Below, piece by piece: positions 1-64,000 of a stretch of 64,000 bases of DNA. Position 1 is the first letter of the stretch. The number at the start of each line of letters is the position of its first letter. A model generated the notes under the pieces. That model ran no database searches. It had not been told where the DNA came from and saw nothing but the letters and a program-made list of their open reading frames with translations. The translations under genes were made by a program, and so were the position numbers. The DNA is from Symbiodinium sp. CCMP2592 (taxonomy: Eukaryota; Sar; Dinophyceae; Suessiales; Symbiodiniaceae). Location: assembly GCA_905221615.1 (NCBI GenBank), contig CAJNDT010000003.1, positions 1,199,967-1,263,966 of the forward strand, read 5' to 3'.

Positions 1-3000
1 GTTGATGGCAGTAACTGCCATCTGGATGTCGTTTCTCCCCACGGAGTGCTCATCGACGAGTTTTCTCCAAATCGCCTTCCAGGACTGAATTGCACGCTCC
101 ACTGCTCCTTGCTGAAAATGTGCCTGTCCCGCCGCGGGACGAAGCTTCGTCCCGTGCCACTCGGAAAACCTGCCGAGACCGGCTTGCAAACCCGATTCCA
201 GATCCAAGGCAAGCGTACCTGGTGCCCCGAAAGTGTTTGACCAAATAGTGCAGAAGTCACGCTCCATAGACTGGGTCGAATGCCCTGTGAGGGGCCCAAC
301 CAATGAAAACCCGGTACCGAGATCGGTCACCATCATGAACTCACACCGGCGCCTGGCAAAGTCGTAGGTAGAGAAGGCGTCGACGGCGACAATCTGGTTG
401 AAGTCGAGGAGGTTGGGGAGAGAGGCCGGCCTAGCCGAACTCGCCCTCTTGCTTCTCGCACACACTTGGCACTGTAGACGTTTTGTGGCTTCCACGACCT
501 CGCTTCCAGCGCCAGCAACTCTCAGATGGCGCGCCAAGTCCTCGTTGGAGGGGTGTCCCAAATTCTGGTGGAGGCGCTTGAGGGCAGACTGGACTTCCTT
601 CTTGATGGGAGTCCCTTTCGAGAAAGAAATTGCTTGAGCTCCTCCGCCGCCTCGGTCCAGTACCGGTTCCTCACCACGACCTGGCCTAGAATCGACAACG
701 TAGGCTTGTTGATCTTCATCGGTCTGGCCTTCACGTTGTAGTAGATAACGTCGTAACTGGTCGCAGGGTTCGTCGTGGTCCCCCACATCCTCAAACTCGC
801 TCGGATTGAGGTGAAGAAGCCATGTGTCCGGGGGTCCGCGTTCCCATCGGTAGTCGTACAAGTCGAGGAAGACCCCAATGGAGTCGGAAGACCAGCATTC
901 ATCTCCAAGTCCTCCTTCAAGCACCGCGCCCCGCCCAGTGGCGAGTTGTCTCTGAACGACACTCAAGACCCGTTCAAGGCCACCCCTCAGCTCAGCGAGG
1001 TGAATCCAGAGCCGAGAGGGCTGGAGCTCGTCGATCACGGCGGTCGCTGTGGATAATCCTTGAACTCCAAGAAAGTCTTCAGCTACCAGGGGCTCTGCGG
1101 TCAAATAGCCGTAGTCGTGGGCCTCGAAAGTTTTGTTCGTTCCCCCGATCTCGAGAAGGGTGACTCCTTCCGAATCATGTCCCGGAGGGAATGTAGGAGA
1201 GACGAAAGTGGACGTCACCATGGCACACCAGGCAGTCAGCGTCACCAGCCGCTGTGCATTCTTCCACAAGGACTTCCTCGTGCTCTTGATGGGCCTGGTG
1301 GTCCTCGCGTAGATCTCGTCCTTCTGCTTGAGAACATGTGAGAGACCTCGGAGAGGAAAACGGAGTTCTCTTAGGCCATCGCGCAATCGAGCATCGGTGT
1401 CGGGGAAGGCTCTCCCGGTGAAGCACGACACGCACCATCGTTCACCAGTCCACGGCTCTGTAGAGTGTCTCCTTTTCGGATCGAGGACATACGGGTGGTT
1501 CTTGGTAGACACGAGGTAGCCCGGAAGGGGATCACCATCAGGACCAGGGCGCCATTCAACTGGGAGATGCAGAGGGTCGTCGCTGCAGTCCCTCTCGACC
1601 CAGACACTGCCTTCGGAGAATTCTCCCAGGGTCACCGTGAAAACGGAGGTTCCAAAGAGGTTGTGGGCGTCGCGGTGGATTGTAGTAGCAATGTCCTTTG
1701 TGACGATGAACGACGACCATCCGAGGTCTCTCCCCTTTGTCTCCCTCTTCATGACCTCGTTGACGTAGGAGACGAACTTCGGGAATCGTACTGAGTCGCG
1801 AGACACCCCGTGTAGGCCTCCGTGGTTCCACATCCCACCGAGAAAACTTTGAGACTCTAGTCCCACTTCGCCGTTGATGCTGCGATGCTTCTTCGAGGTC
1901 TTAGGAGGTATCAGAGGTAGTAGATCACGTAGGACTTCCAGAGAGAATCGCTTTTCTTTGAGAGCGGCAGCAGCAGCTTCCTCGAGCTGTCGTCCTGAGC
2001 TGTCAACTGGAACCCGACTGCCTGTGGACTCATCTTGTAGGTAGACCTCCTCGACGACTTGGTCGAATGCCACGTGAGAACAAGGATCACCAACGTAAAG
2101 ACAGCCATCTCGGAGACTAGGGGGTCCACTGCCAGACCATCCGGTAGCATTACCGCTGCTAGAAGCTTGAAGATCACGGCCAGGTAGTCCTTCAGGATTG
2201 CGATGACATTCTGGAGCTAAGGGATCACGACCAGGTAGTCCATCAGGATTGCGATGACATTCTGGAGCTAAGAGATCACGACCAGGTAGTCCATCAGGAT
2301 TGCGAGGACATTCTGGAGCTAAGGGCTCGTGACCGGGTAGTCCCACGGGATCGCAATGACATTCAGAGGTCGAAGCTTCATTCCTCGTGCGATCAAGCCA
2401 AAGCTGAGGATCGCGGTCATTGGGCTGAACAGAAAACGAATTAGGGTTGCATTCGCCAAAATGGCCTTCAGGCCGATCTCCGTCGGCCTGGGTCAAAACT
2501 TTGCTGCTCCCACAGTGCTGGTCCCTGCCAGCCTCATAGTTCCCGCCACCGTGCTTGCCAAGGTTCGCATTGGGAGCGAAATCATCACAGTCATAGAAGA
2601 CCTCGGCATCGGTGTAGGCGGCGGTCTCGAACTCGCAGTTCAGGGCAGGTTCCCGGACGGCGGGATCCCGTGGCGGTCCTGGAGGACTGCCAGTCTCGCC
2701 TGGAGGTACTGGACCTCGTCCATGACTTCCGGGTCCACTTCCTGCTCCATGCGGCTCGTCGAAGATGGTGCCACTGAAGATGGTCCCCGCCTCTGCGCGG
2801 GCACTCTGGTTGTCTCCGCCTCCGCTGGGACCTTGGTGGGCCTGGCCTTCGCCTTGGACTTGACCTTGTAGTCGTTCGTCTCGCCCGTCGGCACCAGGTC
2901 CCAGGAACTCCCTCCGAAGGATTCCGGGTGGTAGGGTACCTTCGCGCTCTCCTCGGAGTCCGGAAAGGGAGTCGGGGTCGACGAAGCCATGTAGCCGTCC

Positions 3001-6000
3001 GTCACCTCGAGGGCCTTGGCCGCCCATGTCGCATACATCCTCAGATCCTCTTGGGCCCCGTTGTTCCCCGCGACTTCTCGCACTGCCCATCGTCGATACG
3101 AGATCGGGGTCTCCTGGTACATCTGACCACGAAACCTTCCGAAGGAGAGGACGGTCTGAGGGCCCAGACCTCCTTGGTCGCGGAGGAGCCTCATGAGAAC
3201 TCCCTTGTTGGCCTTCTCCGGCACCGCCATACCCGAGGCCTCCAGGGCATTCTCCAAGTCCTTCACAGTCATCTTGGTCAGGGGGGTCGCCTCGAACGGG
3301 GTCCCGGATGATGCCGCCGAGCTCTTCTTCATGTCCTCCTGAATGATGCTCCTCAGTTCGGGCACCGTCCACTTCGGGTGAGTCATCAGCCCGCGTGCGT
3401 TCGCCTCCGCGATCAACTCCTCGCGGCGTAGTTCCCATAGCCCTTTCTTCTTGGTCACCACGGGAGCCGTCAGAAGCTGGGCACTGGAGGCCATGAGGTT
3501 GGAGCGAAGCCGCACACGGGAGGGGCCTGCAGGCTCTACTGAAAGAAGTTCTGCCGATCCACAAAAGCGGGAATGACGATTTGCTTCCGAGCTCTCTCCA
3601 CTGATCATGTACTTCAGGAAACGCACGCTGAGTACTGCAAGCATACCCCTGAGACGACCTCACCGAACCCAGAGCCTCGAGAAGAGCAGACTTCTGATCG
3701 CCCTTTGAAGTGGTCCAACCGCGGGGATCAAAGAAGGTTCGCCTAGGGACAACATGAATACGGTGCAGCTGAAACTCATCCTCTATCCAGAAGTCGTTGG
3801 AGATCGATGTTTGGGACCACCACGCCATGAAACTTGTTGGATTCATCTTATCTGAAGTAAGAAGGTTGGAGGCTTCAATGCTGATCTTCTTCGGATAGAA
3901 CACCTTGGGGCTTGTAGTTACCTGAGGACTTTCTGCACTGTTGACCGACAGACCAGGGAGAAGAGGAGGGGCTTCGACACGACATGCGCTCTCATCATCA
4001 TCTGAAGACTCACAGCTATGCACTGTCATGAACGCCGTGTATTGCTGGGACTTCGGAACAATCAGCAGCTCGCGGTCCTGCCAATCGCAGCTCTTGATGG
4101 CCGCGGCGCTAACAGTCAACGGCTGTACGGGGAGGGCCGGATGGCCCGTGTCCGTCGACAAAAGACTGAGATCCTGGACACCGAGGTTGCGAAAAGAAGC
4201 TTTGTTGGCCGCTACATCCATGATCATTCCAAGCTGCCCCAAGGCTGGCCTCGAAATCAAGAGAGGGACGTCCCCGTTCACCACTGCCACACGAAGCAAG
4301 ATAGAGTGGCCTCCCACTCCAAAGCTCAACACGACAGCGTAGGAGGAATCAAAGATGCGGCTTGCCCCAAACTTAAAAGCATCCTTGCACATCACCGTCT
4401 CAGGCACAAAACCGATCTTCCGGGCTTCGACCATGTACTTCTCGATCCATGGCACCCCCGCCACGCTCCTCGAGCAGGCCGTGTCGGTGATCGCGGTCAG
4501 ATTGGCGGTGGCAACCTTCTGGTCCAGATCCCAGGTCACATAGACATAGTGGCAAGCATAGCTGGTCTTCGGCACGTCGTCCTTGTTGGCATTCGGAGGT
4601 GACGACTTCGGACCCTTAGAGATAGCACCGTTCCCGCCTCCCTGATTCAAAGGACATTCAGGGTCTTTGTGCCAATGCCCCCTCCTTCGGCACCCTGAGC
4701 AGAACGACTTGTTCTTTGCCTGCTGGAGGCGATCAGCAGCGAGTTGGCGCATGCCCTCCGGGTCCGCTCCTCGAAGTTTGCTAAGCTCCTTGTACTTCTG
4801 TTTTGCGGATTCGTGAGTCATAAAGGCCTCGAAGAGTTCCTCAGCCACATGCTCTGGTACACACTCGGACTGGTCGTCCGTCGGGAAGAGGTCGCCGGGG
4901 TCGTCCTCGTCAGGATGGCCATCATCAGCCATATTCGCCTGTTGAGGGCGGCGAGAGCTCCACCATTTGCTTCCCCGATCCTGGCGTTGAGAGCTGTTGT
5001 TCGGCTCCCAAGGCTTGCGCAAGCTCCTGTCCTGCACTATTGCCGCCTGCTGCAGACGCTTCAAAGAGTACTCGTTCTGGACGGACGCCAGGAGGTTCAG
5101 CTCTTGCTCCTCGGACAGGGCCATCCTGTCCACAAACACCCAAGCAGCAGCAATATCAGGTAAGTGGCACCCGCATTCTTGCAACCTCGCCAACGCCCGA
5201 TCGTAGTCGCTCATGTAGTCGCGGACAGACTGGCCTTGTTGTCGGCGGAGTCGGCGGAAGAAGTCGCCGAGGGATCTGCCGATCTGCGTCACCTGAACAT
5301 CCAAGTATCTGTCCGTAACCCAACTCAGGTAGTACTCCATTCCATCTTCGCCGGCGAGCTTGTCAACATCGAGACGCTCCGCATCAATCCAAGCCTTGCC
5401 CGACAAGTGTTGATAAAGAGTCAAGGCCTGCCTCGAAGAGTCGATCCTCGTCATGCGGCGCCAAGCCGCAATCTGCCTCAAGTAGGACCTCGCACTGGCC
5501 CCGATGTCCTCGGTCCCCGCTTCCAGGGTCCCGGCGAAGGAAGGGACCACCATCTTCTCGGACGGCCCCCTGGCACTCTCTCCGGTCTTGGGAGCAGAGG
5601 TCAGGTCGCAGCCAAGTTTCTGAGGCTGCCATCCGCCAGGCATAGCAGCACCACCACGCGTCCTCCAGGCCTCGGCGCCTTGTTCTTGATGATCGTAGTC
5701 TCGCGAGGGGCTCTCATGCACAGAGCCGGTCCCGGTCGAGGTGGACCCCCAGGTCCCCCCGTAGCTCTGGCGCCGATCATGCCAGACACGCTCGTGGTTC
5801 TGCCACCGAGTGTCCCAAGGTTCACCTCGAGAATCCCAGTGGGCGTAGCTTCCCCACTCGGAGTGTCCCCACCAGGCGGCAGCCTGGTCTCCACTCCGTC
5901 CCTTGGACCAAGGATCGTCCCTGGTCCAGTCGTCGTCTCTTTCGCCTGCCCCATGAACATCATGAGAGACAGGGCCATCTCCTGCGTCGCCGCGATCAGC

Positions 6001-6108
6001 AGCTACGCCATCACTATGTTGCTGCGGCGAATCGTCACTAGGTCCGGGAGGAACATCGCCCGAAGAAACCCAAGTAGAACCGTAGAAGGAAGTTCGGACA
6101 TCCGACAT
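1..6108 (-). CDS. Copia polyprotein (Gag-protease-2OG-like-integrase), C-terminus off window
   Basis: The start is ATG at 6108 (MSDVRTSFYGS), chosen because in-frame stops lie just upstream and a PBS-like site precedes it. The frame has no stop down to position 1 (2036 codons). Residues about 183-375 are the Gag core (W, LYQHLSGKAW, LLASVQNEY). Residues 470-485 are a zinc knuckle, C-x2-C-x4-H-x6-C. The protease active site DTACS is near residue 542. A beta-helix dioxygenase-like domain lies at 1680-1438. Integrase: zinc-binding H570/H555 with C471/C462, and catalytic D381, D204 and E99 (34 residues between the last two). Between about 3600 and 2650 this open frame encodes only unconserved sequence; the expected SAP-like segment is in another frame. 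It acts in reverse-transcription particles and in DNA integration (family knowledge). Confidence 0.85.
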   Translation of the reverse strand, partial: MSDVRTSFYGSTWVSSGDVPPGPSDDSPQQHSDGVAADRGDAGDGPVSHDVHGAGERDDDWTRDDPWSKGRSGDQAAAWWGHSEWGSYAHWDSRGEPWDTRWQNHERVWHDRRQSYGGTWGSTSTGTGSVHESPSRDYDHQEQGAEAWRTRGGAAMPGGWQPQKLGCDLTSAPKTGESARGPSEKMVVPSFAGTLEAGTEDIGASARSYLRQIAAWRRMTRIDSSRQALTLYQHLSGKAWIDAERLDVDKLAGEDGMEYYLSWVTDRYLDVQVTQIGRSLGDFFRRLRRQQGQSVRDYMSDYDRALARLQECGCHLPDIAAAWVFVDRMALSEEQELNLLASVQNEYSLKRLQQAAIVQDRSLRKPWEPNNSSQRQDRGSKWWSSRRPQQANMADDGHPDEDDPGDLFPTDDQSECVPEHVAEELFEAFMTHESAKQKYKELSKLRGADPEGMRQLAADRLQQAKNKSFCSGCRRRGHWHKDPECPLNQGGGNGAISKGPKSSPPNANKDDVPKTSYACHYVYVTWDLDQKVATANLTAITDTACSRSVAGVPWIEKYMVEARKIGFVPETVMCKDAFKFGASRIFDSSYAVVLSFGVGGHSILLRVAVVNGDVPLLISRPALGQLGMIMDVAANKASFRNLGVQDLSLLSTDTGHPALPVQPLTVSAAAIKSCDWQDRELLIVPKSQQYTAFMTVHSCESSDDDESACRVEAPPLLPGLSVNSAESPQVTTSPKVFYPKKISIEASNLLTSDKMNPTSFMAWWSQTSISNDFWIEDEFQLHRIHVVPRRTFFDPRGWTTSKGDQKSALLEALGSVRSSQGYACSTQRAFPEVHDQWRELGSKSSFPLLWIGRTSFSRACRPLPCAASLQPHGLQCPASDGSRGDQEERAMGTTPRGVDRGGERTRADDSPEVDGARTEEHHSGGHEEELGGIIRDPVRGDPPDQDDCEGLGECPGGLGYGGAGEGQQGSSHEAPPRPRRSGPSDRPLLRKVSWSDVPGDPDLVSTMGSARSRGEQRGPRGSEDVCDMGGQGPRGDGRLHGFVDPDSLSGLRGEREGTLPPGILRREFLGPGADGRDERLQGQVQGEGQAHQGPSGGGDNQSARAEAGTIFSGTIFDEPHGAGSGPGSHGRGPVPPGETGSPPGPPRDPAVREPALNCEFETAAYTDAEVFYDCDDFAPNANLGKHGGGNYEAGRDQHCGSSKVLTQADGDRPEGHFGECNPNSFSVQPNDRDPQLWLDRTRNEASTSECHCDPVGLPGHEPLAPECPRNPDGLPGRDLLAPECHRNPDGLPGRDPLAPECHRNPEGLPGRDLQASSSGNATGWSGSGPPSLRDGCLYVGDPCSHVAFDQVVEEVYLQDESTGSRVPVDSSGRQLEEAAAAALKEKRFSLEVLRDLLPLIPPKTSKKHRSINGEVGLESQSFLGGMWNHGGLHGVSRDSVRFPKFVSYVNEVMKRETKGRDLGWSSFIVTKDIATTIHRDAHNLFGTSVFTVTLGEFSEGSVWVERDCSDDPLHLPVEWRPGPDGDPLPGYLVSTKNHPYVLDPKRRHSTEPWTGERWCVSCFTGRAFPDTDARLRDGLRELRFPLRGLSHVLKQKDEIYARTTRPIKSTRKSLWKNAQRLVTLTAWCAMVTSTFVSPTFPPGHDSEGVTLLEIGGTNKTFEAHDYGYLTAEPLVAEDFLGVQGLSTATAVIDELQPSRLWIHLAELRGGLERVLSVVQRQLATGRGAVLEGGLGDECWSSDSIGVFLDLYDYRWERGPPDTWLLHLNPSEFEDVGDHDEPCDQLRRYLLQREGQTDEDQQAYVVDSRPGRGEEPVLDRGGGGAQAISFSKGTPIKKEVQSALKRLHQNLGHPSNEDLARHLRVAGAGSEVVEATKRLQCQVCARSKRASSARPASLPNLLDFNQIVAVDAFSTYDFARRRCEFMMVTDLGTGFSLVGPLTGHSTQSMERDFCTIWSNTFGAPGTLALDLESGLQAGLGRFSEWHGTKLRPAAGQAHFQQGAVERAIQSWKAIWRKLVDEHSVGRNDIQMAVTAIN
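1438..1680 (-). other. 2OG-Fe(II) dioxygenase-like (TET/JBP-like) domain inside the polyprotein
   Basis: Reads IHRDAHNLFGTSVFTVTLGE, then SEGSVWVE, then HPYVLDPKRRHSTEPWTGER. The candidate iron ligands are H1677, D1671 and H1467, with a candidate 2-oxoglutarate-binding R1440. HRDxHN followed by G(T)S and TL closely resembles the metal-binding strand of TET/JBP nucleic-acid hydroxylases, and H-x4-W-x-G-x-R resembles the distal strand of the superfamily. Assignment is by eye; activity is unknown. Confidence 0.55.
2172..2375 (-). repeat. 51-bp tandem repeat, about 4 units, in-frame in the polyprotein
   Basis: Units start at 2172, 2223, 2274 and 2325, exactly 51 bp apart, the last one degenerate. 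On the minus strand each adds 17 residues of the form LAPECHRNPDGLPGRD. The length keeps the frame, so copy-number change would not break the polyprotein. It sits between the SAP-like segment and the dioxygenase-like domain. Confidence 0.85.
2640..3644 (-). CDS. Displaced polyprotein segment with two SAP-like motifs
   Basis: An open frame of 334 codons, offset from the frame that carries Gag-protease and integrase. It holds two helix-turn-helix SAP-like motifs (LWELRREELIAEANARG, and LTKMTVKDLENALEASG followed by NKGVLMRLL) and then FGRFRGQMYQETPISYRRWA, all typical of this place in dinoflagellate copia polyproteins. The first 40 or so residues from the formal ATG look unlike family sequence, so the true switch point is probably between 3640 and 3490, and the return between 2700 and 2640. 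Most likely two compensating indels or assembly errors; programmed frameshifting is a less likely alternative. Confidence 0.65.
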   Translation of the reverse strand: MLAVLSVRFLKYMISGESSEANRHSRFCGSAELLSVEPAGPSRVRLRSNLMASSAQLLTAPVVTKKKGLWELRREELIAEANARGLMTHPKWTVPELRSIIQEDMKKSSAASSGTPFEATPLTKMTVKDLENALEASGMAVPEKANKGVLMRLLRDQGGLGPQTVLSFGRFRGQMYQETPISYRRWAVREVAGNNGAQEDLRMYATWAAKALEVTDGYMASSTPTPFPDSEESAKVPYHPESFGGSSWDLVPTGETNDYKVKSKAKARPTKVPAEAETTRVPAQRRGPSSVAPSSTSRMEQEVDPEVMDEVQYLQARLAVLQDRHGIPPSGNLP

Positions 6109-6140
6109 TGCGCAGTAGCGAGAGGACTACTGGAGCATAA

Positions 6141-6153
6141 GGCTCCGCTACCA
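6141..6153 (-). other. Primer-binding-site candidate (initiator Met tRNA)
   Basis: The minus strand reads TGGTAGCGGAGCC, 33 bases before the Gag ATG. The complement ends in GCTACCA, as the 3' end of eukaryotic initiator Met tRNA does, and copia-type elements usually prime with that tRNA or half-molecule. The dinoflagellate tRNA itself is not in the window. Confidence 0.5.
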
Positions 6154-6330
6154 ATCTAAAACGAAGAAGCAGGGGTCCTGCCTGCAGAGACGGCGGCCGC
6201 TTTTGCCACGCTTCGAACCACTCTTGTGCCTCCGGGATAAAACTGTTCAGCTTTGCTTTGGGAAACTTCGGAGGAGATGGCAGAATCAGACAGCGGTACA
6301 CTTCACAGATTGACACCCCTTCCGTGTTGA
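6154..6330 (-). repeat. Possible 5' LTR remnant
   Basis: The DNA upstream of the PBS candidate on the minus strand is where the 5' LTR should be. Composition changes to TTTAGGG-like repeat DNA at about 6350. The partner LTR is outside the window and no clear TG...CA ends were fixed, so the limits are guesses. Confidence 0.3.
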
Positions 6331-6557
6331 GTTCCGGAGCGCATTGAAACTTAGGTGTCCAGAGAAAGCCAGTTTTGGAGAGTTTAGGGATTATGGTCGG
6401 TTTTTCAAGAGTTTGGGGATTAAGGTCCAGTTTTGAAGAGTTGAGCGATTATGGTCACCAGTGTTCTTTTTTTGACAAGCTTAGCTTTCAGGATTTTGTT
6501 TAGACACCCGGGTGGAGCGCTAAGAATTTAGGGATTGCGGTTTAGTGGGATCCGGGT
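6331..6557. other. Repeat-like spacer
   Basis: Three degenerate copies of a 40-50 bp phrase built on TTTAGGGATTATGGTC and TTTTGGAGAG lie between the retroelement and the next open frame. No gene or RNA is seen. Confidence 0.5.
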
Positions 6558-7232
6558 ATGGGGTTGTTGCGGTTAGGGGACATGTATTTCGGAATACCAC
6601 AGTCCCAGGAGGAGCGGTACGGGGGATTCAATTTGCTTTGCTGCATCCCTACTTTAAAGCATCAAGTCAGGAACGGGGATCTACTCACTGAGCGGCAGCA
6701 GGAAGGACCATGTCGTGCAGGCGATCTGCAGTGTCATCTGGCCGCCAAGTTCTGCGATGATGTTCGCCCCACCTTGCTATTGGCGGGCTCTCCTCTGACT
6801 GCCACGGATGTCCTTCAGGAGGATGTTTCTTTGGCCGTGATTCGCCACACTTTATCAGAAACGGCTGCCGTTGTGTTGCAGGCTGCTCGCACAGCAGTTT
6901 CTCGGGTAAAGGAAACTCAGCTGCAAGACCTCAAGACTATCATTAAGCCAGCTGACATGATGCTGGACGTGATGGCTGCTATTCTGGGCCTGCTCGGTTA
7001 CAGAGAGCACTCGTGGCATTCGATCAGAAAGCTGTTAGGTTCACGTGACCTACTGTCAAGGCTTTTGGCCCTCCAGCCCCACCAAGTAAGCTTCGAGAGC
7101 CAGCTCGCAGTTCAGCAGATTGTGGAGCGACATGCCGACAGCTTTAGGCACGAGGTCATCGTCAAGTACTCCACAGCTCTCGCACCTTTTGCTGCCTTGG
7201 TGAGGGCTTTCCTAGAGTGCTGGGCAGCTTGA
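6558..7232 (+). CDS. Dynein heavy-chain stalk-like protein, single long exon or pseudogene
   Basis: Open for 224 codons to TGA at 7230. The C-terminal 120 residues follow the helical stalk pattern of dynein heavy chains: LQDLKTIIKP, V-M-x-A-I-L-G-L-L, W-x-x-I-R-K-L-L-G, then F-x-x-E-V-I-x-x-x-S-x-A. In that family the stalk carries the microtubule-binding tip. There is no AAA+ domain in reach, so this is an exon of a larger gene, a shorter relative, or a relic. The first ATG is arbitrary; an acceptor near 6700 (GTGCAG) could begin the real exon. It is far longer than other exon candidates here. Cytoskeletal function is inferred from resemblance only. Confidence 0.5.
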   Translation: MGLLRLGDMYFGIPQSQEERYGGFNLLCCIPTLKHQVRNGDLLTERQQEGPCRAGDLQCHLAAKFCDDVRPTLLLAGSPLTATDVLQEDVSLAVIRHTLSETAAVVLQAARTAVSRVKETQLQDLKTIIKPADMMLDVMAAILGLLGYREHSWHSIRKLLGSRDLLSRLLALQPHQVSFESQLAVQQIVERHADSFRHEVIVKYSTALAPFAALVRAFLECWAA

Positions 7233-8473
7233 CTGTGTACCGGAAAATTTCCTGATGCGCGGTGGCGGACTTTTGAGGGTTTGGTCTTGGGATCCTGCGA
7301 GTAATCCTTGCCTGACCGACAGCCGAACGTCTCTTCGCGGTAGACCCTTGCTTCTTTCACCAGCTGGGTGCCTCGCTTCTGCTTTTAGGATGAACCACAG
7401 AGGACTTTCGGGTTTAGATTTAATACAGCCTGCCGGAATAATCACGGGAGACTTGTATTGCCCAGAAGTTTCAGTCTCCAGCGCGAACGTTTAGAACTGC
7501 ATCAGGCGTGGACTTTGAATGATGTCTTGAGTTGAGGGCCTTCTGTGTGGCATCGTTATCAAAGCAAACCTGCTGAGAAATGCCCCGATAGCCCCTATAT
7601 AGCTTCTAGTGACCCGATCCATCTTTGCCATGAGGTCCAAAGAGTGTGCCCTCGACAATCTCTAAATACCCGAAGCTCTACAGTGCACCAACAAGAAGTG
7701 GCCGAAATGTTCAAGCCCAAGAAGCAAACATGCATACATTCATCGGGCTGTGGGTGTACGGTGTAAGACATTTTGGCTTTGAGCTTGGGGTGTATAGACG
7801 AGCATATTGGGCTTAGGATTTGTGTTGTAGGGCCGTGTTGTGATTGGGACCGATCGAAGGTCTGGGGCTGTTTATGGCTTCGGTTCTAAGGTTTCAGAAT
7901 CAGGGTTTGAGCTCTGCCAAAAGTTGCAGCTTGGAGCTTGAGACATAGGCTTAGGGGTTTAGGGGTTCGGTTTTACGGGTTTCGCGCTTCCGAGCTAGGG
8001 AGAAGGGGGCATCCGAATTTCTGTTTGCCGAACGTCAATCGTGGCAATCGACGCCGAGGTTCGAGGTCAGCAGGTGTAGTTCTCTGTACAAGCCCTAATG
8101 TGGGGGATTGAAGATGGAAAATCACCAACAATGCTCGTTTCCTGAATATATATTTTCAGAAGTATGACAGAAGCAATAACCATATTCTCATTTGAAAGGC
8201 CCCCGTATCAGACCTTGGAACCTATCCTCACCTTTCAGGCCCACCGTCATGAGCATGATCCCGGGGCTACTAAAGCAAGAGGAGTATCGACTCGCAGCAC
8301 ATATTGCTCTCAATCCGCTCATCCGGTGCGGCCCTCCGAGCGTGTTGTAGCATACTAGATTGCAAAATCCACTATTCAGTACTCAAGGCCACGGTATCAT
8401 TGAGTCCTTTCCGAGACGAGACGTTTCAGGTTCAGTGTGTAGCGCTTAGGGTGCTGTGACACTGGCATCCTAG
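7233..8473. other. No gene seen
   Basis: Degenerate GGTTTAGGG phrases occur near 7770-7990. Scattered open frames (7545, 8164) show no coding texture, splice context or recognised motif. Confidence 0.4.
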
Positions 8474-8545
8474 GTTCCTGGTGGATGAAGTGGCGGAAGC
8501 CGAACGCACCCAAGACTATCTTGCCGCAGCCTTGGCTTACCTTTG
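8474..8545 (+). CDS. Exon candidate
   Basis: Follows CATCCTAG and ends before GTTAGT. In frame it reads FLVDEVAEAERTQDYLAAAL, charged and amphipathic, unlike the repeats around it. The last 10 bases and the donor are shared with another segment at 9484-9500. Unrecognised. Confidence 0.4.
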
Positions 8546-9384
8546 GTTAGTAGGGAATGGAAGAATTGGTAGTAATAGTAGGTGTAATTGTGCCCAATTC
8601 CTCCATCCCTAAGACTTGGTGACTACAGTTTGCCTCGCTCAGTCTGCAGTGGCCTCACGGCATCCGGAATCCGGATCCTAATATAGCGGCCTTAAATTAT
8701 TACCTAGACTATGCTGGGGCTTCCCTCTATCATCATAGTATTTCTCATATACCCCAAAGCCCGATGTTAATTATGAAGGCCCCCTTACTACGGTCTAGAG
8801 TTGAGGGTTGATGGCTCAGTCTCCAAACCTCGAGCATGAGTCAAAGAAAGCCTTGAGCTCCAAAGCAAAGCCCCGTATCCTGCACCCTTAGCCCACCACT
8901 CCTAAACCCTTCACCCATCGACGTGCCCGCAGACAGGCAAGTGATGGCTAACTGGAGTGAATTCTTAATTGGCATCCATTTAGTTCGCTTCGTGACAGTC
9001 CGCATGACCGATTGCATAAATCCTAAACCCTAAACCCCATACCCCAAGCTCGAAAGCCTTTCCCACACAGAACCTGGGCACTCCTCTGAGACCCTCCGGG
9101 TGGGTGGAGAGCGGTGTTTAGGGTTTAAGGGTCCATGTCTCATCTCAAGAACATCACTTCGGTGTTCATCTCACTGCTAGCATCATCAGTTATGTGATAA
9201 CTTCCGCTTATAGTCTCTACGAGCATCGTAGAATGTACCCCCTCAAAGCATCTAGTGCAGGGTCCGTTCCCGAGCGCCTTCCTCATTTTCTTGAAAATTA
9301 GCAGAGGTGAGTTTAAGGATGTAAATGTGTGCCTCATTTGGGTTTCCGTGTTTTGTGGGGGAGTTACAGCCCTAATTATTGAAG

Positions 9385-9493
9385 CAAGCACCGATGCTGG
9401 ATACTGGGAGAGTACATCGCTAGCAGCACATCGTCCCCTCCTGGGTCTTCGTGAAGATGGGGGGGGCTCTCAACCCTTTGTAGCTTACCTTTG
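9385..9493 (+). CDS. Weak exon candidate
   Basis: The open segment STDAGYWESTSLAAHRPLLG follows TTGAAG and ends at the same CTTACCTTTG/GTTAGTAGGG boundary as the exon at 8474. The phase of the two ends was not verified. Confidence 0.25.
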
Positions 9494-10028
9494 GTTAGTA
9501 GGGAATGGAGGAATGGAGTACAATTATAACTACTATTACTACCATTCTTCCAGACATATTGGTTTAGCTTGTAAACTTCGGAACCTAGAGCACAGCCTAA
9601 ACCTGATATGGGCCCTAAACATCAAGTCTCAAAGCTCTAGGGCCTCAACTCTAAAACCCCAAGCCTTAAAGCCTTAAAGCCCCAAGCCCTAAAGCCTGAT
9701 CCCAGATTCCTGCAGCGCGAGCCTTCAACCCCATGCCTTTTCATTTCCAAAGGCTTCTGATTGTTTGGGGGTTTTGGCCTTCGAGCTCAAAGCTTGAAGG
9801 GTGACTGGAGGTTCTGCTCATCCACGATATCGACGGCAATTTTGCTTCGTTCGAGCATTCTCCGCAGGTGGCAATCCTGGTTTCCCCTGACTTCAACCCC
9901 CATCTCCAATCTCAGACGACTAAGGGTGATAATATTTACTTCGGGGATGTGGCCTTAGTAATTACCTACCCCAACTATGGATGATATTGGGGTTTCGAGC
10001 GCCCCAAGGCCCACCTACACTGTTGCAT

Positions 10029-10137
10029 GGGAGTTTCCCGAAAATTAGGGGTACTGTGTTTGGGGGTCCTTATATTATAATAAGGATCCTACTATCTAGA
10101 GTACTAATATTCGTGTCCCCTATTTTCGGAAACTCTC
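10029..10137. repeat. Palindromic element, family A
   Basis: Ends GGGAGTTTCCCGAAAATTAG and its near complement; the centre holds CTTATATTATAATAAG. Five copies were found in the window (10029, 11670, 56771, 57083, 60207). Confidence 0.75.
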
Positions 10138-10236
10138 AAGTGGCGGGCCTGAGTTCCTAAAGCCCCGAAAGCCGTAAACTTGCTTCTTGATGGGACGAGC
10201 CCTTTTGAGGTGGTAACGGTATGATTATGCTGAAGC

Positions 10237-10346
10237 TATATGGGTGGTTGTCAAAATTATGGTCCCTTGTTGGGTCCTTATTATAATACGGCACTGAATA
10301 TTTAGGGTACCCCAAGAAGGGGCCCTAATTTTGACAAGCACCTATA
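10237..10346. repeat. Palindromic element, family B
   Basis: Ends in ATGGGTGGTTGTCAAAATTA and its complement, with TTATTATAATACGGCAC inside. Other copies: 12131, 15621, 42030 and a partial one at 12280. Confidence 0.75.
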
Positions 10347-11370
10347 AGACGGCAGTATTCCCAACCTCTCAAACCCCGAAGCGAACCACCTTAAGCCGGA
10401 GCCTGCAAAATCATCAACTGGCAGCTGGAAGGCGTTAGGGGTTTATGCATAAGCAGGGTTTAGGGGTTTAGGGTTTAGGGGTTTAGGCCGTATCATGTAT
10501 GGTGGATGGTTTCTGGTTTAGGTTTCAGCTAGGTTTTGAACAATATCCCCTCCTGCCCCAAAGACGCTTGAGGTTCATGGCTTAGCATGGGACCGGGGGT
10601 ACGATCGTTACGTTGTCATTCGACAACCCTGGTTTTGCGGGGTGTTTCGAACAGTTTGGGCTTGCTTTGTTTGCCTGGGTCCTTGCAGGAAGGACCGTAG
10701 GGTTTAGGACTACCAAAACCTTAAAACGACCTAGCGACAAGTCCAGCAAAAGGCAACTAAGGGCTTCGGGTCCCAGCTTGGGTGTATAGTAGTTCGACCA
10801 TCAGACAGACAAGGGCTTACGGCGGCTTACGGTTCTTTCTGGCTCTACACGTCACAGGTGATATTAGGTCAACCCCCGGTGCCGCTTGGGAGGGCCAAGG
10901 CGTTCCTGCAAAGGGAAGTTGTACTTAGGAGACTGAATATTTTATTGCTTTTGGCATTTCAGCTACAGCCTACAGGCTCTTCGTGACTTTACTAAAACCT
11001 ATTTCCTAAACCCGAATTCGTCGAAGTATTGAGGCCCCTTTCGCAGGAGTCACGGTGATCATCAGGACATCGAGCAGCAGTCTCGCATTCGTTCTGTTCT
11101 CTCTTCGGACCGCGGACAGTGCACGGGTTCTTGTTGCTTTGTGTAAGCTACCAGCTTCCGTTTTGGCTTCAGTCCAAACACGAACAGAAGAACCTGTGTT
11201 TTGCGCTGCACTTTGAAAGTCCCGGTTTCCAAATCCCAAGCTCCTTAGGGGTACTTAGAAGTAATTTGTATTTTTTGGCTATTATAATCCCTAAGAAACA
11301 GCCAAAATTATAAGTTTTTGCTAGGGTTCTAAGTTCAGTATAGGCTCCATAAAGAGTCCTTCATCCTCAG
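10347..11370. other. Repeat DNA with one open segment
   Basis: A short TTTAGGG tract is at 10446-10492. A segment from 11047 after TTTCGCAG is open in two plus frames for 25-55 codons and could be an exon, but the frame cannot be chosen. Confidence 0.3.
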
Positions 11371-11439
11371 TTGGAGCGCTATCACTACTTCGCGGAGACT
11401 GTCGCTGGCTCTCGGACCATTGCTGCACCTCGGCTTTTG
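11371..11439 (+). CDS. Exon candidate, phase 0-0
   Basis: Acceptor CATCCTCAG, donor TTTTG/GTGCAT, 23 whole codons beginning LERYHYFAETVAGSRTIAAP. Unrecognised. Confidence 0.45.
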
Positions 11440-11669
11440 GTGCATAGGATTTTGGGGGGTCTTTGATATTTGTACCCTAAACCCTAAACCGCATTGCGAC
11501 TGTTGGTGGTTCCCTCTGTTTCTTTTTCAGAAGCTGTCGGGGTTTAGGGTTTAGGGCATTGCTGTTCTCACGCTACGAATGAGCCCTGGAAGGCCGAATA
11601 TGCTTCTTGTTGAACCCTGTAAACCGCCTCGGACTTTCGATCCTGAACACTGAAACCCCCAACCCATAA

Positions 11670-11775
11670 GGGAGTTTCCGAAAATAGGGGACCCTAATAT
11701 AGCACCCTAACTAGTAGGATCCTAATTATAAGGACTCACTCCAAAATAAGGTACCCCTAATTTCCGGAAACTCCC
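11670..11775. repeat. Palindromic element, family A
   Basis: GGGAGTTTCCGAAAATAGGG at one end and CCCTAATTTCCGGAAACTCC at the other. Confidence 0.8.
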
Positions 11776-11874
11776 ATAATCCTAAATACCTTAACACACA
11801 GAATATAAAGGCCTGAACAAGACCCTCATAACTTAAGCCCTAAGCCCAAAATCTCTTGAAGCCCAAAGCCACAC

Positions 11875-12050
11875 TACCCTAAACTCCCAAACCCCAATGG
11901 TACCCTTAAAGGTACCAAACAACCCCTAAAGTCCCTAAACCCGAAACCCTAAACCTCTATACTAAACCCTAGACCCTAAACCCCGAAACCCCAAAACTCT
12001 AACCCCTTAACCCTACCAAGGAACCCCTTTAAATCCCGAATCCCTAGAGC
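11875..12050. repeat. CCCTAAA-like degenerate tract
   Basis: Repeated AACCCTAAACC and AAACCCC phrases with frequent one-base changes; telomere-like but not a perfect array. Confidence 0.7.
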
Positions 12051-12130
12051 TTAAACCATACCAAGGAACCCCCCCTTCAAATCACCAAACCCCAGTGGCA
12101 CCCTTAAGGGTACCAAAGAACTCCCTAAAC

Positions 12131-12237
12131 CATATGGGTGGTTGTCAAAATTAGGGTCCCTTTTTGAGTACCCTAAATATGAGGTGCCGTAGTATAATGA
12201 GGACCCAAAAAGGGACCCTAGTTTTGACAACCATATA
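12131..12237. repeat. Palindromic element, family B
   Basis: CATATGGGTGGTTGTCAAAA and the complementary end TTTTGACAACCATATAT, followed by a TA run to 12255. Confidence 0.8.
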
Positions 12238-12432
12238 TATATATATATATATATACTTTGGCTCAAAGTACCTATATAGGGACCCCTTTGAGGCTTAAGT
12301 ATCTACTTAAAAGTACATGGAGCCTTTAATTTTGACAACTGTCCGTATGATTTCCGAGCTCTGCGAGGTCTTTGCAGGTCACTTCCACCCCTGGGGAGGA
12401 TGGAAGGGCAACCTTCGGGACCCGATACCTTC

Positions 12433-12600
12433 GGGCTTTAGGGTGCTTTTAGGGTGCTTTGGAGTTTAGGGGTTTAGGGTTTTAGGGAGTTTGGGGGTTT
12501 AGGGGTTAGGGTTTAGGGTACAAGGGGTTTAGGGTTTAGGGGTTTAGGGTTTAAAGTTTAGGGGTTAGGGGTTTAGGGTTTAGGGATTCAGGGTCTCGGA
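12433..12600. repeat. TTTAGGG-like degenerate tract
   Basis: Dense GTTTAGGG/GGTTTAGGGGTTTAGG units with variable spacing. Similar tracts continue to about 12980. Confidence 0.75.
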
Positions 12601-13326
12601 GTCAGGATTTGGGGGCCAAGGCCTTTGGAGTTCAAGAGGCCTGCAGAGTTAACTGCCAATACGATTTTGGGGATTCCTTATATTATAACTCTAGTATAAT
12701 AGGCCCCAAAAGAGTAAGTCCCCTTTCTTAGGGTTTAGGCTTTGGGGATAAATGGTCCATGGTTTATAGGGTTTAGGGTTTGGAACAAAGGATTTTGGGG
12801 TTTAGGGTTTGGGGGATAAGCGGTTTAGGGTTTATAGGGTTTGGGGTTTGGGATAAAGGTCGTCAAGAAGGGCGTTTTGGCTTTCGGGTGTTGGATTCAG
12901 GGTCAAGGCTTCAGGGTTTAGGGTTTCGGAATGAGGATTTCGGATTTGGGGTTTGGGTTTACTGCAGGATCTAGTGTGTAATGTCTCAGGATTTAGCATC
13001 TATAGGGTTCAGGGCTCGGAATTACAATTCAGGATTTGGGGCTGAGTTCTCAGGGTTTGCTGTCGCATCTAGAGTTCACGATGTAGGATTCAGGGCGCAG
13101 GACTTGGGGTTTAGGGTTCGGGTTCTGTAAGAGGCGTAGCTCATGTCTATGGGTTTAGGGTACCCTAACCTTGGGGATCAAAATAGCCTAAAAGCCTTCA
13201 TTATCATGGTCTTTGGGCCCAAAAGCCTTCATATATATGAGTCCTTAGATCCCTAGGGTAATTATTCATGGGCCCTGCAGCAATGAAAAGACTGAAAAGG
13301 AAGATAGCCCCTGGTCTCCTATACTT
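12601..13326. other. No gene seen
   Basis: Degenerate G-rich telomere-like DNA with one short palindrome (12672-12712, TTATATTATAACTCTAGTATAA type). Confidence 0.5.
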
Positions 13327-13399
13327 TAAACCCCCAAAAGTAGGTTAAAGAATGGCCCAAAACCCTATAAGGGCTATTGTTCTACGTACTTTTGGGGTC
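13327..13399. repeat. Palindromic element, family G
   Basis: AAACCCCCAAAAGTAGGTT at one end and GTACTTTTGGGG at the other; second copy at 24714 with matching flank CCAGGTAGGG. Confidence 0.65.
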
Positions 13400-13567
13400 C
13401 AGGTAGGGTCTGGATGAGTTTTGTTTCTGTCTGTCGAGCGATTTCTTTGAGATTTGCGTAGGGGCTGACAGGAAACCAGTTCGCTGGGGTTCTGACGCCA
13501 TCATGTTATGGCCCTATTTTTTGGGTCATCATGCAAAACAGCAGTTGTCTTGCTCACGGGTTCACAG

Positions 13568-13612
13568 CAAGCACTGCCAGTGCGAGTTTCCTTGGTCGAT
13601 GTAGAGACGCAG
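13568..13612 (+). CDS. Exon candidate, phase 0-0
   Basis: Acceptor GGTTCACAG, donor ACGCAG/GTGCAC, 15 whole codons reading QALPVRVSLVDVETQ. Short but with both consensus signals. Confidence 0.4.
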
Positions 13613-13945
13613 GTGCACGACGCTCGCGGGTTTGAGTTCGGGATGTGAGGTTCAGAGCATTTATTCGTAGCAGCTTGGTTGTGAGTGTGGTATCTGCGGG
13701 TGTCATGCGGATATGGTTAAATGCCACTGGCAGGCGCAGTATTTGTGTAAGGCCGGTTGTATATCTTGCGCGACATGTTGACCTATGTGAGCCACAGTCA
13801 CGAAGCATACAGTCTGGAGATCTCGAGGATACAAAACAGGATGTGTCCAAAAAACCCAGTCTACTTTGTGAACGTCCCTGTCTTATCTGGCGGAAGCTTC
13901 AGAAATCCGAGTTTCGGAGAACATCTAATGCGATGTTGTGGCATG

Positions 13946-14040
13946 CATATATATATATATATATACACACACACATTTTCTTACTTGATATTTGTATTTA
14001 CATACACATATACATACATACCTACGTACTCACAGGTACG
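13946..14040. repeat. TA/CA/TACA microsatellite
   Basis: (TA)n then (CA)n then CATATACATACATACC-type repeats. Confidence 0.9.
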
Positions 14041-14171
14041 CGCAAATAGAATAAAAGCAGGCGCGCGCATGTGAAATCCTTGTTTCACAAGTGTCAGAGT
14101 CCTTGCTTGAGTTTTGAGGTCTGCGACGGGGATTCGGGTTCTGGGTGTAGAGAAAGAACTATACACCTTAG

Positions 14172-14278
14172 CTACGAGGAGCCTCCTTCTAAGCACCGCT
14201 GGAAAGGGACGCACTCTTTTGTGTATCCCCCATATCGGCAGGACTCCCGCACACAGACAAGCCTGTTGAACGAGTGGG
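14172..14278 (+). CDS. Exon candidate with strong donor
   Basis: Acceptor ACACCTTAG, donor GTGGG/GTGAGG. The frame reads YEEPPSKHRWKGTHSFVYPP and ends TQTSLLNEW: polar, aromatic, without repeat character. Unrecognised. Confidence 0.5.
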
Positions 14279-14504
14279 GTGAGGCCATGAAGTCTCTGGG
14301 AGCCTGGGGCTTGCGGGTTTTAGGGTTTAGAGTTTTAGGGTTTAGGGTTTAGGGGTTTATGCAAGCATCTATACAACCCTGAATCGCCTGCCCCAGCCCT
14401 ACACCTTTGAACCCCTTAAACTCAACCCTATCAGCCTCCAACTTCTAACCCACAAGCCCGAAGCCCTAATCTCTAAAGCCTCTAAACTCTCAACTAGATT
14501 CATG

Positions 14505-14620
14505 GCTATTATAGGCGCCTTAATAGCAATTGCCTATACTATATGAGGGGTTCCTCATTTTAGTTTATAGTATAATGGGACTCAAAACCCTATTCTAATT
14601 ATTAAGGCCCCTATAGTAGG
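14505..14620. repeat. Imperfect palindromic element
   Basis: GGCTATTATAGGCGCCTTAA opposite TTATTAAGGCCCCTATAGTAG; fragments of similar sequence occur at 16660-16735 and 19345-19370. Confidence 0.5.
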
Positions 14621-14846
14621 TCTTGGAAGACAATCGATTTGAGGCTTTCTCACATTTGTTTGGGCTGACCGTAGCCTTATCTAGGGTTTAGGGTCTAGGG
14701 TTCAGGGTCTGGGGTTTAGGGATTGGTTAAGAATCCTCCTCCCATCTAACCCGGAACGCCAGGATGGATCAGCTCCTGGTACGGGAGCTTGAATAGATAG
14801 TACCAAATCCTGTCTAATTCATCTCTGCGGCAGAGTTCTACACACT

Positions 14847-14965
14847 TACAGTAGAAGCCCAAAAGTTGGAAGCCCAATAGCCTCAATCCCTATAAGAGTA
14901 ATGCATAGGGAATCCCAGCACTATTTGTCCTTCATCCGGTTTCCAACTTTCTGGGGTTTACTATA
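14847..14965. repeat. Palindromic element, family D
   Basis: TACAGTAGAAGCCCAAAAGT and the complementary CAACTTTCTGGGGTTTACTA. Internal GGGAATCCCAGCACTATTTG is conserved in copies at 16523, 34708, 55738 and 58726. Confidence 0.8.
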
Positions 14966-15620
14966 GTCCTGCCGGCCCCAGCTCCGAGCTGAACTCAAAA
15001 TACCCTCAAGCTCGAAAGCCTGCTTTTCGTAGTGGATCTCCCGAAAATCCATGCTAGGGTGTCTAGGATACCTAAACCCCCAAAGCCCTGAACCCCCAAA
15101 CCCTGCAACCCGACCCCACAAACTCTTAACTTTATGCTCCGATGCCTTGAACACGTAAACCCTGAAACACCAAAGCCCTAAACCCTGAACTTCAAATCCC
15201 CTTACCCGCAAACCTTGAGGATCCAAGTACTCCCTTAGGGTTTAGGGCAGACTTTTGGGCTTTTCTTAGTACCAAAAACCTTAAATAAGGGCTACTTGGA
15301 GCCTTAGGGAGAGCTTAACCCCCGAGTCCCTAAACCCTACGACGAACATCGCTTCGACTACGTGGAAAGCCCTCTCCGTACGGGTGGGGGTGGGGAAAGT
15401 TTCTCTGCGGTTTTGGGCGTACCGGGTTAGTTGGGTTCTAGGGCCGAATAACATTTAGGTAGTTTGGGTTTACGGTGTCAAGGTTAGCTTGTTTGTTCTG
15501 CGCCGCCAGGCTTAGGTTGCATGTAAGGCAATAGGTCTACCAGTAGTCTGATGACTGCTGCCACAACTGTTCGTGTCTTGTCATAAACGGGGCAACACTT
15601 TGGGATATAATGTGGTGCTT

Positions 15621-15729
15621 ACATGGATGGTTGTCAAAATTATGGTCCCTTCTTGGGTACCCTGAATATTGTGTGCCGTATTATAATAAGGACCGAAAAC
15701 GGGACCCTAATTTTGATAACTGCCCACAT
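15621..15729. repeat. Palindromic element, family B
   Basis: ACATGGATGGTTGTCAAAAT and complementary ATTTTGATAACTGCCCACAT. It ends 23 bp before the exon candidate at 15753. Confidence 0.75.
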
Positions 15730-15752
15730 AGCTATGGCTATGACCTCATAAG

Positions 15753-15830
15753 GGTGCGGCCGTGAGCTACAACCCAGTCAAGACTGACTTCCCTCGTCGT
15801 GCCCTTCGTCCTGCCACTGCAACTCTCACT
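15753..15830 (+). CDS. Exon candidate, phase 0-0
   Basis: Acceptor CCTCATAAG, donor CTCACT/GTAAAC, 26 whole codons starting GAAVSYNPVKTDFPRRALRP. It follows directly on a family B palindrome. Confidence 0.45.
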
Positions 15831-16522
15831 GTAAACCTGCAGCTCTCGATATGGTGACCGAGACTTCTACGAGCATCATTCTGGTAGAGTGGCGGACTCA
15901 TTCCCGGTCACGGCTGCCTGATGATCATAGCTGACCGTCCTGCTGGTTTTTCGTCGTCTACTGTTTCGTTCTCGCTGTAGCACGGTTTTCTCAGACTCTT
16001 GCCGAAATCGACTCCGAACTTCCGAAACCCGAAGCTTGATCAAGCACTGAACCGTAGGTTCCCGCATTCCCAGAATACTCAAGCCTTAGAGCACCTAAAC
16101 CGCCGTCTACATCCTACCCAAAGAGCTCAATAATAAGGCGTAGTAGAGTCTGGAGGCAGCATGAACGAAAGGGTCGGGGCTTTGACACCTTATGATTTTG
16201 CAGACTGTGAAACCTTAGATACACAGGCCCTCAACCCTGAACTCTGAATTCTAAATCCCCTTTGTGGCCTTCCCGAACCTCCCCTCAGTCGTAACAGGCA
16301 TTCCAGACTCCATTTGGGCAGACGGAAAAGAGGGTTCAAAAAAAAAGAATTCTAAATCCCAATCCCAATCTCTAAACTCTCATACCCGAACCCTCAATGC
16401 AAATCCCACCCTATCCCTGTGGTCAGGAAATACCCATTGTGCGGGGCTGGGCCCCAGACTATTCAGCCTTCGTCGTCACGCAGTGGAATCTCGGTTCTAT
16501 CTAATAAGGGCTTATAAATACT

Positions 16523-16640
16523 TACAGTAAACCCCATAAAGTTGGAAACTGCGTTCAGGCCAAAAAAGTGCTGGGATTCCCTTTTCCTTACTCTTAAGGA
16601 TGGAGGCTCTGGGGTTTCCAACTTTTGGGCTTCTACTGTA
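16523..16640. repeat. Palindromic element, family D (opposite orientation)
   Basis: TACAGTAAACCCCATAAAGT and complementary ACTTTTGGGCTTCTACTGTA; centre GTGCTGGGATTCCC. Confidence 0.8.
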
Positions 16641-16888
16641 GAATAGATAATAGGGCTTTGGGGTATTTATACTCTAACTAATAATTGGGGACCCCTCAAA
16701 ATGTATAGGTAAATATTAAGGGCCCTAGAGTAGAGGTATTTGAGGGTTCAGGGTGTTGGCTGTGATAGCTGTCTTTCAAGGGGGAGGAAACAGATTTCGG
16801 CGTTACATGGTGTTTAGGGTGTTCGGATTTGGCGGGCTTGAGCTTGGGGTAGAGGCCATGAACTCTGCTCCTTCTGCTTTTCCTGCAG

Positions 16889-17027
16889 AGACACCACTGT
16901 CCCCGATTTCTGGTGTTGCTGTCCTGCCGCCGAGCGGTTACTACAGGAGAACAGTTTGAGCAGCCAAGCCATATTTCAATACCGAAAACGAGGATCCCAT
17001 ACAGTACTCCTTCAGCGCTTGTCCTAA
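16889..17027 (+). CDS. Exon candidate, possibly terminal
   Basis: After the polypyrimidine acceptor TTTTCCTGCAG the frame runs DTTVPDFWCCCPAAERLLQE and on for 45 codons to TAA. A second frame is also open here, so the frame is a preference, not proof. Confidence 0.35.
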
Positions 17028-17204
17028 AGCTCAAGAGCAACAAACAATGTATCTTCACACCTGATTCCCTCCGCAGTTGCACAGTGCAGCCGTAGATGCA
17101 TCGGCTGGACTACCTTTATAACAACCAGATAAGAAACCATCATCGCCCCTAAAAGCGTCTAAAACAGAAGCCAACCAAAATCACAGCTAGCACAGAACCC
17201 CAAA

Positions 17205-17360
17205 CCCTAAACCCTACAAACCCTAAACCCATGCAGCCCTAATCCCTAAACCCATAGAACCCCAAACCCTAAACCCTCAACCCATAGAGCCCCAAAGCCC
17301 TAAACCCTAATCCCAGGGACCCACAAACTCTAAATTAAACCCTAAACCATAGAACCCCAA
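17205..17360. repeat. CCCTAAA-like tract with AACCCATAGA units
   Basis: Repeats of CCCAAACCCTAAACC and CATAGAACCCC, degenerate. Confidence 0.7.
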
Positions 17361-17425
17361 AGACTAAACCGACACTCCCGAGCCATGCAGGAACGTGGCA
17401 CAGTGCTTCTGGCGGTTCGGTTCAG

Positions 17426-17472
17426 TGGAGGTGCCGAAGAAGGACCTTCCATCCTTTCCGGCTCTTTTTCGG
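17426..17472 (+). CDS. Weak exon candidate
   Basis: Acceptor GGTTCAG, donor TTTCGG/GTTTAC, reading EVPKKDLPSFPALFR. Only 47 nt. Confidence 0.3.
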
Positions 17473-17713
17473 GTTTACTACAGTTAGAGCATCTTCTGCA
17501 TTCACCACGAAATAATCGGACAAACTCATGAATGACAGTGATATCCTTGTTATAAGGTTTTTTTGAAGGTCTTGAAAGGTTTATAGTATCAGCCTTTCAA
17601 AACCTCCAATAAATACTTTCGAAATCCATGACAACCCTGTAACTGCCCTTAACACTCTAAGACCTTTAAGCCTCGGTCATGTGCTACCTTGGACCCTTAA
17701 CCTTCAATCGCAG

Positions 17714-17799
17714 TTTCCGAAAGGATGAGAAGAAGGGTCCGCCGAGTTGGAAAAGCAGCTCTTCCCACGAGCAGCAGCACATCTTCCGACTTCCCAACT
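17714..17799 (+). CDS. Exon candidate
   Basis: Acceptor CAATCGCAG, donor CCCAACT/GTACGC. The frame reads FRKDEKKGPPSWKSSSSHEQ and then QHIFRLPN. Lys/Ser-rich, unrecognised. Confidence 0.4.
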
Positions 17800-18937
17800 G
17801 TACGCTGCTTGGCCAGTTTTGCGGGTTGACACTATGGCAGTTAGGGTCAAACTTCAGGGTTTTTAAAGGGATCCCTTTAGTGTTTTACCTCTGTCAGGCG
17901 AATTTTGTTATCCATGCGCTTAGCTGAGTCTGGCAGGCGCAGAAAACCACGGTACCTTCCTTTGGTGTCCTTGTAATCAGAACCCCATTATGTATACTTC
18001 TGTGATTCTCCTAAACCCCCGATCATGTACTGTAGCTATCTGTCTGGAAATGATGCTATGCATGTATGTATGTATGTGCTGTTGGGTCCGTTGCGTCTAC
18101 ATGAGTCTCATCGACTAGCGTTCCTGGAGGCAGGCTGGTACCGAAGCCCTTCTGGGACTTCTGGGGTTGGACCTTTGGGCATAGGACTTAACTAGTAAGG
18201 CCCGGTTATATTGTAGAACCCTACTGTAGATCCCTAAGTGAACCCATAAAGAACCCTTAAAGGAGCCCTATTCTAATAAAAGGTTACAATCAAGGCCAAA
18301 AGATGTTGCATACAGGGTTTAGGGTTCACAGTGTTGTAGGGTGTAGAGTTTACGGTCAAGCTTTGGACAACAAAATTGTGGTTTAGGGTGTTCAGGGTCT
18401 GAAACCCCACAAATCCCTGCAAAACCCTGAACGCAACCCCGAGGAGACTCCAAGAGCACGCGAAAGCCCGAATTTTCCAACCCTCAGCCCTAAAGCCCCT
18501 CCGTGCTGATCTTTGGTCATGTTCCAGGTTTGGTGGTTTAGGCTTTAGGGGGTTAGGGTTCAGGGGATGAGGGGTTTAGGGGATTAGGGGTTTCGGGTTT
18601 GGTGGCTTTGGGTATTTAGGGCTCCAGGGGCTAGCGGTTCAAACTTTAGGTTTTCTGACTTGTGTAATCCCAGCGCCTCATTAGTGTGGGCACACTCCTC
18701 GAACGCTGAACCTTCAACCTTCTTCCCAATGTTAGCCTCTCAGCCCACAACCCTAAACTCCTTTTGCAGGTCTTCAGTTCAGTATGTTGCAATACTATAC
18801 GAGAATGTAATCTACACTAAGCTGAGCTATACTCTACTCTACTGTTCTCTACTATACTATACTATACTTTTCTTTTACTATATTATTCTTCATACTATAC
18901 TATACTATACTAAACTATACTATACTATACTTTTCAG
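17800..18937. other. Repeat DNA and microsatellites
   Basis: (ATGT)n is at 18062-18080, degenerate TTTAGGG at 18530-18610, and CTATA/TACTA-rich repeats at 18780-18935. No clear gene. Confidence 0.5.
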
Positions 18938-19190
18938 CTTGCCTTTACTCCCAAGGATTGATGAAGACTATGTCGGCACCACGACTTTCCAATTCCAATC
19001 GTACGGTTCGGTGTCGGGCTGCGTGCCGACTTCGGCTGCATGGCCTCTGGTGCTGCTGGCGCTGGCGCTTGTTTCGTAGACTTTGAAGAGTTTTGGGGTA
19101 TAGTATAGAATAGTATAGAATAGTATAGTGTAGTATAGCATAGTAGAGAACAGTAGAGCTTGTTTCGTAGACTTTGAAGAGTTTGGGGGG
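18780..19190. repeat. Inverted CTATA/TATAG repeats and a 30-bp direct repeat around the exon
   Basis: ACTATACTATACT repeats lie left of the exon (18830-18930) and AGTATAGAATAGTATAG repeats right of it (19098-19150), so the arms can pair. GCTTGTTTCGTAGACTTTGA at 19067, which includes the stop codon, recurs at 19158. A G run follows at 19186. Confidence 0.7.
18938..19079 (+). CDS. Terminal exon candidate with hydrophobic C-terminal tail
   Basis: Starts after TACTTTTCAG and ends at TAG 19077-19079. The frame reads RIDEDYVGTTTFQFQSYGSV, then SGCVPTSAAWPLVLLALALVS and stop. The last 14 residues are a membrane or GPI-type tail, so the product is probably secreted or surface-anchored. It is probably the end of a plus-strand gene whose earlier exons may include candidates from 8474 on; that linkage is inference. 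It is flanked by complementary CTATA and TATAG repeats. Confidence 0.5.
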
Positions 19191-20051
19191 GGGGGGGGGG
19201 GTTGTTAAGTTTCTGGAGTCTCGGAGGGCCGTCAGTTTCCAATGTTGCGGTTTATTACTGACTGATTAGTAAACTATGTTCTTAGGGTTCCTTTTTTCAG
19301 TTGTATATGATATTAATATCACAGTTTCGAAAACCCAAACCCTCTTCTAATTGTCAAGGCCCCTCTAGTAGGGCTTCGATGTTAGTGCGTGCAGCCGCGA
19401 GCCAGGATGTTGGTCCGGGCCCTCACAAGGCTGTTTTCTCTGCTCTGGCGCGAAGCTGCTAACCCTAATCCTAAACCCTATAAACCCTAAGGAAAGCACA
19501 GCAAAACCCCGGAGAGTCCCTATAAACCCTACTCGAAGCCATAGAGTCTCTAAGCCGGTTTAGGGTTTAGGGGTGTCCTGTTCCCAAGGCGAGAAAGGGA
19601 TGTAAATAAGAGCCGGCCCAAGCCCTAAGCCATCGCTTCAGAGCAGAGAGCATGTTTGTCCCAGGGGGCATGTCCAAGACATTCGCCCCGCCGGGCCCCC
19701 TTGGTGCTCTTACTCTAAAGAGTCCCACAAGAAGAACCTCGGGCTTCTAAGAATGTATGATTTTTCTTTTCAGCGCTCCCAGATTAGGGATAGCGGTTGA
19801 GGGTTTCGGGTTCAAGTTAAGTCTGGATTCTTAGAGATCTTTCTTGTAGTCCCCATATCATAACGGGGTATGAGAGGGGGTATGAGAGGTTGTCTTTATC
19901 GGGTTTACTATAGAGAAAGTGCACAGGCGGTCATAGGGGTTTTCAATTTTAAACGTACCATAAGACCTGAGTATAGATTGCCGGGAACCCTTACATGCTA
20001 AACCCCTAGACCCTACATTGTGAACCTGAAGGGTAGCTTTCGTCATCTCAG
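19191..20051. other. No gene seen
   Basis: Degenerate telomere-like repeats at 19455-19575 and 19790-20015 and unassigned DNA. Confidence 0.4.
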
Positions 20052-20136
20052 CCAGAGCACTAAGCTGGGTCCATCGGAAAATCGCAGGATTGTTCGGAGA
20101 GCCTCGAAAGTGTTAGCAAGCTTTCAGGATACATGG
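20052..20136 (+). CDS. Exon candidate, upstream of kinase exons
   Basis: Acceptor GTCATCTCAG, donor ACATGG/GTTCGG. The frame reads QSTKLGPSENRRIVRRASKV. It may belong to the kinase-like gene 1 kb downstream. Confidence 0.35.
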
Positions 20137-20348
20137 GTTCGGGTTTATGGTTTCGAGTTTACCTGTCAGGGGTTCGGGGCTTGTTTGGGGTTGAGAGGTT
20201 GGGTTTCAGGTGTATTGCTTTGGGGATGTCGGGATTGGGGTAGCTTGCCGCTGACACCGGTGAAGCCAAGCGGGCTGCAAAGGCAGCGACCGGAAACTTG
20301 TGAAAGCACCGCAGCACCCAAACTCAGGAAAGACTCAACATGCATCAG

Positions 20349-20458
20349 GAAGAACCACTGAAGGAGGCCTTGCACAAAGTAGAGGCCTTCAAAGAAATTC
20401 ATACAGTGTTGAAGTGCCGGAGTTGGGAGATCTCCAGGCTGTGCCGCTCCCATCGAGG
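20349..20458 (+). CDS. Exon candidate, upstream of kinase exons
   Basis: Acceptor ATGCATCAG, donor CATCGAGG/GTCTTG. The frame reads EEPLKEALHKVEAFKEIHTV and then LKCRSWEI: helical and charged. Unrecognised. Confidence 0.4.
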
Positions 20459-21106
20459 GTCTTGATGGACTGTGCCTGTGAGCAGCCTTAAACCGTGGCC
20501 CTAGCCGACGACGCCGGCCGCCGGACCCTGACATATCAGGAGCCTTTAACAAGCGCAGCCTAGCCGAATGATCGATTACTCATGAGATTGGCCTGGCGGC
20601 GCGGTCGGGCAAGACAGATACTCGCTGGCCGGCGCGAGGAAAACATACTTGTTTGTCACCTATGCAGCCTCTGCCGGTGCACCGCTTGCACAACGCCAGC
20701 GCACACATGGGCCGAGCTGCTCGTCGAGGCACGGCCTTCGACTTATTCTGGCTCCGGACTTTCAGAAATGCCACTGACAGAACCGTAGCTCACCCTCGGC
20801 TCAGCGCTACAATGACAAGCTTGAAATGAATAGAATAACAGACTGGTCTATGGTGTGAAATATGACCATCCGCTGAATGCTTTCGAATGCAGCAGCTCGT
20901 TGGATTGTGTCTCGTCCTCGCTTGTGCCGCATTGCTGGGTATCACATGACCCCTGAGCCTTCTGCATGCCCCTTCCTGCCCCCTTGTCCATGTCCTTGTC
21001 CACACCGTGAAAAGCCGCCCTCTCCAACCCATGCCTCCCCCCACGCCCTTCCGTGAACCAGGTATTTCGATTCCACGCCCCATCAACAGATAATATTTGC
21101 AACCAG

Positions 21107-21176
21107 TGGGACATCAGGTTCAGAAGGCTTTCTTTGCGCGAGGCAACAAGCGGCTTCGCGGAGGGTCTGCTACCAG
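21107..21176 (+). CDS. Protein kinase N-terminal exon
   Basis: Follows GCAACCAG and reads WDIRFRRLSLREATSGFAEG then LLP. The R-E-A-T-x-G-F-x-E-x-L-L pattern precedes the glycine loop in receptor-like and Pelle/IRAK-type kinases. Removing the following 47 bases (GC...AG) rejoins it in frame to the glycine loop at 21224. Substrate and pathway cannot be told. Confidence 0.6.
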
Positions 21177-21223
21177 GCTTGGTCGAACTCATACTTCTCG
21201 CTGCAGGAGGCGCTGACCAGCAG

Positions 21224-21323
21224 GGGCCGGTAGCTTTGGGCGCGTTTACCGCGCCCGCCTCCTCGATGGCACCTCGGTTGCCATCAAGGTGCTGGACACC
21301 AACGATGCCCAGCACGAGAAGCA
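21224..21323 (+). CDS. Protein kinase glycine-loop and VAIK exon
   Basis: After CCAGCAG the frame reads GAGSFGRVYRARLLDGTSVA and IKVLDTNDAQ: the G-x-G-x-F-G-x-V loop that holds ATP, then the VAIK lysine of subdomain II. The probable donor is a GC after GAGAAGCAG. No later kinase subdomain (HRD, DFG, APE) was found downstream in the window, so the gene continues unseen or this is a fragment. Confidence 0.65.
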
Positions 21324-21512
21324 GGCAGGCAGCCCATTGCAAACGGAGCACAAAGATTTCTGATTTCTATTTCTAACTACTATGAGCGAGGTGTTGTCCC
21401 AGCTTGATGACTGTATGACGGTCGTCAAGCAACCTATTTTCCTATTCCATGCAATTGCCTAGTAGTTGAGAGCAGGCAACGAGCTTAGGCAACAAATCGG
21501 AGTCAGGCCGAG

Positions 21513-21767
21513 TTGCCGTACACCTGTGCCGTCGACGCTAGGGACATTTGCGTCGTGTGGGACGGCCAGCGCACGGACACGGGGTGGACCTACGTGCACA
21601 GCACGGACAGCATGAGCCGTTTGAAATACGATGGCATGTGTGTGCATGCTAAAATCCTTTCCAAAACACAATCCTACCTTGATCATATCGACACAGGACA
21701 ACCCAGGCGAGGGCTGGGTCCCGGATTGGTGCATCGCAGCCCGCCCGCAGTGATCGTCAGTTGTTGA
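21513..21767 (+). CDS. Hypothetical open segment near the kinase exons
   Basis: An open frame of 84 codons including AVDARDICVVWDGQRTDTGW. Protein-like in texture but without recognised domain; splice limits not fixed. Confidence 0.3.
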   Translation: MPYTCAVDARDICVVWDGQRTDTGWTYVHSTDSMSRLKYDGMCVHAKILSKTQSYLDHIDTGQPRRGLGPGLVHRSPPAVIVSC

Positions 21768-21791
21768 ACCAGACAGCATCATCCTGTTGAG

Positions 21792-22130
21792 TGCAGTCGC
21801 ATAGTGTTGGTTCCGATATTGTCAGCTTCAGTCCTCGAACAGGAGTGGCTGTGAAGCCACGGGATGCTCATCCAGCCCTGCTACTTCAAGACCTTTGCCA
21901 AAGTGGCTATCGGAGAAGCGCAACCCAGCATCATCAGGCTCCTAGGCCACAGACTGAGGTCTTGGGAACACCAAGACATACACAGCACGGCTTTTTCCAT
22001 GAGCAACCGCATCTGGGACAGCCACCATGTTGGTCCTGGGCCAGGCCCAAGAAGTCGATGTGGCCTTGAAGCTCTCGCCATCTACAACGACAAACAAAAC
22101 CTATGCCCCAAATTCCAATGTTCTTGAACT
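21792..22130 (+). CDS. Hypothetical open segment, frame uncertain
   Basis: GC-rich stretch open in two plus frames and one minus frame; one frame reads KVAIGEAQPSIIRLLGHRLR. Coding is plausible but the frame cannot be decided. Confidence 0.25.
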
Positions 22131-22723
22131 CTACTGCAAACCCTGTCAGAACCCAAACCCTAGACCCCATAAGCCCTCATCGCAACAGGGCGACGGTCTC
22201 TCCTGATCCTGGTCGTAGCAGCTGCTAACTTGCTGGGATCTTTTCAAAATCATTAAGATGCACGAGCCTTCGAGTTGAGGTCTAGAGACCACGGAGACAG
22301 GGTAATTGAGGTTTAGGATTTATTGTGTGCTTGAAGTTTCGGGCTCGAAACGTTTTGCCCGAGTTTTTCTGTTGGAGCATGATTTTATATTTGGGGCTGG
22401 GGCTGCGGGGGTCTGGAGGCTGGGGCTGGGGTGAAGGCATCAGGGAGAATTCTTGGGAGGTTGGCATGACACGAACCAGGCCCTTGATGACGGTACAAGC
22501 AGCTTACAGGGCCTAGGATTTCTTATTTTTCATCGTGGAGAGTTTGGGTTGTGATCTTGGCGCTTTGAGTTCGCTTCTGTCCGTGCTAGATCAACACCCT
22601 CAACTCTTAATTAGCCAGTTGTGGTTGTGCAAGTTGTTGTGCTTTAGGTGTGGTATTGGGCAATTCGGGTGTCCTGATATAGGGGCTATCCGACTCCATG
22701 CGTGATACGTAGACAAGTTTATC

Positions 22724-22966
22724 TTGCATTCCAGGCCATTTCAGGCTCCGTTTTCCCCGGTATCAGAACACGGGACCTTATTAGGTGGCACGAGGACCCC
22801 TGCACACACGAGGTACCCCGTTTCTTGCGAACCTGCCATTTCTAGGACCTCGGGCCTTACATTGGACGATATGAATCTCAAGCCTGCTACTGCGGAAAGT
22901 GTCCAGAAGCCTATGTTGGGATCTGATCTATTAGATGCAACTAAAGCTTGGACCCGAAAACCCTAA
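22724..22966 (+). CDS. Hypothetical exon or small gene
   Basis: 80 open codons including TSGLTLDDMNLKPATAESVQ, free of repeats and ending at TAA 22964. Unrecognised. The neighbouring 300 bases show no other gene. Confidence 0.35.
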   Translation: MHSRPFQAPFSPVSEHGTLLGGTRTPAHTRYPVSCEPAISRTSGLTLDDMNLKPATAESVQKPMLGSDLLDATKAWTRKP

Positions 22967-24309
22967 ATTGAAAACGCTACCCATAAATCAGTAATCGTGG
23001 ATGTCCCTGAAAGTTGTGCGGTTTGGGTTAAGGATTCGGGCGTCCTCTTCTTTAGGACGGAGCCCTTGGTTCACCAAGTGTTTCGGGTCGGGTTTAGGGT
23101 TCGGTTCTGCCTCCTAAACGCTGAAATGGGGCTGAGGGTTTGTTGAAGGTGGAAGGTATCGATTTGGGGTTACGCATGTCGTGTGAGACCCTGCTGGGAG
23201 GTTCGTTTCCAGCAAGGTCGAGATTTAGACCCCCCAGCCCTACCCAACACCTGAGCCATCCTAAGCCCAAAGCCCTTTGGTCAGCTAGATCCGCTTTTCG
23301 AGCTTCGGACCCTGCCAGCTCCAACCCTAAATCGCCAAACTTTAAAACCCTTCAACCTGAAGGCCTAAAGCTCTAAACTCTTCAAGAAACCCTAGTGAGC
23401 CCAAAGCCGTGAAACTATGGCCCCACACCGGGTCGAATCTCAGCAAACTGGATCGGGAAAATTAGAATAAGGATTTGAAATATAGTTTGATATAGCTCCT
23501 ATGCAAGCATGCTGATTTGAGGTGTATACGATGGTATACGAGGATTAGACGGGGGGATGCTATTATTTGGCAGCAATTGCTACTGAATCAGGAGTCTACT
23601 TTGCGTTTTGCTTCGACATGTAGCCCAGAGGGCTCCTTTCCGCAGCTTCGCAGGTTTAGGGTTTTGTTGGTTGAGGCTTTGGGGGTTTAGGGTTCAGGGG
23701 AGTAGGGGCTTAGTGGATTAGGCTTCAGGGTTCGCATCCCCAACCCTAAAACCTCGACGAAGAACCGTGTCAGCCGGTTTGGAATGCTGCCTGAGTGCTT
23801 GGGCCTCTGAAACCGTGCACCTAGTGAGGGGCATGCAACAGCAGCTTCAAAAATGTCAATGCTTCCGCGGCTTTGGCCTTAAGGATGGTGGGTTCGGGGA
23901 GTACTTCAAGGTCGAGGATTTGGGGAGTGAGGCTTTGGATTTAAGGATGAAGCGTTTCGCGCTTCGGGGGTGCTTTACTCCTCCATAGAGTTCGGAAGGA
24001 GATGCGTTTTCAGGTTCAGTCCCAGTCACATATCTACCAGGTCACCCCACGGCGCGCACCATAGCTCTGGGGTTGCGAAGTTCAAGCCCCGGTATCTTTA
24101 ACCCAGCCTGAAACTCAAGCCATAGACCTTCAGCGCCAAATAGACATGCCTAAATACTGTGCCCGTAACCCTCATCCCTGAAACCCAAAACCCTGGTCTT
24201 GGTCTCGGTTTGGGTGTATGGGGTTAGCTAAGGTTTTTCGCTGGCCCCCTAAATGACCTTCAAGGTAGCGCTTCTGTCCCCTGATTTGCCAAAATGCCGA
24301 TATACACAC

Positions 24310-24341
<32 letters not shown>

Positions 24342-24713
24342 TAAGTCATGGTACAACTCAATAGTACTCAAACTACGTTGATGTACTGCAGAGAACAACC
24401 CCTTTCCATTGACTAGCGCCTTATCTTAGTGTCTTGGTGCATCTAGGCTCAGGTTTGCTGGTCGGCCTCCGGGTCTACTCAGCTAACAATAATTTTGAGC
24501 CCACTTGGTACTCTTGCCTAAAACTCCAAAATATGAAAAAGCGCCCATAACCTTAAACCCATGGCCCATCTGGCCAAAGCTACTTAGGCAGCAAAGGAAT
24601 CCCAGTAGGCTGAGGGTGGGAAGGACCCAGAACAGAGCCGCCGCCTCAGGGGTTTAGGCTTCCGGGTCTTGTGGAGGCTCTTTTTTTTTTTGGGGGGGGG
24701 GGAGGTTGATACC
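22967..24713. other. Mostly non-coding repeat DNA
   Basis: Holds telomere-like phrases (23650-23750), a GA microsatellite (24318-24340) and T/G runs (24680-24702). One weak open segment at 23767-23880 (AWASETVHLVRGMQQQLQKC) could be an exon. Confidence 0.4.
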
Positions 24714-24786
24714 TAAACCCCCAAGAGTAGGTTCAATAATGGCCCAAAACCCTAAAGGGGCTATCATTCTACATACTTCTGGGATC
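24714..24786. repeat. Palindromic element, family G
   Basis: TAAACCCCCAAGAGTAGGTT and complementary CATACTTCTGGG; second copy of the element at 13327. Confidence 0.6.
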
Positions 24787-24952
24787 CAGGTAGGGATTTA
24801 GCGACTTTGGGTTTTGCGAAGCCTGAAAGGGTTCAAAGCCCACAAATCCAGATTGTTTTGGGTTGAGTTTAGGGTTTGCGCAGCCTTGCTTTGTTGATTT
24901 GGGGGCTTTTAGCTGGTCAGTTTTTTTTTTTTTTTGTTGGTGGGGTGTTCAG

Positions 24953-25008
24953 CAATCCACGGAAGGACGAGCGAGGAAATGTCGCCATCAAAGACGTGAT
25001 GAGGCTGG
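24953..25008 (+). CDS. Exon candidate
   Basis: Acceptor GGTGTTCAG, donor GGCTGG/GTCTGC. The frame reads NPRKDERGNVAIKDVMRL. Preceded by a T15 run that could serve as polypyrimidine tract. Confidence 0.4.
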
Positions 25009-25232
25009 GTCTGCATGCCTAAGCCCAGGCCATCTGTAGTTTCGGTTTCGGGTTTGCGGTTTCAGTTTGAACACGGAGACAGGAAAACAGCACACATCTT
25101 CCCCTCGAAAGCCCACGGCACAAACACAAGACCTGGCCTCTACCAGTCTACAGGTTCATGCGGGGTTGGCTGAGTTTCGGTGTTGGTTTTAGGGCTGTCG
25201 TACTGGCTAGTAGGTTTAGCACCAACACACAG

Positions 25233-25331
25233 CTCACTCACCTGCATCACTTCATGCAGTTAGCACCACTTGCTAACTTCAAGGACGAGCGTAAACTTGT
25301 ACAGAGTGGGAGATGCAGAGTGACTTCTGAG
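25233..25331 (+). CDS. Exon candidate, phase 0-0, strong donor
   Basis: Acceptor AACACACAG, donor TCTGAG/GTAGGT, 33 whole codons including LANFKDERKLVQSGRCRVTS. One of the best-supported micro-exons here. Unrecognised. Confidence 0.5.
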
Positions 25332-25434
25332 GTAGGTCAGCATGCCTTCCTGCCCGCAGGGACACTGAAGGTTTCACCTTGCACAGAATCTAGTCCTAAA
25401 GCAGCCACAGCCAATTCCTACTCCCTAATCCTTC

Positions 25435-25529
25435 AACTTCTTCCGAAGACGTGAGAGGCTCTTCCGTGATCTCAACCTCTCTCCTCGCAGCCGCCAGGCC
25501 TTCTGCCGCAGTGAACAGCCACCGTAGGA
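25435..25529 (+). CDS. Weak exon candidate
   Basis: Frame RERLFRDLNLSPRSRQAFCR within 31 open codons to TAG; an acceptor CTCGCAG lies inside, so limits are uncertain. Confidence 0.3.
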
Positions 25530-25534
25530 TGGTA

Positions 25535-25605
25535 GAATCGGGACCCAGGATTCTAAACCCCATCCCCAAGACCGACGGGCTCTGCCACTGAGCCCGACTG
25601 AACCC
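25535..25605 (-). ncRNA. tRNA-like relic (SINE-like)
   Basis: The minus strand reads GGGCTCAGTGGCAGAGCCC, a close match to a tRNA A-box/D-arm, and 25-30 bases later GGGTCCCGATTCTACC, a poor B-box/T-arm. No proper acceptor or anticodon stem is seen, so this is at most a tRNA-derived repeat. Confidence 0.3.
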
Positions 25606-26765
25606 CCAAAAGCTGGAATTCTAGGCTTCCGGGTTATGCTTCCCTTAAGCAGGTGTTCAGGCAGACTGGTGCTGTATTACGATATGTCCCAGCAGCGATT
25701 AATTGTTGCGGCCCGTATGTTACAGTGAAGAACGTCTCCAGAGTTAAATGGTAGGCTTCTGCACGTGATTCGCATTGTTCAATTTCGGCACTGACGTTCA
25801 TTCACAACCGGTTGCGTCCTTGTAGTGGAGCATGCTTGCACCTACACTGTTCTCATTGTTTAGGCATTGGTACAGGCCAAGTTTGCCATCCCAAAACTCC
25901 TATCCCTCGCGAGGTTCAGGGTTTGGGGCTTCTGTTCAGCCCAACGAAGACCCTTGACCCTGAATCCCGAAGACCCCTGCCCCTGAAGCCTCAAACCCCA
26001 AACCGCCAAGGACCCCCAAACCCCAAAACCTAAAGCTCTGAAGGACACTAAACTAGGTAGGGCTTTGGGACATTTTATATTTCCCCTTATTGGGTTTAAG
26101 AGGATCTTATTTACTAATATTTTTTCAAAGGCTTTAAACGCCCCACCTAGTATACTGTGAACTTTCGATCCCAACCTCGGTCATTAACACGTATTCGCGA
26201 AAGTCACCACCACCCGTAGCAGCAGAGTCGGTAACCCGTAGCCTTCTTGGGGTATTGCAAATGGGTGCTATACGGGTTTATAAAGACTCTGAGTAGTAGA
26301 GCAAAGGAAAACTTTTAGTTCCCGTGGGATACTGGACAAGCAAGTAAGAGCAGGGGCTTTGCCGGCTTCATAGAGAGGGAGAGAGAGAGAGTCGGCCTTC
26401 ACAGCTGCTCAGGGTTCAGGTCTTCATGATACTCAAAGGGTACGACAATGGTTTCTGTAATGGCTACCGGATATGGGGGAGCTCTGAATCATGGCCAATT
26501 TTGTGGGCCGGAATCCGCTAACGCGATAGGCGTCGGGCTTTGTCTGTTCTCATTAGGGTTTAGGGGTTGAGGGTTTAGGGTTAAGGGCCGCGCTTTAAGG
26601 ATGTAGGGTTCAGCGTAGCCTGCCTTCGAGTTGGGAAGGCCAGAAAACTTTGATACACTCTCAACCCATGGTGCATCGGCTTCAATGCAACCCTAAGAAA
26701 CCTAAGCTACCTAAACCCTACACCCGACAGGTTCTTGGTAGAAAGGATCCCCTTTCGCCTGACTC
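25606..26765. other. No gene seen
   Basis: Contains CCCCAAACC phrases at 25970-26040, a GA microsatellite (26370-26391) and a TTTAGGG tract near 26555-26590. Confidence 0.4.
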
Positions 26766-26859
26766 TACCCTAAGGCTCCAAAGTAGTTCCTTTTTGGGAT
26801 TCAAATATAGAATCCTATAAGGTAATGCCAAAAAGGAACTACTTTGGAGCCTCTGGGTA
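26766..26859. repeat. Palindromic element, family C
   Basis: GGCTCCAAAGTAGTTCCTTT and complementary AAAGGAACTACTTTGGAGCC; centre TAGAATCCTATAAGGTAAT. Family C is the largest here with 12 copies. Confidence 0.85.
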
Positions 26860-26869
26860 GCGACTCTAG

Positions 26870-26925
26870 CGCCCTAAACCCTAAACCCCGAACCCTAAAC
26901 CCTAAACCCCAAACCCTAAACCGTC
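26870..26925. repeat. CCCTAAA tract
   Basis: Near-perfect CCCTAAACC units, one of the cleaner telomere-like tracts. Confidence 0.75.
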
Positions 26926-26930
26926 TCTAG

Positions 26931-26974
26931 CGATCAGGAGCAGCTGGAGATCAAACAAGTCTTGAACGAGGCCG
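26931..26974 (+). CDS. Weak exon candidate
   Basis: Acceptor GTCTCTAG; frame DQEQLEIKQVLNEAV then TGA. Short and helical; a GC donor after AACGAG is possible. Confidence 0.3.
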
Positions 26975-27040
26975 TCTGAGTTCCGGTTTCAGGGTCAGGA
27001 AGCGAAACCGAGGCCCAAACCCTAAACCCTAAACCCTACC

Positions 27041-27131
27041 TTAACCCTGAATATCCTACCTTTTTAGGGTTCCTTTTTATGAGTTCCTTATATAAGTCCT
27101 TAAAAATGTAGGTTATTCCGGGTTAAGGTAT
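27041..27131. repeat. Single palindromic element
   Basis: CCTTAACCCTGAATATCCTA opposite TAGGTTATTCCGGGTTAAGG; no second copy noticed. Confidence 0.6.
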
Positions 27132-28027
27132 ACCCTAAACCCTAAACCAAAAGCCAAAGCATGAGCCGAGAGCCTGGCATGGCGCCTTCATGAGAAAGGG
27201 CTAGCATGGCTCCGACAGGTAGACGATCGGGATGGCGTTTAGGGGTTCGGGTTTAGGGTTTAAGGTTTAGGGGTTAGGGGTTACGGTTTAGGGGTTGGGT
27301 TCAAGCTCCGGGGTTTAGGATTCTGGGGCTTTAGGTTTGGGCACGCAAGATACTACCATTGGCATTTGGAGCATTTCTGTAAGCTTTGGGCTTCTGAAGT
27401 CAACACTGCGCGTACTCCCTCCGCATGCAGACTCCTTGGTTTAGTTATTCGAGCTTCTCAATTGAATTCGCAGCACCGCTTGGCACAACCGCACACGGAT
27501 GCCATGATGGTCAAACTCTGCACGCGATGGTGGGGTGTAGGGCTCACAAAGGGGGCCCAAACAATGAACGCACATGTTGGCGCTGATACTGAGAAATGTT
27601 TGCAGCAATAAAGCAGCTCCGCAACTGGCTGATACTCCCACAGAAGTGCTTGAGGGCGCCCGATCGACCAATTCTTTGAGTCTTCACGGCTTCGTGTTTT
27701 GGCCCGTAAGTCCCTGACTCATAACTTATCAAAGCTTGAATCTATCGTTCGAAAGCGGAAACTTAGCCGAAATGCAGGTAGATGAGGACGGGACTGGCAC
27801 CCTCAGCTGGTTCAAATTCACCTACGTGGCCACTTGGCACGGCAGTTCCAGTGAAGTCTGGCTATGTCTTATAAAAGTTACCCGTAAAGTAGTCTAGATA
27901 GCCACGGTCAGCAACCTATGCTTTTCTACTTTTTGACTCGGCAGGTTTTACAGTCAAGGAAGGCAGAGGCATATATGTAAAGTTTGAGGATTGCCGCTTC
28001 GGGATCTTGACTATGAGCCTGCTCTCG
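27132..28027. other. No confident gene
   Basis: TTTAGGG-like DNA at 27235-27340. Open frames at 27366-27671 exist on both strands without splice context or motif. Confidence 0.35.
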
Positions 28028-28140
28028 GCTAAACCCTAAACCCTAAACCCTCAACCCTAAACCCTTAACCCTAAACCCTAAACCCTAACAGCCTCAACCC
28101 TAAACCCTTAACCCTAAACCCTAAACCCTAACAGCCTCAA
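28028..28140. repeat. CCCTAAA tract with a duplicated 45-bp block
   Basis: Near-perfect CCCTAAA units. The block ending CTAACAGCCTCAACCC occurs twice in tandem. Confidence 0.8.
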
Positions 28141-28197
28141 CCCGAAGCCCCAAGCCCTCCAAAGGGAGTTCACCCCTGAAGCTTAAGTCTGGTTGTT

Positions 28198-28290
28198 TAC
28201 CCTAAGGCTCCAAAGTAGTTCCTTTTTGGGGTTCATATATAGAATCCTATAAGGTAATCCCAAAAAGGAACTACTTTGGAGCCTCTGGAT
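28198..28290. repeat. Palindromic element, family C
   Basis: Arms CTCCAAAGTAGTTCCTTTTT and complement; almost identical to the copy at 26766. Confidence 0.85.
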
Positions 28291-28530
28291 AGACCCCAAG
28301 ACGAAGCCTTGAAGGGGCGAGGTCTGACCCCGAAGGCCAAAACCTCGCAAAGGGAGTTCAACCCTGCACTCCCAACTCTGATTGCCTTTTTCCACGCCTG
28401 GAAGCAAGAACAAACCCAGAAAAAGCTGTTTTATGACCCCTTGGAAGACTCCACAACACCCGATGAGGCCCTGTAAACGGTCTAATTCGAGCCCCAAACC
28501 CTAAACCCTAAACCCTAATTCGAGCCCCAG

Positions 28531-28604
28531 CTGAGGTTCAGCTTTGCCAGGAAAGGTTGGAGAGGCTGGTGCGCATCGATGAGGCTCTTGGCCCAGATCG
28601 CTGA
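28531..28604 (+). CDS. Exon candidate
   Basis: Acceptor CGAGCCCCAG; frame EVQLCQERLERLVRIDEALG then PDR and TGA. Amphipathic helix. The 3' limit is uncertain (possible donor at 28569). Confidence 0.35.
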
Positions 28605-29562
28605 GCTTTGGAGTACCAGACTTTCATAGTTTTTCTCTTAGAGGAACCATTATGAAACAAGAGTGTATACTTTTTTCTCCCTGGTTACCTGAAAGCCCAG
28701 ATCGTGGACTTGGTGTAAGGTTTAGCGTTTTATGTTTGGGGCGTCGGGATTATGTCTGATGTAGCGCTTAGGGGGTTTAGGCTTGTCTAAGGCGCAGGGG
28801 TTTGGGCTTATGGTTTACAAAAGGGTGTCTAGTATGGTCTATACGGAGTTTAATAGGGCTTTGTTTGTGGCCTGATTGGTCTACCATAGGGATCGAATAA
28901 AGTTTAAGAATGTGTTTCCAGAGGGTTTTTACAGGGTTTGATGCTCAGGCTGACGTCGTATTCCGGGGTGTCGGGCGGCATGAGCGTGAAACCGGAAGCC
29001 GTGACCACCTGGACCATCAACCCAAAGACTCCAATATCCCTTAATCAGGGAATATTCCGTTAAATCATAGTAGGGATCCTACTATAGTTTAAGGTATATT
29101 CCTTTATTAAGGGAAATTGGAGTCCCTCGGAACCCCGTCCATGTCGACTGAGACCCCTACTCACAGGGCCCGCGAACCTTCGCGCTAATCCCGAAACCAA
29201 GCTAGAACAGCGTTAAGCCCTAAGCCAAGAAACCATTGACAACAATGCCGGCGAATGATTGCTGACATGATTCTGCAAGTTCCTACTAAATAACATCAAA
29301 TAACCCTTAAACCACAGGGCCATAAAGTCTAAAGTTCGGTCAGGCTGGGCTTGTGCTCTTAATAAAGGGATCGGAATGTTTACCAACAACATTCCCTCAT
29401 GGTCTTTGTGCAATCCTTAGTTAACCCTAACCCCCTAAACTGTAAAACCCTAGTTACTATATAGTAAACCCCAAACTTTCGCGACTTGTGACAGGAGTTA
29501 GCTTTCTCGACTTGTGACAGGAGTTACTATAGTAAACCCCAAACTTTCTCGACTTGTGACAG
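28605..29562. other. Repeat DNA
   Basis: Contains a palindrome at 29028-29127 (GACTCCAATATCCCTTAATC opposite its complement around GGATCC) and three copies of TTTCTCGACTTGTGACAGGA-type sequence at 29475-29563. No gene seen. Confidence 0.5.
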
Positions 29563-29646
29563 GAACGCTATGCGATGGCTTTGGGCTTCAGCGAGGATCG
29601 TTTTCGCGAGCTGCGCAAGGCCATTGGTGGACCCAGGGCCGCTAAG
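29563..29646 (+). CDS. Exon candidate, phase 0-0
   Basis: Acceptor CTTGTGACAG, donor GCTAAG/GTTGTG, 28 whole codons including FSEDRFRELRKAIGGPRAAK. A palindromic repeat begins within 10 bases of its donor. Unrecognised. Confidence 0.5.
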
Positions 29647-29650
29647 GTTG

Positions 29651-29770
29651 TGCGGCTAGGATGCCCAGTAGTACCCTTATTCCCTTTTTGTAGTCCTAGG
29701 TTCCTTATAAAGTTACCCAATACCAAAAAGAGAGGCCTTTCTATTCTTAGGTTACTGGGTATCCTAGGCG
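29651..29770. repeat. Single palindromic element
   Basis: GCTAGGATGCCCAGTAGTAC opposite GGTTACTGGGTATCCTAGGC. Confidence 0.6.
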
Positions 29771-30198
29771 GAAAAGATTGGGGTTTACAGGGGTTTCACG
29801 ATTTAGGCCTTAGAGGGTGTAGAGGTGTTTAGATTTAGGGTTCGGGGCTATATTAGGGGTCAAAATTAGGGTTCAAGGTTCAAGGTCTAGGGTTTGGGGG
29901 TGTCTTCGCTTACCCGAAACCCTGAACGTTTCAACCCTATACATTGTGGGTGTGGACTTGACTTTCGAAGGTCATTATTCGCGTTCTTTTCTGGAGTGGC
30001 TCCACGTTGGGCCCCACTGTTTCGGAAAAGCCCAGCACCCCCAAGTACCATGCCAGAAAAAACACCTCAAATAATGAAGATACCGTTCATTATCTAGGGA
30101 CTGTTGATATGATGTCAGGTACATCGCAAAAGTAAGAGGGTCATTGGGCTAATGTAGCACACTAGAATAGAAAGCTTTTTGAAGCCATGCCCTCATAG

Positions 30199-30294
30199 GT
30201 CTTCTTGGACCACAAGAACGAAGCCTGCGTGACCAGCTCAGACAGGGACAATGTCGTGACTGCCCAGAGCTTCAAGATTAAAAGATTCGATAGG
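30199..30294 (+). CDS. Exon candidate, phase 0-0
   Basis: Acceptor CCTCATAG, donor GATAGG/GTGCTT, 32 whole codons beginning VFLDHKNEACVTSSDRDNVV. Unrecognised. Confidence 0.45.
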
Positions 30295-30856
30295 GTGCTT
30301 TGGGGTCTTGGATTCTGGGCTGTTTCAGGGGTGAGGGTTTGGATTTGACATCGGGCCTAGATCAGCCAAGCATTCATTGGCTCAGGCGGTTGTGGGCTCG
30401 GGGTGCGGGATGCCAGGTTCTCTTTGCCAGCCGCTTATGTTCGGGACAATGTAGGATCCTGAATCATTATAGAGTTCGTCCCTGTGTAAGGTTTGTACAA
30501 TTATGGTATTGCGTACCCCCCCCCCCAGACCTAGTCTAATCGCGTGCTACAGTTTCGATTATGTCTGGGCGTAGGTTCGCCTCAAGATATCGCCAAGCCT
30601 GTCTTTGGTTCACCTGAAGTCCAAGGTTTCTCACGGGTACCTAACGTGGATCCTGGCGTTCGGTGCATTCCGTTACCCTGAATGCCCATGTGCCCATAGC
30701 ATGTATACTCTGGCAGTACAATGCCTATATGGGGATTACGTTAGTGGCCAGCCATTTACTCTAAGAGTAGGTGGACCTTCAGGGTTAGTGACTACTACGG
30801 TCAGTGAACCTCGTAGCTTGAACGACTATATCCCAAAAAGGACTGCCAAGACACAG

Positions 30857-30934
30857 GTGCTGCACATCAAGGAGCTGAGAAGCGTCATGAATGCGCTGCA
30901 GAGACCGCGCCCTGCTCCAGAACTTAAGCCTTAG
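30857..30934 (+). CDS. Exon candidate, possibly terminal
   Basis: Acceptor AAGACACAG; frame VLHIKELRSVMNALQRPRPA then PELKP and TAG. If spliced it would end a reading frame. Confidence 0.4.
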   Translation: MLHIKELRSVMNALQRPRPAPELKP

Positions 30935-31184
30935 GTTCCGGGTTTCGAGGACGAAGAGGAGGCATTCTGACCACCCGAAACCCGAAACTCCAAACTGATG
31001 CCCGAAATCTGCAGCTCTATATGCGAAAGTTCTGGATGCCACGGAGATCAGCGCGCTTCAACATAAAGCGAAAGCCTTCCTTCTCAAATCACCGGCCCTC
31101 CTTCCCAAACATCAAAGATTCTGTCATACCGGGGTTCTTATCACAGTTTTTTGTCGCAGATCTCTCGTCGAAGGCCCTACACAC

Positions 31185-31278
31185 TACCCAGAGGCTCCAA
31201 AGTAGTTCCTTTTTGGGATTACCTTGTAGGATTCTATATATGAACCCCAAAAAGGAACTACTTTGGAGCCTTAGGGTA
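31185..31278. repeat. Palindromic element, family C (opposite orientation)
   Basis: Starts TACCCAGAGGCTCCAAAGTA and ends with its complement GCCTTAGGGTA. Confidence 0.85.
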
Positions 31279-31482
31279 AACCCCAAACCCGAAGCAAGGC
31301 CAGCGGGCCTCCCAGATTGCCGCCCTCCACCAGCAAAGAACCCTTATAGTTTGTGTATTTTTGTGTTATATTACGGTACATTTTATTTTATTATATTGTA
31401 AGACATAGTATTGTAGTATATTATTATTGTATACCATAGATATGAATTATATGCGGCATCTTTCAAAAGTCTCCAATTGCAG

Positions 31483-31547
31483 GTACTCCTCTGAAGAGCT
31501 GCTGCGGCTCTTCCAAGCCTTCTCAGCTTCAGAAGGCCACGTCGGGC
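31483..31547 (+). CDS. Exon candidate
   Basis: Acceptor CCAATTGCAG; frame YSSEELLRLFQAFSASEGHV. Donor uncertain (GC or GT near 31534-31547). Unrecognised. Confidence 0.4.
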
Positions 31548-31562
31548 GTACTTTTGTGAGAC

Positions 31563-31690
31563 CTTAGGGGTTTGGGGTTTAGGGTGTAGGGTTTGGGGTT
31601 TAGGGTCTGGGGTTTCGGGTTTGGGGTTTAGGGTTTAGGGTTTACGGTTTAGGGGTTTAGGGTTTGGGGTTTAGGGTTTGGGGCCATATC
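31563..31690. repeat. TTTAGGG-like tract
   Basis: GGGGTTTAGGGTTT units with variable spacers, one of the densest G-strand tracts. Confidence 0.8.
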
Positions 31691-32570
31691 GAGTTTGGAG
31701 TTTAAGTGTGTTTTTTGATGTTTATTTTTGCACTGTTGGGTTTAGGGTTTAGGTTCATTTGCGGGGGGGCTTTCCTGAAGGGTTCGATTGAGAGGGCAGC
31801 GGCTATGGTAAGGGAATTTTCGTGCTTTACGTTTTGTTTGGCATGGGGCCTCAAGAATTGCAACAGGTTTTTGAGGGGTACGCTACAATGTACTCACACA
31901 CAAACTACAACGGACTACTATGTCCGGTTATGAAGACCTCGGTACTGTGGTCTCAAGTACTGTTGGTTCTGCTTCTGAGCAACGCGGTCAGCAAGAGCTA
32001 CTGGAGCTATCATCCCCCAAATCCCAAACCTCTAAACCCCTAAGCTCTGAGGCCCCTAAACCCTAAACCTCCGAAGCCCCTGAACTCCGAAGCCCCTAAA
32101 CCTCTAAACCCCTAACTCCCCCTAAACCCGTTATACCCAGTGATGCTACGAAGTCTTCGGCTCTCTTCATTTTTCACGCCTTTCACCGGCCTGTCGGTAC
32201 CTTGTTCGGTTTAGGGTTTTGGGTTTAGGGTTTAATCCCCCTCACACGACAAAGAGCATCTACCTGATCTAGAAAGGGAAACGACTGAGCTCGAATTAAA
32301 CTCAACCCTACCAAATGCTCCCGGCTGTCTTGAACCTTGGATTTCTCATGAGGCTGCGCATCTTAGTGGGTATAGGGTTTAGAATGGTTTAGAGTCTGGG
32401 GCTATAGAGTTTAGAATGGACGAGAGTTTAGGGTCATAGGGTTTAGAATGGATTAGAGTTTAGGGTTTTAGGGTTTAGAATGGCTTAGACAGAGTTTAGG
32501 GACATGAGGCTATCCATCTCACGGGCGGGTTTCTTGGGATATTTTTTGCCCTACCTCCCGACACTATTAT

Positions 32571-32700
32571 CCAAGGGGCAAAGGAGGACCCTTAATAAGG
32601 ACCCCTAGGTATATATCCTTAACATAGCTATTATATACCCATTATATATCCCATTATAGGGTAGGGGTCCCCAATTAAGGGTCCCTCCTTTTCTCCTTTG
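32571..32700. repeat. Palindromic element, family F
   Basis: CAAGGGGCAAAGGAGGACCC opposite GGGTCCCTCCTTTTCTCCTT; AT-rich centre. Confidence 0.75.
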
Positions 32701-33405
32701 ATTATTACAGACTTCGAGGGATTTTAGGGTTTAGGGTTTAGGGGTTTTAGGGTTTAGGGTAAGCCCCCAAAATGATAGTCATTGTTGTGATAGTAGCAGC
32801 AACGGAAATAGGAGTACCTGCCAAATTTCTAGCATCCTAACTCCCCCGCCCCCCCCAAGGCTGAAGCTCTAACAGTAATTCACAACGCTAAACACTTAAA
32901 CCCCGATTGCATCCTGAAACCAAGAGCACATATGGGTCATGGCGCCGAATATGGTGCCCCTTAGGATTGTTTTAGTTACTTTTCGTTTGCCGTAGAGCAT
33001 AAACCAAGGGGTTCAAGAGGCTGTCTGCGATTTAGGTCTAAGTGGATTACGGCATCACGCCTCCCGATTCAAGGTCTGCATTGCGGGTTCCCCCTGTTAC
33101 CTGTCCCAAAACCCCCATAAAAAATGTATAGATACCTTGTATTGTAAAATACGGTACTATAAATCTGACAAGACCCTTACAAACTATCTGCAACAGCCCT
33201 CTAAAACCTTTCGTTAACAGATACAATACACCGGCATCCTACGAAGCCCTTATAACTTATAAGCTTTCTAGGGTACTCTAGGGTTCCACAATATAGGGGC
33301 CTTACTAAGTAGAAGATTAATGAAGTCGAGGGTTGAATCGCGAGCGCCAGCTGCCAGGACACTTCGATCTCCGCTGTCTCATCAGGAGCTCAAGGGCTCC
33401 TTTAG

Positions 33406-33526
33406 TCAAAGGGGAAAAGGAGGGACCCTTAATGGGGACCCCTACCCTATAATGGGCTATATAATTGGGTATATAATAGCTATATTAAGGGGTCCTTATT
33501 GAGGGTCCCTCCTTTTACCCTTGGAG
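33406..33526. repeat. Palindromic element, family F
   Basis: CAAAGGGGAAAAGGAGGGAC opposite GTCCCTCCTTTTACCCTTGG; inverted orientation relative to the copy at 32571. Confidence 0.75.
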
Positions 33527-34108
33527 TTAGCATCAAAAATTACCGTAATTAGGGGCTCCTTGTGTTCAGGGTTTAGGCGTAAAAATTTCATAAATAAGTG
33601 TTGGTTGAGAGTTCTGTTCTCATGAGGGTGAGTGAAGGGTTGGTGTTGCGGGTTCAGGGTTGAAGTGTTTTTCGGGCATTGGGGCCTGCATACATAGCGC
33701 TTGAGGTACTACGTGCGGCTGCAGGTTTAAGCACCGATTTGCCGACAAAACCCTTATAATCGTATACAGATCAATGACAAAGAACCCTAAAGATCCCTAA
33801 ACCCACGGGCCTGCTAGGGAAGTCCCTATTCTCAGAGCATGCCCCTAGCTCGGGGTGACTCAGGGTTTATGATTCAAGGCTTAGGGTTTGGGGCTTAGGC
33901 TTTAGGGTAATTGCAAGTCTCAGGGTTTAGAGTTTAGGGTCGTGTCTTTTGTTTGTTTGTTGGGCTCCTTCCGATCTATCCAGCTCCGCTGTAGTACAAA
34001 CCCTAAGGGGTTGCCGAACATGCTGGTCTCATTGTGCGGTCCAAGGTGCTTGTACAACCTGCCTCATATGTGTAGATGTGGGTCTGTATATATATATATA
34101 TATAGATA

Positions 34109-34145
<37 letters not shown>

Positions 34146-34319
34146 ATATGTATATATATATATGCATACATACATGCATACAACATTAATAAATATACAC
34201 ACATACATAGGTGTATATCTTATATCATGTATCGAACTTTGCATTTATCGACTTACTTGTTTGCTCATCCAACTTGTTGTGCAAAAACAGTCGTATGCAT
34301 TTGGTTCTGCATGTTCTCA

Positions 34320-34411
34320 TCCCAAAGGGTCCAAGTATCATCATGGGACATACTTAGACCCCCCAAGATAGCCTATAAGTATATACCAGGATGATACTTG
34401 GACCCTTTGAG
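34320..34411. repeat. Palindromic element, family E
   Basis: TCCCAAAGGGTCCAAGTATC and complementary GATACTTGGACCCTTTGAGA. Ends 23 bases before the exon at 34435. Confidence 0.85.
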
Positions 34412-34434
34412 AAAGCACTCAATTTCCCTTCCAG

Positions 34435-34524
34435 GCTCCTCTGCGCCATTGAGATCCAGCGCACGGAGGGTCAGCTGCCTCAAGACCGGCTAAAGGCCCG
34501 CGCTTCGCTGCTGTTGGCCCTTCG
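34435..34524 (+). CDS. Exon candidate between two palindromic elements
   Basis: Acceptor TTTCCCTTCCAG (good polypyrimidine tract), donor CCTTCG/GTATCA. The frame reads LLCAIEIQRTEGQLPQDRLK and then ARASLLLALR. Helical, unrecognised. A family E element ends 23 bp upstream and a family C element begins 5 bp downstream of the exon. Confidence 0.5.
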
Positions 34525-34529
34525 GTATC

Positions 34530-34629
34530 AACCTGAGTCTCCATTGTAGTTCCTTTTTTGGTTTAGCCAATTATATATGAAGGATCCTATAGGGTAACCA
34601 CAAAAAGGAACTACAATGGGGACTATAGG
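34530..34629. repeat. Palindromic element, family C subtype
   Basis: GAGTCTCCATTGTAGTTCCT and complementary AGGAACTACAATGGGGACT; both arms carry the same change relative to CCAAAG copies. Confidence 0.8.
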
Positions 34630-34707
34630 AAGGTTTTGAAGTGTTAAGGTCCGGGTATTCGGGTTCGGTCTCTAGGGCTCTGAAAGGGAATAACAAGGTT
34701 TGGGGTT

Positions 34708-34824
34708 TACAGTAAACCCCATAAAGTTGGAAACCGGATTAAGGCCAAATAGTGCCGGGATTCCCTATACATTACTCTTAAGGATTGAGGCCATGGGGTT
34801 TCCAACTTTTGGGCTTCTACTGTA
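34708..34824. repeat. Palindromic element, family D
   Basis: TACAGTAAACCCCATAAAGT and complementary CTTTTGGGCTTCTACTGTA. Confidence 0.85.
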
Positions 34825-35031
34825 TAGGGTTTAGGGTTCAAGGTTTAAGGTTTAGGTTTTAAAGTTTACGATTTAGGGTTTAGGGTTTGCTTGACTGCGG
34901 ATCTGCCAGTCGTCGGGGTGACGTATCGAAATCCCTCAACCAGAAGCTTACTATAGGGGCCTAAACAAATACCAGCACTATGTTGGTGGTTCTTTGTTAT
35001 AATTGCAGTAGACTGTGTTCTTAGAAAAAAG

Positions 35032-35145
35032 TCCCCGATATTATTGCCATTACACCCCGCGATCCTGGAGCTGATAAACAAGTCGCAGAAGCTCCCTGAA
35101 CTTCGTCGCCAGCCCAGGGAGCCCCTCATGCCCAGGAAATCATGG
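35032..35145 (+). CDS. Weak exon candidate
   Basis: Open frame AILELINKSQKLPELRRQPR followed by EPLMPRKSW; the acceptor (after TTAGAAAAAAG) and donor are poor. Confidence 0.3.
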
Positions 35146-35372
35146 AAATCCCAGGGATCATTCCGATTTCGTGCTTAGGGTTTAGGGTTTTGGGATTATA
35201 TAAAGGGATGTAGGGTTTTTCACTATGAAGCCCCAACATCCCGTCAGCGACAACCTACCTAGACAGCTTCTGACAGCTAGACCCACAACACCCCTCTACA
35301 ACCTTCTGGAACCTCAAGAAGCACACAGCATCCTCATGGCCAGCTGCAAAAAGAGCTACGCTCCTTTTTCAG

Positions 35373-35429
35373 GGCTCGCCTCGTCGCAGTGAGGCAGAGA
35401 GGCTTGTGCTGTGGTGCTGCTGTCTTCGG
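35373..35429 (+). CDS. Exon candidate, phase 0-0
   Basis: Acceptor CTCCTTTTTCAG, donor CTTCGG/GTTGTG, 19 whole codons GSPRRSEAERLVLWCCCLR. A family C palindrome starts 11 bp downstream. Confidence 0.45.
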
Positions 35430-35440
35430 GTTGTGATGTA

Positions 35441-35534
35441 TACCCAGAGGCTCCAAAGTAGTTCCCTTTTGGGATTACCTTATAGGATTCGAAATATGAG
35501 CCCCAAAAAGGAACTACTTTGGAGCCTTAGGGTA
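35441..35534. repeat. Palindromic element, family C
   Basis: TACCCAGAGGCTCCAAAGTA and complementary TACTTTGGAGCCTTAGGGTA. Confidence 0.85.
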
Positions 35535-36010
35535 GATTGCTCAACATTTGTTCAGGGGTTTTCGGGACTCTAACGCAGCGCTGCTGGGGTTTAGGGCCTG
35601 GGGATGGGATACGCGAAGGATTCTCTTTGAGGTTTCGGTTTGGATTTCGCACTTAGCTGGGGCGGGAGGTTGAGGATGGACCCTTCGGGTTTGTGGGTTT
35701 TAGGGTTCAGCTTCGAGTTCGTGGGCTGGTACTGTAGAGCGCCTTGTAGGCAAGGGGCAACTTGTTGTTGTCGGTAGCGGCTACCCGGCCATTACGGAGC
35801 TGCTTGGTCTTGCCCCATGAGGTGTGGAGACCTTGCAAGGTTTGGGGAAACAGCCACGGCTTGCGTAGGTTGTGGTTTCTAAGTCGCACGGTTTCGGTTT
35901 TGCAGGCCAGATGTCGGATTTGATAGTTTTTATATTTGGGGGTGATGGCGGTCCGCAGTATTCAGTTGCAACTCTCCAATTGCGGGGATTCGGCCAGGCA
36001 GGCGACTGAG

Positions 36011-36068
36011 CTGCTGATGATGTCCTCGCCTGGCTAGCTTGCGTATTCGAGCGCGTTGAGAAACACAG
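36011..36068 (+). CDS. Exon candidate
   Basis: Acceptor GCGACTGAG, donor AACACAG/GTGACA; frame ADDVLAWLACVFERVEKH. Unrecognised. Confidence 0.4.
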
Positions 36069-36210
36069 GTGACATGAGACCTTTGCTGTCAGATCCCAAA
36101 GCCTACGAATTCGAAACCTGAAAACCCCCAAGCAGGAAGAGCAAATGCAAATCCCGTGCAGCGCGTGCTCATGGCCGCTCCCATGTTTAAGCAAAGAGTG
36201 TCACGACTCC

Positions 36211-36320
36211 TAAGGTAAAAGCCAGAAAGTTGGAATATGATTATCCTAACCTTTCTATGGTAAATTTTAGGGTATCCTACCATGAAACCATATTCCAACT
36301 TTCTGGAGTTTCCTATATAG
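36211..36320. repeat. Palindromic element, family D relative
   Basis: AAGCCAGAAAGTTGGAATAT and complementary ATATTCCAACTTTCTGGAGT. Confidence 0.7.
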
Positions 36321-36381
36321 TAAGCACTGGATTGTGCGCACTAACCCGTTAGTCCCCAACTCCCCAACCCTTCAATGACTT

Positions 36382-36493
36382 CTTGGAGGTCCATGGTTAG
36401 TTATCAGTGGGGTTCTAAGTAGGGGAACTATAATTATAACCCATATTAGGGGACTTATAACTCTACTTCTAACTACCCATGAACCTCCAAGTA
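36382..36493. repeat. Single palindromic element
   Basis: CTTGGAGGTCCATGGTTAGT opposite CTAACTACCCATGAACCTCC. Confidence 0.65.
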
Positions 36494-38171
36494 AACCCTA
36501 AACCCTATACCCTTATAGAATCCCTATAGGTCCCTTTCAAGGGACCTTAAATTAAAGGAACCCATGAACCTCCAAGTAACCCTACGCGCGCTCCACGGCT
36601 TTGTTGTCTGCGTGAGTGTTCAAAGCACTCGGCGTCATTCTCTGGCCGAGGCCAGCTTCCCAGGCATGCAGAAAGATCCAAACCCTAAGGATCCAAAGGA
36701 CCCAATAATTAGGTACTCGGTTTTAGGGTAGTAGTTATGTAGGTTAGGCTTTTGGAGAGTACATGATTATTAGGTACTTGGACCCTTGGGAAACTTGTGG
36801 ATTCGGGATTGTTGAGGGTTTGGAGTGGAGGGTTGGGGGTATAGGGTTTGGACTTACGCTTTAGGATGGAGGGTTTTGCGTCTATGTTGGGTTTAAGGCT
36901 TCTGCTTTAGGGCATGGGGTCTACTTGAGCGGGTAGGTTTACAATGTATCAGATCATATAAGAAAAGTGTTGCAGCTTTCAAGATCGATGCAAAACACCT
37001 CAAGCTTTGCAAAGCCGTACCGCCAGCTTTTGAAATTAGGGTTTAGGGGTTTAGGGCTAATGACTTAAGTAACCGTCCCCGGACACAGGAAACACTGAAC
37101 ACAAGACCAAAACTTTGAGCCGCCACGGAATGTCCAGGTGTCGCCAACTGCAATCCGCTCTACATATCCAAAACCTATAGAAATCTACACTCTACAACTA
37201 ATTTAAGGTTTCCCTTATTGCTCAACATAGAGCCCTTTCTTAACACAGTTGCACGGGCTGTTGAAATCGACACATAGCCAAGGTGCAGGGGGCCCAACTT
37301 GAGAGGCCTGCAACCTGTCCTCTTCTAGCTGAACCCCAATCCCTGAATCCCCCCAAAGTCATGGGCAATACTGAGTCCTGAAGTACCATACGGTACTGCT
37401 TTTGTTGGTACCTGTTCCTTGAAGGAACCATTCTGAAATAGCAATGTATACAGTACTTGTTTCTCCTCGGTTACTTCAAATCCAAAATTGGTACCCTAGG
37501 CCCGACCTTCTTTTCTGCATGCCCCAGGGGTTCAGAATCATGCAGGAGATCGGCCAAAGGCCCTTCTACTTGCACTTGAGGGGCTTAGGCTTTAGGATTC
37601 AGGGGTTCAGCTTTTAGGCTTTATTGGGCTTTAAGCTTTAGGGTTCAGGCTTTGGGGTTTAGGTGTTTTAGGGTTTTTAGGGTTTAGCCTTGCTCGCCCC
37701 TCAGATCTGGTTTTAGTAGGACTGGGCCCGGTTCGGGGACCTAACCGGATGCCAAAGCTGCAAGAAGTGAGCCGCGACCTTCGAGGTCTTCAAGGACTTA
37801 GAAGCCCAAATCCGAAAACAGCCCGGCAGTTTGCAAGCCACAAATCTAAACCCACAGCCGTAGGCCCAGGAATCCTAAATCTGCAACAATAAATCCGACA
37901 TCCAGACCTCTAAGACCACAACCCTGAAGCCTAGACCGTCCCTAACCCGTAGGGGCATTTGGTAGACACTGAGCCATTATGTAGGATCTACTTATCTACT
38001 TACAGAAAGTTGTAAGGGTTTGGGGATTGTTTAGGTCTTGGGATATACGGGTCTCGTGTTGACTGTGATTACATGTATTGAAACCGTCTGGATAGTTTTA
38101 CGGAGTCTTATGGTTTGTCAGTGCTTTTGTTCTTTACTCTTGAGTTACTACTGGTCGAATTCGTCTTGCAG
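36494..38171. other. Repeat DNA
   Basis: Degenerate telomere-like tracts (36780-36900, 37590-37690). A segment GGAACCATTCTGAAATAG at 37424 recurs in altered form at 28639. No confident gene. Confidence 0.4.
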
Positions 38172-38254
38172 GTCTTGTTGTAAGCACAAGACACACCTTC
38201 AGAGATTCGACTCGGACCTTCGGAGCTGATCGGACGGTCCACACCTTTCCTTGG
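38172..38254 (+). CDS. Exon candidate
   Basis: Acceptor CGTCTTGCAG, donor CCTTGG/GTAGGA; frame LVVSTRHTFRDSTRTFGADR then TVHTFPW. Unrecognised. Confidence 0.45.
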
Positions 38255-38427
38255 GTAGGAAAGCGGGCCCTTCAGTACGAACCCGAACCTCCGAAACCCA
38301 TAAAAACACTACTAAACTCTGAACTCCAAGAACCGTAAAAGCCTGAAACCATTAAAGCATTCTTCCCGGCCCTAAACCCTGTAGCCCAATAGATGCAGAC
38401 CCCTTGCAGTTTTACTGCAAAAGGCAG

Positions 38428-38489
38428 AAGGCTGCGGTTCGAGTGATGGACGTCTCTCGGTGGCCCCGGAAAAGCAGTTGCTCTTTGAG
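38428..38489 (+). CDS. Exon candidate, two frames possible
   Basis: Acceptor AAAAGGCAG, donor TTGAG/GGTACT or TTGAGG/GTACTT. The preferred frame includes SSDGRLSVAPEKQLLFE. Confidence 0.35.
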
Positions 38490-38617
38490 GGTACTTAGGA
38501 CTTAGGAGAAACCCTAAATAGTAGGGACCCCAACGAAAAGTTGGGTTTTGCTAGTTAGAGCTAGTGGTTTAGGGGTTTTGTTGAGGGGGCTGATTCGCTG
38601 AACGCTCTTCGCCGCAG

Positions 38618-38675
38618 GGAAATGGGGGGAGGACCCAGGGGCCCTAAGTTCCTCGTGGACGAGTATCCTTACTAG
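38618..38675 (+). CDS. Terminal exon candidate
   Basis: Acceptor TTCGCCGCAG; frame EMGGGPRGPKFLVDEYPY then TAG. Confidence 0.35.
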
Positions 38676-39129
38676 ACGAGGACTGACCTTACGAGCTTTG
38701 CAGCTCCATGAAACACATGTATTTGTAAGCTAGCTGCATGCAGTACACAAGAATATGATATAACTTCCAGTGAAGATATTCATCTTATAATGTATACTAC
38801 AATGTCCTTCAATGTACTAGTTAGTACATCATGACATAACACAATATAATATAGCAAGGTACTTTAAATATGAGAAGTTGGAGCCAGCGCTGAAGCCACT
38901 TCCCTCGGCTCAAGTTGAGCGCATTGGAAGGTCCAGTGTCGTCGGGGCGTGGTTGTTTAGAAGCTGTTTGCTTGTTTAGGTGGTGTAACAGCATCGTGAC
39001 ACCGCCTGAAAGCCTGGAAAACTAAAACCAACAGACTACTGGCAAAGACAACCACAAAGGGTGTAAGTAGAGCCGAAATCTACACCAACCCTTTCACAGG
39101 CAACTAGAGCACAGCAGAGGTTTTCTTAG

Positions 39130-39181
39130 GCGAATTCGAGCCCAAGCCCTGTCGACGATGGCAGCAGAGAAACCTGGACAG
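39130..39181 (+). CDS. Exon candidate
   Basis: Acceptor TTTTCTTAG, donor GGACAG/GTTGGA; frame ANSSPSPVDDGSRETWT. A second frame is also open. Confidence 0.35.
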
Positions 39182-39422
39182 GTTGGATGCAGCTGACCAC
39201 AGCACCACTTTACGGCCTTTGGCCATTAGGGTTCAGGAGTTTAGGGTTTTAGCGTGCAGGGTTGAATCAGAGGTTTAAGGTTCTAGGTTTGAGGGAAAAG
39301 TCTCAGGAAGAGGGTGTTTAGCGTTTGGGGTTTGCAAAGGCCTATTCAACGGGCTCTATAATGGTCTATGGCTCAATTGACCTTTACTTGCTGCAGCTGG
39401 GGAAGCTTTTTCTAGACAGGCT

Positions 39423-39656
39423 TTGATCCTAAGGATTTTGAACCCTGTTCTGACTGAATCATCGAACCGCAAGCCCGGAAAGAGCCGTTGCAAGTCGACT
39501 CGAGCGCACGCGCGCGCGGGCGTCAACCGCTTGAATGTAGCCCCAAATCTCGAAGTTTGTGTGCTTGGAACTTTGCAAACGCAATGCAATCAGGACGGTC
39601 CATTGATGTCGGCCATGACTAGTATTGCTGCACGCTGCCGTTCAACTGTGGTATAG
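39423..39656 (+). CDS. Hypothetical small open frame
   Basis: 77 codons with a Lys/Arg-rich middle (KPGKSRCKSTRAHARAGVNR) and CNQDGPLMSAMTSIAARC near the end. No recognised domain. Confidence 0.25.
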   Translation: MILRILNPVLTESSNRKPGKSRCKSTRAHARAGVNRLNVAPNLEVCVLGTLQTQCNQDGPLMSAMTSIAARCRSTVV

Positions 39657-39783
39657 GATGCCTCGAGCGCCCTGTGGCTTCCAGCAATCCTCCTAGACCT
39701 TAAACCCTAAACCCTTAACTAAGGAATACCTAGGGTTCCTTGAAGGGTCTATAAGGGATCTATAGGGTACTTAACCAGCACAG

Positions 39784-39877
39784 GTTCCAGCTCGTTGGCT
39801 CCCGGTGGAGCAATGTGGCGCCTTGGTCGCAACATTCGGCTGCTGCGGTCCCTTGAAGACTTGGGGGGCCTTCGGGG
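39784..39877 (+). CDS. Exon candidate
   Basis: Acceptor CCAGCACAG, donor TTCGGGG/GTAAAC; frame VPARWLPVEQCGALVATFGC then CGPLKTWGAFG. Cys-rich, unrecognised. Confidence 0.45.
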
Positions 39878-40196
39878 GTAAACCCTGAACCCAACCCCTA
39901 AACCCCTGAACCCTGAACATACGTTCGGACATCCAAGCATGCCGGCAAGAACTCACTATGTGGGCAACTCTGATTGGTTCAACATTCCTGTATGCGTTTT
40001 GCGGGAATCGGCATAGTATGGAGGGCTGGATACTTGGCATAAACTAGTACCCCTGCTTAATTCCATATTGCGAACTCCTAGACCCTAAACCCTTAATCAC
40101 CGAACTCTAAACTCTTAATCATAGAGCCCTGGACCCTTAATCATAGAACCTTAAACCCTTAATCACTTAATCCTGGAACGTCTAAACCCTCAATGA

Positions 40197-40298
40197 TACC
40201 TATAGTCTCCATTGTAGTTCCTTTTTGGGGTTACCTTGTAGGATCCTTAATATATAATTGGTTAAACGAAACAAAAACTACAGTGGAGACCACAGGTA
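40197..40298. repeat. Palindromic element, family C subtype
   Basis: TACCTATAGTCTCCATTGTA and complementary TACAGTGGAGACCACAGGTA. Confidence 0.75.
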
Positions 40299-40332
40299 GT
40301 GCAATGTGGCCCGCAAGTTTTGACAGCATTCC

Positions 40333-40599
40333 CTAGCAGTCAGCTCTGAGCCTGAAGCTCCAAATGATAAAGACCGAAATCCCCACGAAGTAGTTGCTCA
40401 CTGTCTTTGGGCTCTTTTTAGAGCCCCAAGAAAAGCAGGGTGGAAGCCCTGAGTAAAAGGCTTCGTGATGTTGGTTTGGAGCTTCTGCAACATTAGCATA
40501 TTCAATTTTGGGCGAACCTGGGTTTCCGAGGGCTTCTTGCTGGTATTGCGCCGTGCAAAGTTGTGCACGAAATATCTCCATGCGGTCAACGGAACTCAT
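40333..40599 (-). CDS. Hypothetical minus-strand open frame
   Basis: 88 codons with protein-like texture (FRAQLCTAQYQQEALGNPGS, IEYANVAEAPNQHHEAFYSG). No domain recognised; it would be one of few minus-strand coding segments in this part. Confidence 0.3.
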   Translation of the reverse strand: MSSVDRMEIFRAQLCTAQYQQEALGNPGSPKIEYANVAEAPNQHHEAFYSGLPPCFSWGSKKSPKTVSNYFVGISVFIIWSFRLRADC

Positions 40600-40736
40600 G
40601 GGAACACAGACTCTTAATCCTGACTCGCGCGGCCCAAGATGTCAGCTTTTGTCACCTGACCTCCAAGGCTCCTTTTGGGGGCCACCGGTTCATAGATCCT
40701 AAGCAGTGAGACCACCCCTGAATACCCTAGCAGCCC

Positions 40737-40836
40737 TACTCATAGGCCCCATAGCAGTTCTGAATGAGGGTTGATACTTAGAACCCTATAAGGTAATTTT
40801 AATCCCAAAAAGGAACTACTATGGGGTCTATGGGTA
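40737..40836. repeat. Palindromic element, family C
   Basis: CATAGGCCCCATAGCAGTTC and complementary GAACTACTATGGGGTCTATG; ends 8 bp before an exon candidate. Confidence 0.75.
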
Positions 40837-40843
40837 CTGACAG

Positions 40844-40925
40844 GAACTTGGTGCCACGCAGCGCGATCCTCGGAGGATTCGACTGCTTTCGCCGAGGGAT
40901 TCCGGCTAAGTGCTTCCAAGCTTGA
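40844..40925 (+). CDS. Terminal exon candidate next to a palindrome
   Basis: Acceptor GGTACTGACAG lies directly behind a family C element. Frame NLVPRSAILGGFDCFRRGIP then AKCFQA and TGA. Confidence 0.4.
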
Positions 40926-41608
40926 GGATTTTTGGGGTACAAGGTTAGGCTTCTACAACAATCCAAACCCTAAATTCCAGACTAGTGTTCAGGCTTTAGG
41001 AGGTTTAGGGTTTAGGTTCTTGGGCTGGCTGGGAGTGTGGTCGTGGATTTGTGAGATTCCGGCGGCAATCCAGTTCTCAAGCTCCTGGGTGCTCCTTAGG
41101 AGTCATTCTGCTCAGGGTTTTAGTTTGTCCCCAAACACTTGTCATGGGTTCTGATTTCTTTCAAAAGAGATGCAGACATGTAAGAAAACATGTTTATGGG
41201 TACTCAAGGCCCTAAACGCTCTAATCCGGTTAGAACCAAATTCAGAACCCTCATAGAATTGGCTTGGGGACTGTGACCGGTCGGTGGGAGGAGTGTTTAG
41301 GGGTTTAGGTTTAGGGTTTAGACTTTGGTGTCAAAGCTTGAGAGCGCTGAAGGAGACAGCCGCTTTTGAAAGTGGGGGCTCTGGGGACAAGGGTTGAAGG
41401 GTGAAGGGGTAGGGCTTGGAGCTTCAGAGCCTGGCATCTGAAGATAAAATAGGGGTGTCACTGGTTCGGAAGCACAGATGGAGCCGCCGTGAAACAAATC
41501 CTCAAGTCTGCAGATCCGTTTACACACATTTTATCATATTTTGAGAGGTAACTGGAAAGTTTCAGGGATTCAGAGCCTAAGGGGTGGGGTGTCAGAAGCA
41601 CTTACATG

Positions 41609-41722
41609 ACCTATAGTTTCCATTGCAGTTCCTGTTTGGTTAACCAGAATCTCTATTGTAAGATCCTAACCATAAAAAAAATTGGTTAACCAAAGAAGGA
41701 ACTACACTGGAGACTGTAGGTA
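41609..41722. repeat. Palindromic element, family C subtype
   Basis: ACCTATAGTTTCCATTGCAG and complementary ACTACACTGGAGACTGTAGG; also TTGGTTAACCAA inside. Confidence 0.7.
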
Positions 41723-41803
41723 GGAGTCAATGACAGCAGAAGCTCTCACACCCGAAGCCCAAGTCGGAGTTGAAACATGCAACCTGCTATGAGGTTGCAT
41801 TAG

Positions 41804-41867
41804 AGTCGGGGAGCATGATGGACGAAAGGAGCTGGCGCGGGCCTTGGTCTTCTCAAATGTGATCGGG
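41804..41867 (+). CDS. Exon candidate
   Basis: Acceptor TTGCATTAG, donor ATCGGG/GTGTGC; frame VGEHDGRKELARALVFSNVI. Unrecognised. Confidence 0.4.
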
Positions 41868-42029
41868 GTGTGCAGGGAGGGAGGTCCCTAAACCCTAAAC
41901 CCTATCTTGTGTTGCTCCTTGCGTCTTTCGCTCTCGCCTCATGACTGTAGGCTTCACTGTCAGCCTGTCAGTTATGGCCGGCAACTCCTTTGCCTAAGCC
42001 GCGACTTAAACCCCTGTAGACCCTAAACC

Positions 42030-42137
42030 CATATGGGTGGTTGTCAAAATTATGGTCGCTTTTTGGGTCCTTATCCTAATACGGCACCTAATATTTAGGG
42101 TACCCAAAAAAGGACCATACTTTTGACAACCACCTAT
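42030..42137. repeat. Palindromic element, family B
   Basis: CATATGGGTGGTTGTCAAAA and complementary TTTTGACAACCACCTATAT; ends 27 bp before an exon candidate. Confidence 0.8.
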
Positions 42138-42164
42138 ATATACTCCCCGACGGCAGATCTGAAG

Positions 42165-42305
42165 GGTCGCGCTGGGATTGTCTGATGCACTTGAGGGTTC
42201 CGAGAGACCGAGAGGGCTGTCTCATCGCATCGCCGCAGGCGTCGATGAAATAATTTTCGTTCCGCGGTACAGCAGCCACCCCGCACTGCGCGCAGCGATG
42301 AGCAG
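42165..42305 (+). CDS. Exon candidate
   Basis: Acceptor ATCTGAAG, donor ATGAGCAG/GTGATGC. The frame includes LSHRIAAGVDEIIFVPRYSS and PALRAAMS. Another plus frame and one minus frame are also open, so the strand is not certain. Confidence 0.4.
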
Positions 42306-42439
42306 GTGATGCTATGCTTTATGCAGCTTCCCTTAACCCTAAACCCTAAATTAAATGATGCCGGCGAAGCAGATATTGACCTGGTGTGTTCTGCCTGGAT
42401 GGAGCAGCTCCCTGTGATGGGCTCCTGCGCTCTACTGGT

Positions 42440-42708
42440 GCCGACGCGAAGCATCGGAAGCCTGGACAGTCGAGGTCAAGGCTCGGTCGTTGCCGGACCT
42501 GCAGAAACCGGCTCGCCCGAGCATGCACCACGAGCCCTCGCTGGCGCGAGAAGGCTTTGGTCTCGTCCTTGCAGGTGGTGAATTCCTCCACCCTGCCACT
42601 GCGCCACCCTGCCACTGTGGCGATGGCGAAAGGCAAGCTGACCCTGCATCCATCAGCGGAGGTCGTGTCTTCTGTCTTCTGTTGGAACACCGCATGGGAG
42701 AGCGATAG
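42440..42708 (+). CDS. Hypothetical exon or gene end
   Basis: About 89 codons open to TAG at 42706, with LPDLQKPARPSMHHEPSLAR and ISGGRVFCLLLEHRMGER. An in-frame near-duplicate CCACCCTGCCACTG lies at 42588 and 42603. Unrecognised; three frames are open across part of it. Confidence 0.35.
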
Positions 42709-43461
42709 AAGATGGAATGTCATCTGCTGTTTCAGAGCGATCTTTTACTCTTCAAAGAGACGCTAAATACGTACGGCGTTAGCGCAGCTTGTCCGGGCGT
42801 TACCCCTGAGATGTGCAGCTATCGTCTTGAGTTTTGAGAAGAAGGCCAGGCGGTATGGTGTATAGTGCTTCGGGCCTATACGGCTTATAGGGTTCAGGGC
42901 TCAGGGCTCAGGGACTCCATCCTCATGTCGGTCATCGCGATGCTGCTTACTGATGAAACGCTAAGCCCAGCACTCACTTCCATGAATGAAGACAGCTTCT
43001 AGGAACTTGTTGGCCTTCTTGGAGGGACAGCTCTGCACATCTGTCGCTTGCAATAGGCGACTAATAAGGTGACACTTGGAGGGTTCAGGGGCGACTTGAG
43101 GAGATGCAGTCAGGAGTGACAGGACGGGTTGCAAGTAATTCAGCTATTGAGGATGGAAGTCCAGTATATGTAGATGTGTCTTAAACAACAGCTTGTTCCT
43201 CAAGTGCCCTGTGATCCTTCAAACTTACAGGTGTAAGGGGTGCTCACTTTATTCAAGCTCGTCTGTCTCAAGCAGTGAGCTGCATGGAAACCATCGTCTA
43301 GAGTAACGAGCCCAAGAACTCCATAGAGCCCTTAAAGAAACCCTTAAATGGACCCCTGAAACCCCGACGGCCTTGCCAACCACAGGCGCTGGCTGTGGCG
43401 GAAAGGCTCCGGCTCACCAATGCTTGATCAACCTGGACCTGCAGGCAGCGCTGTTGTTTCA
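42709..43461. other. No confident gene
   Basis: Degenerate repeats and short open segments only; a possible segment at 43380-43450 is open on both strands. Confidence 0.4.
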
Positions 43462-43589
43462 GGACCCAAAAAGCACACAAGCATAAGCATTTTATAGGGG
43501 ATATCCTTAGCTTGTTGGGCTTCATTATAAGGGGCTTTATATGGGATATCCCTATCCTGGTTTTTGCTTATGTGCTTTTTGGGGTCCCT
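43462..43589. repeat. Single palindromic element
   Basis: ACCCAAAAAGCACACAAGCA opposite TGCTTATGTGCTTTTTGGGG, with internal GGGATATCC copies. Confidence 0.7.
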
Positions 43590-43868
43590 AGTTGTACAAA
43601 GAGACTCTCCGGGCTCCGTCAAGGGGCTCTCCAGCAGGGTGCGGGATCCGCGTGAATCTGCAGAGGGACCTCCATGTCTCTGGCCTTCAGTACCCAGAGA
43701 GCCCAACATCCCTGAATTAAAGAATATGTCTAGCTTCTACGAGAGAAATGATTCAGCCTACATTTTGATATCGGCCTTTGTGCACATCTCAGGAGTACCC
43801 CCCAACCATCTTCGGGATTCTGAGGCTGCCTGCACCTTCAATCCGAGGTGGACAGGTTTGTGGGGCTT
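43590..43868 (+). CDS. Hypothetical exon between two palindromes
   Basis: About 93 open codons with no repeat character, e.g. DSPGSVKGLSSRVRDPRESA and NMSSFYERNDSAYILISAFV. Bounded by palindromes on both sides. No domain recognised; splice limits not fixed. Confidence 0.35.
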
Positions 43869-43961
43869 TACCCATAGGCCCCATAGTAGTTCTTTTTTGG
43901 GTTCATATTTAGAACCCTATAAGGTAATCCCAAAAAGGAACTACTATGGGGCCTATGGGTA
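43869..43961. repeat. Palindromic element, family C
   Basis: TACCCATAGGCCCCATAGTA and exact complement TACTATGGGGCCTATGGGTA. Confidence 0.85.
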
Positions 43962-44429
43962 ATTACTAGGCCTTTACATGGTGCCATGAAGGCTTCGTGA
44001 GGAGGTTCTACGCGTTCTACTCAGCGAGTCCACCACCCTAAACTCAGGAGTATTTGGTAAATCGCTTACCTGGACCAAACATGAGTAAAATGAAGCTCAC
44101 AGATAACGAAAACCCTGATAGGGACCCTAATCGAACCCTTAACGGGGCCTTATTAATGGAGCTCTCAAAGAACACCTTTATCGATATTTACATATCAAAA
44201 ACGGAACCCTTAATCGAGCCCTTTATAAGGGACCCTTATATACCAATTCAAAGAACACCCTTCTGGATAAAGGGACCCTCAATCGAGCCCTTAAAGGGAC
44301 CCGTGAGCCCAAAGACTCCATCGAAGGCCAGGGGCAGCCCTCCGAAAGCACGCGCAACAGATCGCATTCAAGAGAAGCCCCTGGCCCGGACCCCAAAGGG
44401 TTGTAGAGGGTTGGGGAAATCCGGGTTCA

Positions 44430-44560
44430 AGGTTTAGGGTTTAGGGTTTAGGAATTTTCCATGTTGAAGGTTTCGGGTTTAAGAAGTTTCGGGTTGAGGA
44501 TTTTTAGGGGTTTAGGGTTGAAGAAGGTCTGGGGTTTAGGGGTTTAGGGTCTCGGGCTGG
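44430..44560. repeat. TTTAGGG-like tract
   Basis: Degenerate GGTTTAGGGTTT and GTTTCGGG phrases. Confidence 0.6.
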
Positions 44561-44840
44561 AACATCCAGTGGGCGTGGCTTCGGAGATTTTTGTTAGGGA
44601 GGTTTGATCAGGGCTTTGCAGAGGTTCTTTATTGGGTTTGACAGGGTTTTCGCACATGAGGCGTGAGGTTTTGGAGAGCACTTCATCGGGCTCAATGGTT
44701 TTCACAACTGTAAGCTTTACGGGTTTCAAGTCGTTGAGGTTTCGGCTTGCGGCCTTAGGGTTTAGGGTGTTGTGTATCGAAGCCCCCAGCCTCTAGTCAG
44801 ACGATTCGGTTTCGATAATATCTCAAGCCTCTTTTGCTAG

Positions 44841-45000
44841 ATGCCCTGTGGCTTATATGGCTGCGAATATGATGATCACTCATTGAGCGTTCGAGGGGAC
44901 AAAGTCTTTCTGGATGAGGCGGGAACCTGCGTCATATGCGTCGGGCCATGGGCTGGCGTCTGGATGCCCTTGTCACAAAACACAACGATTGTCGTCTGCT
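44841..45000 (+). CDS. Exon candidate at the left edge of the 45-54 kb block
   Basis: Follows CTTTTGCTAG. Frame MPCGLYGCEYDDHSLSVRGD, KVFLDEAGTCVICVGPWAGV, then hydrophobic sequence that runs into the repeat boundary. Cys/Trp-rich, unrecognised; may be interrupted by the block. Confidence 0.4.
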
Positions 45001-45043
45001 TTGGTGGGTTTTGCTGTTCCGTACTTATATGTCGAGTTATATG

Positions 45044-45260
45044 TCGGTCATGTGCAATTATAAATCATGCAAGGGCATTTATAAGTAGTGTATTGACATA
45101 GCAAGTGAGCTGTAAGTCCATACAGAGTTATATTTGCCTTATAACTAATTGAAGGAGTTAAGGCTCCACTTATAAGTCCCGGTTAAGTCCTCGCTAAGTA
45201 GTTATAAGTGGGAGTTATAAGTCCGCCGTAAGTCCACTCGCTGGGAGTTATAACTCCGAC
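45044..45260. repeat. ACTTATAAGT-rich subterminal repeats, left
   Basis: Repeated ACTTATAAGTCC, GAGTTATAAC and TAAGTCC words, many of them self-complementary. The same words recur at 54395-54505. Confidence 0.7.
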
Positions 45261-45299
45261 GCTCCCGCAACGCTATTTCCCGAAAAATGTATCCGTGGG

Positions 45300-45540
45300 C
45301 CAAAAATTGAACCGCCCAAACAAAAAAAAAACGTCGCCTGAAGTCCGAAAGCCAACCCCCCAAAACAAAAAAAATACGAGCCTCAAGTCGAAAATTTAAC
45401 CGCACCAAAACAAAAAAAAAGTCGCCTGAAGTCGAAAATTGAACTCCCTCAAACCTAAAAAAAATTAGCCTCAAGTCGAAAATTAATTCACCCAAACTCA
45501 AAAAAACGCATACCTGAAGTCGAAAATTTGACACTTGTAA
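45300..45540. repeat. 44-bp tandem array
   Basis: Unit GAAAATTNAAC...CCAAAC(A)n...GCCTGAAGTC. Consecutive starts are 44 bp apart (for example 45434 and 45478), five to six diverged units. Confidence 0.85.
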
Positions 45541-45690
45541 GTTGCAAAAACATGCCAGCTGAATGCCAAAATCTGCCAGCCCAAGAACCAAACGATGCTA
45601 CCCGAGACCGGGCCCTTGACCCCAAACTCCAAGCCGTCTTAACCTCAAACCCGAACTCCAAATCCGCTGTGAATGTGGCTCTAAATGAAT

Positions 45691-45712
45691 GCATGGAGGC
45701 ATCGCCCCATGC
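45691..45712. repeat. GGC-loop hairpin 1
   Basis: GCATGG-A-GGC-ATC-GCC-C-CCATGC layout: variable complementary outer stem around a conserved core. Confidence 0.7.
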
Positions 45713-45718
45713 ATCTTG

Positions 45719-45740
45719 TGCAGGAGGCTTCGCCCCTGCA
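45719..45740. repeat. GGC-loop hairpin 2
   Basis: TGCAGG, A, GGCTTCGCC, C, CCTGCA: same core as hairpin 1 with a different outer stem. Confidence 0.7.
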
Positions 45741-45901
45741 TGCACTGCATGGGCATAGCAGCACGCATGACTCAGCAGACAGACACACACGAAGCCAGAC
45801 GCACTGCAGACAGACACATGTGCAGGCCCATGGCATATAAAGAACATGCAGGCAAGTTCCTGAAACCTCAGCAGCGGCACAGCTGCTTCGTTGCGGTCGC
45901 C

Positions 45902-46277
45902 ATGGACAAGGTCCAGCCGAAGTCCGCGGCGAAGGGAAAAGGAGAAGGAAAGGACCCTGAAGAGAAGGGAAAGGGAAAAGGAGAAGGAAAGGACCCGGAA
46001 GAGAAGGGAAAAGGAAAAGGAGAAGAGAAGTACCTCCAAGAGAAGGGAAAGGGACAGGAAAAAGGAGAAGGGAAGGACTCCGAAGAGAAGGGTCCGGGAA
46101 AAGGAAAAGGGAAGCGCCCAGAAGAGAAGGGTCTTGGAAAAAGCAAAAAAGGAGGGAAGGACCTCGAAGAGAAGGGAAAAGGAAAAAGGAAAAGGGAAGT
46201 GCCCCGAAGAGAAGGGGAAAGGAAAAGGAAAAGAAGAGGACGTCAGCAGGGGGCAGCTCGAAGACATCGAAGCCTAA
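45902..46277 (+). CDS. Lys/Glu/Gly-repeat protein, frame broken near 46190
   Basis: ATG at 45902 (MDKVQPKSAAKG), then about nine units of the form GKGEGKDPEEKGK (27-33 bp each). Near 46185-46200 the repeat pattern moves to another frame (PEEKGKGKGKEEDVSRGQLE, ending TAA 46275). That implies one indel, in this copy or in the assembly. Highly charged and disordered; function unknown. Antisense open frames over this stretch are shadows of the biased composition. Confidence 0.5.
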
Positions 46278-46345
46278 ACCCCAGAAAACCTCAAATGTAA
46301 AACCTAAACCGTTTTTGATTTATGATTATACATGCTTGCCGCTGC

Positions 46346-46373
46346 CATATATATATATATATATATATACACA
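46346..46373. repeat. TA microsatellite
   Basis: (TA)13 or so, between two genes. Confidence 0.9.
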
Positions 46374-46396
46374 GCAAGCTTAAAAGCTGGCCTTCC

Positions 46397-46414
46397 TCGA
46401 AGGCCTCGCCTCGA
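46397..46414. repeat. GGC-loop hairpin 3
   Basis: TCGA, A, GGCCTCGCC, TCGA. Confidence 0.6.
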
Positions 46415-46426
46415 TAGTTTTCTGTT

Positions 46427-46452
46427 GCTTCGAAGGCTTCGCCTCTTGAAGC
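46427..46452. repeat. GGC-loop hairpin 4, directly before an ATG
   Basis: GCTTCGA, A, GGCTTCGCC, TC, TTGAAGC; ends two bases before the ATG at 46454. Confidence 0.7.
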
Positions 46453-46453
46453 G

Positions 46454-47656
46454 ATGGTGGCAGCGACGCAGCAGACACAGGCCGCGGAGACGGTTGTGGA
46501 GCCGCAGCAGACCCAGGTGCCTGCAGGGGAACCACAGACCCAGCAGCCTGCAAGCCAGCAGGGGCCCGAGCCTTCGCCAGCTTCGGTGGCCAAACAGGAG
46601 CCAGAGACCTCAGCCGATGCAGCCTCTGCAGCTGACGGGCAACTGCAGCTGGTGCCTGGCGAGGCCGATCTGGGCTCTTTGCTGGAGCCGGCCGTGCATC
46701 CGATGGTCCCGACCAGCAAGCACCCCGTGCCGTTCATCTGCTGCACCTGTGGGCAGCAGTCGACGGAGTCCGTGACCTGTGCCAGGCACACGAAGGGTCA
46801 GCAGTCCCTTCGCTGCCGCAAGTGCCACAGCAGCAAAGCGGCTATAGCACGCTTAAGCCGGGCCCATGATGGGCTTGTGCAGGACTTTGGCAGGATCGAC
46901 GATCGCGGAGCTGTGCAGAACTTTTTCAAAGAGTTTGGGCACCTCAGGGGGAGGGAGCTGATCGTCAAGCTCGAAGAAGCTGTCCAGAGCTGGACGACGG
47001 AGATCTCGAGGAACAGTTTCCAAGGCACGGGCGAGTTCCTCGACGATCATGATCTGTGGCTTCGCTACAAAGACAAGCCGGATGGTGTCGAGCAGTACGA
47101 AAATGTGAAAAAAAGCTGCAAGCAGATCTTTGACAGGGTAAGAGGAGTTACCCTCTTCGAGGACATGAAGTACAAGTCCTCCCACGAGGATGTGGTGGAG
47201 AAGGGCAAGAAGAGGCAAAGGTCAACCTCTTGCCACCAGGACCTGGCCGAGGAGGTGGAGGACGCCGCTGAAGAGAAGGCCGCTGAAAAGAAGGCGATCT
47301 TCAAGAAGAAGAAGGGCAAAGGCGGCGACAACTTGCCCAAGTTCAAGAAGGGTGATCGGAGCAAGATCAACAAAAAGATGGAGGCCGTCGCATCGCAGCG
47401 GATGCAGTGCTTGGACTTGCTGTCCAGGGCGGAGAAGTTCGAGGGCATGGTGCCGGCCTATGTCTGCGACGCCGGCAGGGCCTCCATCGCCCAGGCTTTG
47501 GCGGCCCAGGAGGAGGTGGAGAAGCTCTTGGACGAAGACCATGGTATCGTCAACGACGTTCTGGACCAGGCGGACAAGATTTTGAACACCATCACCTCAG
47601 CCACCGCCCGGCTGAAGCTGCAGGTGGAGCAAGCGGCGGCCTTCAAATCCGTCTAG
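46454..47656 (+). CDS. Intronless protein with a four-Cys zinc-type motif
   Basis: ATG to TAG, 400 residues, no intron. Residues 1-90 are Gln/Pro/Ala-rich and disordered. Residues 96-124 hold CCTC...C...CRKC (C96, C99, C121, C124 as likely ligands; C109 between), a zinc-ribbon-like motif followed by basic residues. Residues about 245-325 are Lys/Glu-rich with KKKKGKGG, and the C-terminal 80 residues are helical. Proteins with a CRKC motif of this kind seem common in dinoflagellates (recollection, not searched). It could bind nucleic acid. It is flanked by hairpins on both sides, and the next gene follows the 161-bp repeats. Confidence 0.75.
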   Translation: MVAATQQTQAAETVVEPQQTQVPAGEPQTQQPASQQGPEPSPASVAKQEPETSADAASAADGQLQLVPGEADLGSLLEPAVHPMVPTSKHPVPFICCTCGQQSTESVTCARHTKGQQSLRCRKCHSSKAAIARLSRAHDGLVQDFGRIDDRGAVQNFFKEFGHLRGRELIVKLEEAVQSWTTEISRNSFQGTGEFLDDHDLWLRYKDKPDGVEQYENVKKSCKQIFDRVRGVTLFEDMKYKSSHEDVVEKGKKRQRSTSCHQDLAEEVEDAAEEKAAEKKAIFKKKKGKGGDNLPKFKKGDRSKINKKMEAVASQRMQCLDLLSRAEKFEGMVPAYVCDAGRASIAQALAAQEEVEKLLDEDHGIVNDVLDQADKILNTITSATARLKLQVEQAAAFKSV

Positions 47657-47670
47657 ATCTTCTTTGCTTT

Positions 47671-47747
47671 TAGGGGCTGAGTCCATAATAGGGTTAAAAC
47701 GGGGCCCAAAAGTTTAAAGGTTGCTTATGTATACTCAGCCCCTAAGT
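47671..47747. repeat. Palindrome after the 400-residue gene
   Basis: TTTTAGGGGCTGAGT opposite ACTCAGCCCCTAAG, 15 bp after the stop codon. Could act as an RNA hairpin in the 3' region. Confidence 0.6.
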
Positions 47748-47772
47748 TCTTTAGGGCGGGCAGAGATTTTGA

Positions 47773-47796
47773 TTCCTGGTGGTTTGCCCCCAGGAA
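47773..47796. repeat. GGC-loop hairpin 5
   Basis: TTCCTGG, T, GGTTTGCC, C, CCAGGAA: 7-bp outer stem, core altered to GGTTTGCC. Confidence 0.65.
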
Positions 47797-47814
47797 GCTC
47801 GTCATGCCTGCGAC

Positions 47815-47827
47815 GAGGCTTCGCCTC
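47815..47827. repeat. GGC-loop hairpin 6
   Basis: GAGGCTTCGCCTC, a perfect 5-bp stem with loop TTC. Confidence 0.65.
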
Positions 47828-47840
47828 TGGAGTGATGTGT

Positions 47841-47865
47841 GTGCCAGGTGGCTTCGCCCCGGCAC
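47841..47865. repeat. GGC-loop hairpin 7
   Basis: GTGCC, AGGT, GGCTTCGCC, CC, GGCAC. Confidence 0.7.
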
Positions 47866-48119
47866 TTTATAATCAAGAGTTCATGACGCATGCAGTCGGG
47901 GCGCAAAAAAGGTCCCTTTCAGATGGGTTGAGATGTCCCTTTGAGGGCTTGTGTCTTGTGTATGTATAAAATAAGCCTAAACGTGACGATAAGCCCTGTG
48001 TATATACATGTAGACAATCCAAACACAAACTTTCTGTATATATCTATATACATATGTACCATGGGGCTGGGGGGTTAAAAACCCTAAACCTTATGGATGT
48101 TTCTATTGCATGACACAGA

Positions 48120-48653
48120 AATCACCCTAAGAACAAAAATCCAAACAAACAACACATGATAACACAAGAATCAACACAAAAAACAAAAATAAACAATAGA
48201 AACAAAAAATCAAATTGCAAAATAAAAAAAGGAAAGAGAAACATAAAATTAAGAACAAAATCAAAAGCAAAAAACAATCCAAAACAAAATGAAACCAACA
48301 AAAAGTAAAACGAAATGCTAAAAAATAAATAAAAAATAAAAACATAAAACCGAATTAGAAAAACAAAACAAAAAATAATAAAACAAAAAACAAAAAACAA
48401 AAACAACAAAAAAATAAAATTAAAAAAACGTAAAAAATAAAAAACAAAACATGTAAACATAAAAAATGAAAAAATCAAACGGAGAAAAAAACGTAAAAAA
48501 AAACACGAAAAATATAAAAAAATAAAAAGAAAAACAAAAAACAAAACAAAAATATAAAAAAAATGAAAAAAACAAAAAAATGAAAAATCGAAAAAAGAAA
48601 AAAAAACAAAAAAAACACAGAAACAAAAAAACAAACAACAAAAAAAAAAACGT
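48120..48653. repeat. A-rich strand-asymmetric low-complexity tract
   Basis: About 530 bases of A-runs broken by C, G or T (AAACAAAAAA style). Long minus-strand Phe-rich open frames here are a by-product. Confidence 0.85.
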
Positions 48654-48654
48654 G

Positions 48655-48860
48655 GTCGCGGGGTCGTGTAGTGTCGCGGGCGTGTCGCGTGTCGCGGCGT
48701 GTCGCGGTGTCGCGGGCGTGTCGCGGGCGTGTCGCGGGCGTGTCGCGGGCGTGTCGCGCGGGCGTGTCGCGGGCGTGTCGCGGGCGTGTCGCGGGCGTTT
48801 TGGGGGCGTGTCGCAGGCGTGTCGCGGCGTGTCGCGGGCGTGTCGCGGGCGTGTCTGCGG
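48655..48860. repeat. 11-bp GC-rich tandem repeat
   Basis: GTGTCGCGGGC units, about 17, with occasional shortened units. Abruptly joins the A-rich tract. Confidence 0.85.
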
Positions 48861-48864
48861 GGTT

Positions 48865-49450
48865 GGCCCCCAATCCCCAGCCCCCGCCGGGCTTCCGCCC
48901 CAACCCCCCAACCCGGTCCTGCAGTCCCAAAACCCAAATTCCACCCAATCCCCCTTCCCAACCCCGGTCGCAGCCCCAAAACCAGACCCAGCCCCCAGCC
49001 CCCAATTTCACCCTCCACCCAACCCCACCCCAACCCCATTCCCAACCCAGTCCAAGCCCCAAAACCCCCTACCAGACCTTTCAGGTCGCCCATGCCCAAC
49101 CCTCCACCCAACCCCCCAACCCCGTTCCCAGTCCAAGCCCCAGGTCACAGCCCACCCAACCCCCCAAACCCCCTTCCCATCCACCCCCTCACCACCACCC
49201 CCTTTCCCCTCCGTCACCTTCGAAATACAACCATCAATTCCCACGCCCACCCAAAAGAATCTATTGCATTCACTGCATCCCAACCCCAAACCCATAACCC
49301 TGAGCCTTGCCCATGTCTAAAAAAGTGGAAAATGAACCCGAAATCCATGCAAAAACAAACACACTTCGCACCACTGCTTCCCAACCCCAAACCCACAACC
49401 CTGAACACCGGACCCACCCTGAACCCTGAATTTTCCCATGGATGTCCGAC
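48865..49450. repeat. C-rich strand-asymmetric tract
   Basis: CCCAACCCC and CCCCAAAACCC phrases with very few G on the plus strand. Includes an approximate duplication of AACACACTTCGCACCACTGC-type sequence near 49360 and 49500. Confidence 0.8.
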
Positions 49451-49753
49451 CCATGTCTAGAAATAGTGGAAAAATGAAACCGAAATCCATGGACAAAAAC
49501 ACAATTCGCAACATTTGTGGGTTGGGGTGCTTTGGGGGTTAAATAAGTTGTACATGTTGAATATGTATATATATATATATATATGTGGTATGATCTTCAT
49601 CGCAGTCCTAATAGCTGATATATACTAAATGTTCTAAATGCTCTTTATATATATATATATATATATGTACTAGCCCGGAATAGGAATCTGCGTAGAGCCA
49701 GATCCCAGAAATCGGACCCTTAATGGGTTCCAGTTAATGCAAGACAAAGTCTT

Positions 49754-50228
49754 GCATACAAATCGCGGCAGCACTGCAGAAACTGGTTTCGCAGTTGATT
49801 GTTGAAGCCTTGGACACTGTAGCCTCTGTAGACAGGCATGTGGTTATGCTGAAAAAATGCAAAGCGCAACCGGTTGCACTATGTATTTTGCTACGAAATC
49901 AATAGCTTATGCCCGCATACAAATCGCGGCAGCACTGCAGAAACTGGTTTCGCAGTTGATTGTTGAAGCCTTGGACACTGTAGCCTCTGTAGACAGGCAT
50001 GTGGTTATGCTGAAAAAATGCAAAGCGCAACCGGTTGCACTATGTATTTTGCTACGAAATCAATAGCTTATGCCCGCATACAAATCGCGGCAGCACTGCA
50101 GAAACTGGTTTCGCAGTTGATTGTTGAAGCCTTGGACACTGTAGCCTCTGTAGACAGGCATGTGGTTATGCTGAAAAAATGCAAAGCGCAACCGGTTGCA
50201 CTATGTATTTTGCTACGAAATCAATAGC
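49754..50228. repeat. 161-bp exact tandem triplication
   Basis: Starts 49754, 49915 and 50076. The three units appear identical by eye. The unit holds ATCGCGGCAGCACTGCAGAA and AACCGGTTGCACTATG. It is open across unit joints (69 codons, twice) but 161 is not a multiple of three. Confidence 0.95.
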
Positions 50229-50390
50229 TCAGAGACACATTGAGTTTTCCCAGGTAATTTGTTGCTTCTGCTGCACCAGCAGCAGCAACAGCAACCAATG
50301 TCATGCATAAACTATAACTTCGCGCTGCTTGTCAGGAAGCCACAGCATGGTGTGATGCAGCCGTTGGCTCAAAGTCAGGTTTTGCTCTCG

Positions 50391-50415
50391 CTGCATGAAG
50401 GCATCGCCTCATCAG
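50391..50415. repeat. GGC-loop hairpin 8
   Basis: CTGCATGA, A, GGCATCGCC, TCATCAG; 22 bp before the likely ATG of the next gene. Confidence 0.65.
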
Positions 50416-50436
50416 CCGTGGATCGGTGCTCCATCC

Positions 50437-51378
50437 ATGGCCGAAAAGCATGTGCGAGACATGCTGGAGTTTGTGGCGATGCTCCGGAAATCTTCAGGGC
50501 GGCCTACGGGGAACAAGCGCCGGCAGCTTGTCCCATGGACTTGCCGGCCTTGCGCGGGCTTACCAAAGCCCTTGCTGCGAGGAGCACGCACAACAGTGTG
50601 CAGCAAAAGGGCTTTGGGCAGCAGCTCGGCAAAAAGGACAGGTGCCTTCAGGAGAACATGCACGGTGCCCTGTTAGGGCACCTTGGCAACCTCTTGATGA
50701 ATGCCATGGAAGGGAACGGCGTCCCTGGCCTGCGAAATTTCGCTATGACGAAGAAGCGGAAGATGTTGGAGGACGGAGAAGCCTCCGTGCCGCTTCAGCT
50801 CCAGCTCCCAAGCAAGAAGCTGGCTTTGAAAGACAAGGAGGAGGTGGCGGAGAAGGACGAGGAACAGCAAGCAGAGGACTTGGAGGAGAGGCTTCGCCCT
50901 TCAAAAAAACGCCTGCCGAGCCTAAGAAGGCCCGGCGCAGTGTCGACGAGATGGTCTCCAAACTCCAGGACAGCTCGCGGCCAACAAGGGAAATCCAAGC
51001 AGCACACCTGCCAAAGCAAAGGCTGAAAAGGAGTCCGAGACGACTCCTTCGCCCAAGCCGTCGAAGCCGGCGAAGGGCACACCTGCCAAAACAAAGCCTG
51101 CCGGAGGAAAGGGCGCAGGCCTGGCAGCTGCAGCTGCAGCCCAGGGGAAAGGCAAAGGCAAGGGCAAGGGCAAGAAGGTGCTGACAGCTTTGCCCAAGTA
51201 CCCGGGCACGGCAAAGAAGCCGCCGGTGTGGTTGCAGACCTGCAAGATCTACACGGATACGACCACGAATGCGTGGAGGGTCCAGATCTGGGGCGACAAG
51301 AAGGACAAATCGTTCAAGTTTTCGGACAACCCAAAAGCTTCTTGGCAGCGGCTCAGCGCCTACGTGAGCGAGCTCTAG
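50437..51378 (+). CDS. Frame-broken gene with conserved Trp/Lys C-terminal domain
   Basis: Likely start ATG 50437 (MAEKHVRDMLEFVAMLRKSS). Protein-like sequence then moves through three frames: to MDLPALRGLTKALAARSTHN and MTKKRKMLEDGEASVPLQLQ, then SPFKKTPAEPKKARRSVDEM near 50900, then STPAKAKAEKESETTPSPKP near 51000. The last frame runs to TAG 51376 and holds the domain YPGTAKKPPVWLQTCKIYTD, NAWRVQ, KDKSFKF, PKASWQRL. Each step moves the codon start by one base the same way, so three single-base deletions (or assembly errors) would explain it. The Lys/Ala/Pro middle is disordered. The C-terminal domain looks like a dinoflagellate-expanded family; function unknown. Confidence 0.55.
50886..50902. 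repeat. GGC-loop hairpin 9 inside the broken gene
   Basis: GAGA, GGCTTCGCC, CTTC at the point where the reading frame changes; followed by an A7 run. Confidence 0.55.
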
Positions 51379-51382
51379 ATGT

Positions 51383-51398
51383 CAGTGGCCTCGCCCTG
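51383..51398. repeat. GGC-loop hairpin 10, just after a stop codon
   Basis: CAG, T, GGCCTCGCC, CTG, 5 bp after the TAG at 51376. A looser relative, GGCAGTGGCTTCGCTCGGCA, lies at 51454. Confidence 0.5.
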
Positions 51399-51595
51399 CA
51401 TCTTGCATGTAGGTCTACCGGCGGCCTCGCCCTCTGCGTGCGCTTCCGAATTTGGCAGTGGCTTCGCTCGGCATTCTTTAAAGAGCATGTGCGACGGGGA
51501 ACGGCACGCAGAAGAAAAAAGATTGTAGCACGGAGTTGGTTTAACCCCCAGCCCTAAATGCATGTTCAACCCTGTACATAATCTATACCCTCGAT

Positions 51596-51680
51596 TTATC
51601 CAGGGTCCGGAAGGGTGGCCCTGGGTACCCTTGGGAACAGGGTCCGAAAGGGTCGCCCGACCCATTCGGACCCTACCTCA
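51596..51680. repeat. AGGGTCCGAAAGGGT repeat, left of the palindrome
   Basis: Several CAGGGTCCGAAAGGGT and CCCATTCGGACCCT words in both orientations; related sequence at 53857-53975 on the other side. Confidence 0.65.
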
Positions 51681-51934
51681 GATATTAGAAAAGCAAGCCA
51701 GTTAAAACCAGATTTAACTTGCCTGCGGTAGTCCTGCGGTATCACCGCACCGAAAGAATGCCTTTTGGGGGGTGGCTGACGGGGGGGGGCACTAGGCATT
51801 GAAATACCTTGTAGACCCCCGGAGTGCCTTGTATGGGGGTCATAGAATATGAGAGAATAGGTGTGCTGGCGAGTGGTACAAAACATTTACCCTGAAAACC
51901 TAAACCCTGAAACCTATACACCAAAATCCAGAGA

Positions 51935-53684
51935 CATCCAAAAACCTCAAAATCCAGAATCCTTGGAAGAGCCCCTGAACCCACAAACCCCTAAACCCAG
52001 AAATTCTTAACCCTTATGTCGCTTATGTCCCGCAGTAACCCAAAACCCCAAGCGCAGAAACCCTAAACCCAGAAAGCCCTTGAACCCAGATACCCACCAA
52101 GCCCCCAAACGCAGAAGCATTGTACCCAAGCGCCTGAACTCAGAAACTGAAAACCCAAAACCACTGAACAGAGGAACCGGTGAACGCAGAAACCCTACAC
52201 CCAGAATCCCAGAAACCCTGAGCCCATATCCCAGAAACCCTAAACCCAGAATCCCAGAAACCCTGAGCCCATAGCCCAGAAACCCTGGCATGAACAGCCT
52301 GGCTTCAAGTGAAATCGGCTTGAAGTTGATCCTGTATGTTCGTCCTTAATCGCTACAGACCTCGCCAGGCTTGCCCGAGTGTGAGTGTCAAAACCCAGAA
52401 ACCCAAAACCTTGTACTCCAAACCCTTGAACTCAGAAGCTAACAACCCAGAACACCTAAACCCAGAAGTTCTGAACCCCCAAATCTGCGAGTAAGCCCAG
52501 AAACCCTGCACGCAGAAACCCTAAACCCAGAAAACTCCTGAAGCCAGAAATGCAGAACCCAGAAACCGCAAACCCCGGAAGCCGCAGACATCATAACCTG
52601 AAACCCAAAATCACCGAACCGAGAACCGCTGAACCCAGAAACCGCAAACACCCAAACACAGAAACCCTGTAGAACCCAGAATCCCTAAGCCCTTAAACCA
52701 AAACCTTAAACCCCTGGACGCTGCACCGAAGCACAATAGCGGCTTGAAGCAAGTCACATGTCGTGCTCGAATCGAGTGGCCGACATGCCGACGCCACAGG
52801 GGCGACGCCGGGCGTCGCAACAGGAATCCACCGAGCGGCGCCCGGCGTCGCCCACACCTGTGGGAGCGGGGTGACGCCGGGCGCCGCTCGGTGGATTCCT
52901 GTTGCGACGCCCGGCGTCGCCCCTGTGGCGTCGGCATGTCGGCCACTCGATTCGAGCACGACATGTGACTTGCTTCAAGCCGCTATTATGCTTCGGTGCA
53001 GCGTCCAGGGGTTTAAGGTTTTGGTTTAAGGGCTTAGGGATTCTGGGTTCTACAGGGTTTCTGTGTTTGGGTGTTTGCGGTTTCTGGGTTCAGCGGTTCT
53101 CGGTTCGGTGATTTTGGGTTTCAGGTTATGATGTCTGCGGCTTCCGGGGTTTGCGGTTTCTGGGTTCTGCATTTCTGGCTTCAGGAGTTTTTTTTGGGTT
53201 TAGGGTTTCTGCGTGCAGGGTTTCTGGGCTTACTCGCAGATTTGGGGGTTCAGAACTTCTGGGTTTAGGTGTTCTTGGTTGTTAGCTTCTGAGTTCAAGG
53301 GTTTGGAGCACAAGGTTTTGGGTTTCTGGGTTTAGGGTTTCTGGGCTATGGGCTCAGGGTTTCTGGGATTCTGGGTTTAGGGTTTCTGGGATATGGGCTC
53401 AGGGTTTCTGGGATTCTGGGTGTAGGGTTTCTGCGTTCACCGGTTCCTCTGTTCAGTGGTTTTGGGTTTTCAGTTTCTGAGTTCAGGCGCTTGGGTACAA
53501 TGCTTCTGCGTTTGGGGGCTTGGTGGGTATCTGGGTTCAAGGGCTTTCTGGGTTTAGGGTTTCTGCGTTTGGGGTTTTGGGTTACTGCGGGACATAAGCG
53601 ACATAAGGGTTAATAATTTCTGGGTTTCGGGGTTTATGGGTTCAGGGGCTCTTCCAAGGATTCTGGATTTTGAGTTTCTGGATG
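51935..53684. repeat. Large inverted repeat (palindrome), about 1.75 kb
   Basis: Left arm 51935-52849, right arm 52873-53684, spacer 23 bp (GCCCACACCTGTGGGAGCGG...). The arms are nearly identical complements built of AACCCAGAAACCCTAAACCC phrases; open frames on opposite strands give the same peptides at mirror positions (52744 plus and 52978 minus). The left arm has about 102 extra bases at 52292-52393. No gene is evident in the arms. Confidence 0.95.
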
Positions 53685-53856
53685 CTTTTGCGCAGGCCCT
53701 GAGTGTGCGCCTTGTCCCGAGGCCCGCTGCCTGCTACTTCTGTGAACTTCTGCGTGGGTGCTGGAAAAATATATGCGGAAACCATGCTGAATATCATGAA
53801 AACTATGTTGAGCCATACCCAAATTCAAGCCGAGCCCGACGCAGACTCAATGACTA

Positions 53857-53975
53857 CCAGCAGGGTCCGAATGGGTGGGTCCGAAAGGGTCCGGCCAGAT
53901 CTACGGGAGACCCTGGGAACCACCCTTTCGGACCCACCAAACAGGGTCCGAAAGGGTGTCCCCCGGCCGACCCTG
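53857..53975. repeat. AGGGTCCGAAAGGGT repeat, right of the palindrome
   Basis: CAGGGTCCGAATGGGTGGGT, then complementary ACCACCCTTTCGGACCCACC. It mirrors the repeat at 51596-51680. Confidence 0.65.
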
Positions 53976-54117
53976 CGTATCTCGATCCTATCATAATCTG
54001 TTACAGGCTTTCCCTGCGTGGCCCTTTGTCATACAATATAATTTGAATGCTGGCAGATTTTGGCATTCTGAACCTTGTTTTTTTCACCTCTACATAATTT
54101 TTTGGACCGCCGCAATA

Positions 54118-54370
54118 CCTCAAAATGCTTTTCTCGTGATGAATTTTTGCAACCCTCATGATCGCAAAATGGTGCTCGCCAAACGCATTTTCTGACCACC
54201 TATATACCTCAAAATGGTTTTCTCGTGACGAGTTTTTGCGACCCTCATGATCCCAAAATGGTGCTCACCAATCCCATTTTCTGACTGCCTATATACCTCA
54301 AAATGATCTTCTCGTGACGAGTTTTTGCACCCCTCATGATCGCAAAATGGTGCTCGCTAAACCCCGAAAT
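54118..54370. repeat. 89-bp tandem array
   Basis: CCTCAAAATG starts at 54118, 54207 and 54296; unit contains TTCTCGTGACGAGTTTTTGC and CTCATGATCGCAAAATGGTG; about 2.9 units. Confidence 0.9.
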
Positions 54371-54394
54371 GTGTGCTCGCTAAATCCCCAATTT

Positions 54395-54526
54395 CGGAGT
54401 TATAAGTCACTTACAAGTCCGACTTATAAGTCCACCAAAACTCCACTTATAAGTCCGAGATAACTCGACTTAACAAGTCCAGTATATCTCGAGTTATAAC
54501 TGACCAAAGCAAGAAACCCACCAAAG
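54395..54526. repeat. ACTTATAAGT-rich subterminal repeats, right
   Basis: GAGTTATAAGTCACTTACAA, ACTTATAAGTCC, CTCGAGTTATAAC, ending AAACCCACCAAAG. Same words as 45000-45260. Confidence 0.7.
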
Positions 54527-54601
54527 TGGGGGCATGATCCGATACAGACGTCGGAATACTCAGTCTGCGTATCCATGCGTATCCGCTTGAGTCCCGAATG
54601 T

Positions 54602-54603
54602 AA

Positions 54604-54641
<38 letters not shown>

Positions 54642-54692
54642 CTTCTCTCTTTCTCTCACACACACACACACACACACGCACTCTCTCTTTCA
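54602..54692. repeat. CT/CA microsatellite
   Basis: (CT)n interrupted, then (CA)n. The minus-strand Arg/Glu open frames here are by-products. Confidence 0.95.
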
Positions 54693-54843
54693 CGCCGAAT
54701 CTTCGTGAAATCACAAATGCTGCTGGGGATGTGGCTCCATGGAAGCATGAGTTGATCTTTCTGGGACTTCAAATCCATATGACCATAAGCCAATCGAGGT
54801 GAACGGCTCGCCATCTTTGCCCAACATTCAGAGGTTTGATCAA

Positions 54844-54935
54844 TCCCAAAGTGTCCAAGTATCATCCGGGTATATACTTATAGGGCATTTTGGGGGTCTA
54901 AGTATGTCCCATGATGATACTTGGACCCTTTGGGA
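54844..54935. repeat. Palindromic element, family E
   Basis: TCCCAAAGTGTCCAAGTATC and complementary GATACTTGGACCCTTTGGGA; opposite orientation to the copy at 34320. Confidence 0.85.
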
Positions 54936-54942
54936 ATTGAAG

Positions 54943-54990
54943 CCGGCAGCTGGACATGATGATTACAACACCTCGCTCGAGAAGGCCCAG
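54943..54990 (+). CDS. Exon candidate, phase 0-0, 7 bp after a palindrome
   Basis: Acceptor GGAATTGAAG, donor GCCCAG/GTCGAA, 16 whole codons PAAGHDDYNTSLEKAQ. Confidence 0.4.
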
Positions 54991-55506
54991 GTCGAACTTG
55001 TATCACCGCCATCCGCTTGAGGCCACGCGCAAAAGCCATCGCTGAAGCACTTCTGCGCGTGCAGGGAGTTTAGGGTTTAGGGGATTATCGCATGACCTGT
55101 GCTTGGGGAGTGCAACACTGTGAGCTGCGGTGTTCCGGGCCCGATGCTACCGCTCGCTGCTGGGAGGGTTCGCCTTATGGAGCTTTGCCAAAGGAGGAGA
55201 GCAGCGAGCTGAAAAGTACGGAGCACTGCTGAAGCGGGTTTTGGGCTTGGGGATTCGGGTCACCAGCTTTGTGCATTGTACATCTTCCTTGTTGACGAAA
55301 ATCTAGGGCTCTGAGCAGTTGGTTGGTCCCTGTATGTTCCGTTTCTTTCCTAACTGCCCGCAAGACCCGGTTGTACTTATTCAGGCCCTTTTTTTCTTCC
55401 TAATGTGGAATTCGGATTTTGGGGATCTAGGACCAAAGCGGGGTTACATTGGGGGGGGGTCTTGGGGTAAAGGGTTCTTGAACCCTGTACCCTCAGCCCT
55501 ACACTC

Positions 55507-55602
55507 TACCCATAGGCCCCAAAGTCGTTCCTTTTTGGGGTTCATATATATGGAATCCTATAAGGTAGTCCCAAAAAGGAACTACTTTGGGGCCTATAGG
55601 TA
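55507..55602. repeat. Palindromic element, family C
   Basis: TACCCATAGGCCCCAAAGTC and complementary CTACTTTGGGGCCTATAGGT. Confidence 0.85.
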
Positions 55603-55633
55603 AACCCCCCTTCTCTTGAATCGCCCTGCTCAG

Positions 55634-55702
55634 GGCCCAGCGAAGAGGCGCGCAACGAGCTTCGGCGTCGATTGCAACTGGAGCTCCTTGAGCTGGGAAG
55701 AT
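55634..55702 (+). CDS. Exon candidate between palindromes
   Basis: Acceptor CCTGCTCAG, donor GGAAGAT/GTAGTA; frame PSEEARNELRRRLQLELLEL. Family C ends 31 bp upstream, family D begins 35 bp downstream. Coiled-coil-like, unrecognised. Confidence 0.5.
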
Positions 55703-55737
55703 GTAGTAAGCCCGCTATATTACAGAACTTTGAGGTC

Positions 55738-55854
55738 TACAGTAGAAGCCGAAAAGTTGGAAACCCCAGAGTCTCAATCCTCAAGAGTAATGTATAGGGA
55801 ATCCCAGCACTATTTGGCCTTAATCCAGCTTCCAACTTTATGGGGTTTACTGTA
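55738..55854. repeat. Palindromic element, family D
   Basis: TACAGTAGAAGCCGAAAAGT and complementary AACTTTATGGGGTTTACTGT. Confidence 0.85.
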
Positions 55855-56313
55855 GGGCTTCAGACCTGTAGGGTCTTGGGCTTTAGGGCTTTGAGGCTCT
55901 AGGGCTGGGTTTTAGGGCTGTGGGATTTGGGGTTTGGAGCTCCCGGGGTCTGGAGTTTAGGGCCTGGTGCAAAACTTTTTATGGGTTTGAGGTGTCAGGT
56001 TTGGTGCTTTGGAATTTAGGAGTGTGTAGGCGGTTTTTATGATGATTTTGAGTTCAGGGCTTTAGGGTTTGGCGTGTTAGAGGCTCTCGCAGGGTCTGGA
56101 TAAGTGTGATTTGTGGGAACTAGAATGGGGTTCTGATTGCGGTATGTATTTATGTTACATAATTTGTGGCCTCTCTGGGTTAGTACGGTTTGGGGTTTGG
56201 GGGCGGGGGCCGTGTCCGTGTTAATGGTTAATGCAAAGCTCGCTTAGGGCTTTATGGCCAGAGGCTGGGGTTGTTTTGTTACCTGTGCGGTTGTGGTGTT
56301 CTCTATACTACAG

Positions 56314-56507
56314 AGAGCATGGGAGGGCCTGGGGCTTTCAGACGAGTTCTGTAATAAGCGTCCTGGGAGCAGCTCAGCGTGTAGCTTGAGCCGTGAGCCG
56401 CGGGTGCCTGAAGGTTTAGATTGTTCAGACTTTCGATTGGAAGTTCGCCGGCAGAGGTGGCGACTATGTGGGATGTTTGGGAGGGTTCAGATCACATTGC
56501 AGACACT
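56314..56507 (+). CDS. Exon candidate, longest of the set
   Basis: Acceptor CTATACTACAG, donor GACACT/GTAAAA, 64 codons including GLSDEFCNKRPGSSSACSLS and DCSDFRLEVRRQRWRLCGMF. Unrecognised; the frame is open upstream too. Confidence 0.45.
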
Positions 56508-56770
56508 GTAAAAATCCCTGTGAGCCGAAAAAACTCTTGCCAGCGTAATGCAACCTTTCAAAGCCCCATGGCGCCCCGTGGCACCACACAGAATCCGAAT
56601 GCAGGAGAATCATACTGTCAAGGCAAACCACATGCAGAGCATGCCAGCGCTAGTCATCCTTAATCCATGCTCCCACTTTCTTACCGAGATTCCCCTAACC
56701 CTACACGCTATAAACCCCAAACCTGCAAACAAAACCAAGCCCTAAACCCTGAGCTACCCACTATATAGTT

Positions 56771-56868
56771 GGGAGTTTCCGAAATCAAGGGTACCGTGTT
56801 TTGGGGTCCTTATCATAAGGATCTACTTAGGGTATCATATTAGGGTCCCCAAATGTTCCGAAACTCCC
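56771..56868. repeat. Palindromic element, family A
   Basis: GGGAGTTTCCGAAATCAAGG and complementary TGTTCCGAAACTCCC; three bases before a family E copy. Confidence 0.8.
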
Positions 56869-56870
56869 AT

Positions 56871-56962
56871 TCCCAAAGGGCCCAAGTATCATCATGGGAC
56901 ATACTTAGACCCTGAAAATACCCTATAAGTATATACCAGGATGATACTTGGGCCTTTTGGGA
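56871..56962. repeat. Palindromic element, family E
   Basis: TCCCAAAGGGCCCAAGTATC and complementary GATACTTGGGCCTTTTGGGA: the same change appears in both arms. Confidence 0.85.
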
Positions 56963-57082
56963 TTGGGTTCATGGGCTCAACCCTAAACCCTAAGCCCTTC
57001 AAGGCGCCTTCAATTGCGCCCCAGGGTGGCCGAAGGCGCGGAATCCTGAGGTTTAGGGGTTTAGGGGTTTAGGGTTTAGGCA

Positions 57083-57167
57083 GGGGGCCCTAATATAGTA
57101 CCCTAAATCGTATGATCCTTATTATAAGGACCCCAAAAGACGGTACCCCGAATTTTTGGAAACTCCC
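57083..57167. repeat. Truncated family A element
   Basis: Right end TTTTTGGAAACTCCC and centre CTTATTATAAGG are present; the left terminus is replaced by TTTAGGG repeat. Confidence 0.65.
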
Positions 57168-57593
57168 AATTCCTAATACCCATGTGCAACCTTTAGGCTG
57201 TCTGGGCTCTCATGAGTTCATCAGGGTTCAGGGAATGATTAGGGTTTAGGGCTCGCGTAGTGAACCTACCCTGCCATTTCCTCGATTTTTTTGCAGTAAG
57301 TGGAGAACCGGTAGTACCCGGTACTTGTAGTACGCTAGTGATTCCATGTTCCATGACGAACCGGAAACCTCCCAACAACTCCCTCTAAGGGCACACAGTA
57401 GGTCCCAGTAGGTAGAGGAGTAGGTGGGCAGGCTTCAATAGGTGGGTAGGCTTCAATAAGGATTCCTGGTTTAGGGTGTGCCAGATTAGGGGCTTCAGCG
57501 TCTTCAATGGTGTAGCCTTTTTTGTGGGTCGTGTTGTGTTTGCCGGTTGTCTTTTTCAGTTTTCGCTTTGTCTGTTTAGGATTTACCTGTAGT
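57168..57593. other. No gene seen
   Basis: Contains a GTAGTACCCGGTACTTGTAG imperfect palindrome (57311) and AGTAGGT duplications at 57388-57452. Confidence 0.4.
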
Positions 57594-57676
57594 CTCCATT
57601 GTAGTTCCTTTTTGGGTTACCTTATAGGATCCGAGTTATATTTTTGGTTAAACCAAAAAAATGAACTACATAGGTA
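57594..57676. repeat. Palindromic element, family C subtype
   Basis: TACCTGTAGTCTCCATTGTA opposite a shortened end, ATGAACTACATAGGTA. Confidence 0.65.
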
Positions 57677-58052
57677 GGCTTCTTTAGGGTTCGGCCAGGC
57701 TACTTTTTTCTGTCAAGGGCTTGGGATGTAGAGAGTTGCGGTGTTGGGCCTGGGTTTGCGTGGAAACATGGCAGCCTGAATACTTCGTCGTACAAGGCCG
57801 GTAATATGTTTGCCCATATTGCTTTCTGATAATATGAGCGGCCTGAATGGTTAAGACATGTTAAGACACTGCAAGGGCAATAGCAATAGGGACATATTAA
57901 TGGTATTGCTACACGATCTTTCAGATTTCTTTTGTCATCTGTGTTGTAGTTTGGTGACACCCATAGGCCCTGTCCGCCTTGAGAACACCAAACACAAAGC
58001 CCAAACCCTCGCAAAGCCCTTTGTCGTACTCGCTTTAAAAATCATTCGCCAG

Positions 58053-58141
58053 AGAGGCCCTGCAAGTGCACCATGTACTCCTCCACGGCGCGTCTCACGG
58101 CGGCTACGTGGGAAAAGTCCAGCATCTTGGCTGGAGATGCT
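58053..58141 (+). CDS. Exon of a duplicated gene (copy 1)
   Basis: Acceptor CATTCGCCAG; frame RGPASAPCTPPRRVSRRLRG then KSPASWLEML. A 60-base stretch aligns without gaps to 60906-60965. Of about 18 differences counted by eye, most fall on third codon positions of this frame, which indicates selection on protein. Arg-rich; function unknown. Confidence 0.55.
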
Positions 58142-58195
58142 TAGGGTTTCTCTACGCTCTAGGATGGTATATACCTACTTTTGTGATGTCTGGTT

Positions 58196-58302
58196 CTATC
58201 TATCTATGTATCTAACTATCTAGCCATCTATCTATCTGTCTATCTATCCCGTCTATCTATGTGTATATATATATGTATCTGTATATATATATATATATAT
58301 AG
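58196..58302. repeat. TCTA / TA microsatellite
   Basis: (CTAT)n followed by TATATATA runs. Confidence 0.9.
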
Positions 58303-58481
58303 ATAGCCTAGTTTTATCGGTAGTGTTGGTGCTGTGGTTGTGTTCATGGCATTCAATTCATGAATGTGTTTTGAGATCACGAGATTGAGTCCCAGTCAGG
58401 TGAGAGGTGCACTTAGGGGTTGAGGGTTTAGGGATTAGGGCTTAGGGTTTAGGGTTTAGGGTGGGGCCCTACAAGGTTCAG

Positions 58482-58577
58482 CTTGCAATGCGACTCCTGA
58501 ATGCACGGCTCACTCCAATTCATGAAGACTTCCTCATCCACTTGCTGAGCGGTGAAGCGAGTATCCACAATTTCAGG
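58482..58577 (+). CDS. Exon candidate, phase 0-0
   Basis: Acceptor ACAAGGTTCAG, donor TTCAGG/GTGTTC, 32 whole codons beginning LAMRLLNARLTPIHEDFLIH and ending GEASIHNFR. Unrecognised. Confidence 0.5.
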
Positions 58578-58725
58578 GTGTTCAGGACCTTCTGCTGTTG
58601 CTTTTTATGTCTGACGTTCTTACTTTTCGGGTTTGGCCATGGGGTGTTGATTTGGCTTCAGCTAGTGGTTTTGGTGGTTGGGGTTCACCACCTGCTGCGC
58701 AGAGGCGGTACTGATTCTCCCTGTG

Positions 58726-58842
58726 TACAGCAGAAGCCCAAAAGTTGGCAACCCAATAGCCTCGATCCTTGAGAGTACTGCACAGGGAATCCCAGCACTA
58801 TTTGGCTTTAATCCGTCTTCCCACTTTATGAGGGTTACTGTA
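58726..58842. repeat. Palindromic element, family D
   Basis: TACAGCAGAAGCCCAAAAGT and complementary CACTTTATGAGGGTTACTGT; more diverged than the other copies. Confidence 0.75.
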
Positions 58843-58869
58843 TGTGCAATGTGGTCCTGGAGATATCAG

Positions 58870-58975
58870 GTTCCTGACCTGCCCAAAACTGCAAATTGTG
58901 CTGAACAGAAACCTCCGGCTTGCTAAAGAGAGAGAGCTGATCGATATCCTGTCCACTTCCCGACATCTTACGCTT
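58870..58975 (+). CDS. Exon candidate after a palindrome
   Basis: Acceptor GATATCAG, 27 bp behind a family D element. Frame FLTCPKLQIVLNRNLRLAKE then RELIDILSTSRH. Another frame is open for 18 codons. Confidence 0.4.
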
Positions 58976-59203
58976 CAGTTTTACATTTATTGCTTCTTGA
59001 GGCATCCGAAACCCTTTTTTACGTAGACTCCTTCTAAGACTACCCTGCAATTTGAGCGAAATAATTAAGGCCAACAAACCCGCACCAACAGCACCCAAAA
59101 GTCTCAATCCCAGAAATCCTCACACCCTACGATGCACCGTGGCTTGCCAAGCCGTAAAGCCCTAAAAAGTCTAAAACACCTAGACCTAAACGAACAACCA
59201 AGA

Positions 59204-59325
59204 GTATATTATGAATCCCCGAAAGCTGGAACATGGGTTTAGGAGGATTAGTGCTAGGATCCTTTTACTTACCTTAAGGGCATGAGGATACTAATGTTCC
59301 ATCTTTCTGGCTTCTACTATACGTA
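59204..59325. repeat. Palindromic element, family D relative
   Basis: GAATCCCCGAAAGCTGGAAC opposite GTTCCATCTTTCTGGCTTCT; ends 14 bp before an exon candidate. Confidence 0.65.
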
Positions 59326-59339
59326 CCCTTCGCCGCAAG

Positions 59340-59423
59340 AAGCACCAGCTTCGAGGATCCGCGACAGCTTCGAATCCGAAGCCTCAGTCCGCCGGGAGCC
59401 TGGCATAAGGGGCGTAGTGCTTC
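59340..59423 (+). CDS. Exon candidate after a palindrome
   Basis: Acceptor TTCGCCGCAAG, donor GTGCTTC/GTAACA; frame APASRIRDSFESEASVRREP then GIRGVVL. Unrecognised. Confidence 0.45.
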
Positions 59424-59899
59424 GTAACAGCATCTCCTTGTAGGCCCAAACATGAGGATGTTGAATCTAATCCCCCCCCGCGAACCTTATTATGTTTCTG
59501 AAATTGGCATATTTGTTAGGCATCCAGACGAAGCGTGCTGTCAGTTTTGGGGTCTGAAGGGCATTAGGGGGTAGAGTCATGATGTAGGGATTTATGTTTG
59601 ATGGGGTTAGGGCTTGTGCCTGAGGAAGGCACCTGCTATTGTTTACACATCTTCATTTGCTTCTAGTTCCCTAGGTACAGGAAGTGGAATCACTATCTCC
59701 GATGGGAGATGCGAACCTATAGTTGCCTTAGTAGATGAATCACAAGGACCAGGGTTCGCCAGGTCAGTTAACCCTAAAACGTTGCACTCCACACCCCAGA
59801 GCTGCAAGAACTGAGACAACCTTACAGCACCGCTCTACAACAACCCTAAAGACCCCAAATATCTAGAATCATAAACCGTCAGCAATAAGCAACCTTAAT

Positions 59900-59991
59900 G
59901 TAGGAACTTGTTTAAGAAATCCTGGGCGTATAGTAACACCAAAATGGTAGGGTTCGTAAAAGGAACCCGAATAAAGGCCCAAGTTTCCTAC
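59900..59991. repeat. Single palindromic element
   Basis: TGTAGGAACTTG opposite CAAGTTTCCTACA, with GGTTCGTAAAAGGAACC inside. Confidence 0.6.
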
Positions 59992-60014
59992 ACCATTCCC
60001 TAAAACTCGCTGAG

Positions 60015-60080
60015 GCAGCAGCAGATTCATCCTCAAGTCTCCGGAGGCACGCTGAGGAACAGAAGCGACCTAGGGCTACC
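60015..60080 (+). CDS. Weak exon candidate
   Basis: After CTCGCTGAG the frame reads AAADSSSSLRRHAEEQKRPR; no clear donor. Confidence 0.3.
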
Positions 60081-60206
60081 GATATGGGGCTCCTTAAATT
60101 AAAGGGTTTCGGGTTCCATTCAGGATTCCATAAGGGTTACTACAAGGACTATTGTCAGGGTTACTTTTCGGGCTCTTTTGAGGGGGTTACGTTTTGGGCT
60201 CTATAT

Positions 60207-60397
60207 GGGAGTTTCCGAAAACAGGGGACCCTAATATAGTGCCCTAAATAGTCGGATCCTCTTTATAAGGACCCCCAAACAAGGTACCCCTAGTCCGGAA
60301 ACCCCGAACCCTAAACCCTTCATGGAACCCTTATAGATCCCTTTAAGGAACCCTTAAAGGATCTCTTGAAAGTTACCCCTAATTTTCGGAAACTCCC
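60207..60397. repeat. Family A element with an insertion
   Basis: Left end GGGAGTTTCCGAAAACAGGG. One right end GTCCGGAAACCCC is at 60305 and a second, fuller one TTTTCGGAAACTCCC at 60397; CCCTTAAAGG-type repeats lie between. Confidence 0.7.
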
Positions 60398-60439
60398 ATA
60401 TGGTCTCCATCCTGAGAGGAGCTCCCATGCTTCGTAAGC

Positions 60440-60585
60440 CTTGATCAAGGGTTCTGTGAGGGTTTAGGGTTGAGGGTTGAGGGTTTAGGATTCAGGGTTG
60501 AGGGTTGTTGGTTTAGGGTTTCGGGTTTAGGGTTGAGGGTTGGGTTGAGGGTTCATTCTGAGGATTCCGGGTTTAGGGTCTACCA
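60440..60585. repeat. GGGTTTAGG/GGGTTGAGG tract
   Basis: Alternating GAGGGTTTAGG and TTGAGGGTTG phrases. Confidence 0.7.
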
Positions 60586-60886
60586 TCGTGAGGCCCTCAG
60601 TAATAAGAGTGGCATTTTGACCTGTGGCCTAGCTAGAGGTTTTTATCGGGGCTTCCTAGGGGTTTAAGAAGTTTAAGGGTTGTATGAGGAAGATCAGTGA
60701 GAGGGGTTTCCGGAATGGTTTAGGCCCTTATCCCGAAAGCCCAACCCCCGTAACCCATGAGCCCCATGCCATATTGTAACCCTTTAATCGCGAAACTCGA
60801 TCTACACCCTAAAGCCTTGTAAATCTTGCCAGCCCTGCTTTAAAAGTCCCGTGAAACCTGAAGTTTAGGCCCCAAGACCAGTGCAG

Positions 60887-60985
60887 CGCTCCAGGGCATG
60901 CAGATCCACAGACGCCACCTCGGCGCCTCACTCGACGGCTGCGTGGGAAGAGTCCTGAGCCTTGGACTCATAGGATTTTCGAGCT
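60887..60985 (+). CDS. Exon of a duplicated gene (copy 2)
   Basis: Acceptor CCAGTGCAG, possible donor GAGCT/GTAGGG. Frame DPQTPPRRLTRRLRGKSPEP then W. Homologous to the exon at 58053 with changes mostly at third positions and conservative replacements (V/L, S/T). Confidence 0.55.
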
Positions 60986-61663
60986 GTAGGGTGTAGGGTT
61001 TGTGGTCTAGGTGTTCAGGTTATTGGGTTTGGGGTTCAGAGGCTCATGCTTTAGGGTGTTCGGGGTTTGGGGGGTTTAGGGTTGCACTTTGGGCTTCAGA
61101 GTCTAGGTTTTCGGGCTTTGGGTCTCAGCGTTTTGGGTTTTAGGCTTATAGGGTTTAGGGCTCGCACTGTTCATCAGCTTCCCAAAAACCCCCGATCCCA
61201 GATAATCCGGAAGCCATCTATACTGTTTCTGTGAAAGTTGTAAACAGGCTTTATTGTGTCGTGTTGCACAGGAGCGTATAAGAGTCTATAAAGCTTCTAT
61301 CCGTGGATACCCTCTTGTCTGAGTATGTAGGTGTAGCAAGATGAGCCATCAGAGTATTCTAGAGGATGCAGGGGGATGCTGAGTAATTTTTCGGACTCCA
61401 ATGATCCTGATTGTTTATAAGGGGCCTGACCGTTGAAGATGGCCGGGTAGGCTTAGTGCTTAAGGTAAAGTTGAGGCTTTAGGGTAAAGTTAGTTTGTGT
61501 CTTCGGTTATGTTGGGTTTCGAATGAGCCATACTTTGCACGAAGTGTGTTTGATGTATCTACTTTATCAGAAATGTCTGAGAATATACCTACTTTCATTA
61601 ACTTAGCTGTGCTTGCTGCATGTTGAGGGTTGTTTGGAGCTCTTGTCAAACCACTAAGTACAG
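60986..61663. other. No gene seen
   Basis: Telomere-like phrases to 61160 and unassigned DNA. Confidence 0.4.
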
Positions 61664-61712
61664 GAGATCCCCCATTTGGCGAGAAATTCCTGTTGGAGCT
61701 CATTGATATCAC
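61664..61712 (+). CDS. Weak exon candidate
   Basis: Acceptor CTAAGTACAG; frame DPPFGEKFLLELIDIT; donor would be GA. Followed by a Pro-rich open stretch over CCCACCCACC repeats. Confidence 0.3.
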
Positions 61713-62275
61713 AGGATACACCAGCACTTCTCTGCACGCTCCTCTCCCCGCCGTCCCATCCCACCCACCCACTCACCCGCCCGCCCACCCACCATTACGA
61801 GGTATGCACTAGGCCCTCAGTCCTGCGCTCGTCACACTCCCAAACGAAACAACCCCGAAAAGCTCAAGATTATTTAAGTCCTCAACTCTTCATACCCTAA
61901 TCACTTAACCCTAAGTCCTAGCCTCTATCATACCCTCAAGACTACACGGAACCCTAGGTCCCAAGCTCTTGATACCCCAGCCTCGAGTCCTGAACTCCTC
62001 ATACCCTAAACACTCAACCCCCTGCGTTCGATCAGTTTAATACGAAAGGGGTTTGGGCGTGGCAGCGGGGTCTAATTCAAGAAGTTTGGGCTTAGCGAGG
62101 GTCTACTTTCTTGTTTGGAATGATTTCTTATTATATACGTTGCTAAACTCAAAACCCTAAACCCTAAAGGTCAAACCCTGCACTAAACCCACAGCTCGGG
62201 GAGCCCAAACCCTTCGTCGCTTCTGCCATTCAGTCGCAAGCCACAAATCCCACGAACACACCTAAGTTCCATCCC

Positions 62276-62369
62276 TACCCATAGGCTCCATTGTAGTTGC
62301 TTTTTGGGTTTCATATCTTGAATCCCATAGGACAATCCCAAAAAGGAACTACTATGGAGCCTGTGGGTA
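62276..62369. repeat. Palindromic element, family C
   Basis: TACCCATAGGCTCCATTGTA opposite TACTATGGAGCCTGTGGGTA; the arms are partly mismatched here. Confidence 0.8.
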
Positions 62370-62594
62370 AACCCTAGATCCGAGAGCCCTAAACCATAGA
62401 TCCGAATGCCTCGTCCGAAGCTGGCAATCTGTCGGATTCACTCAAACATATAAACTCTGCTTCCCTCAACCTTCATGCCTAAATCGGACCTTAGATTCCC
62501 CAAAACCCTATACATTGCCCGAAATCGGACTCCGAAAAGCCCTACACCCTAAACCCCTTGTTCTCAAGGACCCTCGGAGGCTCCGCTCGCGCAG

Positions 62595-62651
62595 CCGCAC
62601 GCCGCCGGGATGCCAAGCTTCGTTGAGTTTATATACTGCGGGCCTGAAAGG
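62595..62651 (+). CDS. Exon candidate, phase 0-0
   Basis: Acceptor GCTCGCGCAG, donor GAAAGG/GTAAAG, 19 whole codons PHAAGMPSFVEFIYCGPER. Strong signals on both sides. Confidence 0.5.
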
Positions 62652-62984
62652 GTAAAGATACCATCATCTACGTTCGTATACATATATTTTTCTTTTTATA
62701 TTCACACACATCTATTTATGCTTACATTTATATTTATACTTATACACACCACGGAACCCTGTTGTAACTGTTGGCTTCAAGTTTAGGAGTCGCAGGTTTC
62801 GGGCTTTGGGCATCGTAATGTGTAGTTAGAATAGTTGATCTCCGCCTTTCCAGGCTTCATATGTGGGTTTAGACGAAAACCTTCATAATTTAAGTAGTAT
62901 CGGGTGAGGAAACTAAGAGATATTGCTATGATTCAGTCGGACACCTACAACCTTAAACGGTGTATAAAGCCTGTCTTGCCAGAG

Positions 62985-63079
62985 CCTTATTGCGACTCGC
63001 CTTTCCCATTGCCTCGTGAACGCACCGAGCACGAGCATAGTTCCAGTTGGCGACAACGGTGGCATCACCAGGAGCCTTG
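62985..63079 (-). CDS. Minus-strand exon candidate
   Basis: On the minus strand, after GGCTTCAAG, the frame reads APGDATVVANWNYARARCVH and EAMGKASRNKAL. Protein-like; would end with a GC donor. It is opposite in orientation to the other exons. Confidence 0.4.
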
Positions 63080-63154
63080 AAGCCTAAACCCTGGAGGAGG
63101 AGGCGAGGTACCACTATCCTGGGCAGCATAGTCGTCACGGTAGGACTGGTGGTG

Positions 63155-63300
63155 TAGCTAAAGTAGTAGCAGCAGTAGAAGCAGCAGGAGCCGGAGCAGG
63201 CGCAGTGGCGGCAGTGGCAGTGAAGTAGCAGCAGCAGGAGGAGTAGCAGTAGTAGCAGGAGGAGCAGCAGGCAGGGGAGAAGGAGTCGTAGTCGTTGTTG
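63155..63300. repeat. AGC/AGG trinucleotide-rich repeat
   Basis: GTAGCAGCAGTAGAAGCAGC-type repeats, imperfect; gives Ala-rich frames on one strand and Thr/Ala/Cys-rich ones on the other. Confidence 0.85.
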
Positions 63301-64000
63301 TTGTCGCTACAGTATTGCTTGTACAGGCTGTGGTTGTTTTTGCTGCTACCACTGCCTCCGCAGCTTTTAGACATGGGAACCGTGCAGGTCTTTTGGTGCG
63401 TGCTGCACCCCCAAGAACAAGCCCCAGCCCTTGGACACCGAATCCACCAGAGAAATTGCGAGACCGATTCCTTAATGTAATGTGCGTTGCCGTGCTTAGA
63501 CAAGAAACCGGCCCCTTTTGTGGCACTCATAGAACCCTTACAGGAGCCCGATGATGGAGACTCTCATGAAGCCCCAAAGACGCCCAGTCTCCCTAAAACT
63601 GAAACCTCAGCCTTAACACTTAACTAAGGCGAAGCCGAAGAGGGTGAATTTCGCTGGAGCACGAAGTTCGAACAAACCACATCCCCCCGAAGAGTCCTTA
63701 GTACATATTTCTATCGCTATGGTTATCGTTTTCCAGTAGAATAGGGTTTCTATAGCAGGAATGACTATTATGGTTTGGGGAAGTACCCCCCAAGTACCCC
63801 CCATAAGGTAATGTAGGGGCCTTAATATTTAGAGTTTTGTTTAGGGTACATTATACTTTAATTCGAACAAGGAGCCCCCCAAAATAGTGTAGGTACTTAT
63901 GAAGACCCCCACATTTCCTTGAAAACGACCCAGGCCTGCCTTAGCCGTCACGACGCACGTCGTCGGCGTCTGAGGTTTTTGTCAACATGTTTTTTGGGTT
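63301..64000. other. Open segments without assignment
   Basis: Plus-strand frames at 63370-63535 are open in two phases (one reads NPPEKLRDRFLN). An imperfect palindrome built on AAGTACCCCCC and GTACTTATGAAGACCCCC is at 63780-63912. Nothing recognised. Confidence 0.35.

Follow-up and report, generated by a model that had tools for sequence, protein, structure and literature searches.

Introduction

The TET/JBP enzymes human TET2, NgTet1 and CcTet share a double-stranded beta-helix, an HxD..H motif, an Arg that binds 2-oxoglutarate (2OG), an aromatic residue six positions after that Arg (R+6) and a polar residue at H+5 (PMC11040006). As described in that source, the base stacks on Tyr1902 or Phe391 and its N4 is contacted by Asn1387 or Asp234, the base-contacting residue at H+5 being Asn or Asp in TET enzymes and Gly in CcTet; the O2 of 5-methylcytosine (5mC) is contacted at R+8, by His1904 in TET2, His297 in NgTet1 and Arg393 in CcTet (PMC11040006). 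NgTet1 has been reported to act on thymine too (PMC12344493).

Enzymes that modify nucleic acids have been described in several mobile elements. TET/JBP-type genes occur in fungal DNA transposons (Kyakuja, Zisupton and others) and some Helitrons, and the 2025 survey describing them states that enzymes of this type are not found in retrotransposons (PMC12730594). Orchid Ty3/gypsy elements carry a 2OG dioxygenase of the AlkB type, a family with an RxxxxxR motif in the last core strand, as an additional ORF, and for plant Copia elements the same report observed no gained domains (PMC9289625). The Symbiodinium genome is CG-methylated over most of its length, and DNA methyltransferases (DNMTs) are encoded by some of its LINE and DIRS elements (SymbioLINE-Dnmt and SymbioDIRS-Dnmt3); its Copia elements are stated to be without a DNMT domain, and the main text of that report has 0 mentions of TET, JBP or dioxygenase (PMC5890265). 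For streptophytes and dinoflagellates, taken together, DNMT3 has been reported in elements of the Copia and DIRS types, in a paper that also cites a 2024 PNAS study on a dinoflagellate 5hmU (5-hydroxymethyluracil) enzyme (PMC12344493). In the related genus Breviolum, most repeats are enriched in 5hmU, Maverick elements most strongly and with some LINEs excepted (PMC11071213). Among the matches listed in the open-licence literature, we found no paper linking dinoflagellate retrotransposons with TET/JBP.

The locus described here resembles these systems in different ways. Like the fungal carriers it is a mobile element with a TET/JBP-type gene, but it is a retrotransposon; like the orchid element it is a retrotransposon with LTRs that encodes a 2OG dioxygenase, but it is copia rather than gypsy, comes from Symbiodinium rather than a plant, and holds the domain within the polyprotein. 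Like the LINE and DIRS elements of Symbiodinium it carries a putative DNA-base-modifying enzyme, in this case a dioxygenase rather than a methyltransferase.

Results and Discussion

Architecture of the element

A whole-genome search placed the window, that is, the whole stretch of 64,000 nucleotides analysed here, at C3:1199967-1263966 of the 1.098-Gb assembly. One uninterrupted frame occupies the minus strand at its beginning (Table 1) and extends outside the window to C3:1197261, for 901 codons more. In this 901-aa remainder, after the integrase and in the same frame, Pfam identified RVT_2 (E 4.6e-17), while the window part of the polyprotein gave no Pfam match anywhere, dioxygenase, gag, protease and integrase included. 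The zinc knuckle, protease and integrase motifs were identified by eye, the last by their likeness to copia integrases. The polyprotein thus runs from a gag-like part through the CCHC knuckle, the protease motif, a long middle part, the dioxygenase, a further domain and the integrase to the reverse transcriptase (RT). With RVT_2 in one polyprotein, an integrase (by its motifs) preceding the RT, and paired LTRs, the element is a Ty1/copia retrotransposon of Symbiodinium. The LTRs of the window copy are identical over 162 bp, and the insertion therefore looks recent; pairs at two other copies measure 161 bp at 99.4% identity (C225) and 153 bp at 99.3% (C5063). In the further domain between dioxygenase and integrase, which is weakly methyltransferase-like, no PPC or other catalytic motif was seen.

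Copia elements are expected to have short target duplications. Differing from this, the same 79-bp sequence lies on both outer sides of the LTRs of the window copy, at 6316-6394 and C3:1197051-1197129 (L048 5052-5130), and the C225 copy (L081/L082) is flanked by a tandem array with a period of about 81 bp.

Table 1. Features of the copia element within the window (positions counted from the first letter of the window).
Feature	Position	Strand	Remarks
Copia polyprotein, window part	1..6126	-	single open frame, 2042 codons
5' LTR, 162-bp terminal direct repeat	6155..6316	-	100% identical to C3:1197130-1197291
gag CCHC-type zinc knuckle CSGCRRRGHWHKDPEC	4654..4701	-	motif recognised by eye
Aspartic protease motif ITDTACSRSVAG	4456..4491	-	motif recognised by eye
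Overlapping ORF with HeH/SAP-like motifs	2640..3659	-	+1 to polyprotein frame; Met at 3494
TET/JBP-like 2OG-Fe(II) dioxygenase domain with N-terminal helical part	1264..1986	-	alignment A1, AlphaFold, fold matches
HRDAHN: predicted Fe ligands H1484, D1486; base-contact candidate N1489	1660..1677	-	role of N by comparison with TET2 Asn1387 (PMC11040006)
RRHSTEPWTGER: Fe ligand H1554, 2OG-binding R1563	1438..1473	-	predicted from motif and conservation
F1569 (R+6, candidate stacking aromatic) and R1572 (R+9)	1411..1422	-	conservation
Domain C-terminal to dioxygenase	592..1296	-	weakly SAM-methyltransferase-like, Rossmann-type
Integrase	1..591	-	HQNLGH 553-570, CQVC 460-471; motifs by eye
Integrase candidate D/D/E	373-390, 190-213, 88-108	-	motifs by eye

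Motif and predicted fold of the dioxygenase domain

The first-pass annotation had pointed to HRDAHN...GTSVFTVTL and RRHSTEPWTGER between protease and integrase and read them as the HxD...H...R layout of a 2OG-Fe(II) oxygenase. Both stretches are present between the protease motif and the integrase zinc motif, in a domain spanning polyprotein residues 1381-1621, and GTSVFTVTL follows closely on HRDAHNLF. The motif alone is not beyond chance, as a relaxed form (HxD..Hx[STAG]..Rx5[FYW]) arose in 506/2000 shuffles of the polyprotein, and in 57/2000 with N or D at H+5. The case rests instead on conservation and fold.

The fold had been set beforehand as a check that could overturn the reading. AlphaFold modelled the domain as a double-stranded beta-helix, with a pLDDT of 78.0 and a pTM of 0.80. 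Among solved structures, the best matches to this model by VIA-align and Foldseek are nucleic-acid dioxygenases, with NgTet1 and AlkB closest. VIA-align lists NgTet1 first but tied with AlkB, the AlkB and TET folds lying within 1 Z.

Conservation and selection across copies

The first protein search returned 21 proteins. All those with an organism name come from Symbiodinium, and P0002 is given as the protein of the window itself. In alignment A1, which holds 12 of these 22 sequences (window included), all 12 rows have the H, D, H and R. A larger comparison of the window with P0002-P0028 left 23 of 28 rows covering at least 80% of the domain, namely the window and 22 database proteins, and here ten residues (H, D, H, N, H, T, W, R, W, R) are invariant in 23/23, with Y (15) or F (8) at R+6. 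By motif search, HxDxHN occurs in 26/27 of P0002-P0028 and the H.T..W.G.RW stretch in 23/27; the proteins without one or the other are fragments or, for P0008, have a broken end.

The genome itself gave 4284 first-look candidates for the domain in 1.1 Gb, and 148 of the 150 that were scored are without a stop. A single subfamily, with some 32% identity to the window, contributes many copies that lie in open frames reaching 3187 codons or slightly more. We aligned 66 of the scored copies into 67 rows, as L001 is the window's own place, at 30-100% identity to the window; 38 of these rows, picked for diversity, form alignment A4. All 67 rows agree in H62, D64, N67, H132 and R141 (P0001 numbering), and all have an H-to-R spacing of 9. 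No more than 13 of the 159 scorable columns show such invariance (counting rows with a letter), and the chance that four given columns all lie among them is 2.8e-5, so the conservation of H, D, H and R exceeds chance. Neighbouring positions vary (H66 is H in 61/67 rows, T134 is T in 53/67), R+6 is F in 35, Y in 31 and H in one (F/Y in 66/67), and R+9 is Arg in 66/67 and Thr in one. The four residues of the proposed layout do not vary freely, and the layout stands.

The dioxygenase domain is under purifying selection, with dN/dS in close pairs ranging from 0.027 to 0.532 around a median of 0.089 (79 of 2211 pairs, 9 clusters). Across 11 elements (the 14 of the 23 covering rows with both domains, minus near-identical ones), domain distances are correlated with integrase distances (r 0.90), which fits inheritance of the domain with the element. 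Per residue, the dioxygenase is more conserved than the linker preceding it and less than gag and integrase; for P0003 the values are 146/220 in the domain, 93/215 in the linker and 159/197 in the integrase.

Relationship to TET/JBP enzymes

Nine Pfam families matched any of the 38 copies in A4, and Tet_JBP (PF12851) is the sole one to match more than one copy, in 11 of 38 at E <= 1 (best 1.5e-4) with 27 giving no match; AlkB-type and other 2OG-oxygenase families are not among the nine. Tet_JBP also matches 1/12 members of A1 (E 0.0026). The six matches with bits recorded (five copies and the A1 member) score between 13.9 and 18.6, short of the gathering score of 34.9, and in the whole-genome search no sequence reached that score, the best having 29.6 bits.

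A whole-genome search with Tet_JBP, in which 150 of 155 candidates were scored, found four places at E 2.2e-4 to 3.0e-4, below cut-off, and none in 14 control genomes (0/14). These four are near-identical repeated ORFs whose domain matches the A4 profile with up to 89.0 bits, and the three of four that were scanned match Tet_JBP at E 3.6e-6 to 4.6e-6. Because these bridging ORFs match both A4 and Tet_JBP significantly, the window family is linked to TET/JBP, at the level of sequence profiles, in two steps that are both significant. The genome search, which worked exon by exon on weak matches and leaves a host gene possible, gave no further match fitting the host's own enzyme.

Direct comparison by hhalign was unconvincing, with Prob 0.3 with NgTet1 and 0.6 with AlkB, and Prob 11.8 (E 0.0025, one template) for A4 against NgTet1 and one relative. 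In a search of the PDB with the A4 profile, CcTet was the sole dioxygenase listed (E 0.23), with both halves in register, behind an unrelated hemagglutinin in the top row (E 0.039). The motif letters can be set side by side: HRDAHN and RWCVSCF in the element, HRDLHN and HATTPL...RISLVFY in TET2, HKDNLD and RIGLVYF in NgTet1.

The domain shares with TET/JBP enzymes the predicted double-stranded beta-helix, HxD...H with a distal 2OG Arg, the aromatic R+6 and Asn at H+5. It differs from them in lying within a copia polyprotein, in scoring below the Pfam cut-off, in having T, S, G, P, V or A at R+8 in the 67 rows instead of His or Arg, and in that its activity is putative. Kinetoplastid JBP1 belongs to the same family; the sequence or fold comparisons covered TET2, NgTet1 and CcTet. 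The Pfam scores below cut-off, the tie with AlkB in fold, the hhalign and PDB results and the lack of His or Arg at R+8 count against the assignment to TET/JBP. We regard the domain as TET/JBP-like and not as an accepted family member. The TET/JBP likeness that the first-pass annotation had suggested has gained support from the fold, the F/Y at R+6, the Tet_JBP matches and the bridging sequence.

Alternative explanations

The nearest alternative is an AlkB-type demethylase that removes N-methyl marks (m6A, m1A) from element RNA or DNA. AlkB, ALKBH and FTO structures tie with NgTet1 in fold, Foldseek places AlkB first, and the AlkB ORF of the orchid gypsy elements, an m6A demethylase active in vitro, is a precedent (PMC9289625). 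The RxxxxxR motif of AlkB is absent, however, as R+6 is F, Y or H and never R in 67/67 rows, and the Pfam matches include Tet_JBP in 11 copies and no AlkB-type family. We favour TET/JBP over AlkB because of the F/Y at R+6, the Tet_JBP matches and the bridging sequence, and consider an AlkB-type enzyme improbable. The fold class of 2OG dioxygenases also includes protein hydroxylases, and among the 50 listed VIA-align rows there is one 2OG-Fe(II) oxidoreductase (6n1f) with a title that does not mention nucleic acids, which would suit an enzyme acting on protein, gag for example, or on another small substrate. All other listed fold matches are nucleic-acid enzymes, though, the candidate base-contact Asn and stacking aromatic are conserved, and the polyprotein is a DNA-making one; such a substrate seems to us slightly less probable even than an AlkB-type role.

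That the fold is dead and serves the polyprotein only for structure or binding could be argued from the adjacent domain, which resembles a methyltransferase fold and shows no catalytic motif. A structural role alone would hardly keep the Fe and 2OG ligands so exactly, since they are invariant in 67/67 rows down to 30% identity where only 13/159 columns are, and we hold this to be very unlikely. An origin of the motif by chance, in low-complexity or frame-shifted sequence, which the 506/2000 shuffles might suggest, is excluded by the median dN/dS of 0.089, the predicted fold and the conservation across 66 copies, and we give it practically no weight.

An overlapping frame and a second TET-like element

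The polyprotein gene of the window also contains a long overlapping ORF, with a Met near the start of several of the matches and a Pfam HeH match below cut-off (E 0.0033). We surveyed 13 places (the window and 12 fetched), the window and L079 being near-identical, and found the overlapping ORF in 10, with shuffles run on nine of these. In 9/10 (the window, L069, L071-L075, L079 and L080) it lies in the +1 frame where the polyprotein frame is open, at 39-99% identity in the other places and with one stop in one of the nine (L071). Synonymous shuffles kept the polyprotein frame open in <=10/2000 for each of the nine, and dual coding thus looks selected. On these comparisons, the retrotransposon seems to contain a long overlapping gene that is conserved.

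Another ORF that is repeated and retroelement-like occurs at four places, with 1283 codons in three and 1231 in one (L085-L088; L089:7411-9999 running into L090:3-1259, which hold a 1283-codon frame). It combines a TET/JBP-like domain with a C5-methyltransferase-like APPCGTASRARE stretch containing PPC (by eye), which has no Pfam match, and an RT-like part that matches RVT_1 below cut-off (E 0.0032). The element is possibly DIRS-like.

Proposed mechanism and implications

The domain, its fold class, the invariance of its ligands, the purifying selection on it and its co-inheritance with the integrase are seen in this element family. We consider it reasonably probable that the copia polyprotein carries a catalytically competent TET/JBP-related dioxygenase, oxidising the C5-methyl of pyrimidines in element cDNA or integrated copies, and we infer its activity, substrate, timing and benefit as follows. 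Fe(II) would be held by H1484, D1486 and H1554 and 2OG by R1563, and by analogy with TET2, NgTet1 and CcTet F1569 would stack against a flipped base, with N1489 making a contact to that base. Asn can donate or accept a hydrogen bond, and N1489 is thus compatible with cytosine and thymine alike; the substrate may be 5mC, or thymine converted to 5hmU. The dioxygenase would travel with the reverse transcriptase and integrase, released or tethered, and its position in the polyprotein suggests that it may meet the element cDNA in the particle or an integrated copy in the nucleus. Oxidation could then alter the DNA marks that let the host recognise and silence the element: oxidation of 5mC could lift silencing, and hydroxylation of thymine could make new cDNA resemble host DNA.

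A broader and more speculative reading, which we think unlikely though worth stating, is that Symbiodinium retroelements, perhaps thousands of copia copies together with the second element, in which TET-like and methyltransferase-like parts are joined to an RT, use TET/JBP-type enzymes of their own to write 5hmU or erase 5mC in their new or integrated DNA, so that much of the unusual base modification of the host would be transposon-encoded.

If active, the domain would be an enzyme of the TET/JBP type encoded by a retrotransposon, whereas the 2025 survey of fungi states that retrotransposons were not found to carry this class (PMC12730594), and the element may chemically edit its own DNA or that of its host. 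This raises the question of whether the element adds or removes marks with which its host may silence it, and of how much of the modified base in Symbiodinium may be made by transposons.
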